The translations under genes and the position numbers were made by a program. A stretch of DNA of 52,378 bases from an uncultured Erysipelotrichaceae bacterium (GTDB taxonomy: Bacteria; Bacillota_I; Bacilli_A; RFN20; CAG-826): positions 1 to 52,378 of the forward strand of contig CACXKR010000005.1 in the NCBI GenBank assembly GCA_902768335.1, written 5' to 3'. The notes beneath the pieces are model-generated. The model was not told the origin of the DNA. It did no database searches and saw only the letters and a list, made by a program, of their open reading frames with translations. Each line of letters begins with the position of its first letter. Position 1 is the stretch's first letter. Below are positions 1-52,378 of this stretch, in pieces.

Positions 1-23
1 GTCAAACGTTTTTTCTGCTTCAT
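1..23 (-). CDS. 5' end of an unidentified protein (partial)
   Basis: Only seven codons are visible (M-K-Q-K-K-R-L) before the window ends. The start is an ATG at 21-23 on the minus strand, preceded by a strong AAAGGAGG Shine-Dalgarno at 30-37 and a promoter-like pair at 65-93, so a real gene start is likely. The basic N-terminus fits a signal peptide or a cytosolic protein equally well; no function can be given. Confidence 0.55.
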
Positions 24-64
24 AAAAACCTCCTTTCTTAGAAGCAGTAGAACCATATTTATTT

Positions 65-93
65 TATCTAAAATGTTGCAACGACTTTGTCAA
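65..93 (-). promoter_or_regulatory. candidate promoter of the truncated left-edge gene
   Basis: On the minus strand a perfect TTGACA (88-93) is followed after 17 bases by TAGATA (65-70), which overlaps a better but more distant TAAAAT (61-66). It lies about 40 bases upstream of the AAAGGAGG site of the left-edge gene. Confidence 0.45.
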
Positions 94-120
94 ATAACGA
101 TCTAAACATTTGTTTAATAG

Positions 121-142
121 AAAAGAGGACTTAGTCCTCTTT
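121..142 (-). terminator. intrinsic terminator overlapping the end of thiI
   Basis: Inverted repeat AAAGAGGAC-TTA-GTCCTCTTT, with T-runs on both sides. The loop is the thiI stop codon (131-133) and one arm encodes its last residues, so the hairpin is built into the coding end. It ends the ezrA-nifZ-thiI transcript and could also act on the opposite strand. Confidence 0.75.
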
Positions 143-1297
143 TTTTATGTAGATTACTTCAACGTTATCCAATGCCTCTTTGATCAAGGATTCATAATCG
201 AATTTGCTTTCATATTCTTTCGCCTTTTCTAAAGAAGGTTTTGTCTTTGGATTCTTGGGCGCAAATATCGTGCAGCAATCTTCGAATGGTCTAATCGATA
301 TTTCATATGTATCAATCTTTCTAGCGAGATTAATAATATCGATTTTGTCATACGTTACGAGTGGTCTAAGAATAGGAACATTTGTAACTTCATTTATAAC
401 ATTCATTGATTCAAGCGTTTGAGATGCGACTTGACCAACTGATTCTCCTGTTGAACAGGCCACGCAGTTTCTTCGCTTAGAGAGCTCGCTAGCGAGTCTA
501 AACATCATTCTACGCATAATTGTGATCGCATATGATTCATCGCTTACTTCGTATATCTTTTCTTGGATTTTGGTGAATGGCACGACGTTTAATCTTATTG
601 ATTCTTGATAAACATTAAGTTTAGAAAGCAAATCTTTTAATTTTTCAATAACGCCAATATTCGTATATGGAGGAGAAGCGAAATGAATGCATTCGATTCT
701 TAAGCCTCTTTTCATTAATAAATAAGCTGCAACAGGCGAATCTATTCCTCCAGAGAGCATATGCATAATCTTTCCGCCTACTCCAAGAGGATAACCACCC
801 GCACCTTTAAATGTTTTAGTGAATATATAACAGCCATCATCTCTAATTTCGATAGAAAGGAGGATATCAGGATTATGCACATCAACCTTTAAATTGGTGT
901 TTCTTAATATTTCTCCTGCTACCTCACGATTAATTTGATCGGAGATGATTGGATATTTTTTATTAGCTCTTTTCGAATGGACTTTGAAAGTTTTGCCTTC
1001 TTCGAGTTTAATTAGCTCTAAAGAAACCTTTTTAATATTAGATATTTCTTCGTCAGTTTTGAGCACTAAAGAAAGAGCTTGAATTCCAGAAATTCCCTGC
1101 AAAATTCCGATAATTTCTTCAGGATTGTTATCGTTAAGTTTAACGTAAATATGGTCTAATCTAACAATATATTCTAGGTTAGAATAATCGCTTAAAGCGT
1201 TTTTAATATTCCTCGCTAAAATGCGAATAAATTCTTTTTTATTTTTACCTTTGGTAGACAATTCACCAAAACGTACCATTATGTGATCGTAGTTCAT
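131..1297 (-). CDS. thiI: tRNA 4-thiouridine synthetase ThiI
   Basis: ThiI adenylates U8 of tRNA and transfers sulfur to make 4-thiouridine; in many bacteria it also supplies sulfur for thiamine thiazole. The 388-residue protein has the expected N-terminal ferredoxin-like and THUMP region (about residues 1-165) and a PP-loop ATPase domain with SGGIDS near residue 185. There is no C-terminal rhodanese domain, so it is the short Bacillus-type form that relies on a partner cysteine desulfurase. That partner is encoded immediately upstream and overlaps by 4 bases (ATGA). The order ezrA-nifZ-thiI is the B. subtilis arrangement. Whether it serves thiamine synthesis cannot be judged here, since no thi genes are in the window. 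Confidence 0.93.
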   Translation of the reverse strand: MNYDHIMVRFGELSTKGKNKKEFIRILARNIKNALSDYSNLEYIVRLDHIYVKLNDNNPEEIIGILQGISGIQALSLVLKTDEEISNIKKVSLELIKLEEGKTFKVHSKRANKKYPIISDQINREVAGEILRNTNLKVDVHNPDILLSIEIRDDGCYIFTKTFKGAGGYPLGVGGKIMHMLSGGIDSPVAAYLLMKRGLRIECIHFASPPYTNIGVIEKLKDLLSKLNVYQESIRLNVVPFTKIQEKIYEVSDESYAITIMRRMMFRLASELSKRRNCVACSTGESVGQVASQTLESMNVINEVTNVPILRPLVTYDKIDIINLARKIDTYEISIRPFEDCCTIFAPKNPKTKPSLEKAKEYESKFDYESLIKEALDNVEVIYIKKED

Positions 1298-2427
1298 CTA
1301 ATTGCCTCCAAAGTATTTTTAAGTTCCTCTAAAAAGATGTTAACTTCTTCAACTGTATTTTCGTGCTCAAACGAAACACGAACCGTGTTATGAGCAAGAG
1401 CGTCGCTTTTACCTAACGCTTTAACAACATATGAAGAAGATTCTTTTTTGGAATTACAAGCTGAGACGCTTGAAACATATATTCCTTTATTGGACAAATC
1501 TTCCACCACAACGCTTGCTTTCTTTTTTGTTAAAGAGAAATTAACAATGAATGGCGAACCATTTGATGAACTATTTAGTTCAACTCCATCAATCTTAGAT
1601 AAACCTTCTACAAGAGCGTCTCTAAGTTCATAGACATGTTTATTATCTTTTAGCAAAGCTAATCTAATGGCTAATTCTAGTGTCCTAGCATTGGAAACAC
1701 TTACTGTTGAACTTCTAAAGCCATCCTCTTGTCCTCCTCCAGAAAGAAGAGGTAAAAATTGAAGAGATGATTTATAAATAAGAGCGCCACTACCTTTAAG
1801 TCCATTAATCTTATGCGAAGATACAACAAACATGTCGATTAATGAATAATCTAAATTTAGTTTTCCAATCGCTTGAGTAGTATCAACATGCAAATTAGCT
1901 TTTGGATATTTATGAACCACATTCGCTATTTCTTTAATTGGATTGATGCTACCAATTTCATTATTAATAGCCATTATAGAAACAAGAATCGTATCGTTTC
2001 TTAGAGCGTCTTCAACTTGGCTAGGTTTAATTACTCCATTTTGATCAACTTCTAAAATAGTTAGCTCAAAACCAAAACTATCTCTTAATTGATAAAAACA
2101 CTCTAATACCGAGGGATGTTCAATATTTGAAGTGATAATATGCTTACCACGATTTTGATATTTTAAACAATATCCTTTAATTGCAAGGTTATTCGCCTCT
2201 GTAGCTGAGGAAGTGAGAATCACTTTGTGTTTACTTAATTTAAAAGCTTTTAGTATATTATCCTTGGCAATTTGGACATATTTTGCATTTTTGATGCCTA
2301 AGGCATGAATCGAATTTGGATTAGCAAAATTCTCTTTTTCTGAGTTCACAAATAAAGCGACGACCTCGTCACTAGCTTTGGTCGTCGCAGCATTATCAAG
2401 GTAAACGAATCTATTGTTGTCTTTCAT
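1294..2427 (-). CDS. nifZ: cysteine desulfurase (NifS/IscS family, NifZ-like)
   Basis: PLP-dependent removal of sulfur from cysteine, giving an enzyme-bound persulfide and alanine. The 377-residue protein shows the fold-type I landmarks: a YLDNAATT start, the TEANN segment near residue 76, a PLP lysine K206 within SSHKINGLKG, and the catalytic cysteine C324 in SACNS. The HVDTTQA segment (180-186) is the usual HVDAxQA PLP-aspartate region. It is translationally coupled to thiI downstream and overlaps ezrA by 17 bases upstream. Context makes it the dedicated sulfur donor to ThiI, as with NifZ of B. subtilis. A general role in Fe-S assembly is possible but no suf or isc genes are nearby. Confidence 0.9.
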   Translation of the reverse strand: MKDNNRFVYLDNAATTKASDEVVALFVNSEKENFANPNSIHALGIKNAKYVQIAKDNILKAFKLSKHKVILTSSATEANNLAIKGYCLKYQNRGKHIITSNIEHPSVLECFYQLRDSFGFELTILEVDQNGVIKPSQVEDALRNDTILVSIMAINNEIGSINPIKEIANVVHKYPKANLHVDTTQAIGKLNLDYSLIDMFVVSSHKINGLKGSGALIYKSSLQFLPLLSGGGQEDGFRSSTVSVSNARTLELAIRLALLKDNKHVYELRDALVEGLSKIDGVELNSSSNGSPFIVNFSLTKKKASVVVEDLSNKGIYVSSVSACNSKKESSSYVVKALGKSDALAHNTVRVSFEHENTVEEVNIFLEELKNTLEAIR

Positions 2428-4129
2428 TATTCGCTTTAATCTTTTTTAAGGCGTTTCCAGCGATGATATAAGCTTGCTCGAAATCACCTTCGTTAAAGAA
2501 TGTTTCGGCTTGGGCAACAAGTTGGTCGATATCACTTAAGTGTGAACGCCCCTTATTTGCGTACATGATTGCGTTCTCCGCAAGAAGCATCATATTATGA
2601 TCTTGAGCGATGGAGCCACCTTCAAGGACGTCATTACTAACATCATAAAGATCGGAAACGCTTTTATTTACAGAATCAACATCGATTGGAGTCTTTCTTA
2701 AAAGATTATTGATGTTATTGAGCAATTCATAAGATTTATCGAAACATTCATTATATTTTTCACTTAAACGAGGAATATTGATTTCGCGGACTTCCTTCTC
2801 CGCAATTTTAATTTTCTTGAAGAAATCAAAGATGAGTTTATAAGCTTCTTCAGAATCAACCTTCAAAGAGGCTAAATACGAATCGAATTCATCGAGTTCT
2901 GAAATGATCGAATCAGAGGCATCTTTAAGTTCGTTCATTTTTAACACTAAAGATGAATAAGGTTGTTTAATCGTGGAATGAATAAATGTATCTAAACTAC
3001 GTTTAAGCGCTCCAACTTTATTGATATCGGTCTGAATTTCAGTAACTTTTGTTTTATGTGAATTATTTATTAAATAAATATTTGAAACTTCAGGGATAGT
3101 ATTACAAAGTTTGATGAAGCGTCTTTCAATGAGATTGACCGTGCTATAAACAGAATCGTTTTGTTCTTCGAATTGTTTTCTAGCTTCTTTTTCCTCTTCA
3201 AATTTCTTGAAGAAATCATCAATTTTATTGTTGATTGCTTCGAGTTCGTCTTTAACGCCGCGAACAGCGAATTGACGTAATCTAGTTTTATAATTGTCTA
3301 GCTTTTCGCGAATAGTCTTAATAGATGCATCTAAACATAAATGATGAAGAGGATAGCCATCTTCTTCCATTTTGATTGCAGCGTGTTCTAAATCGCTTAA
3401 TTTATTAGGTAAAACATCACTTACCAAAATACAAAGGCTTGGTAAATCAACCATCGAATTTGTTAATTCGTTAAGAATACCTTCGATTTTTGGAAGGACA
3501 TTATTCGCATCATCGTATTGAGCGGATTCGACAAAGTTTTCAAAGTTTTCAAATTCTGTGTCGATAAGTTCAAAAACTTTTTCAAAAGATGTTGCCACCA
3601 TAGCGAGTTCGCTTTGTTTAGCAGCATAATCTTGTTTAATACGTCTTAGTTGCTCTTTAAGAACCAAGGATGATTGACGGCAATCTTCTTCAGGTTTAAC
3701 CACTTGAAGGAGTTCGTTGTTAAGATTACTAACCGCCTTTTCATAACCATCAAGTTTATTTTTTAGCTCAGGAAGGAATTTTTTAGCTAATTTAAAATGA
3801 CGATCAGAAATCATATCCGCCATTTTATTTATTTCGGTTTGAATGTTGGCGTCTTGTTTATCCCTAATTTCTTTAAATTGCTTTAAGAATTTGGTGTGAA
3901 TCTCAACGTACAATAAATTTGTACGAGAAATAATTTCAAGACGTTTAACATATTGAGCGTTTTGTCCAATTAATAATGCGTGATAGTATTGGAAAAGTTT
4001 ATCGAGGGAACGGAACTCTTTACGAATCTTATTCTTTCTTAAAACGAAGAAATAAAAAGCAACTAAAAAGAGGGAAATCCCGGCAATAACACCTAGAACA
4101 ACGATGAGAATAATAACTGATTCTGGCAT
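2411..4129 (-). CDS. ezrA: septation ring regulator EzrA
   Basis: EzrA is a membrane-anchored spectrin-like protein that binds FtsZ, limits Z-ring formation to midcell and helps recruit cell-wall synthesis. The 572-residue protein has one N-terminal transmembrane segment (about residues 5-28), a short basic stretch, and then long helical coiled-coil repeats rich in K, E, N and L to the end, close to the usual length of about 560-570. A Shine-Dalgarno AAAGGA precedes the ATG. It is first in the minus-strand ezrA-nifZ-thiI unit, as in Bacillus. Its presence argues for a walled or FtsZ-dividing cell rather than a derived mycoplasma. Coiled-coil identity rests partly on synteny. Confidence 0.87.
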   Translation of the reverse strand: MPESVIILIVVLGVIAGISLFLVAFYFFVLRKNKIRKEFRSLDKLFQYYHALLIGQNAQYVKRLEIISRTNLLYVEIHTKFLKQFKEIRDKQDANIQTEINKMADMISDRHFKLAKKFLPELKNKLDGYEKAVSNLNNELLQVVKPEEDCRQSSLVLKEQLRRIKQDYAAKQSELAMVATSFEKVFELIDTEFENFENFVESAQYDDANNVLPKIEGILNELTNSMVDLPSLCILVSDVLPNKLSDLEHAAIKMEEDGYPLHHLCLDASIKTIREKLDNYKTRLRQFAVRGVKDELEAINNKIDDFFKKFEEEKEARKQFEEQNDSVYSTVNLIERRFIKLCNTIPEVSNIYLINNSHKTKVTEIQTDINKVGALKRSLDTFIHSTIKQPYSSLVLKMNELKDASDSIISELDEFDSYLASLKVDSEEAYKLIFDFFKKIKIAEKEVREINIPRLSEKYNECFDKSYELLNNINNLLRKTPIDVDSVNKSVSDLYDVSNDVLEGGSIAQDHNMMLLAENAIMYANKGRSHLSDIDQLVAQAETFFNEGDFEQAYIIAGNALKKIKANNERQQ

Positions 4130-4226
4130 GCAATCTTTTCCTTTACTTTGCTAATTTTATCACATAATAATCTTGTTTTATAGAAAAACAAATAGATTTT
4201 TTTATCGCTTTTTAACAAAATTCAAT

Positions 4227-4246
4227 ATCCCTAAATATTTAGGGAT
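4227..4246. repeat. 20-bp perfect palindrome between ezrA and rpsD
   Basis: ATCCCTAAATATTTAGGGAT is fully self-complementary with no loop. It lies about 100 bases upstream of both the rpsD -35 box and the ezrA start. A perfect palindrome without a T-run is more like a protein-binding operator than a terminator. Nothing identifies a binding protein. The rest of 4130-4325 shows no gene. Confidence 0.5.
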
Positions 4247-4325
4247 TAAGGCGATATTCATTCACATGATTTTGTAAGGAAATGTCACTGCTCGAATATC
4301 ATAAATTCGATTTGCAAAATCTTTG

Positions 4326-4353
4326 TTGACAAAAAAATCACTATATTTATAAT
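4326..4353 (+). promoter_or_regulatory. rpsD promoter
   Basis: Perfect TTGACA at 4326-4331 and perfect TATAAT at 4348-4353, 16 bases apart: the best sigma-A promoter in the window. Transcription should begin near 4360, giving an untranslated leader of about 157 bases. Confidence 0.8.
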
Positions 4354-4359
4354 ATCTCT

Positions 4360-4516
4360 TGCATTGTTGCAGCATGTAAATACTGCTTGTCCGATGTCCT
4401 AACAACCGTGGAATAGTAGCCAAAGCTCATAGGTGAAATTCAATTTAGTGCACATCCGAAGTAAGGAATTTACACCTCTTGCTAAATAATGCATTTAGTG
4501 AAAGGAGTCATATATC
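4360..4516 (+). promoter_or_regulatory. structured 5' leader of rpsD, probable S4 autoregulatory RNA
   Basis: About 157 untranslated bases separate the promoter from the rpsD start. They can form a stem between 4431-4441 (AGGTGAAATTC) and 4465-4477 (GGAATTTACACCT), with one bulged base. The apical loop contains ACATC (4452-4456), complementary to GATGT at 4393-4397, so a pseudoknot is possible. TTTAGTG occurs twice (4444-4450, 4494-4500), the second just before the AAAGGAGT Shine-Dalgarno. Repression of rpsD by its product S4 through the mRNA leader is established in B. subtilis; that this leader works the same way is inference. Confidence 0.5.
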
Positions 4517-5119
4517 ATGAGATATACTGGTTCAGACTACAAACGTTCACGTCGTCTCGGATTTTCAGTCCTCGAAAGTGGTAAAGAACTCTCTAAGAGA
4601 GCTTATGGCCCAGGACAACACGGCAACGGCCGCAAAAGAAAACCATCCGAATACGGCAAACAATTGATCGAAAAGCAAAAACTTGAACAAATGTATGGCG
4701 TTAACGAAAGACAATTCCGTCGTTTATTCATGCTTGCTAGAAAATCTGACGAAGTTACCGGTATCGCATTCTTCAGAATCCTTGAATCTCGTTTAGACAA
4801 CCTAGTCTATCGTATGGGATTTGCAAGAACACGTCGTGCCGCACGTCAACTCGTCAATCACGGTCATATCACTGTTAATGGTAAGAAGGTTGATATTCCA
4901 TCATACCTCTGCTCCGTCGGTGATAAAGTTGCTCTCAAAGAAGGTCACGACTTAGCAGTCGTCAAAGCTTCCTTAGAAAGCAAACCAGCTTCTGTTGGAT
5001 ATGTCAAAGTCGATGCTAATAAGCTCGAAGGAACATTCGTCCGCGTTCCAGAACGTAACGAACTTCCAAGAGATATCAACGAAGCCCAAGTCATTGAATA
5101 CTATAACAGAATGTTATAA
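4517..5119 (+). CDS. rpsD: 30S ribosomal protein S4
   Basis: Primary 16S rRNA-binding protein that nucleates assembly of the 30S body. The 200-residue length is standard, with the N-terminal domain (RRLGFS, ending near residue 90) followed by the S4 RNA-binding domain in SRLDNLVYRMGFA and the RQLVNHGHITVNG loop near residues 112-125. There are no zinc cysteines in the N-terminal arm, so it is the C-minus type. The start has AAAGGAG nearby, and an intrinsic terminator follows. It is monocistronic, between ezrA and tyrS as in Bacillus. Codon use is richer in C-ending codons than in neighbours, as expected for a highly expressed gene. Confidence 0.97.
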   Translation: MRYTGSDYKRSRRLGFSVLESGKELSKRAYGPGQHGNGRKRKPSEYGKQLIEKQKLEQMYGVNERQFRRLFMLARKSDEVTGIAFFRILESRLDNLVYRMGFARTRRAARQLVNHGHITVNGKKVDIPSYLCSVGDKVALKEGHDLAVVKASLESKPASVGYVKVDANKLEGTFVRVPERNELPRDINEAQVIEYYNRML

Positions 5120-5141
5120 TTCACTGAATATGAGCAAAAAG

Positions 5142-5168
5142 AAACGGAACTTATTGTTCCGTTTTTTT
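5142..5168 (+). terminator. rpsD terminator
   Basis: AAACGGAAC (5142-5150), loop TTATT, GTTCCGTTT (5156-5164), then a T-run. The minus strand also has T-rich sequence after the stem, so it may serve the convergent lipoprotein gene too. Confidence 0.88.
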
Positions 5169-5175
5169 CTTTCTT

Positions 5176-5943
5176 TTATAAATAAATTGGAGTCTTTAAT
5201 TTGAATTCGGGATACAAAATATCACCTATCGTATATTCGTATTTTGTTTCTGTGTAGTTTTTATCATTAACAGAATTTTTAATGCTGATAAGTTGACCGT
5301 TTTGAATATCTAATGTGTATTTGGATTCTTGGGTCGATGATCCAGAAATTTTGGTTCTAGAATCGACAAAAAGACTATTACCATTAAATGATTTCAAATC
5401 AACTTCGCTTTTTGAGTCGTTGATTAATGTCTTAGAAACTTGAAGAGCATCGCTGAAGTTTCTTTCGAGTCGTCCTTCATAATCATCAGAATATTTTTTC
5501 CAAGCTTCTTCGCTATAAGGTTCGTAGCTAACGTTGTTACGATCTTCTGGTTTGGCGTCGACATCGTTGGGCATAGTTGAACGAACGACATAAAAAATAA
5601 AATCTTTTGAAGCGTCGATTGTAGTGCTTCCGTCTTCGCTAACGACCTTGTATTGATAATTCATTACAAATCGCCAGGATTCGCTGAAACGACCATTATT
5701 TTTAGAAATAATTGAATAAGTATGGAAGAACTTTGATTCTTTTGAATATATCGAAACAACGGTCGTATTATCTTCATTATCTCGGCTAACTCTCTCGCTA
5801 CGATAAGATTTTGAAGATTGATTCTCAACTGTTGTTTCTAAACTTGAAATTATGTTTAAAGCGTCATCTTTAGAGATAGGAAAACCACTGCAGCTTGCTG
5901 CTAAAGGAAGAGTTAATAAGACTAACGCAATTTTTCTTTTCAT
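5176..5943 (-). CDS. putative lipoprotein of unknown function
   Basis: A 255-residue exported protein with a basic N-terminus, a short hydrophobic stretch and a lipobox-like A-A-S-C with cysteine at residue 18, predicting a membrane-anchored lipoprotein. The -3 position is Ala rather than the usual Leu, so the lipobox is slightly weak. The remainder is polar, rich in S, N, D, K and Y, and ends in beta-strand-like segments; I recognise no family. It overlaps the tyrS stop by 4 bases (ATGA) and has no clear Shine-Dalgarno, so translation probably depends on coupling to tyrS. The link to tyrS is likely transcriptional convenience only. Confidence 0.72.
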   Translation of the reverse strand: MKRKIALVLLTLPLAASCSGFPISKDDALNIISSLETTVENQSSKSYRSERVSRDNEDNTTVVSIYSKESKFFHTYSIISKNNGRFSESWRFVMNYQYKVVSEDGSTTIDASKDFIFYVVRSTMPNDVDAKPEDRNNVSYEPYSEEAWKKYSDDYEGRLERNFSDALQVSKTLINDSKSEVDLKSFNGNSLFVDSRTKISGSSTQESKYTLDIQNGQLISIKNSVNDKNYTETKYEYTIGDILYPEFKLKTPIYL

Positions 5944-7196
5944 TTATCTAATTCAACTAAATAATAGTTTTTCTTTCCTCTTTTGATAACCACGTATTGA
6001 TCAAATAATGCATCATCTTTACCAATAACTTTAGTTAAATCTGTGCATTTTTCACCATTGATAGCGATGGAATTGCCATTAATAAATTCACGAGCTTCAC
6101 GTTTACTCGAAGCCGCTTTAATTGCAATAAGCATATCTTCTAAAAGAAGGCCGCTAGGTTCGTTAACTTTAAAGCTACCAAACAATTCTTCAATAGCTTC
6201 CTTTGATAAAGATTTAATATCGTTTGAGAATAAAACTTCGGACATCTTTTTACATTCAGCGGCTTTTTCTTCACCATGAATTAAAGAAACAATCTCGTAA
6301 GCTAATGCTTTTTGAGCTATTCTCATGCCAAGATTAGCATAATGATCTTTGGTAATTTGTTCGATTTCTGCTAGCGATTTAAATGAGAATACTTTTAAAT
6401 ATCTAGCCGCATCATCATCTGTTGTATTTATAAAATATTGATAAATTTTATATGGCGAAACAAGCTTAGCGTCCAAATATAAAGCGCCTTCTTCAGATTT
6501 GCCAAACTTTTTACCGTTTTGATCAAGAAGAAGAGGGACGGTAAAACAACCAACTTTTGTCTCGATACCTTCGACCTTACGAATTAATTCAAGACCACTG
6601 GTCAAATTGCCCCACTGGTCACCACCACCGATTTGAATCCTACAGCCTTCGTTCTTATAAAGGGTTAGGAAATCGATCGATTGAAGAATCATGTAAGAAA
6701 ATTCAGTATAAGAAACACCGCTTTGAAGTCTCGATGAAACGATATCTTTATTAAGCATGTAATTGACTGGGAAATATTTTCCATAATCTCTCAAATAATC
6801 GAGAACGCTTAATTTTGAAATCCAGTCGTAATTATTGACGATAATACCCTTTTCAGGATTACTTAAATCAATGAATCTTTCGAGTTGATTCTTAATTTTT
6901 AAAGTATTTGAAGCTAGAGCTTCCTTACTTTGGAGGTTCCTCTCTTTGGATTTTCCTGAGGGATCACCAATCATTCCGGTTGCACCACCAACTAAAGCAA
7001 CGATCTTATGACCGGCTCTTTGAAGTCTCATTAGCATCGAAATCATGACAAAATTACCGACGTGCATCGATGCGGCGGATGGATCAAAACCACAGTAAAT
7101 AGTTTGTTTTGTATTCAAAAGCTCGCGAACTTCTTCTTCGTTAGAGAAATCTTTAATTAAACCTCGAGCTTTTAATTCATCAATAATATTCTGCAT
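5940..7196 (-). CDS. tyrS: tyrosyl-tRNA synthetase
   Basis: Charges tRNA-Tyr with tyrosine. The 418-residue class I enzyme contains the HIGH-like motif in SAASMHVGN, the KMSKS equivalent KFGKS, the tyrosine-pocket region around GGGDQWGN, and a C-terminal S4-like tRNA-binding domain from about residue 345. It starts only 3 bases after the lacI-type gene stops, so no T-box leader fits in front of it, unlike B. subtilis tyrS. Control must therefore come from upstream. The rpsD-tyrS-ccpA neighbourhood is conserved with Bacillus. Confidence 0.96.
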   Translation of the reverse strand: MQNIIDELKARGLIKDFSNEEEVRELLNTKQTIYCGFDPSAASMHVGNFVMISMLMRLQRAGHKIVALVGGATGMIGDPSGKSKERNLQSKEALASNTLKIKNQLERFIDLSNPEKGIIVNNYDWISKLSVLDYLRDYGKYFPVNYMLNKDIVSSRLQSGVSYTEFSYMILQSIDFLTLYKNEGCRIQIGGGDQWGNLTSGLELIRKVEGIETKVGCFTVPLLLDQNGKKFGKSEEGALYLDAKLVSPYKIYQYFINTTDDDAARYLKVFSFKSLAEIEQITKDHYANLGMRIAQKALAYEIVSLIHGEEKAAECKKMSEVLFSNDIKSLSKEAIEELFGSFKVNEPSGLLLEDMLIAIKAASSKREAREFINGNSIAINGEKCTDLTKVIGKDDALFDQYVVIKRGKKNYYLVELDK

Positions 7197-7199
7197 AAA

Positions 7200-8201
7200 C
7201 TACTCCTTTGTTGAACCACGTTTCTTATAAGTAGATTCAACACGATATGTCTTGGTACTTAATTCATCTTTTGATAAATCGATGAGCATATACATTGCTC
7301 TACGACCAATATCTTGCATATCAATATTCATGCTAGACAATGTTGGTCTAGTAATCTTGGCATATTTAGTTCCAATAAGAGATAAGACTTCAACATCTTC
7401 AGGAACTTTTAAGCCTGAATCAATTGCAGCATCAAGTATCGCGGCAGCAATCGAATCACGATAGGCTATAAAATAACCTTTCTTATGAGTTTCAAAATAT
7501 TGCATAAAATCATGATATGTTCTCGATGAAGAATCATCGACATTCATAATCTTGTAATTAACTTTATTAGCCTCACAAATAGAAGAGAATCTCTTTTCGG
7601 TTCTCGCAAGTAAACGTCCGCAATTATGAACATGGAGGAAAATAAGTTGTTTACCATCATTAACGGAAATCTTTTTTTCAATAATTTCGGCTAATTTGTG
7701 CTCATAACCAAAGGTTATACAGCCAACTTTTTCTCCTTCGATGTTGTTGTTGATGACTATCGCAGGGACTGAATAAGAATTTAGTTTTGCAATATCTTCT
7801 TCATCAAGTTCATCATCGAAAATGATCGCTCCATCAACGTGTGAAGTAATGACATTTTCAACCATCTTAAGAGCATCTTCCTTTGAATGTGAAGTGACAA
7901 ATAAAGAAAGATTGAAACCTTTTTCTTTAGCGACTTCAGTAATGCCGTTTAAAACACTAGAAATATAAACATAGTTCGCACTAGGAATAACAACGCCAAT
8001 GGTTGTTGTTTTGTTTTTAGCAAGAGCTTGTGCTAATCCGGAAGGTTTATAGCCAAGTCGTGCAATTGTATCTTCAACTTTTTTACGGGTAGCTTCAGTC
8101 ATGCTTCCTTGTTTGTTAATAACACGGGAAACTGTCGCGAGAGAAACACCACTTGCTTTAGCAACTTCATAAATTGTTACACGTTCTTTCAAGTTTTTCA
8201 T
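7200..8201 (-). CDS. ccpA: LacI-family transcription regulator, probable CcpA
   Basis: A 333-residue repressor with an N-terminal helix-turn-helix (TIYEVAKASGVSLATVSRVIN, residues about 9-29), a hinge helix (LAQALA) and a periplasmic-binding-protein-like sensor domain beginning TTTIGVVIP. The DNA-reading residues match CcpA, the catabolite control protein that binds cre sites with HPr-Ser-P in Firmicutes. Position next to tyrS and near rpsD supports CcpA by synteny. A consensus cre occurs elsewhere in this window (42064-42077). The effector domain is divergent, so another LacI-family sugar regulator remains possible. It has a promoter and an AAAGGA ribosome site, and is first in a ccpA-tyrS-lipoprotein unit. 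Confidence 0.78.
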   Translation of the reverse strand: MKNLKERVTIYEVAKASGVSLATVSRVINKQGSMTEATRKKVEDTIARLGYKPSGLAQALAKNKTTTIGVVIPSANYVYISSVLNGITEVAKEKGFNLSLFVTSHSKEDALKMVENVITSHVDGAIIFDDELDEEDIAKLNSYSVPAIVINNNIEGEKVGCITFGYEHKLAEIIEKKISVNDGKQLIFLHVHNCGRLLARTEKRFSSICEANKVNYKIMNVDDSSSRTYHDFMQYFETHKKGYFIAYRDSIAAAILDAAIDSGLKVPEDVEVLSLIGTKYAKITRPTLSSMNIDMQDIGRRAMYMLIDLSKDELSTKTYRVESTYKKRGSTKE

Positions 8202-8229
8202 GAAAATATTTTCCTTTTATTATGAGTTC

Positions 8230-8258
8230 ATTATAAATGAAAGTTTTTTCCTAATCAA
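8230..8258 (-). promoter_or_regulatory. promoter of the ccpA-tyrS unit
   Basis: Minus-strand TTGATT (8253-8258), 17-base spacer, perfect TATAAT (8230-8235), then AAAGGAAAA before the ATG. The -35 box lies inside the last codons of pncB. Confidence 0.62.
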
Positions 8259-9378
8259 TATGATAAATTGGGTAAGGAACTTTCTTTAATCGTGTAGATG
8301 GAATGTTGGTTCGGCCTTCCTTGGCCTCGTTTTTGCCATCTAACATAACTAAATCGCCTGTAAAACCAACGGTCATATTATTAACCAAAGAAGTTCCAAC
8401 TCCATAAGTATCAACGGGAACACCTAACTTAACCCATTCAGCAATTTTTTCAGCATTAAACGAAGATGAAACAATAATTTTAACGTAGTTAAATCCGTGT
8501 TGATCTAATGCATCTCGCAAAGCGAAAATAAGTTCTTTACAAACTCCATGAGGATCGAATTTTGATGTATCTTTGTCATCGAAATAATGATCGATAAGAG
8601 ATTTAGATGTATCAACACGAACCGCTCTTAGAGTAGGTCCTAAATGCTCAGCAAGTTTTAATGAATCAGTAATTACATCATTATTGTAGTCAATTAATGC
8701 AGTAACTTGCTCGTTTGGGAATGTTTTATGATACATGTCTGCGGCTCTACAAATATCTCCACCACAAACCTGAATCAAAGCATGCGGCATAGTGCCCATA
8801 CCTTTTCCACCCCACCATAAGCCTTGAGCATCAGTTGAAACTTTTCTAATACCTGCGACATAGGTGGCATAGCCATCACCAATTTGAGTATTATATTCAT
8901 CTTGACGATCGGCCATTGAAAAAACATCAGCACCTTTTAAGGCTTTCATAACGTGATAGACATTAGTCGCAACAGAACTTCTTCTGGCGAGTATGCCATC
9001 AATCATCGATTCTAAAAAACCGAAATTTTCATATTTACCAGTGATTTTTAAAACGGGTTCATTCGCACTTATTAAATCTCCATCATTAAGAGCTTCAATA
9101 AGTAAATCTTCTGGTTTAACAGCAAAAGTATGAATAAGAGCGATAGCCTCGTCTAATCCGCAAACCATCGCATCATCACTGCGTTGGAAAAATTGCATAG
9201 TTACAATGTGATTTGGCACGCAATTCTCAACTATTTTGCGACTTTTCAAAAAATAATTCGCAGCAAAAAATCCGGTTCCTAACCTTTTATCAAAATTAAA
9301 TGTTTTATTGGTTAAACGTGAAATTTTGCCTTCTTTTTTTAATTCGATTTCTAACTTGTCCATTTTAGATAACCTCAT
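8251..9378 (-). CDS. pncB: nicotinate phosphoribosyltransferase
   Basis: Makes nicotinate mononucleotide from nicotinate and PRPP, the entry step of NAD salvage. The 375-residue protein has the family landmarks: FNFDKRLGTGFFAANYF near residue 26, FSMADRQDEYNTQIGDGYA around 164-182, and the GVGTSLVNN phosphate-binding loop near residue 328. It is shorter than the roughly 490-residue Bacillus form, matching the compact variant. The start is ambiguous: ATG at 9378 abuts the trmB stop with AGGAA close by, while ATG at 9363 has GAGG at better spacing and would remove five residues. It is last in the long glg-leuS cluster. Confidence 0.88.
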   Translation of the reverse strand: MRLSKMDKLEIELKKEGKISRLTNKTFNFDKRLGTGFFAANYFLKSRKIVENCVPNHIVTMQFFQRSDDAMVCGLDEAIALIHTFAVKPEDLLIEALNDGDLISANEPVLKITGKYENFGFLESMIDGILARRSSVATNVYHVMKALKGADVFSMADRQDEYNTQIGDGYATYVAGIRKVSTDAQGLWWGGKGMGTMPHALIQVCGGDICRAADMYHKTFPNEQVTALIDYNNDVITDSLKLAEHLGPTLRAVRVDTSKSLIDHYFDDKDTSKFDPHGVCKELIFALRDALDQHGFNYVKIIVSSSFNAEKIAEWVKLGVPVDTYGVGTSLVNNMTVGFTGDLVMLDGKNEAKEGRTNIPSTRLKKVPYPIYHID

Positions 9379-9996
9379 TTATTTCCTAACAATAATTCGA
9401 TGGATGTGTTGGCCTAATCCACGAAATTTTCTTTCGTATTCGGTCATCGCATCATTTTTCTCATCAAAAATATAATTCTCTTCTTCTAAGATAATTTTAA
9501 ATTTTGTTTGTTTTAATTCTTCACAAGTGAATTCATATAAACCAGTATTATCCGATTTAAAGATTAGAAGTCCGTCCTTTTTCAAAATCCGATAATATTG
9601 GTTCAAAAATGTAATGAAAGTCAAACGCCTTTTCGCGTGTCTTTTCTTTGGCCAAGGATCAACGAAATTTAAATAAATTTCATCCACAAAACCTTCGTCT
9701 ATTTCATTTGCGATAAGGGCAAAATCGTTTGGAAATACTTTTACATTTGTAATTTCTTCTTCAACAATCTTTTTAGCAAGCATTCCCGCAATGGTCCTGA
9801 CCTTCTCAATTGCTAAGAAATTGACATTAGGATTTTGCCTTGCTTTTTCAATGATAAAATCACCTTTACCAGACCCAATTTCAAAGCGAATTGGTTTTGA
9901 AGTAAAAAAAGCATTATCAAAATCAATCTTTTCCAAAACAACTTCTGGATGAAGATCTAAATAATCTACAGCCCATTGACGATATTTTGCTCTCAT
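9379..9996 (-). CDS. trmB: tRNA (guanine-N7)-methyltransferase
   Basis: SAM-dependent methylation of G46 in tRNA. The 205-residue protein begins MRAKYRQWA, typical of the family, and has the SAM motif FEIGSGKGDF, the catalytic NFVDPWPKKRHAKRR stretch and the C-terminal TEYERKFRGLG segment. Length is normal. The start codon overlaps the pepV stop by 4 bases (ATGA). trmB and pepV-like genes also lie near each other in the Bacillus ytm region. Confidence 0.95.
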   Translation of the reverse strand: MRAKYRQWAVDYLDLHPEVVLEKIDFDNAFFTSKPIRFEIGSGKGDFIIEKARQNPNVNFLAIEKVRTIAGMLAKKIVEEEITNVKVFPNDFALIANEIDEGFVDEIYLNFVDPWPKKRHAKRRLTFITFLNQYYRILKKDGLLIFKSDNTGLYEFTCEELKQTKFKIILEEENYIFDEKNDAMTEYERKFRGLGQHIHRIIVRK

Positions 9997-11336
9997 TTAA
10001 GCTTTCCTAATAGATCGATTGCATGAGCATAAATAACTGCACTTAGATAAAAATCTTCTAATGGCATATATTCATTTGGTTCATGCATTGTTGATTCTCG
10101 TCCTGGGAAAAGTGCACCGAACGCAATTGTGTTTTTGGCATGTTTAGCATAGGTACCACCACCAGTTGTAAGTGGCTCACTCTTTTTATCACCACTTTCA
10201 GCACGATATGCTTCAAGAAGAGTTTGAACGAGTTTCGATTTTGGATCAAATAAAAGATAGTGTGAAGGTTCGCCTTTTGGAGTCGATTTCACCGCAAAAG
10301 TCGAATCAAATTTAGAAATAACGGCTTTTGGATTAACATTTTCTGGGTAGCGGAAATTGACGCTAAAGGTTAGTTTTGAACCATCGTAAGAAATCATTCC
10401 GACACAGAAAGTTGTATCTTTTAATAAATCTGAATGTGTGTAGCAATCAAAGGCTTTCCCGCTTGAATCTTTAAGCTTTTGACCAATAAGTAAAATCTCA
10501 GGAACATTATATAGTTCGCCAAGTGTTTCTAATGCGATTAAAGCAGCATTGACACCAAGTTCTGGAGTCGAACCATGGCAGGCTTTGCCGATCACTGTAA
10601 CAGTATTACCATTGACTTCAAAATTAACATTTTTATTTTTTAAATAAGAAATATATTCGCTTGCACTATCTAATTCAATTTGGACTTTATCGCATACTGC
10701 ATTTGTAGCGACGCCACCTTTAAGTGATTTAACGTGAGGAATTTTAACATTTAAAGTTGGCCAAAAATCTAAAATAGCTTTCTCACCATAAATGAGTGGG
10801 AAATCGCTATCAGGAGTAAAACCGTATGTAGGAGCTTCTTTTTTAAGATTATTAAAATAATAATCAAGGCAACTGGAGCCTCTTTCTTCATCTCCACCAA
10901 CGACAATTTTGACTTTGTATCCTCTTAATAAACCATTATCTTTTAAGGCTTTAACAGCATAAAACGCTGCGATCATAGGTCCTTTATCATCGCTAGTTCC
11001 GCGCCCATAGATATTACCGTTTTCAATAGTTGGTACAAATGGGCCATATTTCCATTCGCCAGTTACTGGAACAACATCAGCGTGGGCATAGATTCCAATT
11101 GTCTTCTCACCTTCACCGATTGTTAGTTCAGTGGCATAGCCATCGCATCTATCGACATCAAAGCCAAAGCGTTCGCCTAGACGTGCAACGTAGGTGAGGG
11201 CATCATTAACATCCTTACCAAAAGGCATTTCCTTGGTAATAGTTTTTTCATCGTAGACAGATGGAATTTGTACAAAGCGACGCAAAGCGTCGAGCATATC
11301 AATTTTATATGGTTCTAATAACTTCTTATAATTCAT
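9993..11336 (-). CDS. pepV: M20-family dipeptidase PepV
   Basis: Cytosolic zinc dipeptidase that splits dipeptides, typical of lactic-acid bacteria and other Firmicutes. The 447-residue protein shows the M20 metal residues in YAHADVVPVTGEW, the bridging Asp in YGRGTSDDKGP, the DEERGS motif and a late histidine region in HEPNEYM. A dimerisation-like lid is inserted in the middle. It is separated by 1 base from coaX upstream and overlaps trmB downstream, so the three are co-translated. It supports growth on peptides, fitting a host-associated fermenter. Confidence 0.9.
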   Translation of the reverse strand: MNYKKLLEPYKIDMLDALRRFVQIPSVYDEKTITKEMPFGKDVNDALTYVARLGERFGFDVDRCDGYATELTIGEGEKTIGIYAHADVVPVTGEWKYGPFVPTIENGNIYGRGTSDDKGPMIAAFYAVKALKDNGLLRGYKVKIVVGGDEERGSSCLDYYFNNLKKEAPTYGFTPDSDFPLIYGEKAILDFWPTLNVKIPHVKSLKGGVATNAVCDKVQIELDSASEYISYLKNKNVNFEVNGNTVTVIGKACHGSTPELGVNAALIALETLGELYNVPEILLIGQKLKDSSGKAFDCYTHSDLLKDTTFCVGMISYDGSKLTFSVNFRYPENVNPKAVISKFDSTFAVKSTPKGEPSHYLLFDPKSKLVQTLLEAYRAESGDKKSEPLTTGGGTYAKHAKNTIAFGALFPGRESTMHEPNEYMPLEDFYLSAVIYAHAIDLLGKLK

Positions 11337-11337
11337 A

Positions 11338-12111
11338 TTACTTTTGCATTTTGTAAATTAAATGCATTCCTTTTAAAACAAGTGTTTGATCAACGATTGC
11401 TGTACCTTTAAACTCATCAGCTAATAAATAAGAGTTTCCACCAGTAACAACGCGTTTAAATTTATAGCCGAATTCTTCTTCGGTTCGATCCATAAATCTT
11501 CTTATGGCTGCTAAATGGCAATAATAAACACCACATCTCATGGCATCGATAGTGTTTTTTCCGTAATAATTGTCCGGTTTTGTAACTTCTTTAATAACAG
11601 GTAATTGAGCGGTCATATCCGATAAGATATTCGCGTTCATTCTAATGCCAGGGAAGAAACTAACTCCTTGAAATACTCCGTCTTTATCAATAATTAAGTT
11701 TTTCGAAACAGTTCCTAAATCAGATACAACAATTGGAGCGCCATAATAATGGAGGGCCCCAACAATATCAGCAAGGAGATCTTGCCCAATTTCATTTGGA
11801 TCATCAACATCGTGTTTAAGAGATGCGAGAATTGGCTTTGGATCAAAAGCTTTAATATCGATTCCAATTTCGCCTTTTAAAATGATTTGAACTAAACGAG
11901 TTAGATGTGGAACAACCGAAAAAATCATTCCGCCTTCAAAGTCTTTTCCATCGATACCAAGATGCGATAAAAACTGTTTTATTTTTCTATTGTCATAGTC
12001 AGAATTGATTTTATCGGTCTCAAAACGAATCTTATCAATTAAGTTATTCTCATCAAAAACAGCAAGTTCGGTTTGAGAATTACCTAAGTCGACAATCAAT
12101 GAATATTTCAT
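11338..12111 (-). CDS. coaX: type III pantothenate kinase-like protein (CoaX)
   Basis: The family phosphorylates pantothenate, the first step of coenzyme A synthesis. The start is ATG 12109-12111, with AGGAGG nine bases upstream; an in-frame TTG at 12120 lies too close to that site. The 257-residue protein has the N-terminal ATP motif DLGNSQTELA, a GKNT segment and the closing LxLKGMxLIY. Two usual motifs differ: canonical GxDR reads GQDL (residues 109-112), and DxGTAxT reads DLGTVSK (131-137). The fold looks intact, but activity is uncertain. It lies between leuS and pepV. Confidence 0.75.
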   Translation of the reverse strand: MKYSLIVDLGNSQTELAVFDENNLIDKIRFETDKINSDYDNRKIKQFLSHLGIDGKDFEGGMIFSVVPHLTRLVQIILKGEIGIDIKAFDPKPILASLKHDVDDPNEIGQDLLADIVGALHYYGAPIVVSDLGTVSKNLIIDKDGVFQGVSFFPGIRMNANILSDMTAQLPVIKEVTKPDNYYGKNTIDAMRCGVYYCHLAAIRRFMDRTEEEFGYKFKRVVTGGNSYLLADEFKGTAIVDQTLVLKGMHLIYKMQK

Positions 12112-12124
12112 AAAATACAACCTC

Positions 12125-14527
12125 CTAAATGGCGACGATATTAACGATTTTATTTTTGACGATTATTACTCGCTTAATCTCTTTACCCTCGATATGACGT
12201 TTAACTCCGTCTAATTCAAAGGCTTTTTGTTTTAAACTTTCATCATCCAAATCAACTTCGGCATCTAATGTACCACGAAGTTTTCCATTTACACTTACAG
12301 CGATTTTAACGGTATTTTGCACAAGTTTTGTCTCATCAACCGTTGGCCAAATTTCATGGTCAAATAATTGTTTTCCAGTGCAAATCTCGAATAATTCTTC
12401 GCCAACAAATGGGCAAACGCAACCAAACATTTTGATGAAATTAACCATGTACGGTTTATATAAAGAATTCGCTTTATAAAGAGCATTAACGAAAATCATC
12501 ATTTGAGCAATTGCGGTATTAATTTGAAGCGATTCGAAATCAGATGTGACTTTCTTAACGGTCGCGTTATAGACAAAGTCAAGTTCGTGAGTATTCTCAT
12601 CGCTGAAACGTTTAACGAATTCCTCGTCAGTATATAAGCGATAAACTCTTTCGATGAATCTACGAGCTCCCGCTAAACCATTTGTTGACCAAGCAAAGCC
12701 TTCTTCAAGTGGTCCGGCAAACATTTCAAATAAACGAAGCGCATCGGCACCATATTCTTTAATGACATCATCAGGGTTAACTACGTTACCACGCGATTTA
12801 GACATCTTTTCACCATTTGATCCTAAAATCATGCCTTGGTGATAAAGTTTCTTGAATGGTTCTGGGCAAAAAACAACTTTTTGATCATAAAGGAATTTAT
12901 GCCAAAAACGCGAATAAAGAAGATGAAGAACTGCATGTTCTGCACCACCGATATATAAATCGACTGGTAACCAATGTTTAAGCAATTTTTCATCGGCAAT
13001 AGCGTTATTATTGTTTGGATCTAAATAACGAATATAGTACCAGCAAGAACCAGCCCATTGTGGCATGGTGTTAGTTTCTCTTTCGCCTTTTTTACCATCA
13101 ATAGTAACATTTAACCAATCTTTAGCATTCGCTAATGGTGATTTTCCATCACCGCTAGGTTCGTATTTATCAAGTTCAGGTAATGTTAATGGTAAATCTT
13201 TCACGTCATAGCAATACATTGTTCCATCGCTGAACGTGACGACAGGAATGGGTTCGCCCCAGTAACGTTGTCTAGAAAAAATCCAGTCTCTTAATTTATA
13301 ATTAACTTTTGCTTTTCCGGCTCCGAGTTCCTCAAGTTTAGAAATGATTGCTTTTTTAGCATCAGCAATATTTAAACCATCTGCAAAATCAGAATTAATA
13401 TGTTTGGCGTCGCCTTCAAAAGCTTCTTTGGAAACATCACCTTCAAGAACTTGAATAAATTCAAGATGATGTTTTGTAGCGAATTCGTAATCTCTTTGGT
13501 CGTGGCATGGAACCGCCATAACAGCACCTTCACCATATCCATATAAAACATAATCCGCAGCGTAGATAGGAACCTTTTTACCATTGATTGGGTTTATTGC
13601 ATACGCACCAATAAAAACACCACTCTTATCTTTGTTGAGTTCGGTTCTTTCCATATCGGATTTAGATTTGATTTTATCAATATATTCTTCCACCGCTTTC
13701 TTTTGCTCTTTGCTAGCAAGTTTTAAAACTAGTGGATGTTCTGGAGCTAAACAACAATAAGTGCAGCCAAACAAAGTATCTGCGCGAGTGGTAAATACTT
13801 TAAAAGTTTCGTTTGAATCAGCGACTTTGAAGGTGATTTCAGCACCTAAGGATTTACCAATCCAGTTCTTTTGCATTGTTAAAGTAGATTTAGGCCAATC
13901 AAGTTCATCTAGGCCACTAATCAGCTTCTCAGCATAGCTGGTAATTTTTAAAACCCATTGACGCATCGGTAGTTTGATGACTGGGTAGCCACCTCTTTCA
14001 GATTTGCCGTCTATAACTTCTTCATTTGCTAAAACCGTGCCAAGTTCGGGGCAATAATTAACAGGAATATTGCTTACGTAAGCTAAATTATTCTTATATA
14101 GAAGAGTGAAAATCCACTGCGTCCATTTGTAATAAGAAGGGTCGCAAGTCGCGATTTCTTTACTCCAGTCATAAGAAAAACCAAGAGCTTTAATTTGCCT
14201 TCTAAAATTATCGATATTAGCTTTTGTAAATCCATAAGGATGTTTATTATTAGCGATTGCATATTGCTCTGCAGGAAGACCAAAAGCATCCCAGCCCATC
14301 GGATGAAGGACGTTGAAGCCTTGCATTCTTTTCATTCTGGAGATGACATCGCTAGCGGTATATCCTAAAGGATGTCCGACATGTAAACCTTGTCCAGAAG
14401 GATAAGGAAACATATCTAAACAATAATATTTAGGTTTAGAAAAATCATATACATCACAATAAAATGGTTTCTTTTCTTCGTAAATCTTTAACCATTTCTC
14501 TTCGATTTTCTTGTGGTCATAACTCAT
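12125..14527 (-). CDS. leuS: leucyl-tRNA synthetase
   Basis: Charges tRNA-Leu. The 800-residue bacterial-type enzyme has the HIGH motif as HVGH in the [16 protein letters not shown] segment, a full CP1 editing domain (including TTRADTLFG and the DQRDYEFA region), the KMSKS motif in [11 protein letters not shown], and an anticodon-binding C-terminal region. The editing domain is retained, unlike some mycoplasmas. Its start overlaps the glgA stop by 4 bases (ATGA), so leucine tRNA charging is coupled to glycogen synthesis genes and no T-box can precede it. Confidence 0.97.
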
Positions 14528-15927
14528 AAGACAATCTCCTTATAAAGTTCAACATATTTATTCATTGATTCCACCCATGAACGATCAAGTTTCATCGCGT
14601 TTTTAATCATTTCTTTCATCTTGTCTTTTTCCATGTAATAGACGTCTAACGCTCTATCGAGGACTGCTCTCATTGAAAGTGGATCATAATATTTGAAGGA
14701 AAAACCATCTATTTCAGCATGGACAGTATCTACTAAACCACCTGTTTCCCTAACGATCGGAAGAGTTCCGTATCTTTGAGCAACGATTTGACCAATTCCG
14801 CATGGTTCAAATAATGAAGGCATGAGGAAAAAGTCTGAACCAGCGTAAATCTTGTGTGCGAGAGCATCATTATAGCCGATATAAACTGCGACTTTATCTG
14901 GTCGAGAGTCTCGAAGTTGCTGAACAGCTTGTTCAAGACCATATTCACCACTACCAAGAATGATAATATTGGCACCTCTATATAGAAGATGAAGGGCATT
15001 TTGAATAACTAAATCCACACCTTTTTGATAAGTTAGTCTTGAAACTATTCCAAATGTTGGAGCGTTTTTATCCGCTATTCCTAACTCATCTAATAAAGCA
15101 TCTTTGTCTTGTTTCTTTCCTCTAAGGAAAGCTTTGCAAGAATAGTTGGCTTTAATTTTCGGGTCATGCTCTGGATCAAATTCAACGACATCAACTCCAT
15201 TAAGAATACCGACAAAGTCATCTTTTCTAAATTCCAAAACAGAGCAGAGTCCTTGAGAATATTCTTCACTTAATAATTCGTTTCGATGTGTAGGTGATAC
15301 GGTTGTGATTTTATCAGCAAAATAAATGGCCGCTTTTAAAGTGGAAACCATTCCTTCAAAACGAACTGCACCAGTATCATATAAATCGGTGCTTAAATTA
15401 TATAAATCTCCTAGAGATTCTCGGTATAAATAGCCTTTGAAGGCTGGATTATGAATTGTTAAAACAAAATGAGGTATGTGTTTTTCGATTGGTCTAACTT
15501 TCATTAATGTTGGAAGCATACCGGCTTGCCAATCATGAACGTGAACAATATCTGGAGTTAAAGTGAATTTAGCGATAACAAGTTGAGCGGCTAAAGCAAA
15601 ATAGGCAAAACGTTCACCATCATCATCGTAACCATAAAGGTTATCGCGTCCAAAATATTGTTCGCTGTCGATTAGATAATAGTTAACCCCATCGATAACT
15701 TTTTTAAATATTCCAACATATTGATGTCGCCAGGACATATCTAGATAATCGTAGCCTAAATATTCGGCATCGATATTTTTATTTTTTATAACCTTATAAT
15801 ACGGCAAAATGATGGAGACTTCGTGTCCTGCTTGAGCAAGTTCACGTGATAACGAATAAACAACGTCTCCTAAACCACCGCTTTTAATTAAAGGATTTGC
15901 TTCACTAGCGACATTAACAATTTTCAT
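14524..15927 (-). CDS. glgA: glycogen synthase
   Basis: Transfers glucose from ADP-glucose to the growing alpha-1,4-glucan. The 467-residue GT5 enzyme has the N-terminal [12 protein letters not shown]-glucose motif (residues about 16-24), a VHDWQAG segment, a second-domain SRLTYQKG and the C-terminal FEPCGIGQ and [10 protein letters not shown] signatures, all catalytic landmarks of bacterial GlgA. It follows glgD by 2 bases and overlaps leuS. Together with GlgC and GlgD it gives a complete route from glucose-1-phosphate to linear glucan; no branching enzyme or phosphorylase is in the window. Confidence 0.95.
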
Positions 15928-15929
15928 AT

Positions 15930-17039
15930 TTATCTAACTTTCTTTCCTTGTGGAACATAGACGTGTTCATCTTGTGTTCCAATAACATCATTTTCTATGA
16001 TGGCATATTTATCGACGACAGCGTTTTCAACATGGGCACCTTTTTTAATGACACCCTTAGTTAAAATAATTGAATTCTTCACGCTGGCGCCTGCTTCAAC
16101 TTCAACATAACGGGAGATAACAGAGTTTTCAACCTTGCCATCAATCTTGGCTCCGTTGGCGACAAAGCAATTTTTTACACTGGATTTTGGCCCATAAATT
16201 GCAGGTCTTGTATTTCTTGTGCAAGTATAAATTGGCCATTCAGATTTAAAAACAGAATCAGCGATTTCAGGATCAAAGAATTCAAAAGAATATTCGACAA
16301 AATGCTCAAAGGAATCAACGCAACGAGCATAGCCATCATATTTATAACCAGTAATAATTTCTTCTTTTTCTTCAATGATAGTTTCAATTAGCATACGTAA
16401 AGAAGTCGCATCGCGATAATCGCGGTGTCTAAGCCACTTCACAAATGTTTCAGCGGAAAGAATATAGGTTCTTAATGAAACGTTTGCTTTAGCAACTTTT
16501 CCAGTATTCTTTGTGTAGCCAATAATTTGATTGCCATCTAAAGTAACAATATTTGAAGTTAAAAATGCTTTATCTGCATCCTCAATTTCTTTATAAACAA
16601 TCGTAACTTCAGCGTTATTTTTCTTATGAAAATCGATTACTTCATTAAAATCGATATTTGAAAGAATATGAGCAGGAGCAATCACAACATAATCAAAATT
16701 TGAATCATAGAAAATCCAGTCATTTTCTCTTAAAGCATTTAAATCGGAATTATATTTTGGATCTTTAATACCCTTTTCATTGATTAAAAGATTTTGTCTT
16801 CCAATCTTAGTGTTATTAACCCAAGTTTTAAGTGTTCCAACGTGCTTGGCAACACTTCTAAAATTATCTTTAACAAGGACGTTGATTTCATCAATATGCG
16901 AATTAGTGAAATTAGAAAGCGCGAAATCCATTAAAGCATAACGTCCTAAGAAGGATGTTGAACCTAATGTTCGATTTTTCGTTAATCCACCTAAGGATGG
17001 TGAATCATATAAATTAACAATACCTAAAATCTTACTCAT
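15930..17039 (-). CDS. glgD: glucose-1-phosphate adenylyltransferase, GlgD subunit
   Basis: Regulatory partner of GlgC in Firmicutes ADP-glucose pyrophosphorylase. The 369-residue protein has a degenerate nucleotidyltransferase domain: the N-terminus reads NLYDSPSLGGLTKNRTLGS in place of the GGxGxRLxPLT loop of active subunits. The C-terminal left-handed beta-helix repeats (for example SVISRYVEVEAGASV) are intact. Known GlgD proteins are weakly active or inactive alone and raise GlgC activity in a complex. It overlaps glgC by 8 bases, which favours stoichiometric synthesis. Confidence 0.9.
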   Translation of the reverse strand: MSKILGIVNLYDSPSLGGLTKNRTLGSTSFLGRYALMDFALSNFTNSHIDEINVLVKDNFRSVAKHVGTLKTWVNNTKIGRQNLLINEKGIKDPKYNSDLNALRENDWIFYDSNFDYVVIAPAHILSNIDFNEVIDFHKKNNAEVTIVYKEIEDADKAFLTSNIVTLDGNQIIGYTKNTGKVAKANVSLRTYILSAETFVKWLRHRDYRDATSLRMLIETIIEEKEEIITGYKYDGYARCVDSFEHFVEYSFEFFDPEIADSVFKSEWPIYTCTRNTRPAIYGPKSSVKNCFVANGAKIDGKVENSVISRYVEVEAGASVKNSIILTKGVIKKGAHVENAVVDKYAIIENDVIGTQDEHVYVPQGKKVR

Positions 17040-18168
17040 GAGCTTTCACCTTTCTAGCGTATAAAACGACTTCTTCGCCTTCTCCGACGACTTTATCGTT
17101 TTCAAAAACGATTGAATTTGGAGCGATGACAGCATTCTTAACAACCGCATTCTTTTGAATCACGACATTTGGCATAAGCACGCTATTTTCAACAGTCGCC
17201 CCTTTTTCAATATAAACATAATCAGATATTACTGACTTTTTGACTTTGCCAAGGATTACTGCGCCTTGAGTAATAAGCGAATCAGAAATAGAGGCGTTAC
17301 GACCGACATATTGAGGTGGAGCATAGGTATCAGCAGAATAAATCTTAAGACCACCCATAATAGCATCGAAATTTAAATCGGCTTTATCACTAATTAAATC
17401 CATGTTTGCTTCATGAAGTGATTTGATTGTGCCAACATCTTTCCAATAACCTTTATACTTATAAGCGATAAGCTTTTTGCCCTCGCCTAAGAGCATTGGA
17501 ATAATATTTTTACCAAAGTCATGATCGCTCTTTTCGTTTTGAGCATCTTTTATAAGGGCTCTACGAAGAGTTTTATAAGTGAAAATATAAATTCCCATCG
17601 AAGCTAAATTGCTTGTTGGATGAGCAGGCTTTTCCTGGAATTCGATGATTTTGCCATTTTTATCAGCAACTAAAATGCCGAAGCGAGAAGCTTCTTCAAT
17701 AGGAACTTCGTAAACTGAAATTGTACATTCAGCATTCTTATTAATATGCTCTTCAAGCATTTCATCATAAGTTGTTGAGTAAATATGGTCTCCAGAGAGA
17801 ATCAAAACATATTCTGGGTCACATTGATCAAGAAAATCGATGTTAGCATAAATAGCATCAGCAGTTCCTTTATACCACGATAAACCTTCTTCGGTTTGAC
17901 GAGGTGCGAGAGTGGTCGTGAGAGAACGAACACCATTGAGTCCCCACTTCTCACCGTTTCCAATATATTCATCAAGTGAAACGGATTCGTATTGCATTAA
18001 AACACCAACTGTGTCGATGTGAGAATTTGCACAGTTAGATAACGGAAAATCAATAATGCGATATTTAGCACCGAAACTAACGGCTGGTTTAGCAACTTTT
18101 TTAGTTAATGCTTCGAGTCTTGTGCCTTTTCCACCGGCCAGAATCATCGCAACAATTTTTTGTCCCAT
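17032..18168 (-). CDS. glgC: glucose-1-phosphate adenylyltransferase, catalytic subunit
   Basis: Makes ADP-glucose from ATP and glucose-1-phosphate, the committed step of bacterial glycogen synthesis. The 378-residue protein has the catalytic AGGKGTRLEALT loop near residue 12, the FPLSNCANS segment, the GDHIY metal-binding region and EFQEKP, followed by hexapeptide beta-helix repeats. An AAGGAT ribosome site precedes the ATG. It is first of the cluster glgC-glgD-glgA-leuS-coaX-pepV-trmB-pncB, with a TATAAT about 30 bases upstream. Confidence 0.95.
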   Translation of the reverse strand: MGQKIVAMILAGGKGTRLEALTKKVAKPAVSFGAKYRIIDFPLSNCANSHIDTVGVLMQYESVSLDEYIGNGEKWGLNGVRSLTTTLAPRQTEEGLSWYKGTADAIYANIDFLDQCDPEYVLILSGDHIYSTTYDEMLEEHINKNAECTISVYEVPIEEASRFGILVADKNGKIIEFQEKPAHPTSNLASMGIYIFTYKTLRRALIKDAQNEKSDHDFGKNIIPMLLGEGKKLIAYKYKGYWKDVGTIKSLHEANMDLISDKADLNFDAIMGGLKIYSADTYAPPQYVGRNASISDSLITQGAVILGKVKKSVISDYVYIEKGATVENSVLMPNVVIQKNAVVKNAVIAPNSIVFENDKVVGEGEEVVLYARKVKAHE

Positions 18169-18197
18169 ATAATATCCTTTCTTTGAGCAATCAAAAA

Positions 18198-18203
18198 ATT
18201 ATA
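18198..18203 (-). promoter_or_regulatory. -10 element upstream of glgC
   Basis: A perfect TATAAT on the minus strand within an A/T-rich tract, about 30 bases before the glgC start. No good -35 box is visible at 16-18 bases, so it may need an activator or an UP-like tract. No cre-like site is seen nearby. Confidence 0.45.
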
Positions 18204-18255
18204 TTTTTTTGCAACATAAAGTGTATCACATTCTTTTGCTCGAGTGTATGCATAA

Positions 18256-18287
18256 GAAAAAAAGAATCTTAAGATTCTTCTTTTTTT
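18256..18287 (-). terminator. terminator overlapping the end of the GT-C-like membrane gene
   Basis: Self-complementary AAGAATCTT-AAGATTCTT (18262-18279) flanked by A and T runs. The stop codon of the 18269-20329 gene lies inside the hairpin, and the poly-T of the minus strand follows. Confidence 0.7.
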
Positions 18288-20329
18288 CCATCTCTTGTCT
18301 TATGTTGATAATAGATTCCAAATAACGCAAACGGGACAATAGACACTAATCCAACATAGAAGAATGGTCTAGCGATTTGATATCCTTTTGAATTCTTAAA
18401 AACTAAATCAATTGAATATTCACCATTAGGCAGTTCAAAAGCAACTAATCCATCGACGTTTTTACCGCTCGCTAAATATTTGCCGTTTGAATAGATTTGA
18501 TATTCGGTGTTATAGAATTGTGGGAACTGAATTAAGGCAGTTTGACTGTTAATGTTCACATTAAACGAGTTATTTGGAGAATTATATTTTGTAATTGAAA
18601 TCTCTCCCTCACCTTCAAGGAAAACAGGATTGTATTTTGTGTAATCTTCCGCCGAATAAATGAATAATGTTGGTTCGACATACCAATAAGTTAAAGCAAG
18701 ATGAACTTTCATCCAGAGCGAATTAGTATAAGTTGGTTTATATTCCGAATCCATTAAAACGTATGGAACCATTTCGTTTTGGGCGCCCGAATATCTCGCG
18801 GTATAGTCGCTTGTTACATATTCGGCCGTAATTTGATCACCATACATATTGCGCTTCTCATATTGATAATCTAAACGCTTCTCAATTAATCCCTGCGATA
18901 AGGTAATCATCAAAGTCGATAGCATTGCAAAAGAGATAATTGTTTGGCGATACTTCTTCAAATAAGTAACGATTATGGTAACTAACATAAATACAAAGAA
19001 CATAGTTAAACCCCATAATCTCCAGGCGAATTGAGTCTGATAGAAGATGGAAGGCATATATTCCCAAACTCCAGGTACAAACATCAAGATGATACAAATG
19101 AAAATTGCCACTAATAAGAAATAAATATCGAAATTATACTTAGCTTTTCTTAAACCGGTTTCTTCATCAAGTTCGGCTGGACTTCCTAGATAATCAAATG
19201 CTTCATAAATGAGGAAAAATAAACCGAGTGCAACATATATTTCTAAACGAATTAAGAAGAAAACAGGAAGCGCGAATAAAGCAACCAAATTTACAAACCA
19301 ACGATAGTATTTATTTTTAGGAGCTTTCTTAATAAATGTATCCGCAATAAGCATGTTGATAATAGAGACAATGAAAATGAAAATAGAGAATAAAATCACC
19401 GACACTGTTTCGACATTCCAACCGTCGCTTCCTTCGTTGTTTGAAATAAAAATTAAATTCAAAAAACCCGAGAAATGCGCGGATAATGAGGTAGAATCGG
19501 CCACATGTTCATAATTTGTCCAATCGATAATAGGATCATTTAAACGATAAATTCCAGATGTGCTAGTCGAAAGAGCATTAAAGAAATAAAATCCAACTAA
19601 ACAAAGAATCAAAACAGCTGATGCAGTAAGTGATGGCCAGATAGTAAATCCTTCTCTTTTTCGGATGAATTCTTTGACATTAAATGCAAGATAAAGAACA
19701 CCAAAAATTGCACACATTAATCCTGTATATGGATGCGACATGATTGCACCAGCAGAACCAATCACCAAAGCAATATAGGGTCCAACATTATATTTCTGGT
19801 CATGGACAATTGAATATGCTCCATAAAAGATAAGGGGGATGAAACAAATTGCAACAGCTTCTGCAAATGCTGTACGACATACAGCGCAGAAAATTCGATA
19901 TGGCATGACGACGAATAAGACCGCAGCAATAATCGAGATATGAACGTTATTTGAAATTTTATAAGCAAGCTTATAGAAAAACAAACCACCTAAATACGTG
20001 GAAAGAATAATAACGGCTTTATAACCAAAAACAGCGTTTTGACCAAAGATAAACGAAATAATTGCGGCAGCATAATGGGGAACTGGTCCATAGAATCCAT
20101 AGGTATTCATTGCAAAACCACCCATGAAAATGCGGTTTGTGCTTAATCCAAAGTAACCGTGATTGAAACCGTAAATTAAGTCTGTGATTTGGAAGAGATG
20201 AAAGCGAATATCATCACCTTCCACCACTCCATTAAAAAAGACAAAATAGTTCGAAACTAAAGTTGCAACTATAAGCAAAACGTATGGATATGATTTTTTT
20301 AGAATATCTAAAACCTTTTTACCAAGCAT
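18269..20329 (-). CDS. large polytopic membrane protein, GT-C/PTPS-related type
   Basis: A 686-residue protein with about eleven to twelve hydrophobic helices over residues 10-470, a large polar extracytoplasmic domain (about 480-655) rich in Y, N and S, and one final helix near 660-680. The first outer loop carries E-G-D-D (about residues 37-40) in an EGDDIRFHLFQ context, like the acidic catalytic motif of GT-C glycosyltransferases and of the family annotated as 6-pyruvoyl-tetrahydropterin synthase-related membrane proteins. It may transfer lipid-linked sugars to a surface polymer, by inference. The gene is single, with a leaderless promoter and its own terminator. Confidence 0.7.
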   Translation of the reverse strand: MLGKKVLDILKKSYPYVLLIVATLVSNYFVFFNGVVEGDDIRFHLFQITDLIYGFNHGYFGLSTNRIFMGGFAMNTYGFYGPVPHYAAAIISFIFGQNAVFGYKAVIILSTYLGGLFFYKLAYKISNNVHISIIAAVLFVVMPYRIFCAVCRTAFAEAVAICFIPLIFYGAYSIVHDQKYNVGPYIALVIGSAGAIMSHPYTGLMCAIFGVLYLAFNVKEFIRKREGFTIWPSLTASAVLILCLVGFYFFNALSTSTSGIYRLNDPIIDWTNYEHVADSTSLSAHFSGFLNLIFISNNEGSDGWNVETVSVILFSIFIFIVSIINMLIADTFIKKAPKNKYYRWFVNLVALFALPVFFLIRLEIYVALGLFFLIYEAFDYLGSPAELDEETGLRKAKYNFDIYFLLVAIFICIILMFVPGVWEYMPSIFYQTQFAWRLWGLTMFFVFMLVTIIVTYLKKYRQTIISFAMLSTLMITLSQGLIEKRLDYQYEKRNMYGDQITAEYVTSDYTARYSGAQNEMVPYVLMDSEYKPTYTNSLWMKVHLALTYWYVEPTLFIYSAEDYTKYNPVFLEGEGEISITKYNSPNNSFNVNINSQTALIQFPQFYNTEYQIYSNGKYLASGKNVDGLVAFELPNGEYSIDLVFKNSKGYQIARPFFYVGLVSIVPFALFGIYYQHKTRDGKKEES

Positions 20330-20335
20330 GGGAAT

Positions 20336-20364
20336 ATCTTAACAAACAAAATAATAATATACAA
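20336..20364 (-). promoter_or_regulatory. leaderless promoter of the GT-C-like gene
   Basis: Minus-strand TTGTAT (20359-20364), 17-base spacer, TAAGAT (20336-20341), then six bases to the ATG at 20329. Transcription would begin at the A of the start codon, so no Shine-Dalgarno is possible. Confidence 0.5.
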
Positions 20365-20393
20365 TTCACCGTTACAAATTTATTTGTTAAAAT
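20365..20393 (+). promoter_or_regulatory. leaderless promoter of the small membrane protein gene
   Basis: TTCACC (20365-20370), 17-base spacer, TAAAAT (20388-20393), then six bases to the ATG at 20400. The predicted start site is the A of ATG. Its -35 box abuts that of the divergent promoter. Confidence 0.52.
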
Positions 20394-20399
20394 CAATGT

Positions 20400-20864
20400 A
20401 TGGCAAAAGTGAAGCAAAGCGAAAAATTAAGAGTCTCAGCTTTTAGAATAATTTGGATTTTTGCAATCCTTTTTGTAGTGATGACTGCAATATTTTATAT
20501 TTCTTTTCAACACGATAATTTTTGGCCACTTGAAATAAGTTTTTATATTTACGCGCCTATTCTATTAGTGATGTCGATTTTCTTTTCTATTCTCACAAGT
20601 AGAGCGACTTATTATCAAGTCGATAAACATAGACTAATTCATTCAAAGATGGGGCAAGTCAAAGAATATCAATGGAAAGACATTCTCTATATAAATGAGG
20701 AATGGTCTAGAAAACACAAGATGTTACTCTTCTATATGGCAGATGGAAAAGATCGATATTTAGCATTCGATAAAGAGGGAATTATTTTTGAATATGCTCT
20801 CACTTATTCTCGTCTTTTATCCAAAGAAGAGTTCTTAGCACGCTTTCCAAATGCAAAACTCTAG
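20400..20864 (+). CDS. small membrane protein with PH-like cytosolic domain
   Basis: A 154-residue protein with two hydrophobic helices (about residues 14-35 and 45-67) followed by a polar domain of short beta-strands (YYQVDKHRLIHSKMGQV, then DILYINEEW and KMLLFYMADGKDRYL). This layout resembles bacterial PH-like (bPH) membrane proteins, but I would not assign a family firmly. No Shine-Dalgarno precedes the ATG; the -10 box sits six bases upstream. It is divergent from the GT-C-like gene and 61 bases before rpmB, which has its own promoter. Function unknown. Confidence 0.65.
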   Translation: MAKVKQSEKLRVSAFRIIWIFAILFVVMTAIFYISFQHDNFWPLEISFYIYAPILLVMSIFFSILTSRATYYQVDKHRLIHSKMGQVKEYQWKDILYINEEWSRKHKMLLFYMADGKDRYLAFDKEGIIFEYALTYSRLLSKEEFLARFPNAKL

Positions 20865-20893
20865 TTTACAAGGTTAATTAGTTTTGATAAAAT
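20865..20893 (+). promoter_or_regulatory. rpmB promoter
   Basis: TTTACA (20865-20870), exactly 17 bases, TAAAAT (20888-20893). A leader of about 25 bases with AAAGAGGT precedes the rpmB start. Confidence 0.68.
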
Positions 20894-20925
20894 ACACAAT
20901 GCTTTTATAAAAAGAGGTAGAAATT

Positions 20926-21114
20926 ATGTCAAGAAAATGCCAAATCTCAGGAGTCGGACCAAAAAGCGGAAACGCTCGTTCACACTCAAATATTGCTACA
21001 CGTCGTGTTTGGAATGCCAATTTACAAAAGTATAAAATCAACATCAATGGCAAAATGGTCACCGTTAAAATGACCGCTAGAGCACATCGTGCTTTACTCA
21101 AAAACGCTAAATAA
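20926..21114 (+). CDS. rpmB: 50S ribosomal protein L28
   Basis: Large-subunit protein of 62 residues. It has the SRKCQISG start, the SHSNIATRR motif and the TVKMTARAHRALLK C-terminus typical of L28. Only the first cysteine of the zinc-ribbon form remains, so this is a zinc-independent version. It has its own promoter and a GC-rich terminator. In Bacillus rpmB follows rpe and thiN; here it lies convergent to the same operon's end, so the neighbourhood is preserved. Confidence 0.96.
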   Translation: MSRKCQISGVGPKSGNARSHSNIATRRVWNANLQKYKININGKMVTVKMTARAHRALLKNAK

Positions 21115-21127
21115 GTTCGATTTTGTT

Positions 21128-21155
21128 AAAAAGAGGGATGCGTTGCATCCCTTTT
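21128..21155 (+). terminator. bidirectional terminator between rpmB and the rpe operon
   Basis: AAAAGAGGGATGC, loop GTT, GCATCCCTTTT. T-runs occur on both strands, so it can end rpmB from the left and the long gmk-rpe operon from the right. Confidence 0.88.
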
Positions 21156-21158
21156 AAT

Positions 21159-21851
21159 TTACTTTATTAAACTTAAGAAGAACAATATTTCTCCAAGTAT
21201 TGAAGCTAATATCGTGATCCATTCCGATAAAGCGAGAACAAAAATTTTACCTCTAGAATAAACTCTTTCACCGTTCTCATTTACCTTATATTCAAGCTTA
21301 GCCCAAGAAGATAATTTGGGATTAACAATAATAAATAAAATAGATAAGGAAACTAGCGTGGATAAAATAGCGAGCACTAAAGCGGGAATTCTAGTTTCCC
21401 CAAATCCCCAATAATGTTTAAAAACTAAAAATGATAATAGAGTCGCTAAAGCATTTGCTAAAAATGTTAAACACATTGAGATGGTTGCTAGATAAATGTG
21501 CGTTTTAGTAAATCTAGCATCAAAGAAGAACAACAAACAGTTGCTGATCGCTGCTAGACCAAAAATACAAGTAACAAAAATCGTTAAGAAGCCTAAATCC
21601 CCGAATTCACCGATAAGCGGGGTGATAAAGAAAATTGGAGAAAATGCAAAACCTGTTAACACAAACATTAAAGTTTTGAAAACTGAAGCGACATTTGAAT
21701 TAAGTTTCAAAAATTCATATGGAAAATTTCGTAGCGGTGAAAAATCTTTTTTTCTAAGACTAGAATTTAGCAAAAGTATCACCAAAAGGATAAGAAAAGA
21801 AAGTGCAAAACCAGAAAGAGAAAAAACCCAAATTAAATTCGAAGAAATCAT
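21159..21851 (-). CDS. six-helix membrane protein, unknown
   Basis: A 230-residue protein with six hydrophobic helices (about residues 5-29, 55-80, 87-110, 118-145, 155-176 and 204-229). Loops are short, and one polar stretch near 178-203 reads KLEYKVNENGERVYSRG. No catalytic motif is recognised. It overlaps rpe by 4 bases (ATGA) and is last in the gmk-priA-...-rpe operon, where Bacillus has thiN. It is not a ThiN-like soluble pyrophosphokinase. A transporter-like or structural role is possible, but nothing in the sequence decides. Confidence 0.65.
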   Translation of the reverse strand: MISSNLIWVFSLSGFALSFLILLVILLLNSSLRKKDFSPLRNFPYEFLKLNSNVASVFKTLMFVLTGFAFSPIFFITPLIGEFGDLGFLTIFVTCIFGLAAISNCLLFFFDARFTKTHIYLATISMCLTFLANALATLLSFLVFKHYWGFGETRIPALVLAILSTLVSLSILFIIVNPKLSSWAKLEYKVNENGERVYSRGKIFVLALSEWITILASILGEILFFLSLIK

Positions 21852-22501
21852 CTTAAAGTTTTAATCCTTTCTTCAAAGTCGTCATGGCCAAATAAATATG
21901 ATCCGGCAACTAGAATATCTGCTCCAGCTTTGCGGCACATTTGACCGGTCTCACCATTGATTCCACCATCAACTTCAATTAAGCAATTTAAGCGGTTTTT
22001 GTCGATGATTTTTCTTAATTCTACGATTTTTTCAAGTGCTTCTGGCATGAATTTTTGGCCGCCTTTACCTGGTTCGACAGACATCACTAAAACTAAGTCT
22101 AATTTGCTGAGCAAAGATATGATTGAATCCACTCCTGTTGCAGGTTTTATTGATATCCCAGCTTTGCAATTTAAAGAATGAAGTTTATCAATGATTTTAT
22201 TAGCTTCATCAAGGGAGCCAACCGCCTCAATATGGAAAGTGACAAGATCAGCACCACAAGAAACAAATAAAGGTGCTTCAATTGCAGGATCGCTAACCAT
22301 GATATGTACATCATTAACCATTTTGTGATTCTTAGAATTTTGTCTAACTGTGGAGGCTTTAAAAGAAACATTTGGAACAAATTTTCCATCCATGATATCC
22401 CAGTGAATATATTCTGCGCCAGACTTCTCTGCTAATTTAATTTCCTCGAATAGTCTTTCTTTATCGGCGGCTAATAATGATGGAGATACAAGATGTTTCA
22501 T
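21848..22501 (-). CDS. rpe: ribulose-phosphate 3-epimerase
   Basis: Interconverts ribulose-5-phosphate and xylulose-5-phosphate in the pentose phosphate pathway. The 217-residue TIM barrel has the metal residues in HWDIMDGKFVPN (H34, D36), VHIMVSDP, the flexible VEPGKGGQKF loop and the phosphate-binding EVDGGIN region. Length is standard. It overlaps rsgA by 4 bases, and the rsgA-rpe order is conserved with Bacillus. Confidence 0.96.
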   Translation of the reverse strand: MKHLVSPSLLAADKERLFEEIKLAEKSGAEYIHWDIMDGKFVPNVSFKASTVRQNSKNHKMVNDVHIMVSDPAIEAPLFVSCGADLVTFHIEAVGSLDEANKIIDKLHSLNCKAGISIKPATGVDSIISLLSKLDLVLVMSVEPGKGGQKFMPEALEKIVELRKIIDKNRLNCLIEVDGGINGETGQMCRKAGADILVAGSYLFGHDDFEERIKTLR

Positions 22502-23364
22502 TTTTTAAACCTCTCAATTCTATAAGGAAGCGAATCCAACAATTTAATATATGCTTCATAACCTTCTTTAGAAAGGTTGCCTTTAGATATTTCTTCTTTT
22601 ATTTTACATTGTTTTTCATTTTGATGTAGACAATTTGAAAAATAGCATTGGGTATATAAATCATTATATCCAGGAAAGTACATTGCTAAATCTTCTTTGA
22701 AGATATTTAAGTCTAAGGAAGAAAATCCAGGAGTATCTGCAATAAAACCGTCTTCATATGGAAATAAAATAACTTCTTTAGTTTGATGTTTTCCACGGCC
22801 TAATGCATATGAATATTCGCCAATTTTTCTTTCAAAATTTTTGTCGATAGCGTTTATCGCAGAAGATTTACCAACTCCAGTTTGACCTATAAAGACAACT
22901 GTCTTACTTTTGATATCATTTTTAAGTAGATCGATCTCAGAATTCTCATCTTTACTTAAGTAATAAACTTTGATGTTAAGTTTTAAAAGATCATTTTTAA
23001 TTGCATCTAAATGACTTTTATCGCTTAGTTTATCTACTTTAGTAAAAATGACTGAAGCAGGAATAGAATTCATGTTAGCGTAAGTCAAAAACTTATAAAG
23101 AAGCTCAACCGATAGTTCTGGCTCCACCACAGACATCGTAACAAAAATCATGTCGATATTGGCGACTTTGGGTCTAATTAATTCGTTCTTTCTTTCCTCG
23201 ATATGCTCAATAACCATTTCCTCATCGTTAAAACGAACATCATCGCCCACTAATAATTTTTGATTTTTATGGCGAAATATTCCTTTTGGAAATAGACGGT
23301 AATTGATTCCGCTAGAATAGACAACGTAAATACCACCAACCGTGGATAAGATTTTTCCTAACAT
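22498..23364 (-). CDS. rsgA: ribosome small subunit-dependent GTPase RsgA
   Basis: Circularly permuted GTPase that checks late 30S maturation. The 288-residue protein has an N-terminal OB-fold (to about residue 65), the permuted G-domain with TKVD (G4) preceding GQTGVGKSS (G1) and DTPGFSS (G3), and a C-terminal zinc site C-x4-C-x-H-x5-C around CYFSNCLHQNEKQC. It starts one base from the kinase gene's stop. The prpC-prkC-rsgA order is a hallmark of Firmicutes. Confidence 0.95.
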   Translation of the reverse strand: MLGKILSTVGGIYVVYSSGINYRLFPKGIFRHKNQKLLVGDDVRFNDEEMVIEHIEERKNELIRPKVANIDMIFVTMSVVEPELSVELLYKFLTYANMNSIPASVIFTKVDKLSDKSHLDAIKNDLLKLNIKVYYLSKDENSEIDLLKNDIKSKTVVFIGQTGVGKSSAINAIDKNFERKIGEYSYALGRGKHQTKEVILFPYEDGFIADTPGFSSLDLNIFKEDLAMYFPGYNDLYTQCYFSNCLHQNEKQCKIKEEISKGNLSKEGYEAYIKLLDSLPYRIERFKK

Positions 23365-24242
23365 TATTTAAGACCGAAGAATCTTTTTATAAAATTGCGC
23401 TTTTCTCGGAAATTATCCTTGTTTTGCATTGATATTTTAATTGCTTCAAGCATTTCATCCGCGCTTTGATAGCGATCTTTCGGATTCTTTTTGCAGGCTT
23501 TTTGAATGATTTTATCAATCTCTTTTGAGACCTCAGGATTATATTTTGTAACGCTTGGAAATGGCTTTTTAATATGAGCAATTGCAATATCGATTGCGTG
23601 TCCTACTTCATAAGGAAGTCGACCAGTAATAAGTTGGAAGAAAGTAACACCTAAAGAATAAATATCACTTTGAACTGTTGCGGGTTGACCTGAGCAAACC
23701 TCTGGAGCTAAATAGAAAACTGAACCCATGATACCTTCCTCAGTTTTTGTTTCGTTAACATTAGAATCAACAGCAATTCCAAAATCCGAAAGTTTAATCG
23801 TTCCATTTGGAAGATAGAAAATGTTTTGAGGTTTAATATCACGGTGAATGATTCCGTTTGAGTGAATATAACTAACCGCGCTTAAAAGCTGGCACATAAT
23901 TTCGCAAGATTCATAGACATTGATTTGAGTCAAAAATTCAATCTTTTCAAACAAAGTTTGACCTTTAATGTATTCATACGCCATCCAAGGACGAGATTCA
24001 TAATATCCTTGATCGTAAACTTGAATGATATTTGGATGATGCATGCTAGCGCAAGCTCTAACTTCGTTTTCAAATCTAGTGACATTATCAGGATTATAGA
24101 GCAAGTCTTCTCGCATAATCTTAATTGCGACAGTCCTTCTTAAAACTGTATCGGTTGCTTCAAAAACTTCAGCCATACCGCCTGTGCCAATACGAGCTGT
24201 TATTCTATACCTTTCATCAAGTCGATCGCCTATCTTAATCAT
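23364..24242 (-). CDS. prkC: serine/threonine protein kinase, PrkC-like but soluble
   Basis: Hanks-type kinase paired with the PP2C phosphatase encoded upstream. The 292 residues contain the glycine loop IGTGGMAEVFE, the VAIK lysine, catalytic HRDIKPQN, DFG in LSDFGIA and APE in YLAPEVC. It ends at a basic KRFFGLK tail straight after the kinase domain. PrkC in Bacillus and Staphylococcus continues into a transmembrane helix and PASTA repeats that sense cell-wall fragments; both are absent here. Signalling input must differ. It overlaps the phosphatase by 8 bases. Confidence 0.92.
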   Translation of the reverse strand: MIKIGDRLDERYRITARIGTGGMAEVFEATDTVLRRTVAIKIMREDLLYNPDNVTRFENEVRACASMHHPNIIQVYDQGYYESRPWMAYEYIKGQTLFEKIEFLTQINVYESCEIMCQLLSAVSYIHSNGIIHRDIKPQNIFYLPNGTIKLSDFGIAVDSNVNETKTEEGIMGSVFYLAPEVCSGQPATVQSDIYSLGVTFFQLITGRLPYEVGHAIDIAIAHIKKPFPSVTKYNPEVSKEIDKIIQKACKKNPKDRYQSADEMLEAIKISMQNKDNFREKRNFIKRFFGLK

Positions 24243-24993
24243 GCTTATATGCCTCCCAGTATGCTATTCCGATGTTATCGGAACCACCATGACTTTTAGC
24301 AACACCAATCAAAGTCTCGGCTTTTTGATCTATTCTTTCATTTGTTGAAAGCGCACTATGAATTTCAACTTCAGTCGCATTGTTATATAAACCATCTGAA
24401 CAAAGCAAAATAGAAAATCCATTGTTTGGATAAAATTTATAATCAAAACTGACTGATGGGAATGTTCCAACAGCGTTCATTAAAATATGTCGTTGAGAGG
24501 AAGTTTCTCTTTCTTCTTCACTTATCTTACCAGTCGCATATAGATATTCGACATAAGTTTGATCTTCACTTAATTGTTGAAGGCCTTTCTTTCTAACAAA
24601 ATATGCTCTTGAATCACCAGCATTTACGACAAATATTGAATCGCCATATAAAATCGCCATAACGACAGTTGTTCCCATGTCTTTATAAATGGGATCTTTT
24701 TGGGCTTCATCAAAGATGACTTTATTTACTTTTCGCATTGTAGTGCCAATCCAACGACGCACCGAAACATAAGAAAGAAATCCGTTTTTCTTTTTAAATT
24801 CGGCACTGATTGTATCAATTGCTAATTTGGAAGCGTAATCACCTTTATTGTGGCCACCCATTCCATCGCAAACGCAAAGCAAAACATTGCCAGAGGCATT
24901 GATTAAAGCAGTCGCTTGATCTTCGTTAGTCGAGCGAACGCAACCGATGTCGGTTTTAGCAATAAATTGTCCTTTATAATTAGTGCCCTTCAT
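24235..24993 (-). CDS. prpC: PP2C-family protein phosphatase (PrpC/Stp)
   Basis: Mn2+/Mg2+-dependent phosphatase that removes phosphate from serine and threonine, opposing the neighbouring kinase. The 252-residue protein has the metal-binding NEDQ, CDGMGGHNKGDYAS, VNAGDSRAY and C-terminal GGSDNIG motifs of bacterial PP2C. An AAAGGAAG site precedes the ATG, which overlaps the rlmN end by 14 bases. Confidence 0.95.
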   Translation of the reverse strand: MKGTNYKGQFIAKTDIGCVRSTNEDQATALINASGNVLLCVCDGMGGHNKGDYASKLAIDTISAEFKKKNGFLSYVSVRRWIGTTMRKVNKVIFDEAQKDPIYKDMGTTVVMAILYGDSIFVVNAGDSRAYFVRKKGLQQLSEDQTYVEYLYATGKISEEERETSSQRHILMNAVGTFPSVSFDYKFYPNNGFSILLCSDGLYNNATEVEIHSALSTNERIDQKAETLIGVAKSHGGSDNIGIAYWEAYKHD

Positions 24994-26020
24994 GTTCTTC
25001 CTTTGCTCTTAATTGCCCACAGGCAGCATCTATATCATTTCCAAATTCTTTTCTTACTGTTGTATTAACACCATGTTGCATTAAATAAGAGAAGAATTTA
25101 TGAACTTGTTTTTCATCGCTTCTTTTAAAGGAATTTTCATCCACAGGATTGTATGGAATGAGATTAACGTAAGCGAGAGTGCCTTTAATTAGTTTAACTA
25201 ATTGTTTGGCACATTCAAGAGAATCATTAACATCTTTGAGCATAATATACTCAAAAGTAACTCTTCTTCCGGCGTTTTTCTCATAGTAACGAACTGCTTC
25301 CATAAGCTCTTCCATCTTATAACCTTTTGAGATTGGCATAATCTTATTGCGAATTTCATCATTAGGCGCATGTAAAGAAATTGCTAAATTTGATTGAAGG
25401 CCTTCATGAGCATATTTCATAATTCCCGGGACAATTCCACAAGTGGAAACCGAAATATGTCTCGCTCCGATTGCCAATGCTTTAGGATGATTAATAATAC
25501 GAATAAAATCGATAACATTATCATAATTATCAAAAGGTTCACCGGTTCCCATAACAACAACATGAGATACTCTTTGGCCCTTTTCTAAAAGCACTTCATT
25601 CATTACGAGTACTTGACCGACAATTTCATGGACTTCAAGATTTCTCTTCTTTTTAAGAAGACCACTTGCGCAGAAAGCGCAGGCCATATTGCAGCCAACT
25701 TGGCTAGAGACACAAATTGCATTGCCATACTTATATGGCATGAGTGCAGTCTCTATTTTCGAGCCGTCTTCAAGCTCTAAAAGTAATTTAATCGTGCCAT
25801 CTTTTGATTCTTGTTTTTTAAATATCTTTGGAAGAGTTAAGCAAAAATCACGTTTTAATTCATCTCTAAATGATTTTGAAACATCGCTCATCTCATCGAA
25901 GGTCTTAGCTTTCTTTTCATAAATCCAAGTGAAAAGCTGAGTAGCGCGGTACTTCTTTTGACCTCTTTCCATAAGAAGAGATTCGAGTTTACTAATTTCT
26001 TGTCCATAGAGATTAATCAT
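24980..26020 (-). CDS. rlmN: 23S rRNA/tRNA adenine C2-methyltransferase RlmN
   Basis: Radical SAM enzyme that methylates A2503 of 23S rRNA and A37 of some tRNAs. It has the C-x3-C-x2-C cluster in CNMACAFCASG, a GTGEPFDNYDNV segment, and a C-terminal methyl-carrying cysteine region (DIDAACGQL). The start is ATG 26018-26020 with AGAGGT upstream, giving 346 residues; nine upstream codons were rejected because they extend into the previous gene with no ribosome site. It overlaps the rsmB-like gene by 8 bases. Confidence 0.95.
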   Translation of the reverse strand: MINLYGQEISKLESLLMERGQKKYRATQLFTWIYEKKAKTFDEMSDVSKSFRDELKRDFCLTLPKIFKKQESKDGTIKLLLELEDGSKIETALMPYKYGNAICVSSQVGCNMACAFCASGLLKKKRNLEVHEIVGQVLVMNEVLLEKGQRVSHVVVMGTGEPFDNYDNVIDFIRIINHPKALAIGARHISVSTCGIVPGIMKYAHEGLQSNLAISLHAPNDEIRNKIMPISKGYKMEELMEAVRYYEKNAGRRVTFEYIMLKDVNDSLECAKQLVKLIKGTLAYVNLIPYNPVDENSFKRSDEKQVHKFFSYLMQHGVNTTVRKEFGNDIDAACGQLRAKEEHEGH

Positions 26021-27263
26021 TTTGTCTACCTCTACGAAGAATAGCAAAATACATCGTTGTCATAAATGGATTAGACGTGATTTGTTGTTCTTCTTTTTCT
26101 AATGAAAAGTCATGATGCTTTTCTAAAAATTCTTTGATTAAGATACTACTTTCTTTCTTATTTAGTGTATTAACAACATAGGTTAGTTCACCATCTTCAT
26201 CAACCCACTTGGAGCATAATTCTAAAGCGTCTTTTTCGCCTTGGATAATCGCATCTAAATCGTCACGATCAAAATGGAGTAAAAAATCAGGATATTTTGA
26301 AACAATATCGAAACGAGTGGATAAAGGGAAAACAATTACTTTACTAAGTTTATAACTCACACCTGCTTTTAAAGCATACTCATCATTTGCTTCAAAGAAA
26401 TTGATGTTGCGCAATTTATTCATCCTTAAAAAACGCATTAATTCAATCCTTTGATTAAGATTAGGTACCATTAAATGTAGACCCAGTTTACCTTTAGTCT
26501 TAATAATGGCAGTTTTCGCGAAATCATCGTCATATCCTGAATAAAGTAGTACTTCTTCATAGGGATTAATTAGTTCGTCAATCAAGTTTTTAAAGCCAAC
26601 TTTAACATCAATAAAATCGTAATTTTTAAAGGCATCAGTTAATTGATAACGTTTTGTGCCTTTTACAAGAAGCATATCTTCAAAAGGAGATGAAAATTCA
26701 GGAAATTCATTTAGAATTTGCTTTGTTGATGTCTTCAATGAATTAACAACATAAGTTTGATAATCATATCTAATTGAAGCGTTCAAAAATTTATTAACTA
26801 AATCATCGCCATAATGTTTTCGCCACATATGGATTAGCCAAATAGGCACATTATATTTTGTGGCGAAATAAAAATCGCTGTCTTTTTCAAAAGAAATCAT
26901 TTCTTCAAGTGAGCCCTTGTAATCCAAAATTTGCTCACTTTTTATAAACTCATCATTCGGGATTTCATCTTTTAAGAACCTATTGCAGTTATTTTTCGAA
27001 AGTAAATGCAAATAGAAATTATTAGTTAGAGTAATAAAGAATAACGATTTTTGTTTAGGTGAAAAATTTATATTAAATCTTTGTAGCAAATGCTCAAAAA
27101 GAAAATAATGTTTCAACGCTTCTTTAGCTAAAAGGACTGATATATTGCTGGATTGAAATGTTTTTCTTTCGCTTGGAAAAACTTCATCGACTGCCTCGAC
27201 AAAGTCTTTACCATCGATGAGCACTAAATCGAGGATTTTTGCTCCAAGTCTTATTTCAACCAT
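26013..27263 (-). CDS. RsmB-family protein lacking all methyltransferase motifs
   Basis: The slot between priA and rlmN holds rsmB (16S rRNA m5C967 methyltransferase) in Bacillus, and the 416-residue protein keeps the RsmB outline: a NusB-like helical N-terminus (about 1-110), the linker VPIWLIHMWRKHYGDD (139-154), a Rossmann-like C-half, and LNKKES (367-372), matching the conserved LNxxEN. The active site is gone. The SAM loop (normally CAAPGGK) reads YSGYDDDF (241-248), the PCSG motif reads PLSTR (313-317), and the catalytic TC of YSTCT reads NT (365-366). The reading frame is long and intact, so it is probably a folded, non-catalytic rRNA-binding protein. Confidence 0.72.
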   Translation of the reverse strand: MVEIRLGAKILDLVLIDGKDFVEAVDEVFPSERKTFQSSNISVLLAKEALKHYFLFEHLLQRFNINFSPKQKSLFFITLTNNFYLHLLSKNNCNRFLKDEIPNDEFIKSEQILDYKGSLEEMISFEKDSDFYFATKYNVPIWLIHMWRKHYGDDLVNKFLNASIRYDYQTYVVNSLKTSTKQILNEFPEFSSPFEDMLLVKGTKRYQLTDAFKNYDFIDVKVGFKNLIDELINPYEEVLLYSGYDDDFAKTAIIKTKGKLGLHLMVPNLNQRIELMRFLRMNKLRNINFFEANDEYALKAGVSYKLSKVIVFPLSTRFDIVSKYPDFLLHFDRDDLDAIIQGEKDALELCSKWVDEDGELTYVVNTLNKKESSILIKEFLEKHHDFSLEKEEQQITSNPFMTTMYFAILRRGRQND

Positions 27264-27772
27264 TAATGTTTATGATGATCGCATCCACAATCGCAGTCGT
27301 GATGATGCTTTGCTTCCTCTTCTTTTCTCTTGCTAGCTTCTTCTAGTTTTTCTTCAAAACCTTCAAAAATATTGCCTTCGTATAATTCGCCATCATAATC
27401 ATCTTCTTCAACATTTACGAGATTATCTTCCTTAATAAAGCGAGGGTAATCTTTATTGATGTGTTCATAATGGTGATGGGAATGATAATAATAGAATTCA
27501 ACTTGTAAGTGAACTGAAAACTCCTTTAGAGTTTCAATTAAATATTTAGCAATTGCTTTTTCATTGCTTTCACAATGCTCAGGAGCATTTACTTTAACGA
27601 TTGCATTCCAACTTGTTTGTTCGACACCGTTATGAAATACATAAGCATCTGGAGCATAGAAAGAAACATTGTCTTCACTAACTTCAAATAAATTCGCAAG
27701 ATTCTTAGTGTGATCTTTTGAATAATGACCAATCGTGTATTGGTCTAAACCATAAATTGAGATTGTAACCAT
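27263..27772 (-). CDS. DUF1904-like protein with His/Cys metal-binding tail
   Basis: A 169-residue soluble protein. Residues 1-115 form an alternating strand/helix domain (VTISIYGLDQ, then VSFYAPDAYVFHNG, then VKVNAPE and LQVEFYYYHSHHHYEH) that resembles the tautomerase-like DUF1904 family, though the catalytic Pro-1 of tautomerases is absent; this match is tentative. An acidic linker (about 125-145) and a charged helix lead to a C-terminal tail KHHHDCDCGCDHHKH with seven His, three Cys and several Asp. Such tails bind Zn, Ni or Cu in metal chaperones. It overlaps the rsmB-like gene by one base and follows priA, where def and fmt sit in Bacillus. Confidence 0.65.
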   Translation of the reverse strand: MVTISIYGLDQYTIGHYSKDHTKNLANLFEVSEDNVSFYAPDAYVFHNGVEQTSWNAIVKVNAPEHCESNEKAIAKYLIETLKEFSVHLQVEFYYYHSHHHYEHINKDYPRFIKEDNLVNVEEDDYDGELYEGNIFEGFEEKLEEASKRKEEEAKHHHDCDCGCDHHKH

Positions 27773-27783
27773 TTTAGTACCTC

Positions 27784-29979
27784 CTAGAAGTCGTATGGAT
27801 CGACATTAACTTTAATATTTATTTGTGATTTGTTCTTAAGTGAATTTATTACTTCACCAAGATAGGCGTTAATTTTATCATAGTTTTTATATTTTATTAA
27901 TATAATTCGGTGATAATTGTTATTCTCATAGGCAATATAAGGTTCAACTGGCCCTAAAACTGATACATTTTCAAAACCTTTGGAATCGATATCACGGCAA
28001 ATCTTAGAAATAATATCAACAACCATATCTTCATTTTTACCAATGATTTCAATGCTTGTTAAATAAGTATATGGGGGATATTGTGAAACTTTTCTCACCG
28101 ACATTTCTTTAAGGAAAAATGCTTCATAATCCTGCTTGCTTGCCAAGCGGATGGCGTAATGATAAGGATTAAAGGTTTGAATTATTGCATGGCCAACTTT
28201 ATCCGCCCTTCCACTTCGGCCAACTGCCTGGGTAATTAGTTGAAATGCTCTTTCGGTCGAACGGAAAGAAGGTAGTGATAATCCAATATCAGCAAGAACA
28301 ACACCTACTAAGGTAACATTTGGAAAATCATGGCCCTTAGCAATCATTTGGGTCCCGACTAAAATATCTGCTTCTTGATTAGCGAAGGCTTCAATTGTTT
28401 TAGCAATATTGTTTCTTACTTCTCCAACATCACTATCGAGTCTTAATACCTTAGCTTCTGGGAATAGCTTTTTAACTTCATCAACTATTCTTTCTGTCCC
28501 AAATCCAGATCTGGATAAATATTTAGAGCCGCATTCTGGACAAACTTCGGCATTTAATTCGACGTGACCACAATGATGGCACTTAAGCATATTGTCTTCA
28601 CGATGATAGGTTAGAGCAATACCGCAGTTTGGACATTTGATAATACGCCCACAGCTACGACAAGTAATGTAACCTGAATGACCTCTTCTATTTATTAATA
28701 GAATAGCTTGTTCCTTTCTTTCTAATACGCCTTTCAATTGATCAATTAGATATTTTGAAAACATCGATGATTCTCGACTAAAAGAATATGCTTTCGACAT
28801 ATCGATTATCGAGGTCTTCGGTAGTTCTTGTTTGTTAATTCGATTTGGTAAAGAAGCAAAATGATAAACACCTTTACACGCTCTTGCTTTTGTCTCTAAA
28901 GATGGGGTCGCACTGCCAAGAATAACTTTAGAATTAAAATGAGCAGCTCTCATAATCGCAACATCGCGAGCATGATAAAACGGAAGTGAATCTTGCTTAT
29001 AAGATTCCGTATGTTCTTCATCAAGAATGATTAAACCGATATTGTCTAATGGAGCAAATATTGCACTTCTAGCGCCAACGACAACGTGACAATCGCCTCT
29101 TGAGATACGACGATATTCGTCATATTTCTCAGCAGGCGTTAATTCGCTATGAAGAATAGCGACATCTCCCGAAAATCTTCTTTGAAAATATTCAACCATT
29201 ACTGGAGTCAAAGATATTTCAGGCACTAACATTAAAACGTTTCGACCTTGCGCTAAAATTTTCTCTGAGATAGTCAAATAAACTTCTGTCTTTCCTGAAC
29301 CGGTAACACCTTGTAATAAAGTGACAGTTTTATCGGTTTTTAAAATAGACTCCACCGCTTGTTTTTGTTCGTCGGTCAATTCTTTTTTATGTTCTTTTTT
29401 ATATTCTGGAATCTCTAATCTAATCTTTTCTTCTTTTTCAAAATCAATTCGTTTCTTTTCATAGAGTTTTTGAACGATTGAAGGAGATTTGCAGTCTTTT
29501 TTGAGAATTCGACCATTTGTTTTTAGTAGTCTAATCAGTTCAATTTGTTTAGGTGTTAAATCCTCTTCATCATCATTAATTAATTTGACATATGTATCAT
29601 ATGCAACCTTTGGTCCTCTAAGAGCTGAAGAAGCTGGTTTCAAAGATGATGGTAGCATCGTCTGGAGAACACTAATTAAAGGGGCTAAATAATAATTTGA
29701 TACCTCTTGAGATAGTTTAATAAGTTCATCATTTAGAAGTGGCTTTTCATCAAGAACGTCTTTAATTTCGCCGATTTGAAAACCCATTTCCTCTTCGAGT
29801 TGTTCTTTAGTTTTATCGCTATCCTTAACATTTATTACATAAGCAATGGTATCTTTGTGCGCAAAACTAACCAAAACACGATAGCCAACACCAATCTGTT
29901 TATCACCTTTATAAATATAAGAAAAAGGGCGATTGAGCGTATTGGCTTTTCTTTCAATTAAAACCTCAAGCAGCTTCAT
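27784..29979 (-). CDS. priA: primosomal protein N' (replication restart helicase)
   Basis: 3'-5' DNA helicase that reloads the replisome at stalled forks. The 731-residue protein has an N-terminal fork-binding region, Walker A GVTGSGKT near residue 225, DEEH box in ILDEEHTES, four CxxC zinc pairs between RSCGRIIKCPNCG and CPECGSKY, and motif VI region QAVGRSGRA. Length is normal. It begins 15 bases after gmk; rpoZ and coaBC, usually between them in Bacillus, are absent from this place. Confidence 0.96.
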   Translation of the reverse strand: MKLLEVLIERKANTLNRPFSYIYKGDKQIGVGYRVLVSFAHKDTIAYVINVKDSDKTKEQLEEEMGFQIGEIKDVLDEKPLLNDELIKLSQEVSNYYLAPLISVLQTMLPSSLKPASSALRGPKVAYDTYVKLINDDEEDLTPKQIELIRLLKTNGRILKKDCKSPSIVQKLYEKKRIDFEKEEKIRLEIPEYKKEHKKELTDEQKQAVESILKTDKTVTLLQGVTGSGKTEVYLTISEKILAQGRNVLMLVPEISLTPVMVEYFQRRFSGDVAILHSELTPAEKYDEYRRISRGDCHVVVGARSAIFAPLDNIGLIILDEEHTESYKQDSLPFYHARDVAIMRAAHFNSKVILGSATPSLETKARACKGVYHFASLPNRINKQELPKTSIIDMSKAYSFSRESSMFSKYLIDQLKGVLERKEQAILLINRRGHSGYITCRSCGRIIKCPNCGIALTYHREDNMLKCHHCGHVELNAEVCPECGSKYLSRSGFGTERIVDEVKKLFPEAKVLRLDSDVGEVRNNIAKTIEAFANQEADILVGTQMIAKGHDFPNVTLVGVVLADIGLSLPSFRSTERAFQLITQAVGRSGRADKVGHAIIQTFNPYHYAIRLASKQDYEAFFLKEMSVRKVSQYPPYTYLTSIEIIGKNEDMVVDIISKICRDIDSKGFENVSVLGPVEPYIAYENNNYHRIILIKYKNYDKINAYLGEVINSLKNKSQINIKVNVDPYDF

Positions 29980-29994
29980 GCCCTTTGTTCCTTT

Positions 29995-30558
29995 TTAATT
30001 ACTAGTAATTATTTTCTTAAAATCTTCGACAGCATCTTCCAATTTGTCATTAATAACAACAAATCGATATTGATCCTTTTGAGAAAGCTCACGACTAGCT
30101 TGTGCTAGACGATTTTTGATAACTTCATCAGTCTCGGTTGAACGGCCTCTAATTCTTTTTTCAAGTTCTTCTAAAGAAGGTGGCGCGATAAAAACAGAGA
30201 TAACATCGTTTCGATCTAATTTAGATAAAACCTGGCTTGTGCCATTAACATCGATTTCAAGAAGGACATTTTTACCTTCGTCTCTCATTTTTTCGACTTT
30301 GTCTTTTGGAGTGCCGTATCGATTTCCAACAAATTCAGCCCATTCAAGAAGATTTCCGTTATCGATGTTCTTTTGGAATTCATCTTTGGAGACAAAATAG
30401 TATTCACGACCATTAACTTCACCCGGTCTTGGGTTACGAGTTGTCATTGAAACACTATAAAAGAGATTCAATGATTTATCTTCCATTAGTTTTTCTCTAA
30501 TGGTGCCCTTACCAACTCCGCTTGGGCCAGACATAATAATAAGTAATCCACGTTTCAT
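29995..30558 (-). CDS. gmk: guanylate kinase
   Basis: Phosphorylates GMP to GDP. The 187-residue protein has the P-loop GPSGVGKGT (residues about 11-19), the GMP-binding TTRNPRPGEVNGREYYFV stretch and the R-rich lid RIRGRSTETDE. It is first in the long operon that runs to position 21159. The -10 box TATAAT lies eight bases before the ATG and no Shine-Dalgarno exists, so the transcript has at most a couple of untranslated bases. Confidence 0.96.
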   Translation of the reverse strand: MKRGLLIIMSGPSGVGKGTIREKLMEDKSLNLFYSVSMTTRNPRPGEVNGREYYFVSKDEFQKNIDNGNLLEWAEFVGNRYGTPKDKVEKMRDEGKNVLLEIDVNGTSQVLSKLDRNDVISVFIAPPSLEELEKRIRGRSTETDEVIKNRLAQASRELSQKDQYRFVVINDKLEDAVEDFKKIITSN

Positions 30559-30566
30559 ATGGTTTT

Positions 30567-30595
30567 ATTATAAATAAAAGAAGTTAGATTCGCAA
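30567..30595 (-). promoter_or_regulatory. near-leaderless promoter of the gmk-priA-rpe operon
   Basis: Minus-strand TTGCGA (30590-30595), 17-base spacer, perfect TATAAT (30567-30572), then eight bases to the gmk ATG. The start site falls one or two bases before the start codon. Confidence 0.62.
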
Positions 30596-30606
30596 TTAGA
30601 TAATTG

Positions 30607-32013
30607 ATGCACAATATAATTGAGAAGGAATTAAGTAATCTTTATAATGATTTTATGAGAATTTCGCATGACTCCTATCAAAAATATTTAGAAACTAACA
30701 CATTAGATTTTTCTAATAAAAAAGTGTTTTCACCGTTACTTATAAATAATAAAACGTTGTTTTTCCCATATATGGAAGAAAAAGGAAAGGCATTGATAAT
30801 TGATTTAAACCCATCGCTTCCACTTGTTTTCATAGCAAATAAAGAAGCGTTCTTTTCTTCGTTTGAAAACTCCTTTTTGCAAAGATTTAGAAAAGTGATT
30901 GGAAAGTCGGAGATTAAGAATATAAAACTTTCTGACAACGATTTAGTCGTAGAAATCGATTTGTTTTCTTTAGATAACCTTGAATCATTTAAACTAATTT
31001 GTGAATTATTCCCAAATCATCCGAATCTCTTTGTCTTAAATAGTAAAAATGAACTCGTCGAATTCTATTTCAAAAGCGCAACAAGACAATTTGAGATTGG
31101 CAAAGAATTTATTCTAAAACAAAATGGCGAATTTCTTGATGGCGAAATAATAGCGAGAGAACAATTAATCGAAGAAAAATTTAAAAAGATTTTAGATATA
31201 CGTGAAAGTGAAAAATACGCGGGCTTACTCAAGATTATAAATTCAAAAATTAAAGCTACTGATAAACGTCTAAAAGCAATTGCAGATGATGTTAAAAATG
31301 CCCGCAAAAACCTGATATTTAAGGAATTTGCCGATGCTATTCTCTCATCAGGATTACCATTAAAATCTCACCAAAATTCATTTATTTTTAATGAAGAAAA
31401 GATCAATCTTGATGATTCAAAAACATTACTCGAAAATGCCGAGAATTTTTACAAGAAATCTAAAAAAGCAAAAGAAACGATTTCTCGTTCTGAAACAAAT
31501 ATTCAAAATGCGTTAGATGAAAAGAAACAATATGAGAATCTATTAGAGGAATTTAATTCTGCGAATGAAAAGAAAAAAGAAGAGTTAGTTGAACTTTACA
31601 CTTTCTCCAAAAAGAAAAAAGAATTCAAACCAACATCACTAAATCGTCCATGGAAAATAAATATAAATGGAACAATTATTTATTTCGGACGTAACGCTTC
31701 GCAAAATGACTATCTAAGTTTTGCTATGAAATTAGACCGTGAATTTACTTGGATGCATATCAAAGACAAAAGTGGCGCTCATTTAGTCATTGCAAATAAA
31801 AAACCAACTGAAGAAGAATTGTTAGTTGCATCAGAGATTGCTTTATTGTGTTCAAAAGCCTCTTGCGGCGAAATAAGTTATACAAAAAAGAAAAATGTCC
31901 GTCGCGGACACGTTCTTGGCGAAGCCATCATTAAGAATTACTCCACCATTAAGGTTAATTCAATTAGAAAAGAAAATAGAGATTTGCTCGAAAAAGCTAA
32001 GCGTTGCGATTAA
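30607..32013 (+). CDS. rqcH: NFACT-family protein, divergent RqcH (Rqc2 homologue)
   Basis: RqcH binds obstructed 50S subunits and recruits Ala-tRNA to add C-terminal alanine tails. This 468-residue protein (counted from ATG 30607; TTG 30604 is also in frame) has a divergent NFACT-N region, a coiled-coil middle (about 215-335) and a clear NFACT-R domain (IYFGRNASQNDYL, WMHIKDKSGAHLVI, near 380-440). It is about 100 residues shorter than B. subtilis RqcH. The Asp-Arg pair needed there for tailing aligns with D-N near residue 110, so tailing may be lost. It is divergent from gmk, near which it also lies in Bacillus. Its stop overlaps that of trmL. Confidence 0.82.
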   Translation: MHNIIEKELSNLYNDFMRISHDSYQKYLETNTLDFSNKKVFSPLLINNKTLFFPYMEEKGKALIIDLNPSLPLVFIANKEAFFSSFENSFLQRFRKVIGKSEIKNIKLSDNDLVVEIDLFSLDNLESFKLICELFPNHPNLFVLNSKNELVEFYFKSATRQFEIGKEFILKQNGEFLDGEIIAREQLIEEKFKKILDIRESEKYAGLLKIINSKIKATDKRLKAIADDVKNARKNLIFKEFADAILSSGLPLKSHQNSFIFNEEKINLDDSKTLLENAENFYKKSKKAKETISRSETNIQNALDEKKQYENLLEEFNSANEKKKEELVELYTFSKKKKEFKPTSLNRPWKININGTIIYFGRNASQNDYLSFAMKLDREFTWMHIKDKSGAHLVIANKKPTEEELLVASEIALLCSKASCGEISYTKKKNVRRGHVLGEAIIKNYSTIKVNSIRKENRDLLEKAKRCD

Positions 32014-32510
32014 ATCTTATATTTTTTAATCATGTCGAAAGTCGCTAGCTCAGGGTATTTTTGTTGTCTTAAGATTTCGTAAGTAACAATTGCTACCGCA
32101 TTTGAAAGATTTAAACTTCTAGCGGTTGATAACATTGGAATTCGTAAAGTTTTATCTTTGTTTTTAGAAAGAATTTGTTTATCAATTCCTGTTGATTCTC
32201 TTCCAAACATCACATAGACATCTTCAGTCACATCTTGGAACAAGTCTTCGCTATAAAGATGTGTTCCATATTTAGTTACATAGTAAATGTTTTTATTAGA
32301 AAATGCTTTTTCGAATTCTTCATAACTATCAAAATAATCGTAATCAGCATCTTTTAAATAATCCATACCAGATCTTTTAAGTGCCTTATCAGACAAGTCA
32401 AAAGGGATTGGACCAATGATATGAACTTTGGAACTAGTTGCCATCGCTGTCCTTAAGATATTCCCAGTATTTTGAGGAATTTCAGGATGATAGAGAATAA
32501 TGTGAATCAT
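32010..32510 (-). CDS. trmL: tRNA (cytidine/uridine-34 2'-O)-methyltransferase TrmL
   Basis: SPOUT-fold methyltransferase modifying the wobble base of tRNA-Leu. The 166-residue protein has the knot motifs NTGNILRTA, MFGRESTGI and LNLSNAVAIVTYE at the normal positions. Its stop codon overlaps that of the convergent rqcH-like gene. No ribosome site lies before the ATG, and the ppa terminator T-run is directly upstream, so its promoter is not apparent. Confidence 0.93.
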   Translation of the reverse strand: MIHIILYHPEIPQNTGNILRTAMATSSKVHIIGPIPFDLSDKALKRSGMDYLKDADYDYFDSYEEFEKAFSNKNIYYVTKYGTHLYSEDLFQDVTEDVYVMFGRESTGIDKQILSKNKDKTLRIPMLSTARSLNLSNAVAIVTYEILRQQKYPELATFDMIKKYKI

Positions 32511-32515
32511 ATTTA

Positions 32516-32538
32516 GAAAAAACGCTCCATAGGAGCGT
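32516..32538 (-). terminator. terminator of ppa
   Basis: ACGCTCC-ATA-GGAGCGT (32522-32538) with a minus-strand T-run at 32517-32522. It separates ppa from trmL, whose ATG lies six bases past the T-run. Confidence 0.82.
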
Positions 32539-32545
32539 CATATAA

Positions 32546-33085
32546 TTATTTGCTTTCTTCGCCAAATTTCTTTTTATATGCTTCAATGCAAAGAGAGATG
32601 ACGTCCATAGCCATCATTCTGCCACGGATATGGTTGACGATTGTTTCTTTACCTTCAAGTTGTTTATATACAACAAAGAAGTGTTTAATTTCTTGGAGGA
32701 TGTGGTTTGGAATTTGTTTAATATCAGAGAACGAGTTATAAACTGGATCATTTTTCGCGATTGCAATAATCTTAGCGTCTTTAGAACCACCATCGATCAT
32801 TTCAAGCATACCAATTGGATAACATTCAACTAAAGCAAGAGGGACGATTGGTTCACTACAAATAACCAAAACATCAAGTGGGTCACCATCATCAGCATAG
32901 GTTCTTGGAATAAAACCATAGTTATGTGGGTAGTGAGTTGAAGTATATAAGATACGGTCAAGCTTTAAAGCGCCTGAATATTTATCAAGTTCATATTTAT
33001 TTTTAGAACCTTGAGGAATTTCGATACATGCTAAAAAGCTTTCAGGTTTAATTTGGGAAGGATCAGCACGATGCCATAAATTCAT
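32546..33085 (-). CDS. ppa: inorganic pyrophosphatase (soluble, family I)
   Basis: Hydrolyses pyrophosphate to phosphate. The 179-residue protein has the signature D-G-D-P-L-D in YADDGDPLDVLVI, the YTSTHYPHNYGF substrate stretch and an ENDPVY-type segment (KNDPVY). AAGGAGG lies ahead of the ATG, and a terminator follows. It coexists in this genome with a PPi-type phosphofructokinase, which uses the same pyrophosphate pool. Confidence 0.95.
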   Translation of the reverse strand: MNLWHRADPSQIKPESFLACIEIPQGSKNKYELDKYSGALKLDRILYTSTHYPHNYGFIPRTYADDGDPLDVLVICSEPIVPLALVECYPIGMLEMIDGGSKDAKIIAIAKNDPVYNSFSDIKQIPNHILQEIKHFFVVYKQLEGKETIVNHIRGRMMAMDVISLCIEAYKKKFGEESK

Positions 33086-33154
33086 AATATAGCCTCCTTA
33101 ACAAGCACATTATTGTATGCTTTTATTTATAAATAGCAACAACAAAACTTGCTT

Positions 33155-33160
33155 TATAAT
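33155..33160 (+). promoter_or_regulatory. -10 element of the thioredoxin-fold lipoprotein gene
   Basis: TATAAT eighteen bases before the ATG at 33178, in a T/A-rich tract with a second TATAC further on. No clear -35 box and no Shine-Dalgarno are present. Confidence 0.4.
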
Positions 33161-33177
33161 ATAATTATACACGAACT

Positions 33178-33936
33178 ATGATTAAAAAACTTATTCCTTT
33201 AACATTATTAGCTAATTTATTAGTAGCTTGTTCGTCAAATAATTCAAAAGCTGTTTTAGCGAAAAGTTTCGATAGTTTTTTAACAAACGAAAATAAAATA
33301 TTGGTCGCGGATATTGAATCTGTTTCTAGAAGTATCTCAATGGATGCTGGTTTTTTAATCTATATATCTGAGAGAGGTTGTTCTAGCTGCGAGGCATTTA
33401 ACCCAATCTTAACTTCCTATGTCGAAAAAACATCTTTATTAACTTATAAATTTGACGTGGAAGATAATCGCGAAGATTTAGCAGCGTTTCAATTATTATA
33501 TGGTGATAGATTCTTCAAAAAGAATAACTATGGAGATTATCAAATATTAACTCCATCACTTTATGTGATTCAAAATAATATCGTCGAAGAAATCGACTAT
33601 GATTCATATATGAAAGCTTCTCGAGCATTCGAAAACTATCTAAATTCAAGATACGTCATAAAGAACCATTTTTTTATTCATAAAAATGTTTCTGAATATG
33701 ATTTAAACGGTAAATCTTTTAGTTATGTTAGTTTTAATAAAGATAAAGAAGGATTAGTAAATTTATATAAAACCAAAATCCTACCTCTTATAAATCAAAG
33801 CGATAACGTTATTGTCATTTCTGACGTAAATGAGAACGAGACTATCTCAATTGCAAAATACGAGAATGGCACCATAACTCAAACAAAAGATATTTCCACT
33901 TCTACTAGTGAAGAAGAAATAAGACAGATGTTATAA
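33178..33936 (+). CDS. lipoprotein with thioredoxin-like CxxC motif
   Basis: A 252-residue exported protein with a type II signal peptide and lipobox L-V-A-C (cysteine 18). Residues about 55-150 look thioredoxin-like: a hydrophobic strand FLIYIS, then the redox motif C-S-S-C (68-71) in ERGCSSCEAF, a helix, a YKFDVE strand and a later TPSLYVI segment matching the cis-proline strand. The C-terminal third is a second alpha/beta region of unknown type. It may act in surface thiol exchange, by inference. It lies alone between ppa and the ATP synthase operon. Confidence 0.72.
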   Translation: MIKKLIPLTLLANLLVACSSNNSKAVLAKSFDSFLTNENKILVADIESVSRSISMDAGFLIYISERGCSSCEAFNPILTSYVEKTSLLTYKFDVEDNREDLAAFQLLYGDRFFKKNNYGDYQILTPSLYVIQNNIVEEIDYDSYMKASRAFENYLNSRYVIKNHFFIHKNVSEYDLNGKSFSYVSFNKDKEGLVNLYKTKILPLINQSDNVIVISDVNENETISIAKYENGTITQTKDISTSTSEEEIRQML

Positions 33937-33955
33937 AAAAGGATGCATAGCATCC
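33935..33955 (-). terminator. terminator of the ATP synthase operon
   Basis: GGATGC-ATA-GCATCC with a minus-strand T-run at 33935-33940, just after the atpC stop. Confidence 0.82.
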
Positions 33956-33958
33956 TAA

Positions 33959-34356
33959 TTATTGTTCGTATGTTTTTATTCTCGCAATTGCTCTTAATAA
34001 GGCATGTCGTGCTCTTTCAACATCGATATTGATGTCATTTTTATTATCTAATCTATTCTCAGCACGTTTCTTCGCTTCTTTAGCTCGCTCGATATCGATA
34101 TCTTTTTTAGCCTCGATGCCATTGACGATGAGACTAACTTTATTATCTTTGACTGAGATGGCACCACCATGAATGGCAAAATATTCGACCTTAGATCCTT
34201 TAACAAAATGCATAGGAGCATATGCTAATGCACCGATAAGAGGAATATGATGGGCAAGAATAGTTCGATAACCGCTGGTAAGTTTCACGCTTAAAGAGTC
34301 TACCTCTTCTTCAAGATAGATTCCTTTTGGTGAAATTATCGCAAGTTTAAATGACA

Positions 34357-34357
<1 letters not shown>
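33959..34357 (-). CDS. atpC: ATP synthase F1 epsilon subunit
   Basis: Central-stalk subunit that regulates rotation and ATPase activity. The 132-residue protein has the N-terminal beta-sandwich (SFKLAIISPKGIYLEEEVDSL; HIPLIGALA; FAIHGG) and a C-terminal helix pair (ERAKEAKKRAENRL and the final arginine-rich helix). It is last in the nine-gene atp operon and shares one base with atpD. Confidence 0.95.
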
Positions 34358-35769
<1,412 letters not shown>

Positions 35770-36615
35770 CTATTTATTAATAGAGCCTGATACAATTTCA
35801 GTGATTTCCTGTGTGATAGCAGTTTGTCTAGCCTTATTGTATTCAAGGGTGAGTTTATCGATAATTTCATCCGCATTATCATTTGCGTTTTCCATCGCGG
35901 TTCTACGACTTGCTTGTTCAGAAACCTGCGATTCAATAATTTTGTGATATAAAGTTGAAGAAACATAGATAGGAACTAGTTCATCGATCAAGGTCTTGGC
36001 ATTAGGATCGAGAATAGGTTCATATCCAGCTTTGCTTTCTCCTTCAACATTTTGAATTGGGAAAATACTAATTTCTTCAGGAACAAATTTAAGTGAATTC
36101 ACATAGTGAGTGTAAATTAATCTAATAGAACGATATTTTCCGTTAACGAATTCTTTAGTTATTAATTCGCCTAATTTTTTTATTTCTTCAAATTCGAGAC
36201 GTTCATTAATAGAAACGAATTCATTTAAAAGTTTATAGCCTTCTTTTCTTAAATAATTTTGGCCTTTAAAACCAATTGGAATAACTTCGGTTTTATCCTT
36301 TTTAACATTCTCGTTAACAAAGTTAAAGATATTGTTATTATAAGAAGCACAAAGGCCAAGATTGGATGAGACTACTATATATAAATCAGTCTCGGATTTA
36401 GTCTCGACTAAATATGGATTATCTTCTACATCGATATGCGCAAAAAGATGGTGGATAATATCCACTAGTTCTTTCGCATAAGCTTCGTTTTCAAGCATCA
36501 CATTCTTGAATCTTTTCAGCTTCACAGTGGCAACTAATTCCATCGCTTTTGTAATCTTTTTGGTGGAATTAACCGATGCGATTCTTCTTTTTGTTTTGTG
36601 TAGAGATTGCGCCAT
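35770..36615 (-). CDS. atpG: ATP synthase F1 gamma subunit
   Basis: Rotating shaft of F1. The 281-residue protein has the long N-terminal coiled-coil helix starting RRIASVNSTKKITKAMELVA and the matching C-terminal helix ending QEITEIVSGS, both in contact with the beta ring. The central Rossmann-like domain is normal. It follows atpA by 1 base. Confidence 0.97.
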   Translation of the reverse strand: MAQSLHKTKRRIASVNSTKKITKAMELVATVKLKRFKNVMLENEAYAKELVDIIHHLFAHIDVEDNPYLVETKSETDLYIVVSSNLGLCASYNNNIFNFVNENVKKDKTEVIPIGFKGQNYLRKEGYKLLNEFVSINERLEFEEIKKLGELITKEFVNGKYRSIRLIYTHYVNSLKFVPEEISIFPIQNVEGESKAGYEPILDPNAKTLIDELVPIYVSSTLYHKIIESQVSEQASRRTAMENANDNADEIIDKLTLEYNKARQTAITQEITEIVSGSINK

Positions 36616-36616
36616 A

Positions 36617-38122
36617 TTAATTTAATGAATCAAAATATTTTTTAAGAACGTCTTTTAAGGTTTTTTCGAGTTCTTCTGAAATAACCTTCTTAGTATTGAT
36701 CTCTTCTAAAATCTTCTTATGCGAAGATGATAAATGAGAATAGAGTTTATCAAGGTAGTCTTTAATCTTTTCTCTAGGAATAGATTCAAGATATTTGTGT
36801 TTTGCCGCAAATAACTCAATTATTTGACGATCAACAGGGTAAGTATCGTATTGATTTTGTTTTAAGATTTCCATGAGGACAGCCCCATGATTCAAAACTT
36901 CTTTTGTGCTCGCATCTAAGTCTGAACCAAATTGAGCAAAGGCTTGAAGTTCGCGGTAGTTCGCTAGTTCAATCTTTAAAGAGTTTGCGACTTGCTTCAT
37001 CGCTTTAATTTGAGCAGCGCTTCCAACGCGGCTAACCGATAAACCTGAATCGATAGCAGGTCTTTGACCAGCATTAAATAAATCTGTCATCAAAAAGATT
37101 TGACCGTCGGTAATAGAAATAACGTTAGTCGGGATGTAAGCGGAAATATCGCCTTGTTGAGTTTCAATGATTGGTAGAGCAGTAATAGAACCACCACCAT
37201 AAGCTTTATCCAATTTACAAGCACGCTCGAGTAAACGGGAGTGTAAATAGAAAACATCACCCGGATATGCTTCACGTCCACTTGGACGTTTAAGAAGCAA
37301 AGATAAGGTTCTATATGCAACAGCATGTTTTGATAAATCATCAAAGATGATTAAACTATCTTTTCCCTGTTCTAGCCATTCTTCCGCTATCGCCATGCCT
37401 GAATAAGGCGCTAAATATAAAAGCGGAGCGAGTTCACTTGCAGTAGCGGAAACAACAACTGTGTATTTCATTGCACCAGCTTTTGCTAATTTATCGACGA
37501 TTGAAGCAACAGTTGAATTCTTTTGGCCAATAGCAACATAGATACAATTAACATTTTGATCCTTTTGGTTAATAATCGTATCCACTGCAATAGCGGTTTT
37601 ACCGGTTTGGCGGTCACCAATGATGAGCTCTCTTTGTCCTCTTCCTATAGGAATCATAGCGTCAATGGCTTTAATTCCAGTTTGAAGTGGAGTATCGACG
37701 CTCTTACGGAACATGACACCAGGAGCGATTCTTTCAACAGGGCGAGTTTTGTTAGATTTAATATCACTAAGGCCATCGATTGGTTGGCCTAGAGCGTTGA
37801 CGACACGTCCGAGAAGATTATCTCCAACTGGAACTTCGACAACTCTTTTGGTGCGTTTAACTAAATCGCCTTCTTTGATTTCTTTATCGCTTCCTAAAAG
37901 AACGCATCCAACATTTTCTTCCTCAAGATTCATGACCATGCCATAAATTCCATGAGGAAATTCAACGAGTTCGCCTAGCATTGCTTTATCAAGACCATAA
38001 ACCAAAGCAACACCATCACCAACGGTGATAACCGTACCAACATCATTAGATTCAACTTTGCTAGAAAAATCTTCAATCTGTTTTTTGATTAAGGCAGAAA
38101 TTTCGGATGAATTAACTTTCAT
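36617..38122 (-). CDS. atpA: ATP synthase F1 alpha subunit
   Basis: Non-catalytic nucleotide-binding subunit. The 501 residues include Walker A GDRQTGKT (near residue 170), the [15 protein letters not shown] Walker B region, and the arginine-finger segment SRVGSAAQ. It overlaps atpH by one base. Length and motifs are normal. Confidence 0.98.
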
Positions 38123-38664
38123 TAATTGCTTCTCCTTTCTTTAAGAGTATTTTCAAGTGTTTCAAGTTTGTATTTGATCGACCCATCAAAGACGTGATCG
38201 TGAATGACGACTTTAACGCCTCCGATTAAACGAGGATCAACTAAATTTTTAAGTTCAACTTCATGACCGAGTCTTTTAGCAATTGCTTCTTCAATCTTTT
38301 TGATTTGTTTTTCGCTTAATTCTTCGGTGGAATAAAGATAGCCTTCATCGATATTAAGTTGTTCGTTGAGTAGTTTGTTAACTTCCTTTTCAACATCTTT
38401 AAAACGATAAATGAGATGCTTTTTACAAAGTAATTTGATGAAGTTTGTAAAATTTTCACTTTTATATGTTTTAGTGAGTTCATCCACGAAAGCATATTTT
38501 GCTTCATCTTTTACAAAATAAGATTCAAGATATTTTGCGATTTCAGGATGTTCAAAAATGACGCTGGAAAATGAGGCAAAGATCTTTTTATATTCTTTGC
38601 ATTTGTTCTCATCTCTAGCGATAGAAACTATCGCAGCAGCATATTTTGAAACAACTGATTCCAT
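38122..38664 (-). CDS. atpH: ATP synthase F1 delta subunit
   Basis: Peripheral-stalk cap that joins F1 to the b subunits. The 180-residue protein has an N-terminal helical bundle ([11 protein letters not shown]) and the C-terminal strand region [26 protein letters not shown] typical of OSCP/delta. It shares one base with atpF and with atpA. Confidence 0.93.
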
Positions 38665-39242
38665 TATTTATCTAAATCCTTGATAAAATCATCAATGAGT
38701 TTTTCGTTATCTTTAGAATTAACTTCACGAGATAGAACTTTTTTAGAGGCATCTAAAGCAACTGAAACGATTTCTTTATGTACCTCGTCTTTGCTCGCTT
38801 CAATTTCTTGAGCGATTTCTTCTTTGGCTTTTCGAACTTCTTCTTCACGAGCTAATTTAGCTTCGTTAGCAATTCTTTGTTTTTCTAAAAGGGCATCTTG
38901 TTTGGCTTGTTCAACTATTTCCAACGCTTCTTGACGTGAAGCAACGATTTGTTTTTCAGCATCTTCAACTTTAGTTTTTGCATCTAATTCTCTTTGTTCA
39001 GCATTTTTAATTTTGCCTTCGACATAATCTTTTCTATTTTTGATAAGTTTTTTTACTGGCTTATAAGCAAAATAGAAAACGACGAGCAAAAGCACGACGA
39101 ACGCTAAAAAGATTGCTAAAGCATCCCACGGATTTGGGAATAGATAATGCAAAAAGTCTTCCTGCTCAAACGGTTTGCCTTCACAAGCCGAGATAGCAAC
39201 CGTCGCAAGAACTAATGGAAATAATCTCACGAGTCTTTTCAT
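38664..39242 (-). CDS. atpF: ATP synthase Fo b subunit with lipoprotein signal
   Basis: Peripheral-stalk subunit of 192 residues. The start chosen is ATG 39240-39242, with a strong AGGAGGTG upstream; a longer frame extends over atpE but has no ribosome site. The N-terminus is a type II signal peptide with lipobox I-S-A-C (cysteine 20), then a membrane helix (about 38-60) and a long charged coiled coil. A lipid-modified b subunit with an extra N-terminal segment is known from Mycoplasma pneumoniae, and this protein follows that pattern. The final helix contacts delta. Confidence 0.92.
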   Translation of the reverse strand: MKRLVRLFPLVLATVAISACEGKPFEQEDFLHYLFPNPWDALAIFLAFVVLLLVVFYFAYKPVKKLIKNRKDYVEGKIKNAEQRELDAKTKVEDAEKQIVASRQEALEIVEQAKQDALLEKQRIANEAKLAREEEVRKAKEEIAQEIEASKDEVHKEIVSVALDASKKVLSREVNSKDNEKLIDDFIKDLDK

Positions 39243-39253
39243 TGCGGCACCTC

Positions 39254-39487
39254 CTAGTGACCATAGACGAAAATAAGAAGAATGGAAATAAGTAAAGCAT
39301 AGATACCACAAGTTTCAACTAATGCAGCACCGATAATCATCGAAGAACGAAGTTTGCCGTACATTTCAGGATTGCGAGCCATACCTTCAATAGCTTTTCC
39401 TACAAGGAAACCTTCACCGATAGATGAACATCCTGAAGAGAAGATTGCTATTGCGGCTGCTAAAGCAATTAAACCAACATCACTCAT
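39254..39487 (-). CDS. atpE: ATP synthase Fo c subunit, two-carboxylate type
   Basis: Rotor-ring subunit of 77 residues with two membrane helices joined by the ARNPE loop (R38-N39-P40). The ion-binding glutamate is E58 in VETCG, followed by T59. In helix 1 the usual Na+-type Gln is replaced by E25 in S-I-G-E-G, giving two carboxylates per site as described for the Na+-driven Fusobacterium nucleatum ring. The helix-packing GxGxGxG motif is changed to S18-x-C20-x-S22-x-G24, which may alter ring size. AAAGGAGG precedes the ATG, which overlaps the atpB stop. Confidence 0.95.
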   Translation of the reverse strand: MSDVGLIALAAAIAIFSSGCSSIGEGFLVGKAIEGMARNPEMYGKLRSSMIIGAALVETCGIYALLISILLIFVYGH

Positions 39488-40251
39488 TTGCTAACCTCCT
39501 TTCTTGTAGCTAAAGCTACATTATTATCTAAATCTTCTGGTTTTTCTTGAGCAATAAATAAGGCGGTCAAGAAGACAAACACCATGGTTTGGATGAAACC
39601 AGAGAATAAATCAAAATAAGCATGTAATAGCGGAGTGGCAATTGGAACAAAGAAGATTTGATTTACACCACTATTAATAAAACTAAATAACGAAGCAGAT
39701 AGCGACTCTAATGACCAGTTGATAAGCGATAATAAAACCCATCCGACAATCGCATTACCAAACATACGGATAGTCATCGAAATAAGTGGAGCCCACATCG
39801 AGATGAGGTTAATTGGTAGAAAGAACGGAAACGGATCAATGAAACGTTTGAAATATTTCCAGTGATTATATCTTACTGCAGTGAAATGAATGAGAATAAA
39901 GGTCACCAAAGCCAAAGATAAAGGAACGGCGATATTGTTCATTGGAGTTGGTAAGCCAGTAATTCCGATGATGAAAGATAAGAATAGGAAAGGAATAACT
40001 CCTAATAAGATGCCGCCGAAATTATCAAAACCTTCGCCCATCGTATCAGAGACAAAGGCATCAAGTTTTTCAACCGCCCATTCAACGATCATGAGCAAAC
40101 CTTTTGATGGTTTCTTATAATCTGCTTTGCGGGCCTTGATACCAACGATGATAGCTAAAACGATCAAAATTAAAATAATGCACAATCCAATGAATATTGG
40201 AGCGCTGGGGAATTTAAATTTCAAATATTCTTCAGTATAAACTCCAGCCAT
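39484..40251 (-). CDS. atpB: ATP synthase Fo a subunit
   Basis: Ion-channel subunit of 255 residues with about five to six membrane helices. The essential arginine lies in SMTIRMFGNAIVG, and the last helices include HAYFDLFSGFIQTMVFVFLTALFI, as in other AtpB proteins. It overlaps atpE by 4 bases and atpI by one. Confidence 0.96.
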   Translation of the reverse strand: MAGVYTEEYLKFKFPSAPIFIGLCIILILIVLAIIVGIKARKADYKKPSKGLLMIVEWAVEKLDAFVSDTMGEGFDNFGGILLGVIPFLFLSFIIGITGLPTPMNNIAVPLSLALVTFILIHFTAVRYNHWKYFKRFIDPFPFFLPINLISMWAPLISMTIRMFGNAIVGWVLLSLINWSLESLSASLFSFINSGVNQIFFVPIATPLLHAYFDLFSGFIQTMVFVFLTALFIAQEKPEDLDNNVALATRKEVSK

Positions 40252-40682
40252 TATTTCTCATCCTCTTTTTGAGCGATTTCTAGCGGTCCTTTTTTAGAAC
40301 GTGCCATAACGATAATAACAACTATTTGCATTGGGCTAATTCCAATGAGAAAACCCCAGAACGAATTATCAAAAAACGAAATATGCCAAAAATATTGAAG
40401 GAGGACTAATACTAGTATTCCTGCAACATATAAAGCCATTCTCACGAAATAAAGCAGTAAGAATAGAGAACTTTTTGTTTCTTTTAAAGCAAGTTCAGAA
40501 CTCTTGTAAAGTAAGAATAGATTTAAAACTTCAACGGCAGTTCCTACGCTTACACCAACCATCCAACCAAATTGGCCGAAAACAGCACCAACAATCGAAG
40601 CAAGAATTAAAACAACGCCAATTAAAATGGCTAAAAGGATCATTCTTGTTAATTCAGAACATTTAGCCAAATAATTTTTCAT
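40251..40682 (-). CDS. atpI: ATP synthase subunit I (AtpI-like)
   Basis: A 143-residue membrane protein with four hydrophobic helices placed first in the atp operon, the position of AtpI, which helps c-ring assembly in some Firmicutes. Sequence similarity among AtpI proteins is low, so the call rests on position and topology. It ends with a basic/acidic tail (ARSKKGPLEIAQKEDEK). Confidence 0.72.
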   Translation of the reverse strand: MKNYLAKCSELTRMILLAILIGVVLILASIVGAVFGQFGWMVGVSVGTAVEVLNLFLLYKSSELALKETKSSLFLLLYFVRMALYVAGILVLVLLQYFWHISFFDNSFWGFLIGISPMQIVVIIVMARSKKGPLEIAQKEDEK

Positions 40683-40690
40683 AATTATTT

Positions 40691-40720
40691 ATATTAATAT
40701 TCACACACGAAAAAAGTCAA
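40691..40720 (-). promoter_or_regulatory. candidate atp operon promoter overlapping the pfp terminator
   Basis: Minus-strand TTGACT (40715-40720), 18-base spacer, TAATAT (40691-40696), then a short leader to atpI. The -35 box is part of the terminator stem of the upstream gene. Confidence 0.42.
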
Positions 40721-40737
40721 GCATAGCCTGACTTTTT
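40711..40737 (-). terminator. terminator of the phosphofructokinase gene
   Basis: AAAAAGTCA (40711-40719) pairs with TGACTTTTT (40729-40737); two more GC pairs close the loop. A minus-strand T-run follows. Confidence 0.75.
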
Positions 40738-40754
40738 CTTATAAATTAATTTTA

Positions 40755-41954
40755 TTAAACACGAACTTTTTTAAGAAGAGTGGTTTCAATAATGCCATCC
40801 TTCATTTTGATTTCAAGTTCACCTTTGATGAGAGGTTCACAATACGCTTTAAACGAAGCGTCCATATGTGAATCATCTTTCATCATTGTAGAAGGAACTT
40901 TTCTTTCAACGTTAGCAATCTTGCTAATATCAACTGGTTTGTATTCAACTTTATAAGGAGCATCGCTTAAACGTTTGATGGCGATCATGTGTCCGGTCAT
41001 TCCTTCAACAGCATGTTTCACCGCTTCTCTACCACAAGCTTCTGCTTCTTCTGAATCAACTTTGGATGTTAAGAAGGAGAACGCTCTTTGTGGAAGCGAT
41101 AATTCAATTGCACGAACCGAAATTCCTAAGCGAGAATTGATAAGTTTAGCAAGGTCGCTTGCTGCACCACCAAGTTGCTTATGTCCAAAGCTATCGACTT
41201 TGACATTTGTTTCATCTCTTTCGAAGTCAATTCCTTCGGAAATTGCGACAATACAGATGCCTTTCTTCTCATAAATTTCACCGAATTTTTTGACAAATTT
41301 TTCAGTATCAAATTTGTTTTCTGGAAGGTAAATTAAGTCTGGTCTAGCGTGTTCTGGGAGTAAATCAGTTGCAGCAGTTAACCAGCCAGCGTTACGACCC
41401 ATGACTTCAATGATGTAGCCTTTGTAGCGATCGTATGATTGAGCATCGGCGATTATTTCACGAGTTGTGTTAATGACATATTTAGCTGCACTACCAAAAC
41501 CATTTGAATGGTCGGTTTCAGCTAAGTCATTATCGACGGTTTTTGGGACACCCATAACCTTGATATCAAGATTAAGTTCTTTACAAAGTAAAGAAAGTTT
41601 GTAACAAGTATCCATCGAATCGTTACCGCCATTAACGAAAACATAACCGATGTTGTGCTTCTTGCAGGTTTCAATAATCTTGGAATATTCTTCGTTATGG
41701 AAATCCTTTGGAAGTTTATGACGTGATGTTCCTAAGATTGATCCTGGAGTTTGTTTTAGTAATTCGATTTGAGCAGGATCTTCTTTGCCTAAATCGATGA
41801 TGTTATCTTTTAATAATCCTTCAATACCATTGAGTGATCCATAAATGTGGGAAATTTCAGAATGTTTTTGAGCCTCTTTAATTGCACCATAAAGTGAGGT
41901 ATTGATGACTGAGGTAGGTCCACCTGATTGAATGTAAACCATTGCTTTTGCCAT
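40755..41954 (-). CDS. pfp: PPi-type 6-phosphofructokinase
   Basis: Phosphorylates fructose-6-phosphate in glycolysis. The start is ATG 41952-41954 with AGGAG upstream; 22 extra in-frame codons have no ribosome site. The 399-residue protein has the N-terminal IQSGGPTSVINTS, then GGNDSMDT and VPKTVDNDL. Asp in the GGxDS position and Lys in PKTxDND are the residues that mark pyrophosphate-dependent enzymes; ATP-type enzymes have Gly there. Donor choice is therefore predicted to be PPi. A terminator follows. Confidence 0.86.
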   Translation of the reverse strand: MAKAMVYIQSGGPTSVINTSLYGAIKEAQKHSEISHIYGSLNGIEGLLKDNIIDLGKEDPAQIELLKQTPGSILGTSRHKLPKDFHNEEYSKIIETCKKHNIGYVFVNGGNDSMDTCYKLSLLCKELNLDIKVMGVPKTVDNDLAETDHSNGFGSAAKYVINTTREIIADAQSYDRYKGYIIEVMGRNAGWLTAATDLLPEHARPDLIYLPENKFDTEKFVKKFGEIYEKKGICIVAISEGIDFERDETNVKVDSFGHKQLGGAASDLAKLINSRLGISVRAIELSLPQRAFSFLTSKVDSEEAEACGREAVKHAVEGMTGHMIAIKRLSDAPYKVEYKPVDISKIANVERKVPSTMMKDDSHMDASFKAYCEPLIKGELEIKMKDGIIETTLLKKVRV

Positions 41955-41972
41955 ATTCGTTCTCCTAACTTG

Positions 41973-41989
41973 ATAGAGATAATCTCTAT
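41973..41989. repeat. inverted repeat in the pfp leader
   Basis: ATAGAGA-TAA-TCTCTAT lies 19-35 bases ahead of the pfp start. It may be a small hairpin or an operator half-site pair; no T-run follows. Confidence 0.45.
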
Positions 41990-42036
41990 AATTTGCACAT
42001 ATATTTTCCATAAATTGCATATTTTTGTAAAGAAGT

Positions 42037-42062
42037 AATCTAAATTTTTTAGATTTTAATCT
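42037..42062. repeat. nested inverted repeats between pfp and the nucleoside kinase
   Basis: AATCTAAA-TTT-TTTAGATT (42037-42055) followed by a further AATCT at 42058-42062, so one TTAGATT arm can pair with either side. It lies directly before the cre site. Confidence 0.5.
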
Positions 42063-42063
42063 A

Positions 42064-42077
42064 TGAAAGCGCTTGCA
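42064..42077. promoter_or_regulatory. cre site (catabolite responsive element)
   Basis: TGAAAGCGCTTGCA matches the CcpA-binding consensus TGWAARCGYTWNCW at every position. It lies just upstream of the -35 region of the nucleoside kinase and about 110 bases upstream of the divergent pfp gene. A CcpA-like gene is in this window (7200-8201). Confidence 0.72.
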
Positions 42078-42097
42078 TGAATGCGTTTAACTAGTTA

Positions 42098-42106
42098 TGA
42101 TATAAT
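42098..42106 (+). promoter_or_regulatory. extended -10 promoter of the nucleoside kinase
   Basis: TGATATAAT (TGn plus perfect TATAAT) with no convincing -35 box. The strong AAGGAGG site follows at 42114-42120. Confidence 0.6.
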
Positions 42107-42129
42107 GGCGAAAAAGGAGGCAAAATTTC

Positions 42130-43770
42130 ATGTCTTTCAAATTAACATTCCAAGGACAAGAAAAAGTTTTCGAGAAAAAAGTCCAATTAAAAGACCTTAT
42201 TGATAACAAGGATAAATCAATCATCTGCGCAAGAGTTAACAACCGTCTTCGTGAATTAACATACGAAGTAAGCGATGATGCCAAAATTGAATTCCTCACC
42301 GTTAAAGACGGCGATGCAGTTCGTATCTATGAAGCATCTTTAAGATATGTTGTTGCGATGGCGTTTGCTCGTGCTTATCCAATGTTAGAAGTTAGATTTG
42401 CTTATAATGTTTCTCGTTCAGTCTTTATCCAAGTTCTAACCAAGGGTTATAACGTTAACCCAGCTATGGTTAAGAAGGTTAGAGAAGAAATGGATAAGAT
42501 TATTAATGCAGATTATCCACTCGTTAGAGGCAAATATTCTACCGAAGAAGCTGTCAAAATTTATAAAGACAACAATTTAAATGATAAATTAGATGCTTTG
42601 CAATACCGTCCAGAGAAGACCATTCATTTATATGAATGCAATGGCTATTACAACTATATGTTTAGCCGCATGGTCCCATCGACCGGTTATTTAAAAACAT
42701 TTGATTTATTCTATTATTCCCCAGGTATGATTCTTCAATACCCAAGAGCAGAAGTTGGCGGAGTAATTCCACCATTTGAAGATGCTCCTACATTTGGTAA
42801 AACTCTAAAAGAATCGCACGAATGGGCGAAGATTGCAGGCGCTGATACAGTCGTCGGCATCAACAAGCACATCCAACGTGATGGCGTCATTGATTTCATT
42901 CAACTTTGTGAAGCAAGACATAATAGAATGCTTGCAGAACTCGGTGAAAAAATCGTTTCTGATAGCAACATCCGTTTAATTTGTATCGCTGGTCCATCTT
43001 CTTCAGGAAAGACCACCTTTGCAAATAGACTGAGAGTTGAACTTCTTTCAAGAGGTTTAAAACCAATTAGAATATCTTTGGATGACTATTATCTACCAAA
43101 ATCACAAGCACCAAAAGATGAAGATGGTAAACCAGATTTAGAATCCATCGAAGCTTTGGATATCGATTTATTCAATAAGAATATGCTCGATTTAATCAAT
43201 GGTGAAGAAGTTCAATTACCACAATTTGATTTCAAACTTGGTAAACGTGTTCCTGGTCGTAGAATTAAAGTCGGATTAGATGAACCAATCATCATCGAAG
43301 GCATTCATGCCTTGAATGACCGTATGACCACCCTCATTCCGAGACACCAAAAATTCAAAATCTTCATCGCGCCACAAGCACAAATTAATCTTGATAACAC
43401 CAATCCGGTTTCTATCACCGACCTTAGACTATTACGTCGTTTAGTCCGTGACTATAAATTTAGAAACGCTGCCGCAGAAGAAACAATCTCAATGTGGCCA
43501 AGTGTTAGAAGAGGCGAATTCAAATGGATTTATGACACTCAAGAAGGTGCTGACTATGTTTATAACTCAATGCTTTCTTATGAATTATGCGTCATGAAAA
43601 AATATGCTCTTCCACTACTTCAAAATGTCGATGTTGAAAGCGAATATTTCCCAGTCGCCGAGAGATTGATTAGAATGCTTAAATACTTTGAAGATATGCC
43701 AGATGAATGGGTCCCATGTAACTCACTCATGAGAGAATTCATCGGCGGATCTTGCTACGAAGGTGCATAA
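42130..43770 (+). CDS. nucleoside kinase with TGS and SAD-like domains
   Basis: A 546-residue protein common in Firmicutes and Thermotogae. It has an N-terminal TGS-like domain (about 1-65), a second domain resembling the editing region of threonyl/alanyl-tRNA synthetases (about 65-270), and a C-terminal uridine kinase/PRK domain with Walker A GPSSSGKTT near residue 290 and a DDYY segment. It probably phosphorylates uridine, cytidine or a related nucleoside; the role of the N-terminal domains is unknown. A strong ribosome site AAGGAGG lies ahead. A cre site upstream suggests carbon control. Confidence 0.88.
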   Translation: MSFKLTFQGQEKVFEKKVQLKDLIDNKDKSIICARVNNRLRELTYEVSDDAKIEFLTVKDGDAVRIYEASLRYVVAMAFARAYPMLEVRFAYNVSRSVFIQVLTKGYNVNPAMVKKVREEMDKIINADYPLVRGKYSTEEAVKIYKDNNLNDKLDALQYRPEKTIHLYECNGYYNYMFSRMVPSTGYLKTFDLFYYSPGMILQYPRAEVGGVIPPFEDAPTFGKTLKESHEWAKIAGADTVVGINKHIQRDGVIDFIQLCEARHNRMLAELGEKIVSDSNIRLICIAGPSSSGKTTFANRLRVELLSRGLKPIRISLDDYYLPKSQAPKDEDGKPDLESIEALDIDLFNKNMLDLINGEEVQLPQFDFKLGKRVPGRRIKVGLDEPIIIEGIHALNDRMTTLIPRHQKFKIFIAPQAQINLDNTNPVSITDLRLLRRLVRDYKFRNAAAEETISMWPSVRRGEFKWIYDTQEGADYVYNSMLSYELCVMKKYALPLLQNVDVESEYFPVAERLIRMLKYFEDMPDEWVPCNSLMREFIGGSCYEGA

Positions 43771-43784
43771 GAAAAAATCAATTT

Positions 43785-43813
43785 AAAAGCCTAGTTAAAC
43801 TAGGCTTTTTTTA
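43785..43813 (+). terminator. bidirectional terminator
   Basis: AAAAGCCTAGTT-A-AACTAGGCTTTT followed by T-runs on the plus strand and A/T on the other. It ends the nucleoside kinase and, from the right, the yigZ-pepP-glpK operon. Confidence 0.88.
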
Positions 43814-44920
43814 TTACTTATTATCTTGTTGTGATTTCTTGAAGAAGATTTGTTTTTCGTTTTGATATATGACTTGGAGAGATGAATAATAAACATTTCT
43901 CATCATCACATATCTAGTAGCTTCTTCTTTACTTATTCTCGTTAGATAAATCTTTGAGAATATCTCTTCGAGTCTAAAGAAAGATTCATAGAGTTGTAGA
44001 ATCGTTAAATGGTAATAATATTGGGTGCGAGAATAAATTAATAATGGTGATGAGTGAGCGATTTCAGAGGCCATTTCATAAACTTTGGAATAGTCGCTTA
44101 ATCCTGCAAGCTTTTCGACACCATCGCGGAAATTAAATTTATAAGAACACTCTGGCCCGTATTCTTCAATAGAAGTTAGCCAGCCATATTCGATGAATTT
44201 TTTCATATCTTTGCTCTTTAAATCATATTTTTTCATATCTGCTTTAATATCAACAAAGACAGCGTCTACTTCTTCGCTTGAATTTAAGGCACCTCTATAT
44301 GCTAAAGCATACCTTAAATGTTTTAAATATGATTTAATAACTGGATCACCATATTTATTGATTAATATCAATATACATTCAATTTCATGGAGTGTTCTCC
44401 AAGTTGAGAACGCTTCTGTTTCAAAACCTTTAACAATTAATTCAATAATTGCTTTTGAAACTTTGAAAGCTTTGTTCGCCATATCCACCATCAAAGTTTC
44501 TTGAGGATTCTTTTGAGGATAATTACGTAATATACCTAAGATGAAGTTTAGATATAACTCTATAGTAGAAATTGCCGGTGAAAACTTATTTGTGAATTGA
44601 TCATTTTTGAAATCTAGATGTTCGTTGGTGAAATATTTATCAAGGGCAACAGAAACAATCTTAGAAAGCGCTAAGTCTTTATCTTTGATTTCTTTATTAA
44701 ATGTAAAATAAAAACCATATTCATTAATTAAATACAAAAGAAGAACAACGCTATTGATAGGTAAGGATTTACCAAAAATGTTTTCCTCCATCAATTTAGA
44801 AGCATTCTCGAAAGCAAATTCGTAGCATTCAAAAATCTCTTCCTTATTAATAGAAGAAGGAACACGCAGCTGTTCGTAAACTTGTTCAAATTGTTCTTTG
44901 GTTAATTTTAATGAATTCAT
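43814..44920 (-). CDS. DUF5677-family helical protein
   Basis: A 368-residue, mostly helical cytosolic protein. The central region (about residues 145-215) has KGFETEAFSTWRTLHEIECIL followed by a conserved-looking stretch near LRYALAYRG, and the later EMASEIAHSSPLLIYSR segment, as in DUF5677 proteins. The RTLxE and late histidine (S-E-I-A-H) are the recognisable marks. Biochemical function is unknown. It is last in the yigZ-pepP-glpK operon, 5 bases after glpK, with an AAGGA ribosome site. Confidence 0.75.
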   Translation of the reverse strand: MNSLKLTKEQFEQVYEQLRVPSSINKEEIFECYEFAFENASKLMEENIFGKSLPINSVVLLLYLINEYGFYFTFNKEIKDKDLALSKIVSVALDKYFTNEHLDFKNDQFTNKFSPAISTIELYLNFILGILRNYPQKNPQETLMVDMANKAFKVSKAIIELIVKGFETEAFSTWRTLHEIECILILINKYGDPVIKSYLKHLRYALAYRGALNSSEEVDAVFVDIKADMKKYDLKSKDMKKFIEYGWLTSIEEYGPECSYKFNFRDGVEKLAGLSDYSKVYEMASEIAHSSPLLIYSRTQYYYHLTILQLYESFFRLEEIFSKIYLTRISKEEATRYVMMRNVYYSSLQVIYQNEKQIFFKKSQQDNK

Positions 44921-44925
44921 ATTCC

Positions 44926-46410
44926 TTATTTGAAAGCTTTAAATGTTCGAGCAGATTGAACAGCACATTCCCAGGTTTTGCAGGCATTTTGCGCTGAAAC
45001 AGCATCAATTTGAGGTTTAAATTCCTTTTCGATGCAACGCATCATTGAGATTTCTTTTAATGAGCCAAAATATTTAGATTTACAACCCGCCATAAAAGCA
45101 GCACCTAAAGCAGTTGTCTCGGTACAGCAAGGTTTTTCGATATTGATTTGAAGGATATCGGATTGGAACTGCATTAAATAATCGCTCTTTGATGCGCCAC
45201 CATCGACTTGAAGTGAAGTTAAGGATATTTTTGCTTCTTTAGCCATGACATCAAAGACGTCTTTAGTCTGGAAAGCAATTGCTTCTAAAGCTGCACGGCA
45301 AATATGGTTTTCAGTCGTCGCTCTAGTCATACCGAAGATCGTACCTCTTACATCGTTATCCCAATACGGGGTGCCTAAGCCAACGAAAGCCGGAACAAAA
45401 ACTACACCGCCATTATCTTTAACGCTTGTTGCGGCTCCATCAACTTCAGGAGCGCTGCTAATGCATTTAAGGCCATCTCTAAGCCATTGAATAACTGCAC
45501 CACCAATAAAGACGGAACCTTCTAGAGCATAACTAACTTTTCCATCGATATTCCAAGCGACGGTTGTTAATAATCCGTTTTTAGAAAGAATTGGTGTACT
45601 ACCGGTATTCATTAGCATAAAGCAACCAGTACCATAGGTATTTTTACAATCGCCCTCTTTAAAGCAGGCGTGTCCAAATAACGATGCTTGCTGATCACCT
45701 AAAACTGCATAGATATGAACTTTCGTAGAAAAATATGAAGCAGTTCCAAAATCATGGTTACACGGGAAAACTTTTGGAAGCATTTGTTTTGGAATATCAA
45801 ATAACTTCAATAAATCTTCGTCCCACTTTAAATCGAAGATGTTATAAAGCATCGTTCTACTAGCGTTAGTCGTATCTGTCGCATGAACAGCACCATTGGT
45901 GAGACGATAAATGAGCCAGGAATCGATGGTTCCAAAAAGAAGTTCGCCTCTTTTGGCTCTTTCTCTACTACCCTCGACATTATCGAGAATGAATTTAAGT
46001 TTTGAAGCAGAGAAGAATGGGTTTATTAATAAACCGGTCTTGTTATGAATATATTCTTTTTTATCATTAAATTTATCGCAAATATCGCTAGATTGACGTG
46101 ATTGCCAAATAATAGCGTTATAAATTGGCTTTCCAGTTTGTTTATCCCAAACGACTGTGGTTTCACGTTGATTGGTGATACCTATTGAGTCGATATCTGC
46201 CCAAGTAGCATTTGCTTTAATTAAACATTCATTTATAACGTTAACGACACTGATCCAAATTACTAAAGCATCAGCTTCAACCCAACCTTCATGAGGATAG
46301 ATTAAAGATACTTCCTCTTGAGCAGTTGCGATAATATTGCCTCTTTTATCAAAAAGGATTGCTCGAGAAGATGTTGTTCCTTGGTCGATAGATAAAACGT
46401 ATTTTTCCAT
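44926..46410 (-). CDS. glpK: glycerol kinase
   Basis: Phosphorylates glycerol to glycerol-3-phosphate. The 494-residue FGGY-family enzyme has the ATP motif DQGTTSSRAILFD, the substrate residues in TNQRETTVVWD, a GDQQASLFG segment and KNTYGTGCF. It supplies glycerol-3-phosphate for glycolysis or phospholipids. No glpF or glpO is beside it. It overlaps pepP by one base. Confidence 0.97.
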   Translation of the reverse strand: MEKYVLSIDQGTTSSRAILFDKRGNIIATAQEEVSLIYPHEGWVEADALVIWISVVNVINECLIKANATWADIDSIGITNQRETTVVWDKQTGKPIYNAIIWQSRQSSDICDKFNDKKEYIHNKTGLLINPFFSASKLKFILDNVEGSRERAKRGELLFGTIDSWLIYRLTNGAVHATDTTNASRTMLYNIFDLKWDEDLLKLFDIPKQMLPKVFPCNHDFGTASYFSTKVHIYAVLGDQQASLFGHACFKEGDCKNTYGTGCFMLMNTGSTPILSKNGLLTTVAWNIDGKVSYALEGSVFIGGAVIQWLRDGLKCISSAPEVDGAATSVKDNGGVVFVPAFVGLGTPYWDNDVRGTIFGMTRATTENHICRAALEAIAFQTKDVFDVMAKEAKISLTSLQVDGGASKSDYLMQFQSDILQINIEKPCCTETTALGAAFMAGCKSKYFGSLKEISMMRCIEKEFKPQIDAVSAQNACKTWECAVQSARTFKAFK

Positions 46411-47672
46411 TATTTAGCCCTCAGAATTCTTTCAATATCATCAATTTCTTTAATAATGTCTTTTGACAAAACATCGCTGCCATTTTCAGTTACTAAGACG
46501 TCATCTTCAATACGAACACCAATGCCATATTCTTTAAAATATAAGCCTGGTTCGCAAGTAATAACCATTCCTGGAGCGAGTTTGGAATCACGATCGTTTC
46601 CATCGTGAGTATCTAAGCCAAGATGATGAGAAACGCTATGATAATAGACATCTCTAATCCTATCCTTGGATGGAATAAGTCCTTGAGCGAAACATTCTTC
46701 CGCTAAATAATTAAGAGCAAAGTCCTGCACTTCCTTTAGAAGAATGCCCGGTCTAATGAATTTAGCGGTTTGTTTATTGCATTCCAAAACGATCGAATAA
46801 ATTTTCTTTTGTAAATCAGAATATTTTCCACTGATTGGATATGTTCTTGAAATATCAGCGCAATAATTGCCTTTGGCTGCACCAACATCTAAAAGAACTA
46901 AATCTCCGGCTTTAATAACATCTTGCGCATCAGGATAATGGAGAATTACACCGTTTTTACCAGCAGCAACAATCGAAGGGAAAGCTAGCCCGGCATTCAA
47001 ATCTTCCTTAACAGTGAACTCAAAAATGTTTCTTAAATTGTATTCAAATCTACCAGCCTTCATTGTGCTAAGAACATTTTTCAAAGCGACATCGGTAGTA
47101 TTTATAGCATCTTTAATCATCTCGATTTCAGCAGGTGATTTGATGATTCTTAAACGCATGACATAGTCATGAATATCTTCAACACAAAGACTTGGATATT
47201 TGGCTTTGATTTCTTCTTCAAATTCGCGAGTTGATTTACGTTCGTCGATTTTAAGTTCGGATTCTAAATCTAAATATATTTTCTTAATCTCACCAAAGTG
47301 AGTCATATTATTACCAAGTGAAGCATCAAGTTTACCATCAAAAGAGGAACGAACACATACATTTTCAATTCCAGATATTTCTCTAGCTTTTTCATCGGTT
47401 AATTTAATACCAATCCACTTTTCAACCTTTTCATCTTTTTCATCGATGAATAAGTAGGTCGAAACTTCACCATCCGCTTTTACAAGCATAAGAATCGAAT
47501 TATCTTGTTCTATTCCAGTTAAATAATAGAAATTGCGGTTAACCGCAAAATCATAATCTTGATCACCGCTTCTTTTCTTCCCTACTCCTGCAAAAAGAAT
47601 GGCGATTGAACCATCTTCTAATTTTTCAACTAGTCTTTCTCTTCTTTGACAATACTCTTCAGCTTTAATCAT
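46410..47672 (-). CDS. pepP: Xaa-Pro aminopeptidase (M24B)
   Basis: Releases an N-terminal residue before proline. The start is ATG 47670-47672 with AAGG close upstream; the longer in-frame extension overlaps yigZ. The 420-residue protein has a creatinase-like N-terminal domain (FAGVGKKRSGDQDYDF) and a metal site from LLDVGAAKGNYCADISRTY, HSVSHHLGLDTHD, CEPGLYF and GVRIEDDVLV, giving the standard D-D-H-E-E ligands. It supports peptide use together with PepV. Confidence 0.92.
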   Translation of the reverse strand: MIKAEEYCQRRERLVEKLEDGSIAILFAGVGKKRSGDQDYDFAVNRNFYYLTGIEQDNSILMLVKADGEVSTYLFIDEKDEKVEKWIGIKLTDEKAREISGIENVCVRSSFDGKLDASLGNNMTHFGEIKKIYLDLESELKIDERKSTREFEEEIKAKYPSLCVEDIHDYVMRLRIIKSPAEIEMIKDAINTTDVALKNVLSTMKAGRFEYNLRNIFEFTVKEDLNAGLAFPSIVAAGKNGVILHYPDAQDVIKAGDLVLLDVGAAKGNYCADISRTYPISGKYSDLQKKIYSIVLECNKQTAKFIRPGILLKEVQDFALNYLAEECFAQGLIPSKDRIRDVYYHSVSHHLGLDTHDGNDRDSKLAPGMVITCEPGLYFKEYGIGVRIEDDVLVTENGSDVLSKDIIKEIDDIERILRAK

Positions 47673-47676
47673 AATT

Positions 47677-48270
47677 CTACCTTCTATAAACTTTCTTTGT
47701 TCCCATGACTTCAATCGAAGCGTTAGGGAAATAATTTGCAAGTTCTTCTCCAGAATTTTCTTCGGCAAGAACGTCTACATTTATTCTATCCTCATACATT
47801 ACATTTTCAAAAGAAAATTGTAACTTTCTAGATAAATGTTTAAGCTCTTCAAAATCACGATATGAGAGCGACATATGATAAATATATTTGTTTTCAATAG
47901 TAACAACATCGGCGTTTGCTAAAACATTCACTCCGGTTTCTAAATAAGTCGACATGAGTCTTGATGCACCTAAAAGGACACCACCAAAATATCTAACTAC
48001 AATCAATAGAGTTTCGTCCATTTCCTTCTTTTCAAGAAGTTCTAATAAAGGGCGGCCGGCAGTTTTGGCTGGTTCGCCATCATCAGAACATTTCTTTTTG
48101 TCACCTAAAATGTAGGCATAACAATAATGCTTGGCTTTTGGATATTGTTTACGGATATCATCAAGATATTGTTTTATTGATTCTAATGAAGTGACGTGAA
48201 TTAAAACACCGATGAAAGAAGATCTATCTCTCACAAGTGTTATTTCATTTCGCTCCAATATCGTATTCAT
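47677..48270 (-). CDS. yigZ: YigZ/IMPACT-family protein
   Basis: A 197-residue conserved protein whose N-terminal domain resembles eukaryotic IMPACT, a GCN2 regulator; a role in translation stress is suggested for the family but not proven. Landmarks are RSSFIGV, DDGEPAKTAGRPLLE and VRYFGGVLLGASRL. The -10 TATAAT lies eight bases before the ATG and there is no ribosome site. It heads the yigZ-pepP-glpK-DUF5677 unit. Confidence 0.88.
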   Translation of the reverse strand: MNTILERNEITLVRDRSSFIGVLIHVTSLESIKQYLDDIRKQYPKAKHYCYAYILGDKKKCSDDGEPAKTAGRPLLELLEKKEMDETLLIVVRYFGGVLLGASRLMSTYLETGVNVLANADVVTIENKYIYHMSLSYRDFEELKHLSRKLQFSFENVMYEDRINVDVLAEENSGEELANYFPNASIEVMGTKKVYRR

Positions 48271-48278
48271 TATGAGAT

Positions 48279-48284
48279 ATTATA
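48279..48284 (-). promoter_or_regulatory. -10 element of the near-leaderless yigZ promoter
   Basis: Minus-strand TATAAT, eight bases before the yigZ ATG, so the transcript has about two untranslated bases. No clear -35 is seen. Confidence 0.5.
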
Positions 48285-48303
48285 CTTTTTGTTTTTAAAA
48301 TAG

Positions 48304-48309
48304 TATAAT
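48304..48309 (+). promoter_or_regulatory. -10 element of the CPBP protease gene
   Basis: Perfect TATAAT; start expected near 48316, leaving about 11 untranslated bases with no Shine-Dalgarno. It is divergent from the yigZ promoter. Confidence 0.48.
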
Positions 48310-48326
48310 CTTTCCACTACGCAATT

Positions 48327-49079
48327 ATGTTAGAAAGAGCAAGAATAGAAAAAACTACCGACTTAAAAATCTGGAAACAAATCCTCTTTTTTGTAATCGG
48401 TTTATTCGGATTAACTATCATTAGTCTACTTATTCAAATTATTGTTCAACTTGCTGCAAGAAGGGCTATTGTTAGCGATTATGATTATCAAACATTCATG
48501 GGCTCAACTACTTTCGACATGATTGTAAATGGCTCAGCATATCTAATAATTGCGGTGATTTTTCTCATTTTGATGAAAGATGATACCAACGAATTTTTCA
48601 AATCATTTAAAGATTGGAAACCTTATGTTGCTGCTGCAATTGGTTTTAGCGCTATTCTCACGTTTAATCTATTCTACAATCTTATTCTCAATGCGACAGG
48701 CGCTGTCATCAGCGATAATGCAAACGAATCATCTTTAAATAGTATCGTGTCGGATTTTCCATTTCTTAGTTTATTAATATTTGCTTTAATTGGACCAATT
48801 GTTGAAGAATTTACATATCGAGTTGGTTTATTCTCCTTATTGAAAAGAGTTCATATTTCTTTAGCATATGTAGTTACAATTATCGTTTTCACATTCATTC
48901 ATTTTGATTTTCAATCAAATAATATGGTTAACGAATTGCTAAATATTCCGTTTTACATGTTTGCGGCAGCCACATTCTGTTTCTTATATCATCGTTTTGG
49001 TTTAGCATCTAGCATCAGTGCTCACGTAACCAATAACCTTTTATCAATTGGAACCGCAATCATCGCATCTTTTAAATAA
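48327..49079 (+). CDS. CPBP-family intramembrane metalloprotease
   Basis: A 250-residue polytopic protein of the CAAX-prenyl-protease/bacteriocin-processing family. Three motifs are complete: EEFTYR (EExxxR, near residue 163), FTFIH (FxxxH) and HVTNN (HxxxN). Family members process prenylated proteins, bacteriocins or abortive-infection factors; no substrate gene is seen nearby. It overlaps the TraX-like gene by one base and is the first of three co-directional genes. Confidence 0.9.
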   Translation: MLERARIEKTTDLKIWKQILFFVIGLFGLTIISLLIQIIVQLAARRAIVSDYDYQTFMGSTTFDMIVNGSAYLIIAVIFLILMKDDTNEFFKSFKDWKPYVAAAIGFSAILTFNLFYNLILNATGAVISDNANESSLNSIVSDFPFLSLLIFALIGPIVEEFTYRVGLFSLLKRVHISLAYVVTIIVFTFIHFDFQSNNMVNELLNIPFYMFAAATFCFLYHRFGLASSISAHVTNNLLSIGTAIIASFK

Positions 49080-49951
49080 TGAAAAAGCAATTTTTACTCA
49101 TAAATAGTTTTGTCTTAAAAATAGTGGCTTTTTTATTAATGACATTAGATCACATCGGAATTTTCTTAGTTGAAATGGAAAGCGATGCCGCAGTTTTGAC
49201 TGGTGAAGTCTTCCGTTTGCTCGGCCGATTCGCCTTTCCTTTATTTGTTCTTATGCTCGTGGAGGGTGTAAGGCACACTCATAGCTTTGCTAAATATGCT
49301 TTAAGACTAGGAATAGTTGCCTCTATTGTCTTAGTCGCCCAAGCCGTTATTATCTATTGCTTTGATAGTTCTTTAGATAACGCATATTCTCCTCTATTAG
49401 ATTTGCTTTGTTATGGAACTATACTTTATTTATTGTCTCGAAAAGACCGCTTTTCATTTCTTTCGATCATTCCATTTGCCTTGGTAATAGGTTCGTTTGC
49501 AGTAGGAATTTATGAATTAAACAGTGAAAACACGGTGATTTGGTTCCCAGTTTTCTTAAGAAGTGGCTATAACATTTTTGGCCTAATCATGGCTCTTATA
49601 ATGTTTTATTCTTATCCATTACTTAAAAAATTATTTGAATCCTATCACATGGATGAAGAAGGTTATGAAACTTCAACTAGATTTAGATTCTATTTAAACA
49701 TTCTCTTTTCTTTCGCGGTTTTCTTCGCAGTAGTCATCATTTATTTGATTGCCAAAATACCAAACTGTGACTTATTTATGGTCAATGCTGAATTTTATTC
49801 AGAAACCTGGGCTTTATTAGCGATTCCAATAATCTTGCTATATTCAGGAAAACTCGGTTACAAATCAAAATGGTTTCAATATGCATCTTATTTGTATTTT
49901 CCACTGCATTTAGTTATTATCTATTTTGCCTTTTATCTAATAGGCTTTTAG
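49079..49951 (+). CDS. TraX-like membrane protein
   Basis: A 290-residue membrane protein with about eight helices. The start FVLKIVAFLLMTLDHIGIFL and the LLGRFAFPLFVLMLVEGVRHT motif are typical of TraX-family acyltransferases, which acetylate pilin in the F plasmid but occur widely on chromosomes. A likely role is O-acetylation of a surface molecule. No conjugation genes are nearby. Its stop is 11 bases before trxA. Confidence 0.85.
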   Translation: MKKQFLLINSFVLKIVAFLLMTLDHIGIFLVEMESDAAVLTGEVFRLLGRFAFPLFVLMLVEGVRHTHSFAKYALRLGIVASIVLVAQAVIIYCFDSSLDNAYSPLLDLLCYGTILYLLSRKDRFSFLSIIPFALVIGSFAVGIYELNSENTVIWFPVFLRSGYNIFGLIMALIMFYSYPLLKKLFESYHMDEEGYETSTRFRFYLNILFSFAVFFAVVIIYLIAKIPNCDLFMVNAEFYSETWALLAIPIILLYSGKLGYKSKWFQYASYLYFPLHLVIIYFAFYLIGF

Positions 49952-49962
49952 GAGAAATTAAT

Positions 49963-50262
49963 ATGATTAAACACATCCATTCAGTTGATGCATTTAAAAA
50001 AGAAGTTGCTTCAGGCACAGTCCTCGTCGATTTCTTTGCAACATGGTGTGGACCATGCCAAATGCTTTCGCCAGTCATTGAAGAACTCGATAAACAAGTT
50101 AGCATCAAAGTCTTAAAAATTGATGTCGACGAAGTTTCTGATTTAGCTAGAGAATATCGTGTTATGTCGATACCGACATTAATCGTCTTCAAAGATGGCA
50201 AAATGAGTAAGAAAGAACTTGGCTATATGCCACTTGAAAGACTTAAAGCGCTTATTTCATAA
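49963..50262 (+). CDS. trxA: thioredoxin
   Basis: Small redox protein of 99 residues. The chosen start is ATG 49963 with AGGAG upstream; an earlier frame overlaps the TraX-like gene. The WCGPC active site lies near residues 28-32 and the cis-proline in MSIPTLIVF near residue 69. It likely reduces protein disulfides in the cytosol. Confidence 0.96.
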   Translation: MIKHIHSVDAFKKEVASGTVLVDFFATWCGPCQMLSPVIEELDKQVSIKVLKIDVDEVSDLAREYRVMSIPTLIVFKDGKMSKKELGYMPLERLKALIS

Positions 50263-50290
50263 ATCTTGTCTTTTATCTTTAAATCACTTG

Positions 50291-50299
50291 TGATAAAAT
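50291..50299 (+). promoter_or_regulatory. extended -10 promoter of the tRNA pair
   Basis: TGATAAAAT (TGn plus TAAAAT) about 15 bases upstream of tRNA-Asp, 29 bases after trxA ends. No good -35 box is visible. Confidence 0.5.
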
Positions 50300-50314
50300 T
50301 TTTGTCGCTTGTGT

Positions 50315-50389
50315 GGATCATTGGTCTATCGGCTATGATGCCTCCCTGTCACGGAGGCGAGACGAGTTCGACTCTCGTATGATCCGCCA
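50315..50389 (+). tRNA. tRNA-Asp (GTC)
   Basis: Acceptor stem GGATCAT/ATGATCC, anticodon stem CCTCC/GGAGG with loop CTGTCAC and anticodon GTC at 50348-50350, T-arm GTTCGAC, discriminator G and encoded CCA at 50387-50389. The cloverleaf is complete. Confidence 0.96.
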
Positions 50390-50392
50390 TCT

Positions 50393-50466
50393 GCAGGCGT
50401 AGTTCAATGGTAGAACTTCAGCCTTCCAAGCTGAATACGCGGGTTCGATTCCCGTCGCCTGCTCCA
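50393..50466 (+). tRNA. tRNA-Gly (TCC)
   Basis: Acceptor stem GCAGGCG/CGCCTGC, anticodon loop CTTCCAA with anticodon TCC at 50425-50427, T-arm GGTTCGATTCC, discriminator T and encoded CCA at 50464-50466. It follows tRNA-Asp by 3 bases and shares its transcript. Confidence 0.96.
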
Positions 50467-50476
50467 TTCTGTTAGA

Positions 50477-50505
50477 AAATACTCCAATGGAGTATTTATT
50501 TTTTT
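50477..50505 (+). terminator. terminator of the tRNA transcript
   Basis: AAATACTCC-AAT-GGAGTATTT followed by a long T-run. Confidence 0.88.
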
Positions 50506-50534
50506 ATTTTAAAAACAATTATTTCTTTTAAAGA

Positions 50535-50562
50535 TTGACACTTTGTTACAAAGTGATACCTT
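50535..50562 (+). promoter_or_regulatory. candidate leaderless promoter of the antiporter gene
   Basis: Perfect TTGACA (50535-50540), 16-base spacer and a weak TACCTT (50557-50562), seven bases before the ATG at 50570. No Shine-Dalgarno precedes any of the possible starts. Confidence 0.4.
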
Positions 50563-50569
50563 ATTAACT

Positions 50570-51601
50570 ATGTACGATCAAATAATGTCTATAATCACTT
50601 ATCTAATTATCGCGGGAGTAGTTGTTTTTTCTTCGATTAAATTATCCGATTACGTTGATTTATTAGATAAAAAAACAAAACTATCCGGTGCTTTACTTGG
50701 CGGTATCTTATTAGCCGCGGTAACTTCATTACCGGAACTATTTACTTCAATTTCATCAACCTTATTTATTCGTAAGAATACATTTGTGGTAGGAAACATT
50801 CTTGGAAGCAATCTTTTCAACATGTGTTTATTCTTTATCCCCTACCTCTTCTTCTTTAGCAAATTAGCAACTTCAAAAGTAAATAAAACTCATTTATTAA
50901 GCATGCTTTTTATTGGTTTACTTTATGTAACGGTAACTGTTGCGGGCTTCGTTTTTAACTTCAATAACATTCTTTGGGGTTGGTTTAATCCAATGTCAAT
51001 TCTTATTGTCGCAATCTACGCATTATCGATTCTTAAAACTCCGAAAACCGAGGATGAGAAAGAAGAAGATGAAGTTGAAAGTAAACTCAGTGTTAAACAA
51101 ATCGCAGTTTTATTTGTAGTCTTTGCGGTTCTATTAATTGCAATGTCAATTGGTATTACTTATCACACGGATTGGATTGTTACAACATTTGGTTTTGGTG
51201 AAACCTTTGGTGGAGCATTGTTCTTAGGGGTCGCTACTTCTTTACCAGAATTAACTTCCACTATTAATTTGTGTCGCAAGAAAAACTTCAATGCCGCTTA
51301 TGGAAATATCCTTGGAAGCTGCGTCTTCAATTTCATAATCTTATCGTTTGCCGACATTCTTTCATTTAACTGTGGACCGCTTTACGTGATGGATCAATCT
51401 TCGTTCCTTCTTATCATCGGCATGGTCTTAGCTCTAATTGTCTTTTTACCGACGTTACTACTTACTTATTTTAGTAAAACCAAACCGACCATTAAATTTA
51501 GAATCCTTTATGCTCTTGTAGGAATAATTATTGTTGGATCTTACATTGCGTTTTTGGTGTTATCTAACATTAATCTACATTTAGAATTTGCTCCATTTTA
51601 A
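50570..51601 (+). CDS. CaCA-family Na+/Ca2+ antiporter
   Basis: Cation exchanger of 343 residues with about ten membrane helices. It carries the two inverted alpha repeats that form the ion site: GALLGGILLAAVTSLPEL with GNILGSNLFN, and GGALFLGVATSLPEL with GNILGSCVFN. The central loop (about residues 155-175) is very acidic (TEDEKEEDEVESK). It probably extrudes Ca2+ against Na+ (or H+), relevant if Na+ is the coupling ion of the ATP synthase. The start is uncertain: ATG 50570 chosen, TTG 50543 and ATG 50585 are alternatives. Confidence 0.88.
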   Translation: MYDQIMSIITYLIIAGVVVFSSIKLSDYVDLLDKKTKLSGALLGGILLAAVTSLPELFTSISSTLFIRKNTFVVGNILGSNLFNMCLFFIPYLFFFSKLATSKVNKTHLLSMLFIGLLYVTVTVAGFVFNFNNILWGWFNPMSILIVAIYALSILKTPKTEDEKEEDEVESKLSVKQIAVLFVVFAVLLIAMSIGITYHTDWIVTTFGFGETFGGALFLGVATSLPELTSTINLCRKKNFNAAYGNILGSCVFNFIILSFADILSFNCGPLYVMDQSSFLLIIGMVLALIVFLPTLLLTYFSKTKPTIKFRILYALVGIIIVGSYIAFLVLSNINLHLEFAPF

Positions 51602-51610
51602 GGAAAAATT

Positions 51611-52222
51611 ATGTTTGAATTAGTGGTCGCCACGAATAACGCTCATAAAGTTAAAGAATATCAAGAGATGTTTTCAGGCTATGACATTAAATTCTATTCG
51701 ATGAAGGATTTAGGAATCGTATGTAATCCTGAAGAAAACGGAAAAACATACGAAGAAAATTCACTAATTAAAGCGTCTGCCTTAGCAAAGTTAACCAAGC
51801 TTCCTGTCATCGCGGATGACTCAGGATTAAACGTTGTCGCGTTAAATAATTTTCCAGGCATTTATTCATCAAGATATGCCGATTCCTATGGAGGAAACAA
51901 AGTCGCAAATCTTGAACTTATTAAGAAGCTTAAACCTTATGAAGATAAATCCGCTTTCTTCGCTTGTTTAATTACCCTAATGAATGTTGAAGAAAAACCA
52001 GTTCAATTTAAAGGAATTTGTCGAGGAAAAATTCTTGATAAACCAGTTGGAGAAGGTGGATTTGGTTATGATCCAATCTTCTATAGTGAAGAGGCTAAAA
52101 TTGCTTTTGGAGAAGCATCTCCAGAAATTAAAAACAAATATTCTCACCGCGCGAAAGCAGTTAGTCAATTAATCGAATATTTAAAAAACAAGAGACTAAT
52201 TGAACTAGTCAATGAAAAGTAG
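51611..52222 (+). CDS. rdgB: XTP/dITP diphosphatase (RdgB/HAM1)
   Basis: House-cleaning enzyme that hydrolyses non-canonical purine triphosphates. The 203-residue protein has VVATNNAHKVKEYQ at the start, ADDSGLNV near residue 70, GVRG-like ICRGKI and the C-terminal GYDPIF and SHRAKA segments. Its TAG stop (52220-52222) coincides with the expected end of an insertion sequence, so the last residues may come from or be altered by the insertion. It begins 9 bases after the antiporter. Confidence 0.94.
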   Translation: MFELVVATNNAHKVKEYQEMFSGYDIKFYSMKDLGIVCNPEENGKTYEENSLIKASALAKLTKLPVIADDSGLNVVALNNFPGIYSSRYADSYGGNKVANLELIKKLKPYEDKSAFFACLITLMNVEEKPVQFKGICRGKILDKPVGEGGFGYDPIFYSEEAKIAFGEASPEIKNKYSHRAKAVSQLIEYLKNKRLIELVNEK

Positions 52223-52378
52223 ACAGTTCAAAAAGAGACTCAATACCCCATGTCAGTCTTATACTGATGTGGGGTTTTATATTTGAGACAATACATAGGA
52301 CGCTCATAATTGTAGTAATTTATGTAATCTTTTATCAAAGATAAAACATCATCACACTTCTTTAAGTTAAAGTCGATA
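52220..52378 (-). mobile_element. IS3-family insertion sequence, one end (continues past the window)
   Basis: The sequence from about 52220 (TAGACAGTTCAAAAAGAGAC) looks like a terminal inverted repeat of an IS150-like element and leads directly into the 3' end of a transposase gene on the minus strand. The other end and target duplication lie outside the window, so the exact boundary is a guess. Confidence 0.7.
52240..52378 (-). CDS. IS3-family transposase, C-terminal part (partial)
   Basis: The last 45 codons of a minus-strand frame ending with TGA at 52240-52242. The peptide includes LIKDYINYYNYERPMYCLKY and ends KTPHQYKTDMGY, the C-terminal region of IS3-family OrfB integrases (Y-I-x-Y-Y-N-x-x-R, then K-T-P). 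Catalytic residues lie beyond the window edge, so intactness cannot be judged. A hairpin-like repeat (52246-52276) sits in the coding end. Confidence 0.82.
   Translation of the reverse strand, partial: IDFNLKKCDDVLSLIKDYINYYNYERPMYCLKYKTPHQYKTDMGY

Follow-up and report, generated by a model that had tools for sequence, protein, structure and literature searches.

The gene at positions 26013 to 27263 on the minus strand of the window (the whole stretch of 52,378 nucleotides analyzed here, from an uncultured Erysipelotrichaceae bacterium) is a vertically inherited orthologue of rsmB that has lost its catalytic motifs and turned into a pseudoenzyme, and in most members of its clade, a sizeable assemblage of uncultured bacteria from the gut, it is retained in its place in the operon under purifying selection. 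The long intact frame reported in an earlier note on this DNA was verified: the gene runs from an ATG start to a TAA stop with zero internal stops and encodes 416 amino acids. We consider it reasonably probable that the product is a dead RsmB: it would have given up making m5C967 and would persist, as the earlier note suggested, as an assembly factor that binds rRNA independently of methylation.

The similarity of the window protein to RsmB is real, yet it lies far below curated cut-offs. The NCBIfam RsmB model NF011494 matched the protein with an E value of 2.7e-16 and 59 bits, below its cut-off of 319, and Pfam PF01189 scored 20 bits against a cut-off of 27, with the match limited to residues 320-392. 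The ferredoxin-like model PF22458 gave 19 bits (19.1 bits over residues 140-186, including PIWLIHMWRKHYG; positions 26706 to 26846, minus strand), and this block is common to the window protein and active RsmB. An AlphaFold model built from 29 relatives reached a pLDDT of 90 and a pTM of 0.85. Among solved structures, it lay closest to the SAM-bound and SAM-free forms of E. coli RsmB/Fmu, at Z scores of 34.5 and 34.2 and with 396-398 residues aligned (398 residues for the best match at Z 34.5), and in the Foldseek ranking the archaeal homologue 2yxl came first, with the E. coli RsmB/Fmu structures at ranks 2 and 3. The window protein is thus predicted to have the RsmB fold, with the NusB-like, ferredoxin-like, and Rossmann architecture visible in the comparison of the model with 1sqf (Z 34.5). 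The NusB-like N terminus that had been claimed from the letters alone was borne out by structure, since the alignment with 1sqf covers residues 1-412, whereas the Pfam NusB model found no match in the protein. For the assignment to RsmB as a whole, the HMM search, the fold comparison, and the gene position all agree.

RsmB binds SAM in its motif-I loop, its motif-VI cysteine attacks C6, and its motif-IV cysteine serves for release. We read these motif columns from an alignment with 29 canonical RsmB proteins, using the numbering of the window protein. In motif I, the SAM loop, DxCxAPGxK is replaced by LYSGYDDDF (residues 240-248; positions 26520 to 26546, minus strand), such that the near-invariant D240, C242, A244, P245, G246, and K248 have become L, S, Y, D, D, and F, respectively; the motif-II acid D266 is V. 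Motif IV reads FPLSTR instead of DAPCSG (residues 312-317; positions 26313 to 26330, minus strand), with the near-invariant D312, C315, and G317 changed to F, S, and R, and motif VI reads YVVNT instead of YSTCT (residues 362-366; positions 26166 to 26180, minus strand), with S363, T364, and C365 changed to V, V, and N. The two catalytic cysteines are therefore Ser315 and Asn365. The earlier note had correctly read YSGYDDDF in place of CAAPGGK and the loss of cysteine from motifs IV and VI, but its letters for motif VI needed correction, as S-T-C is replaced by V-V-N and the final T of YSTCT is retained (T366). Structural and RNA-side positions are likewise retained in the window protein, and they are conserved in 100 pseudo-RsmB sequences: P140 in 94%, W142 in 80%, G358 in 97%, Y362 in 96%, T366 in 94%, and E371 in 99%. 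Compared with RsmB (Sun/Fmu/RrmB), the m5C967 enzyme, the window protein shares the locus before rlmN, the three-domain fold, the ferredoxin-like block, and G358, Y362, T366, and E371, whereas it lacks the SAM loop, the motif-II acid, and the cysteines of motifs IV and VI, and it scores far under the cut-off. Since the SAM-binding residues and the attacking cysteine are gone, the protein should not make m5C967. Judged by these motifs, its inactivity is well supported, and m5C967 is presumably missing from the carriers.

The search covered 59 relatives at first and was afterwards widened to 279 genomes of the order. Pseudo-RsmB was found in families f1, f3, and f5, and 100/100 sequences read from them were degenerate. 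In these sequences, other residues stand in place of the motif-I and motif-II consensus, and the motif-VI cysteine is missing from all 100; the motif-IV column holds Ser in 73, Asn in 15, another residue in 3, and Cys in 9, one of the nine being the close relative G022. A loss of both cysteines in every carrier therefore had to be corrected to a loss of the motif-VI cysteine throughout, with the motif-IV cysteine kept in 9/100. The loss is clade-wide, spanning three families, which rules out an artefact of a single genome. Sister families f2, f6, f7, and f8 have canonical RsmB at the same locus. On a quick gene tree, the pseudo genes of the window's own order formed one clade (SH-aLRT 100) and sat on long branches. 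A scan for related loci with the genus alignment returned ten records, mostly labelled as Erysipelotrichaceae or Bacilli.

Neither pseudo-RsmB nor canonical RsmB was found in f4 genomes, in the f1 genera g2, g6, and g8, or in several genomes of the window's own genus. The individual genomes in which we found no RsmB-like gene were G005, G006, G010, G011, G013, G019, and G021; the own-genus genomes G011 and G013, which have no pseudo-RsmB, are 93% and 97% complete, respectively. Where relatives keep pseudo-RsmB, these missing genes are apparent secondary losses, some of them in incomplete genomes. As the gene is missing from some genera, it appears useful rather than needed everywhere.

A second lineage of this kind was found in family f23, in which RsmB-like genes of 359-374 amino acids lie beside rlmN in G523, G363, and G315 (loci L198, L199, and L200, respectively); motif IV reads PSS and motif VI reads TNT in these genes. 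Other sampled f23 genera have normal RsmB, and the f23 pseudo genes are nested within canonical f23 RsmB on the gene tree. The AU test modestly rejected a tree joining the pseudo genes of f23 with those of the window's order (p 0.029). Inactivation with retention seems to have occurred at least twice, with replacements of the same kind.

The gene was expected between priA and rlmN, and this location held, except that a DUF1904-like gene intervenes between priA and pseudo-rsmB. rlmN, encoding the 23S rRNA A2503 methyltransferase (positions 24980 to 26020, minus strand; TIGR00048, 439 bits), has its likely ATG start at 26020, overlapping the end of pseudo-rsmB by 8 nt, and it lies directly downstream of rsmB or pseudo-rsmB in 107/107 readable loci. 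On the other side, the DUF1904-like gene (positions 27263 to 27772, minus strand) overlaps the start of pseudo-rsmB by 1 nt (TAATG), and it is preceded by priA (positions 27784 to 29979, minus strand), which is upstream of rsmB or pseudo-rsmB in most loci. The DUF1904-like protein scored 16.4 bits with PF08921, and its model has a MIF/tautomerase fold whose best Foldseek match is the DUF1904 structure 4m1a. It carries an acidic tail with an ELYEGNIF motif and a His/Cys-rich end; across the DUF1904-like proteins, the YxGN(I/A)F motif of the acidic tail is conserved, and the end is often His/Cys rich. A DUF1904-like gene stands directly before pseudo-rsmB in 90 of the 96 loci whose sequence reaches far enough, as against 0/9 canonical rsmB loci of the order, and priA adjoins rsmB in all eight canonical loci showing priA. 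At this locus, the DUF1904-like gene is limited to the pseudo-RsmB families of the order. These data make the DUF1904-like protein a candidate partner of pseudo-RsmB, perhaps, and a lead to follow; the pattern would also follow from one insertion event in their common ancestor.

Position 968 of 16S rRNA, next to the RsmB target, was then compared with the RsmB state. In E. coli 16S rRNA, whose numbering is followed here, h31 spans U960-A975 and includes G966 and C967 (PMC6259748). Within the order, U968 (GCUACGCG, with C967 retained) occurs in 40 genomes, all of them from f1, f3, and f5, and A968 occurs in 17 genomes, namely, the 2 canonical-RsmB genomes with readable 16S, 1 of f4, 1 of g2, and 13 others of f1, which are mostly one subclade of pseudo-RsmB carriers. 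U968 as an exceptionless companion of RsmB loss was rejected on account of this subclade, in which A968 is seemingly a reversal. The 16S match of the window genome itself stops before h31 at a contig edge. Among 306 Bacilli, canonical RsmB is present in 0/56 genomes with U968 and in 49/52 genomes with A968 (Fisher p 1e-28, kinship ignored). The 16S tree shows five changes of RsmB state. Four independent pairs on it have support, too few for significance, and they gave a mean of 3.4 for the rule and 0 against it. The co-variation of position 968 with the RsmB state is therefore suggestive. The Spiroplasma group was reported to have RsmB and the Pneumoniae and Hominis groups to lack it (PMC4014445); f11 has A968 and RsmB, f22 has U968 and no RsmB, and the two families would fit the reported pattern if they are identical to the Spiroplasma and the Pneumoniae/Hominis groups.

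Outside the order, A967 was observed in 38/45 U968 genomes; the window's clade retains C967. C967 together with U968 also occurs in genomes that have neither RsmB nor pseudo-RsmB (G338 of f26, and G336 and G377 of f17). A retained C967 is therefore no proof of h31 binding, and the idea that pseudo-RsmB specifically preserves C967 is weakened. Two genomes stood out in the 16S survey. The A968 16S of G118 (L281) clusters with genus g45, unlike that of its relatives, and is probably misbinned; G372 has one A968 and one U968 16S copy (L236 and L279) on one contig.

We reasoned that retention of the gene reflects a continuing role of the protein itself, and that this role is independent of methylation, since the RNA-binding architecture, the operon place, and the selection are all retained. 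In the mechanism that we propose, the protein would keep its NusB-like, ferredoxin-like, and Rossmann domains, with the SAM-binding residues and the C6-attacking cysteine gone; its most likely binding site would be on nascent 16S rRNA, close to helix 31 or to the head of the 30S subunit, where it would serve assembly or quality control independently of methylation, perhaps together with the DUF1904-like protein, whose gene lies just upstream. On the strength of the predicted fold and of precedents, 30S assembly or quality control is probably the likeliest role. Within the superfamily, NSUN4 together with MTERF4 plays a part in assembly for which methylation is not required (PMC3916286). This mitochondrial RsmB/NSUN protein resembles the present case in its methylation-free role in ribosome assembly and in having a partner, but NSUN4 retains methyltransferase activity, MTERF4 is unrelated to DUF1904, and the partnership in the window is putative. 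Catalysis by METTL15 is dispensable (PMC11197891), and a catalytically dead form of RlmB still stimulates assembly (PMC11194073). For METTL15, KsgA, and RlmB alike, the presence of the rRNA methyltransferase protein, and not catalysis alone, matters for assembly; these proteins keep their active site in nature, whereas in the window's clade it has been lost clade-wide. A bolder version, which we regard as rather doubtful, would combine pseudo-RsmB with the DUF1904-like protein in a 30S assembly module specific to the clade, in which the dead enzyme sits on unmethylated helix 31, the conserved YxGN(I/A)F tail docks on this enzyme, and the pair takes the place of methylation; the A968-to-U change would then be part of a rewiring that recurs with the loss of RsmB activity in Bacilli.

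The role of the pseudoenzyme could also lie outside the 30S subunit, as a regulatory subunit for RsmF or RlmN or as a chaperone of another RNA, and we see this as a possible but clearly less probable explanation. Activation of an enzyme by a catalytically dead relative has a precedent in the T. brucei AdoMetDC prozyme (PMC5201418), and coupling to rlmN holds at every readable locus. A search for a second rsmB, proposed in the earlier note, found none in the assembly, whose completeness of 89% leaves some room for a missed copy, and the sole other PF01189 gene detected is an RsmF gene on contig C7, with the RsmF N-terminal and PUA domains (PF17125 and PF13636) and intact motifs. These two models had no match in the window protein at E values up to 1. 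The window protein has the Rossmann core superfamily in common with RsmF (YebU), but it differs in having the N-terminal domain of RsmB and no PUA domain, and the intact RsmF is separate. RsmF-type genes are common in the order; however, sister families whose RsmB is normal have them and rlmN too, which suggests that RsmF and RlmN can each do without a dead partner.

It is quite improbable that the protein is still an enzyme methylating C967 or some other base, with SAM binding and the nucleophile moved to other residues. The model does have an intact Rossmann fold, migrated residues are on record for pseudoenzymes (PMC10211241), and the nine relatives with a motif-IV cysteine fit this idea. 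Nevertheless, neither motif I nor the motif-II acid remains, the motif-VI cysteine has gone as well, and the alignment of 100 pseudo sequences contains no conserved replacement cysteine near the active site: Cys exceeds 30% of the sequences in just two columns, at residue 48 of the N-terminal domain and at residue 350. The A968 beside the target is, moreover, U in many carriers.

Selection on the gene was estimated from 19 pairs with finite dS, a few of them saturated. dN/dS was 0.02-0.26 in these pairs, the closest of them (dS 0.09-0.3) covering the same range, and 0.13 in the f23 pair. These values indicated that the gene is not decaying and that the frame is retained for the sake of the protein. 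A decaying relic, for which the long branches and the loss of the gene in some genera could be cited, is therefore contradicted at the clade level and very unlikely, the more so as frames are full length in nearly all carriers across three families. The proposal of a kept pseudoenzyme rather than a decaying gene was upheld by this purifying selection and by the retained operon place. That the gene is a translational spacer, coupling rlmN and prpC-prkC to the operon with a protein product of little importance, is scarcely credible. The stop/start overlap or near-overlap with rlmN seen at many loci speaks for it, yet spacing by itself would preserve neither amino-acid identity at a dN/dS of 0.02-0.26 nor the fold.

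Pseudomethyltransferases are an already known kind of protein. In the literature searched, with partial coverage, we found no description of an inactive RsmB lineage, nor of a bacterial clade keeping a dead RsmB in place, a condition that has apparently arisen twice. If the co-variation of position 968 with RsmB is upheld in a powered test, it would provide a marker of m5C967 loss readable from any 16S sequence. Pseudo-RsmB represents a natural separation-of-function experiment, in which, apparently on two occasions, evolution has stripped an rRNA methyltransferase of catalysis while sparing the protein itself. The retention of the protein after the loss of catalysis argues for a role of RsmB beyond methylation.
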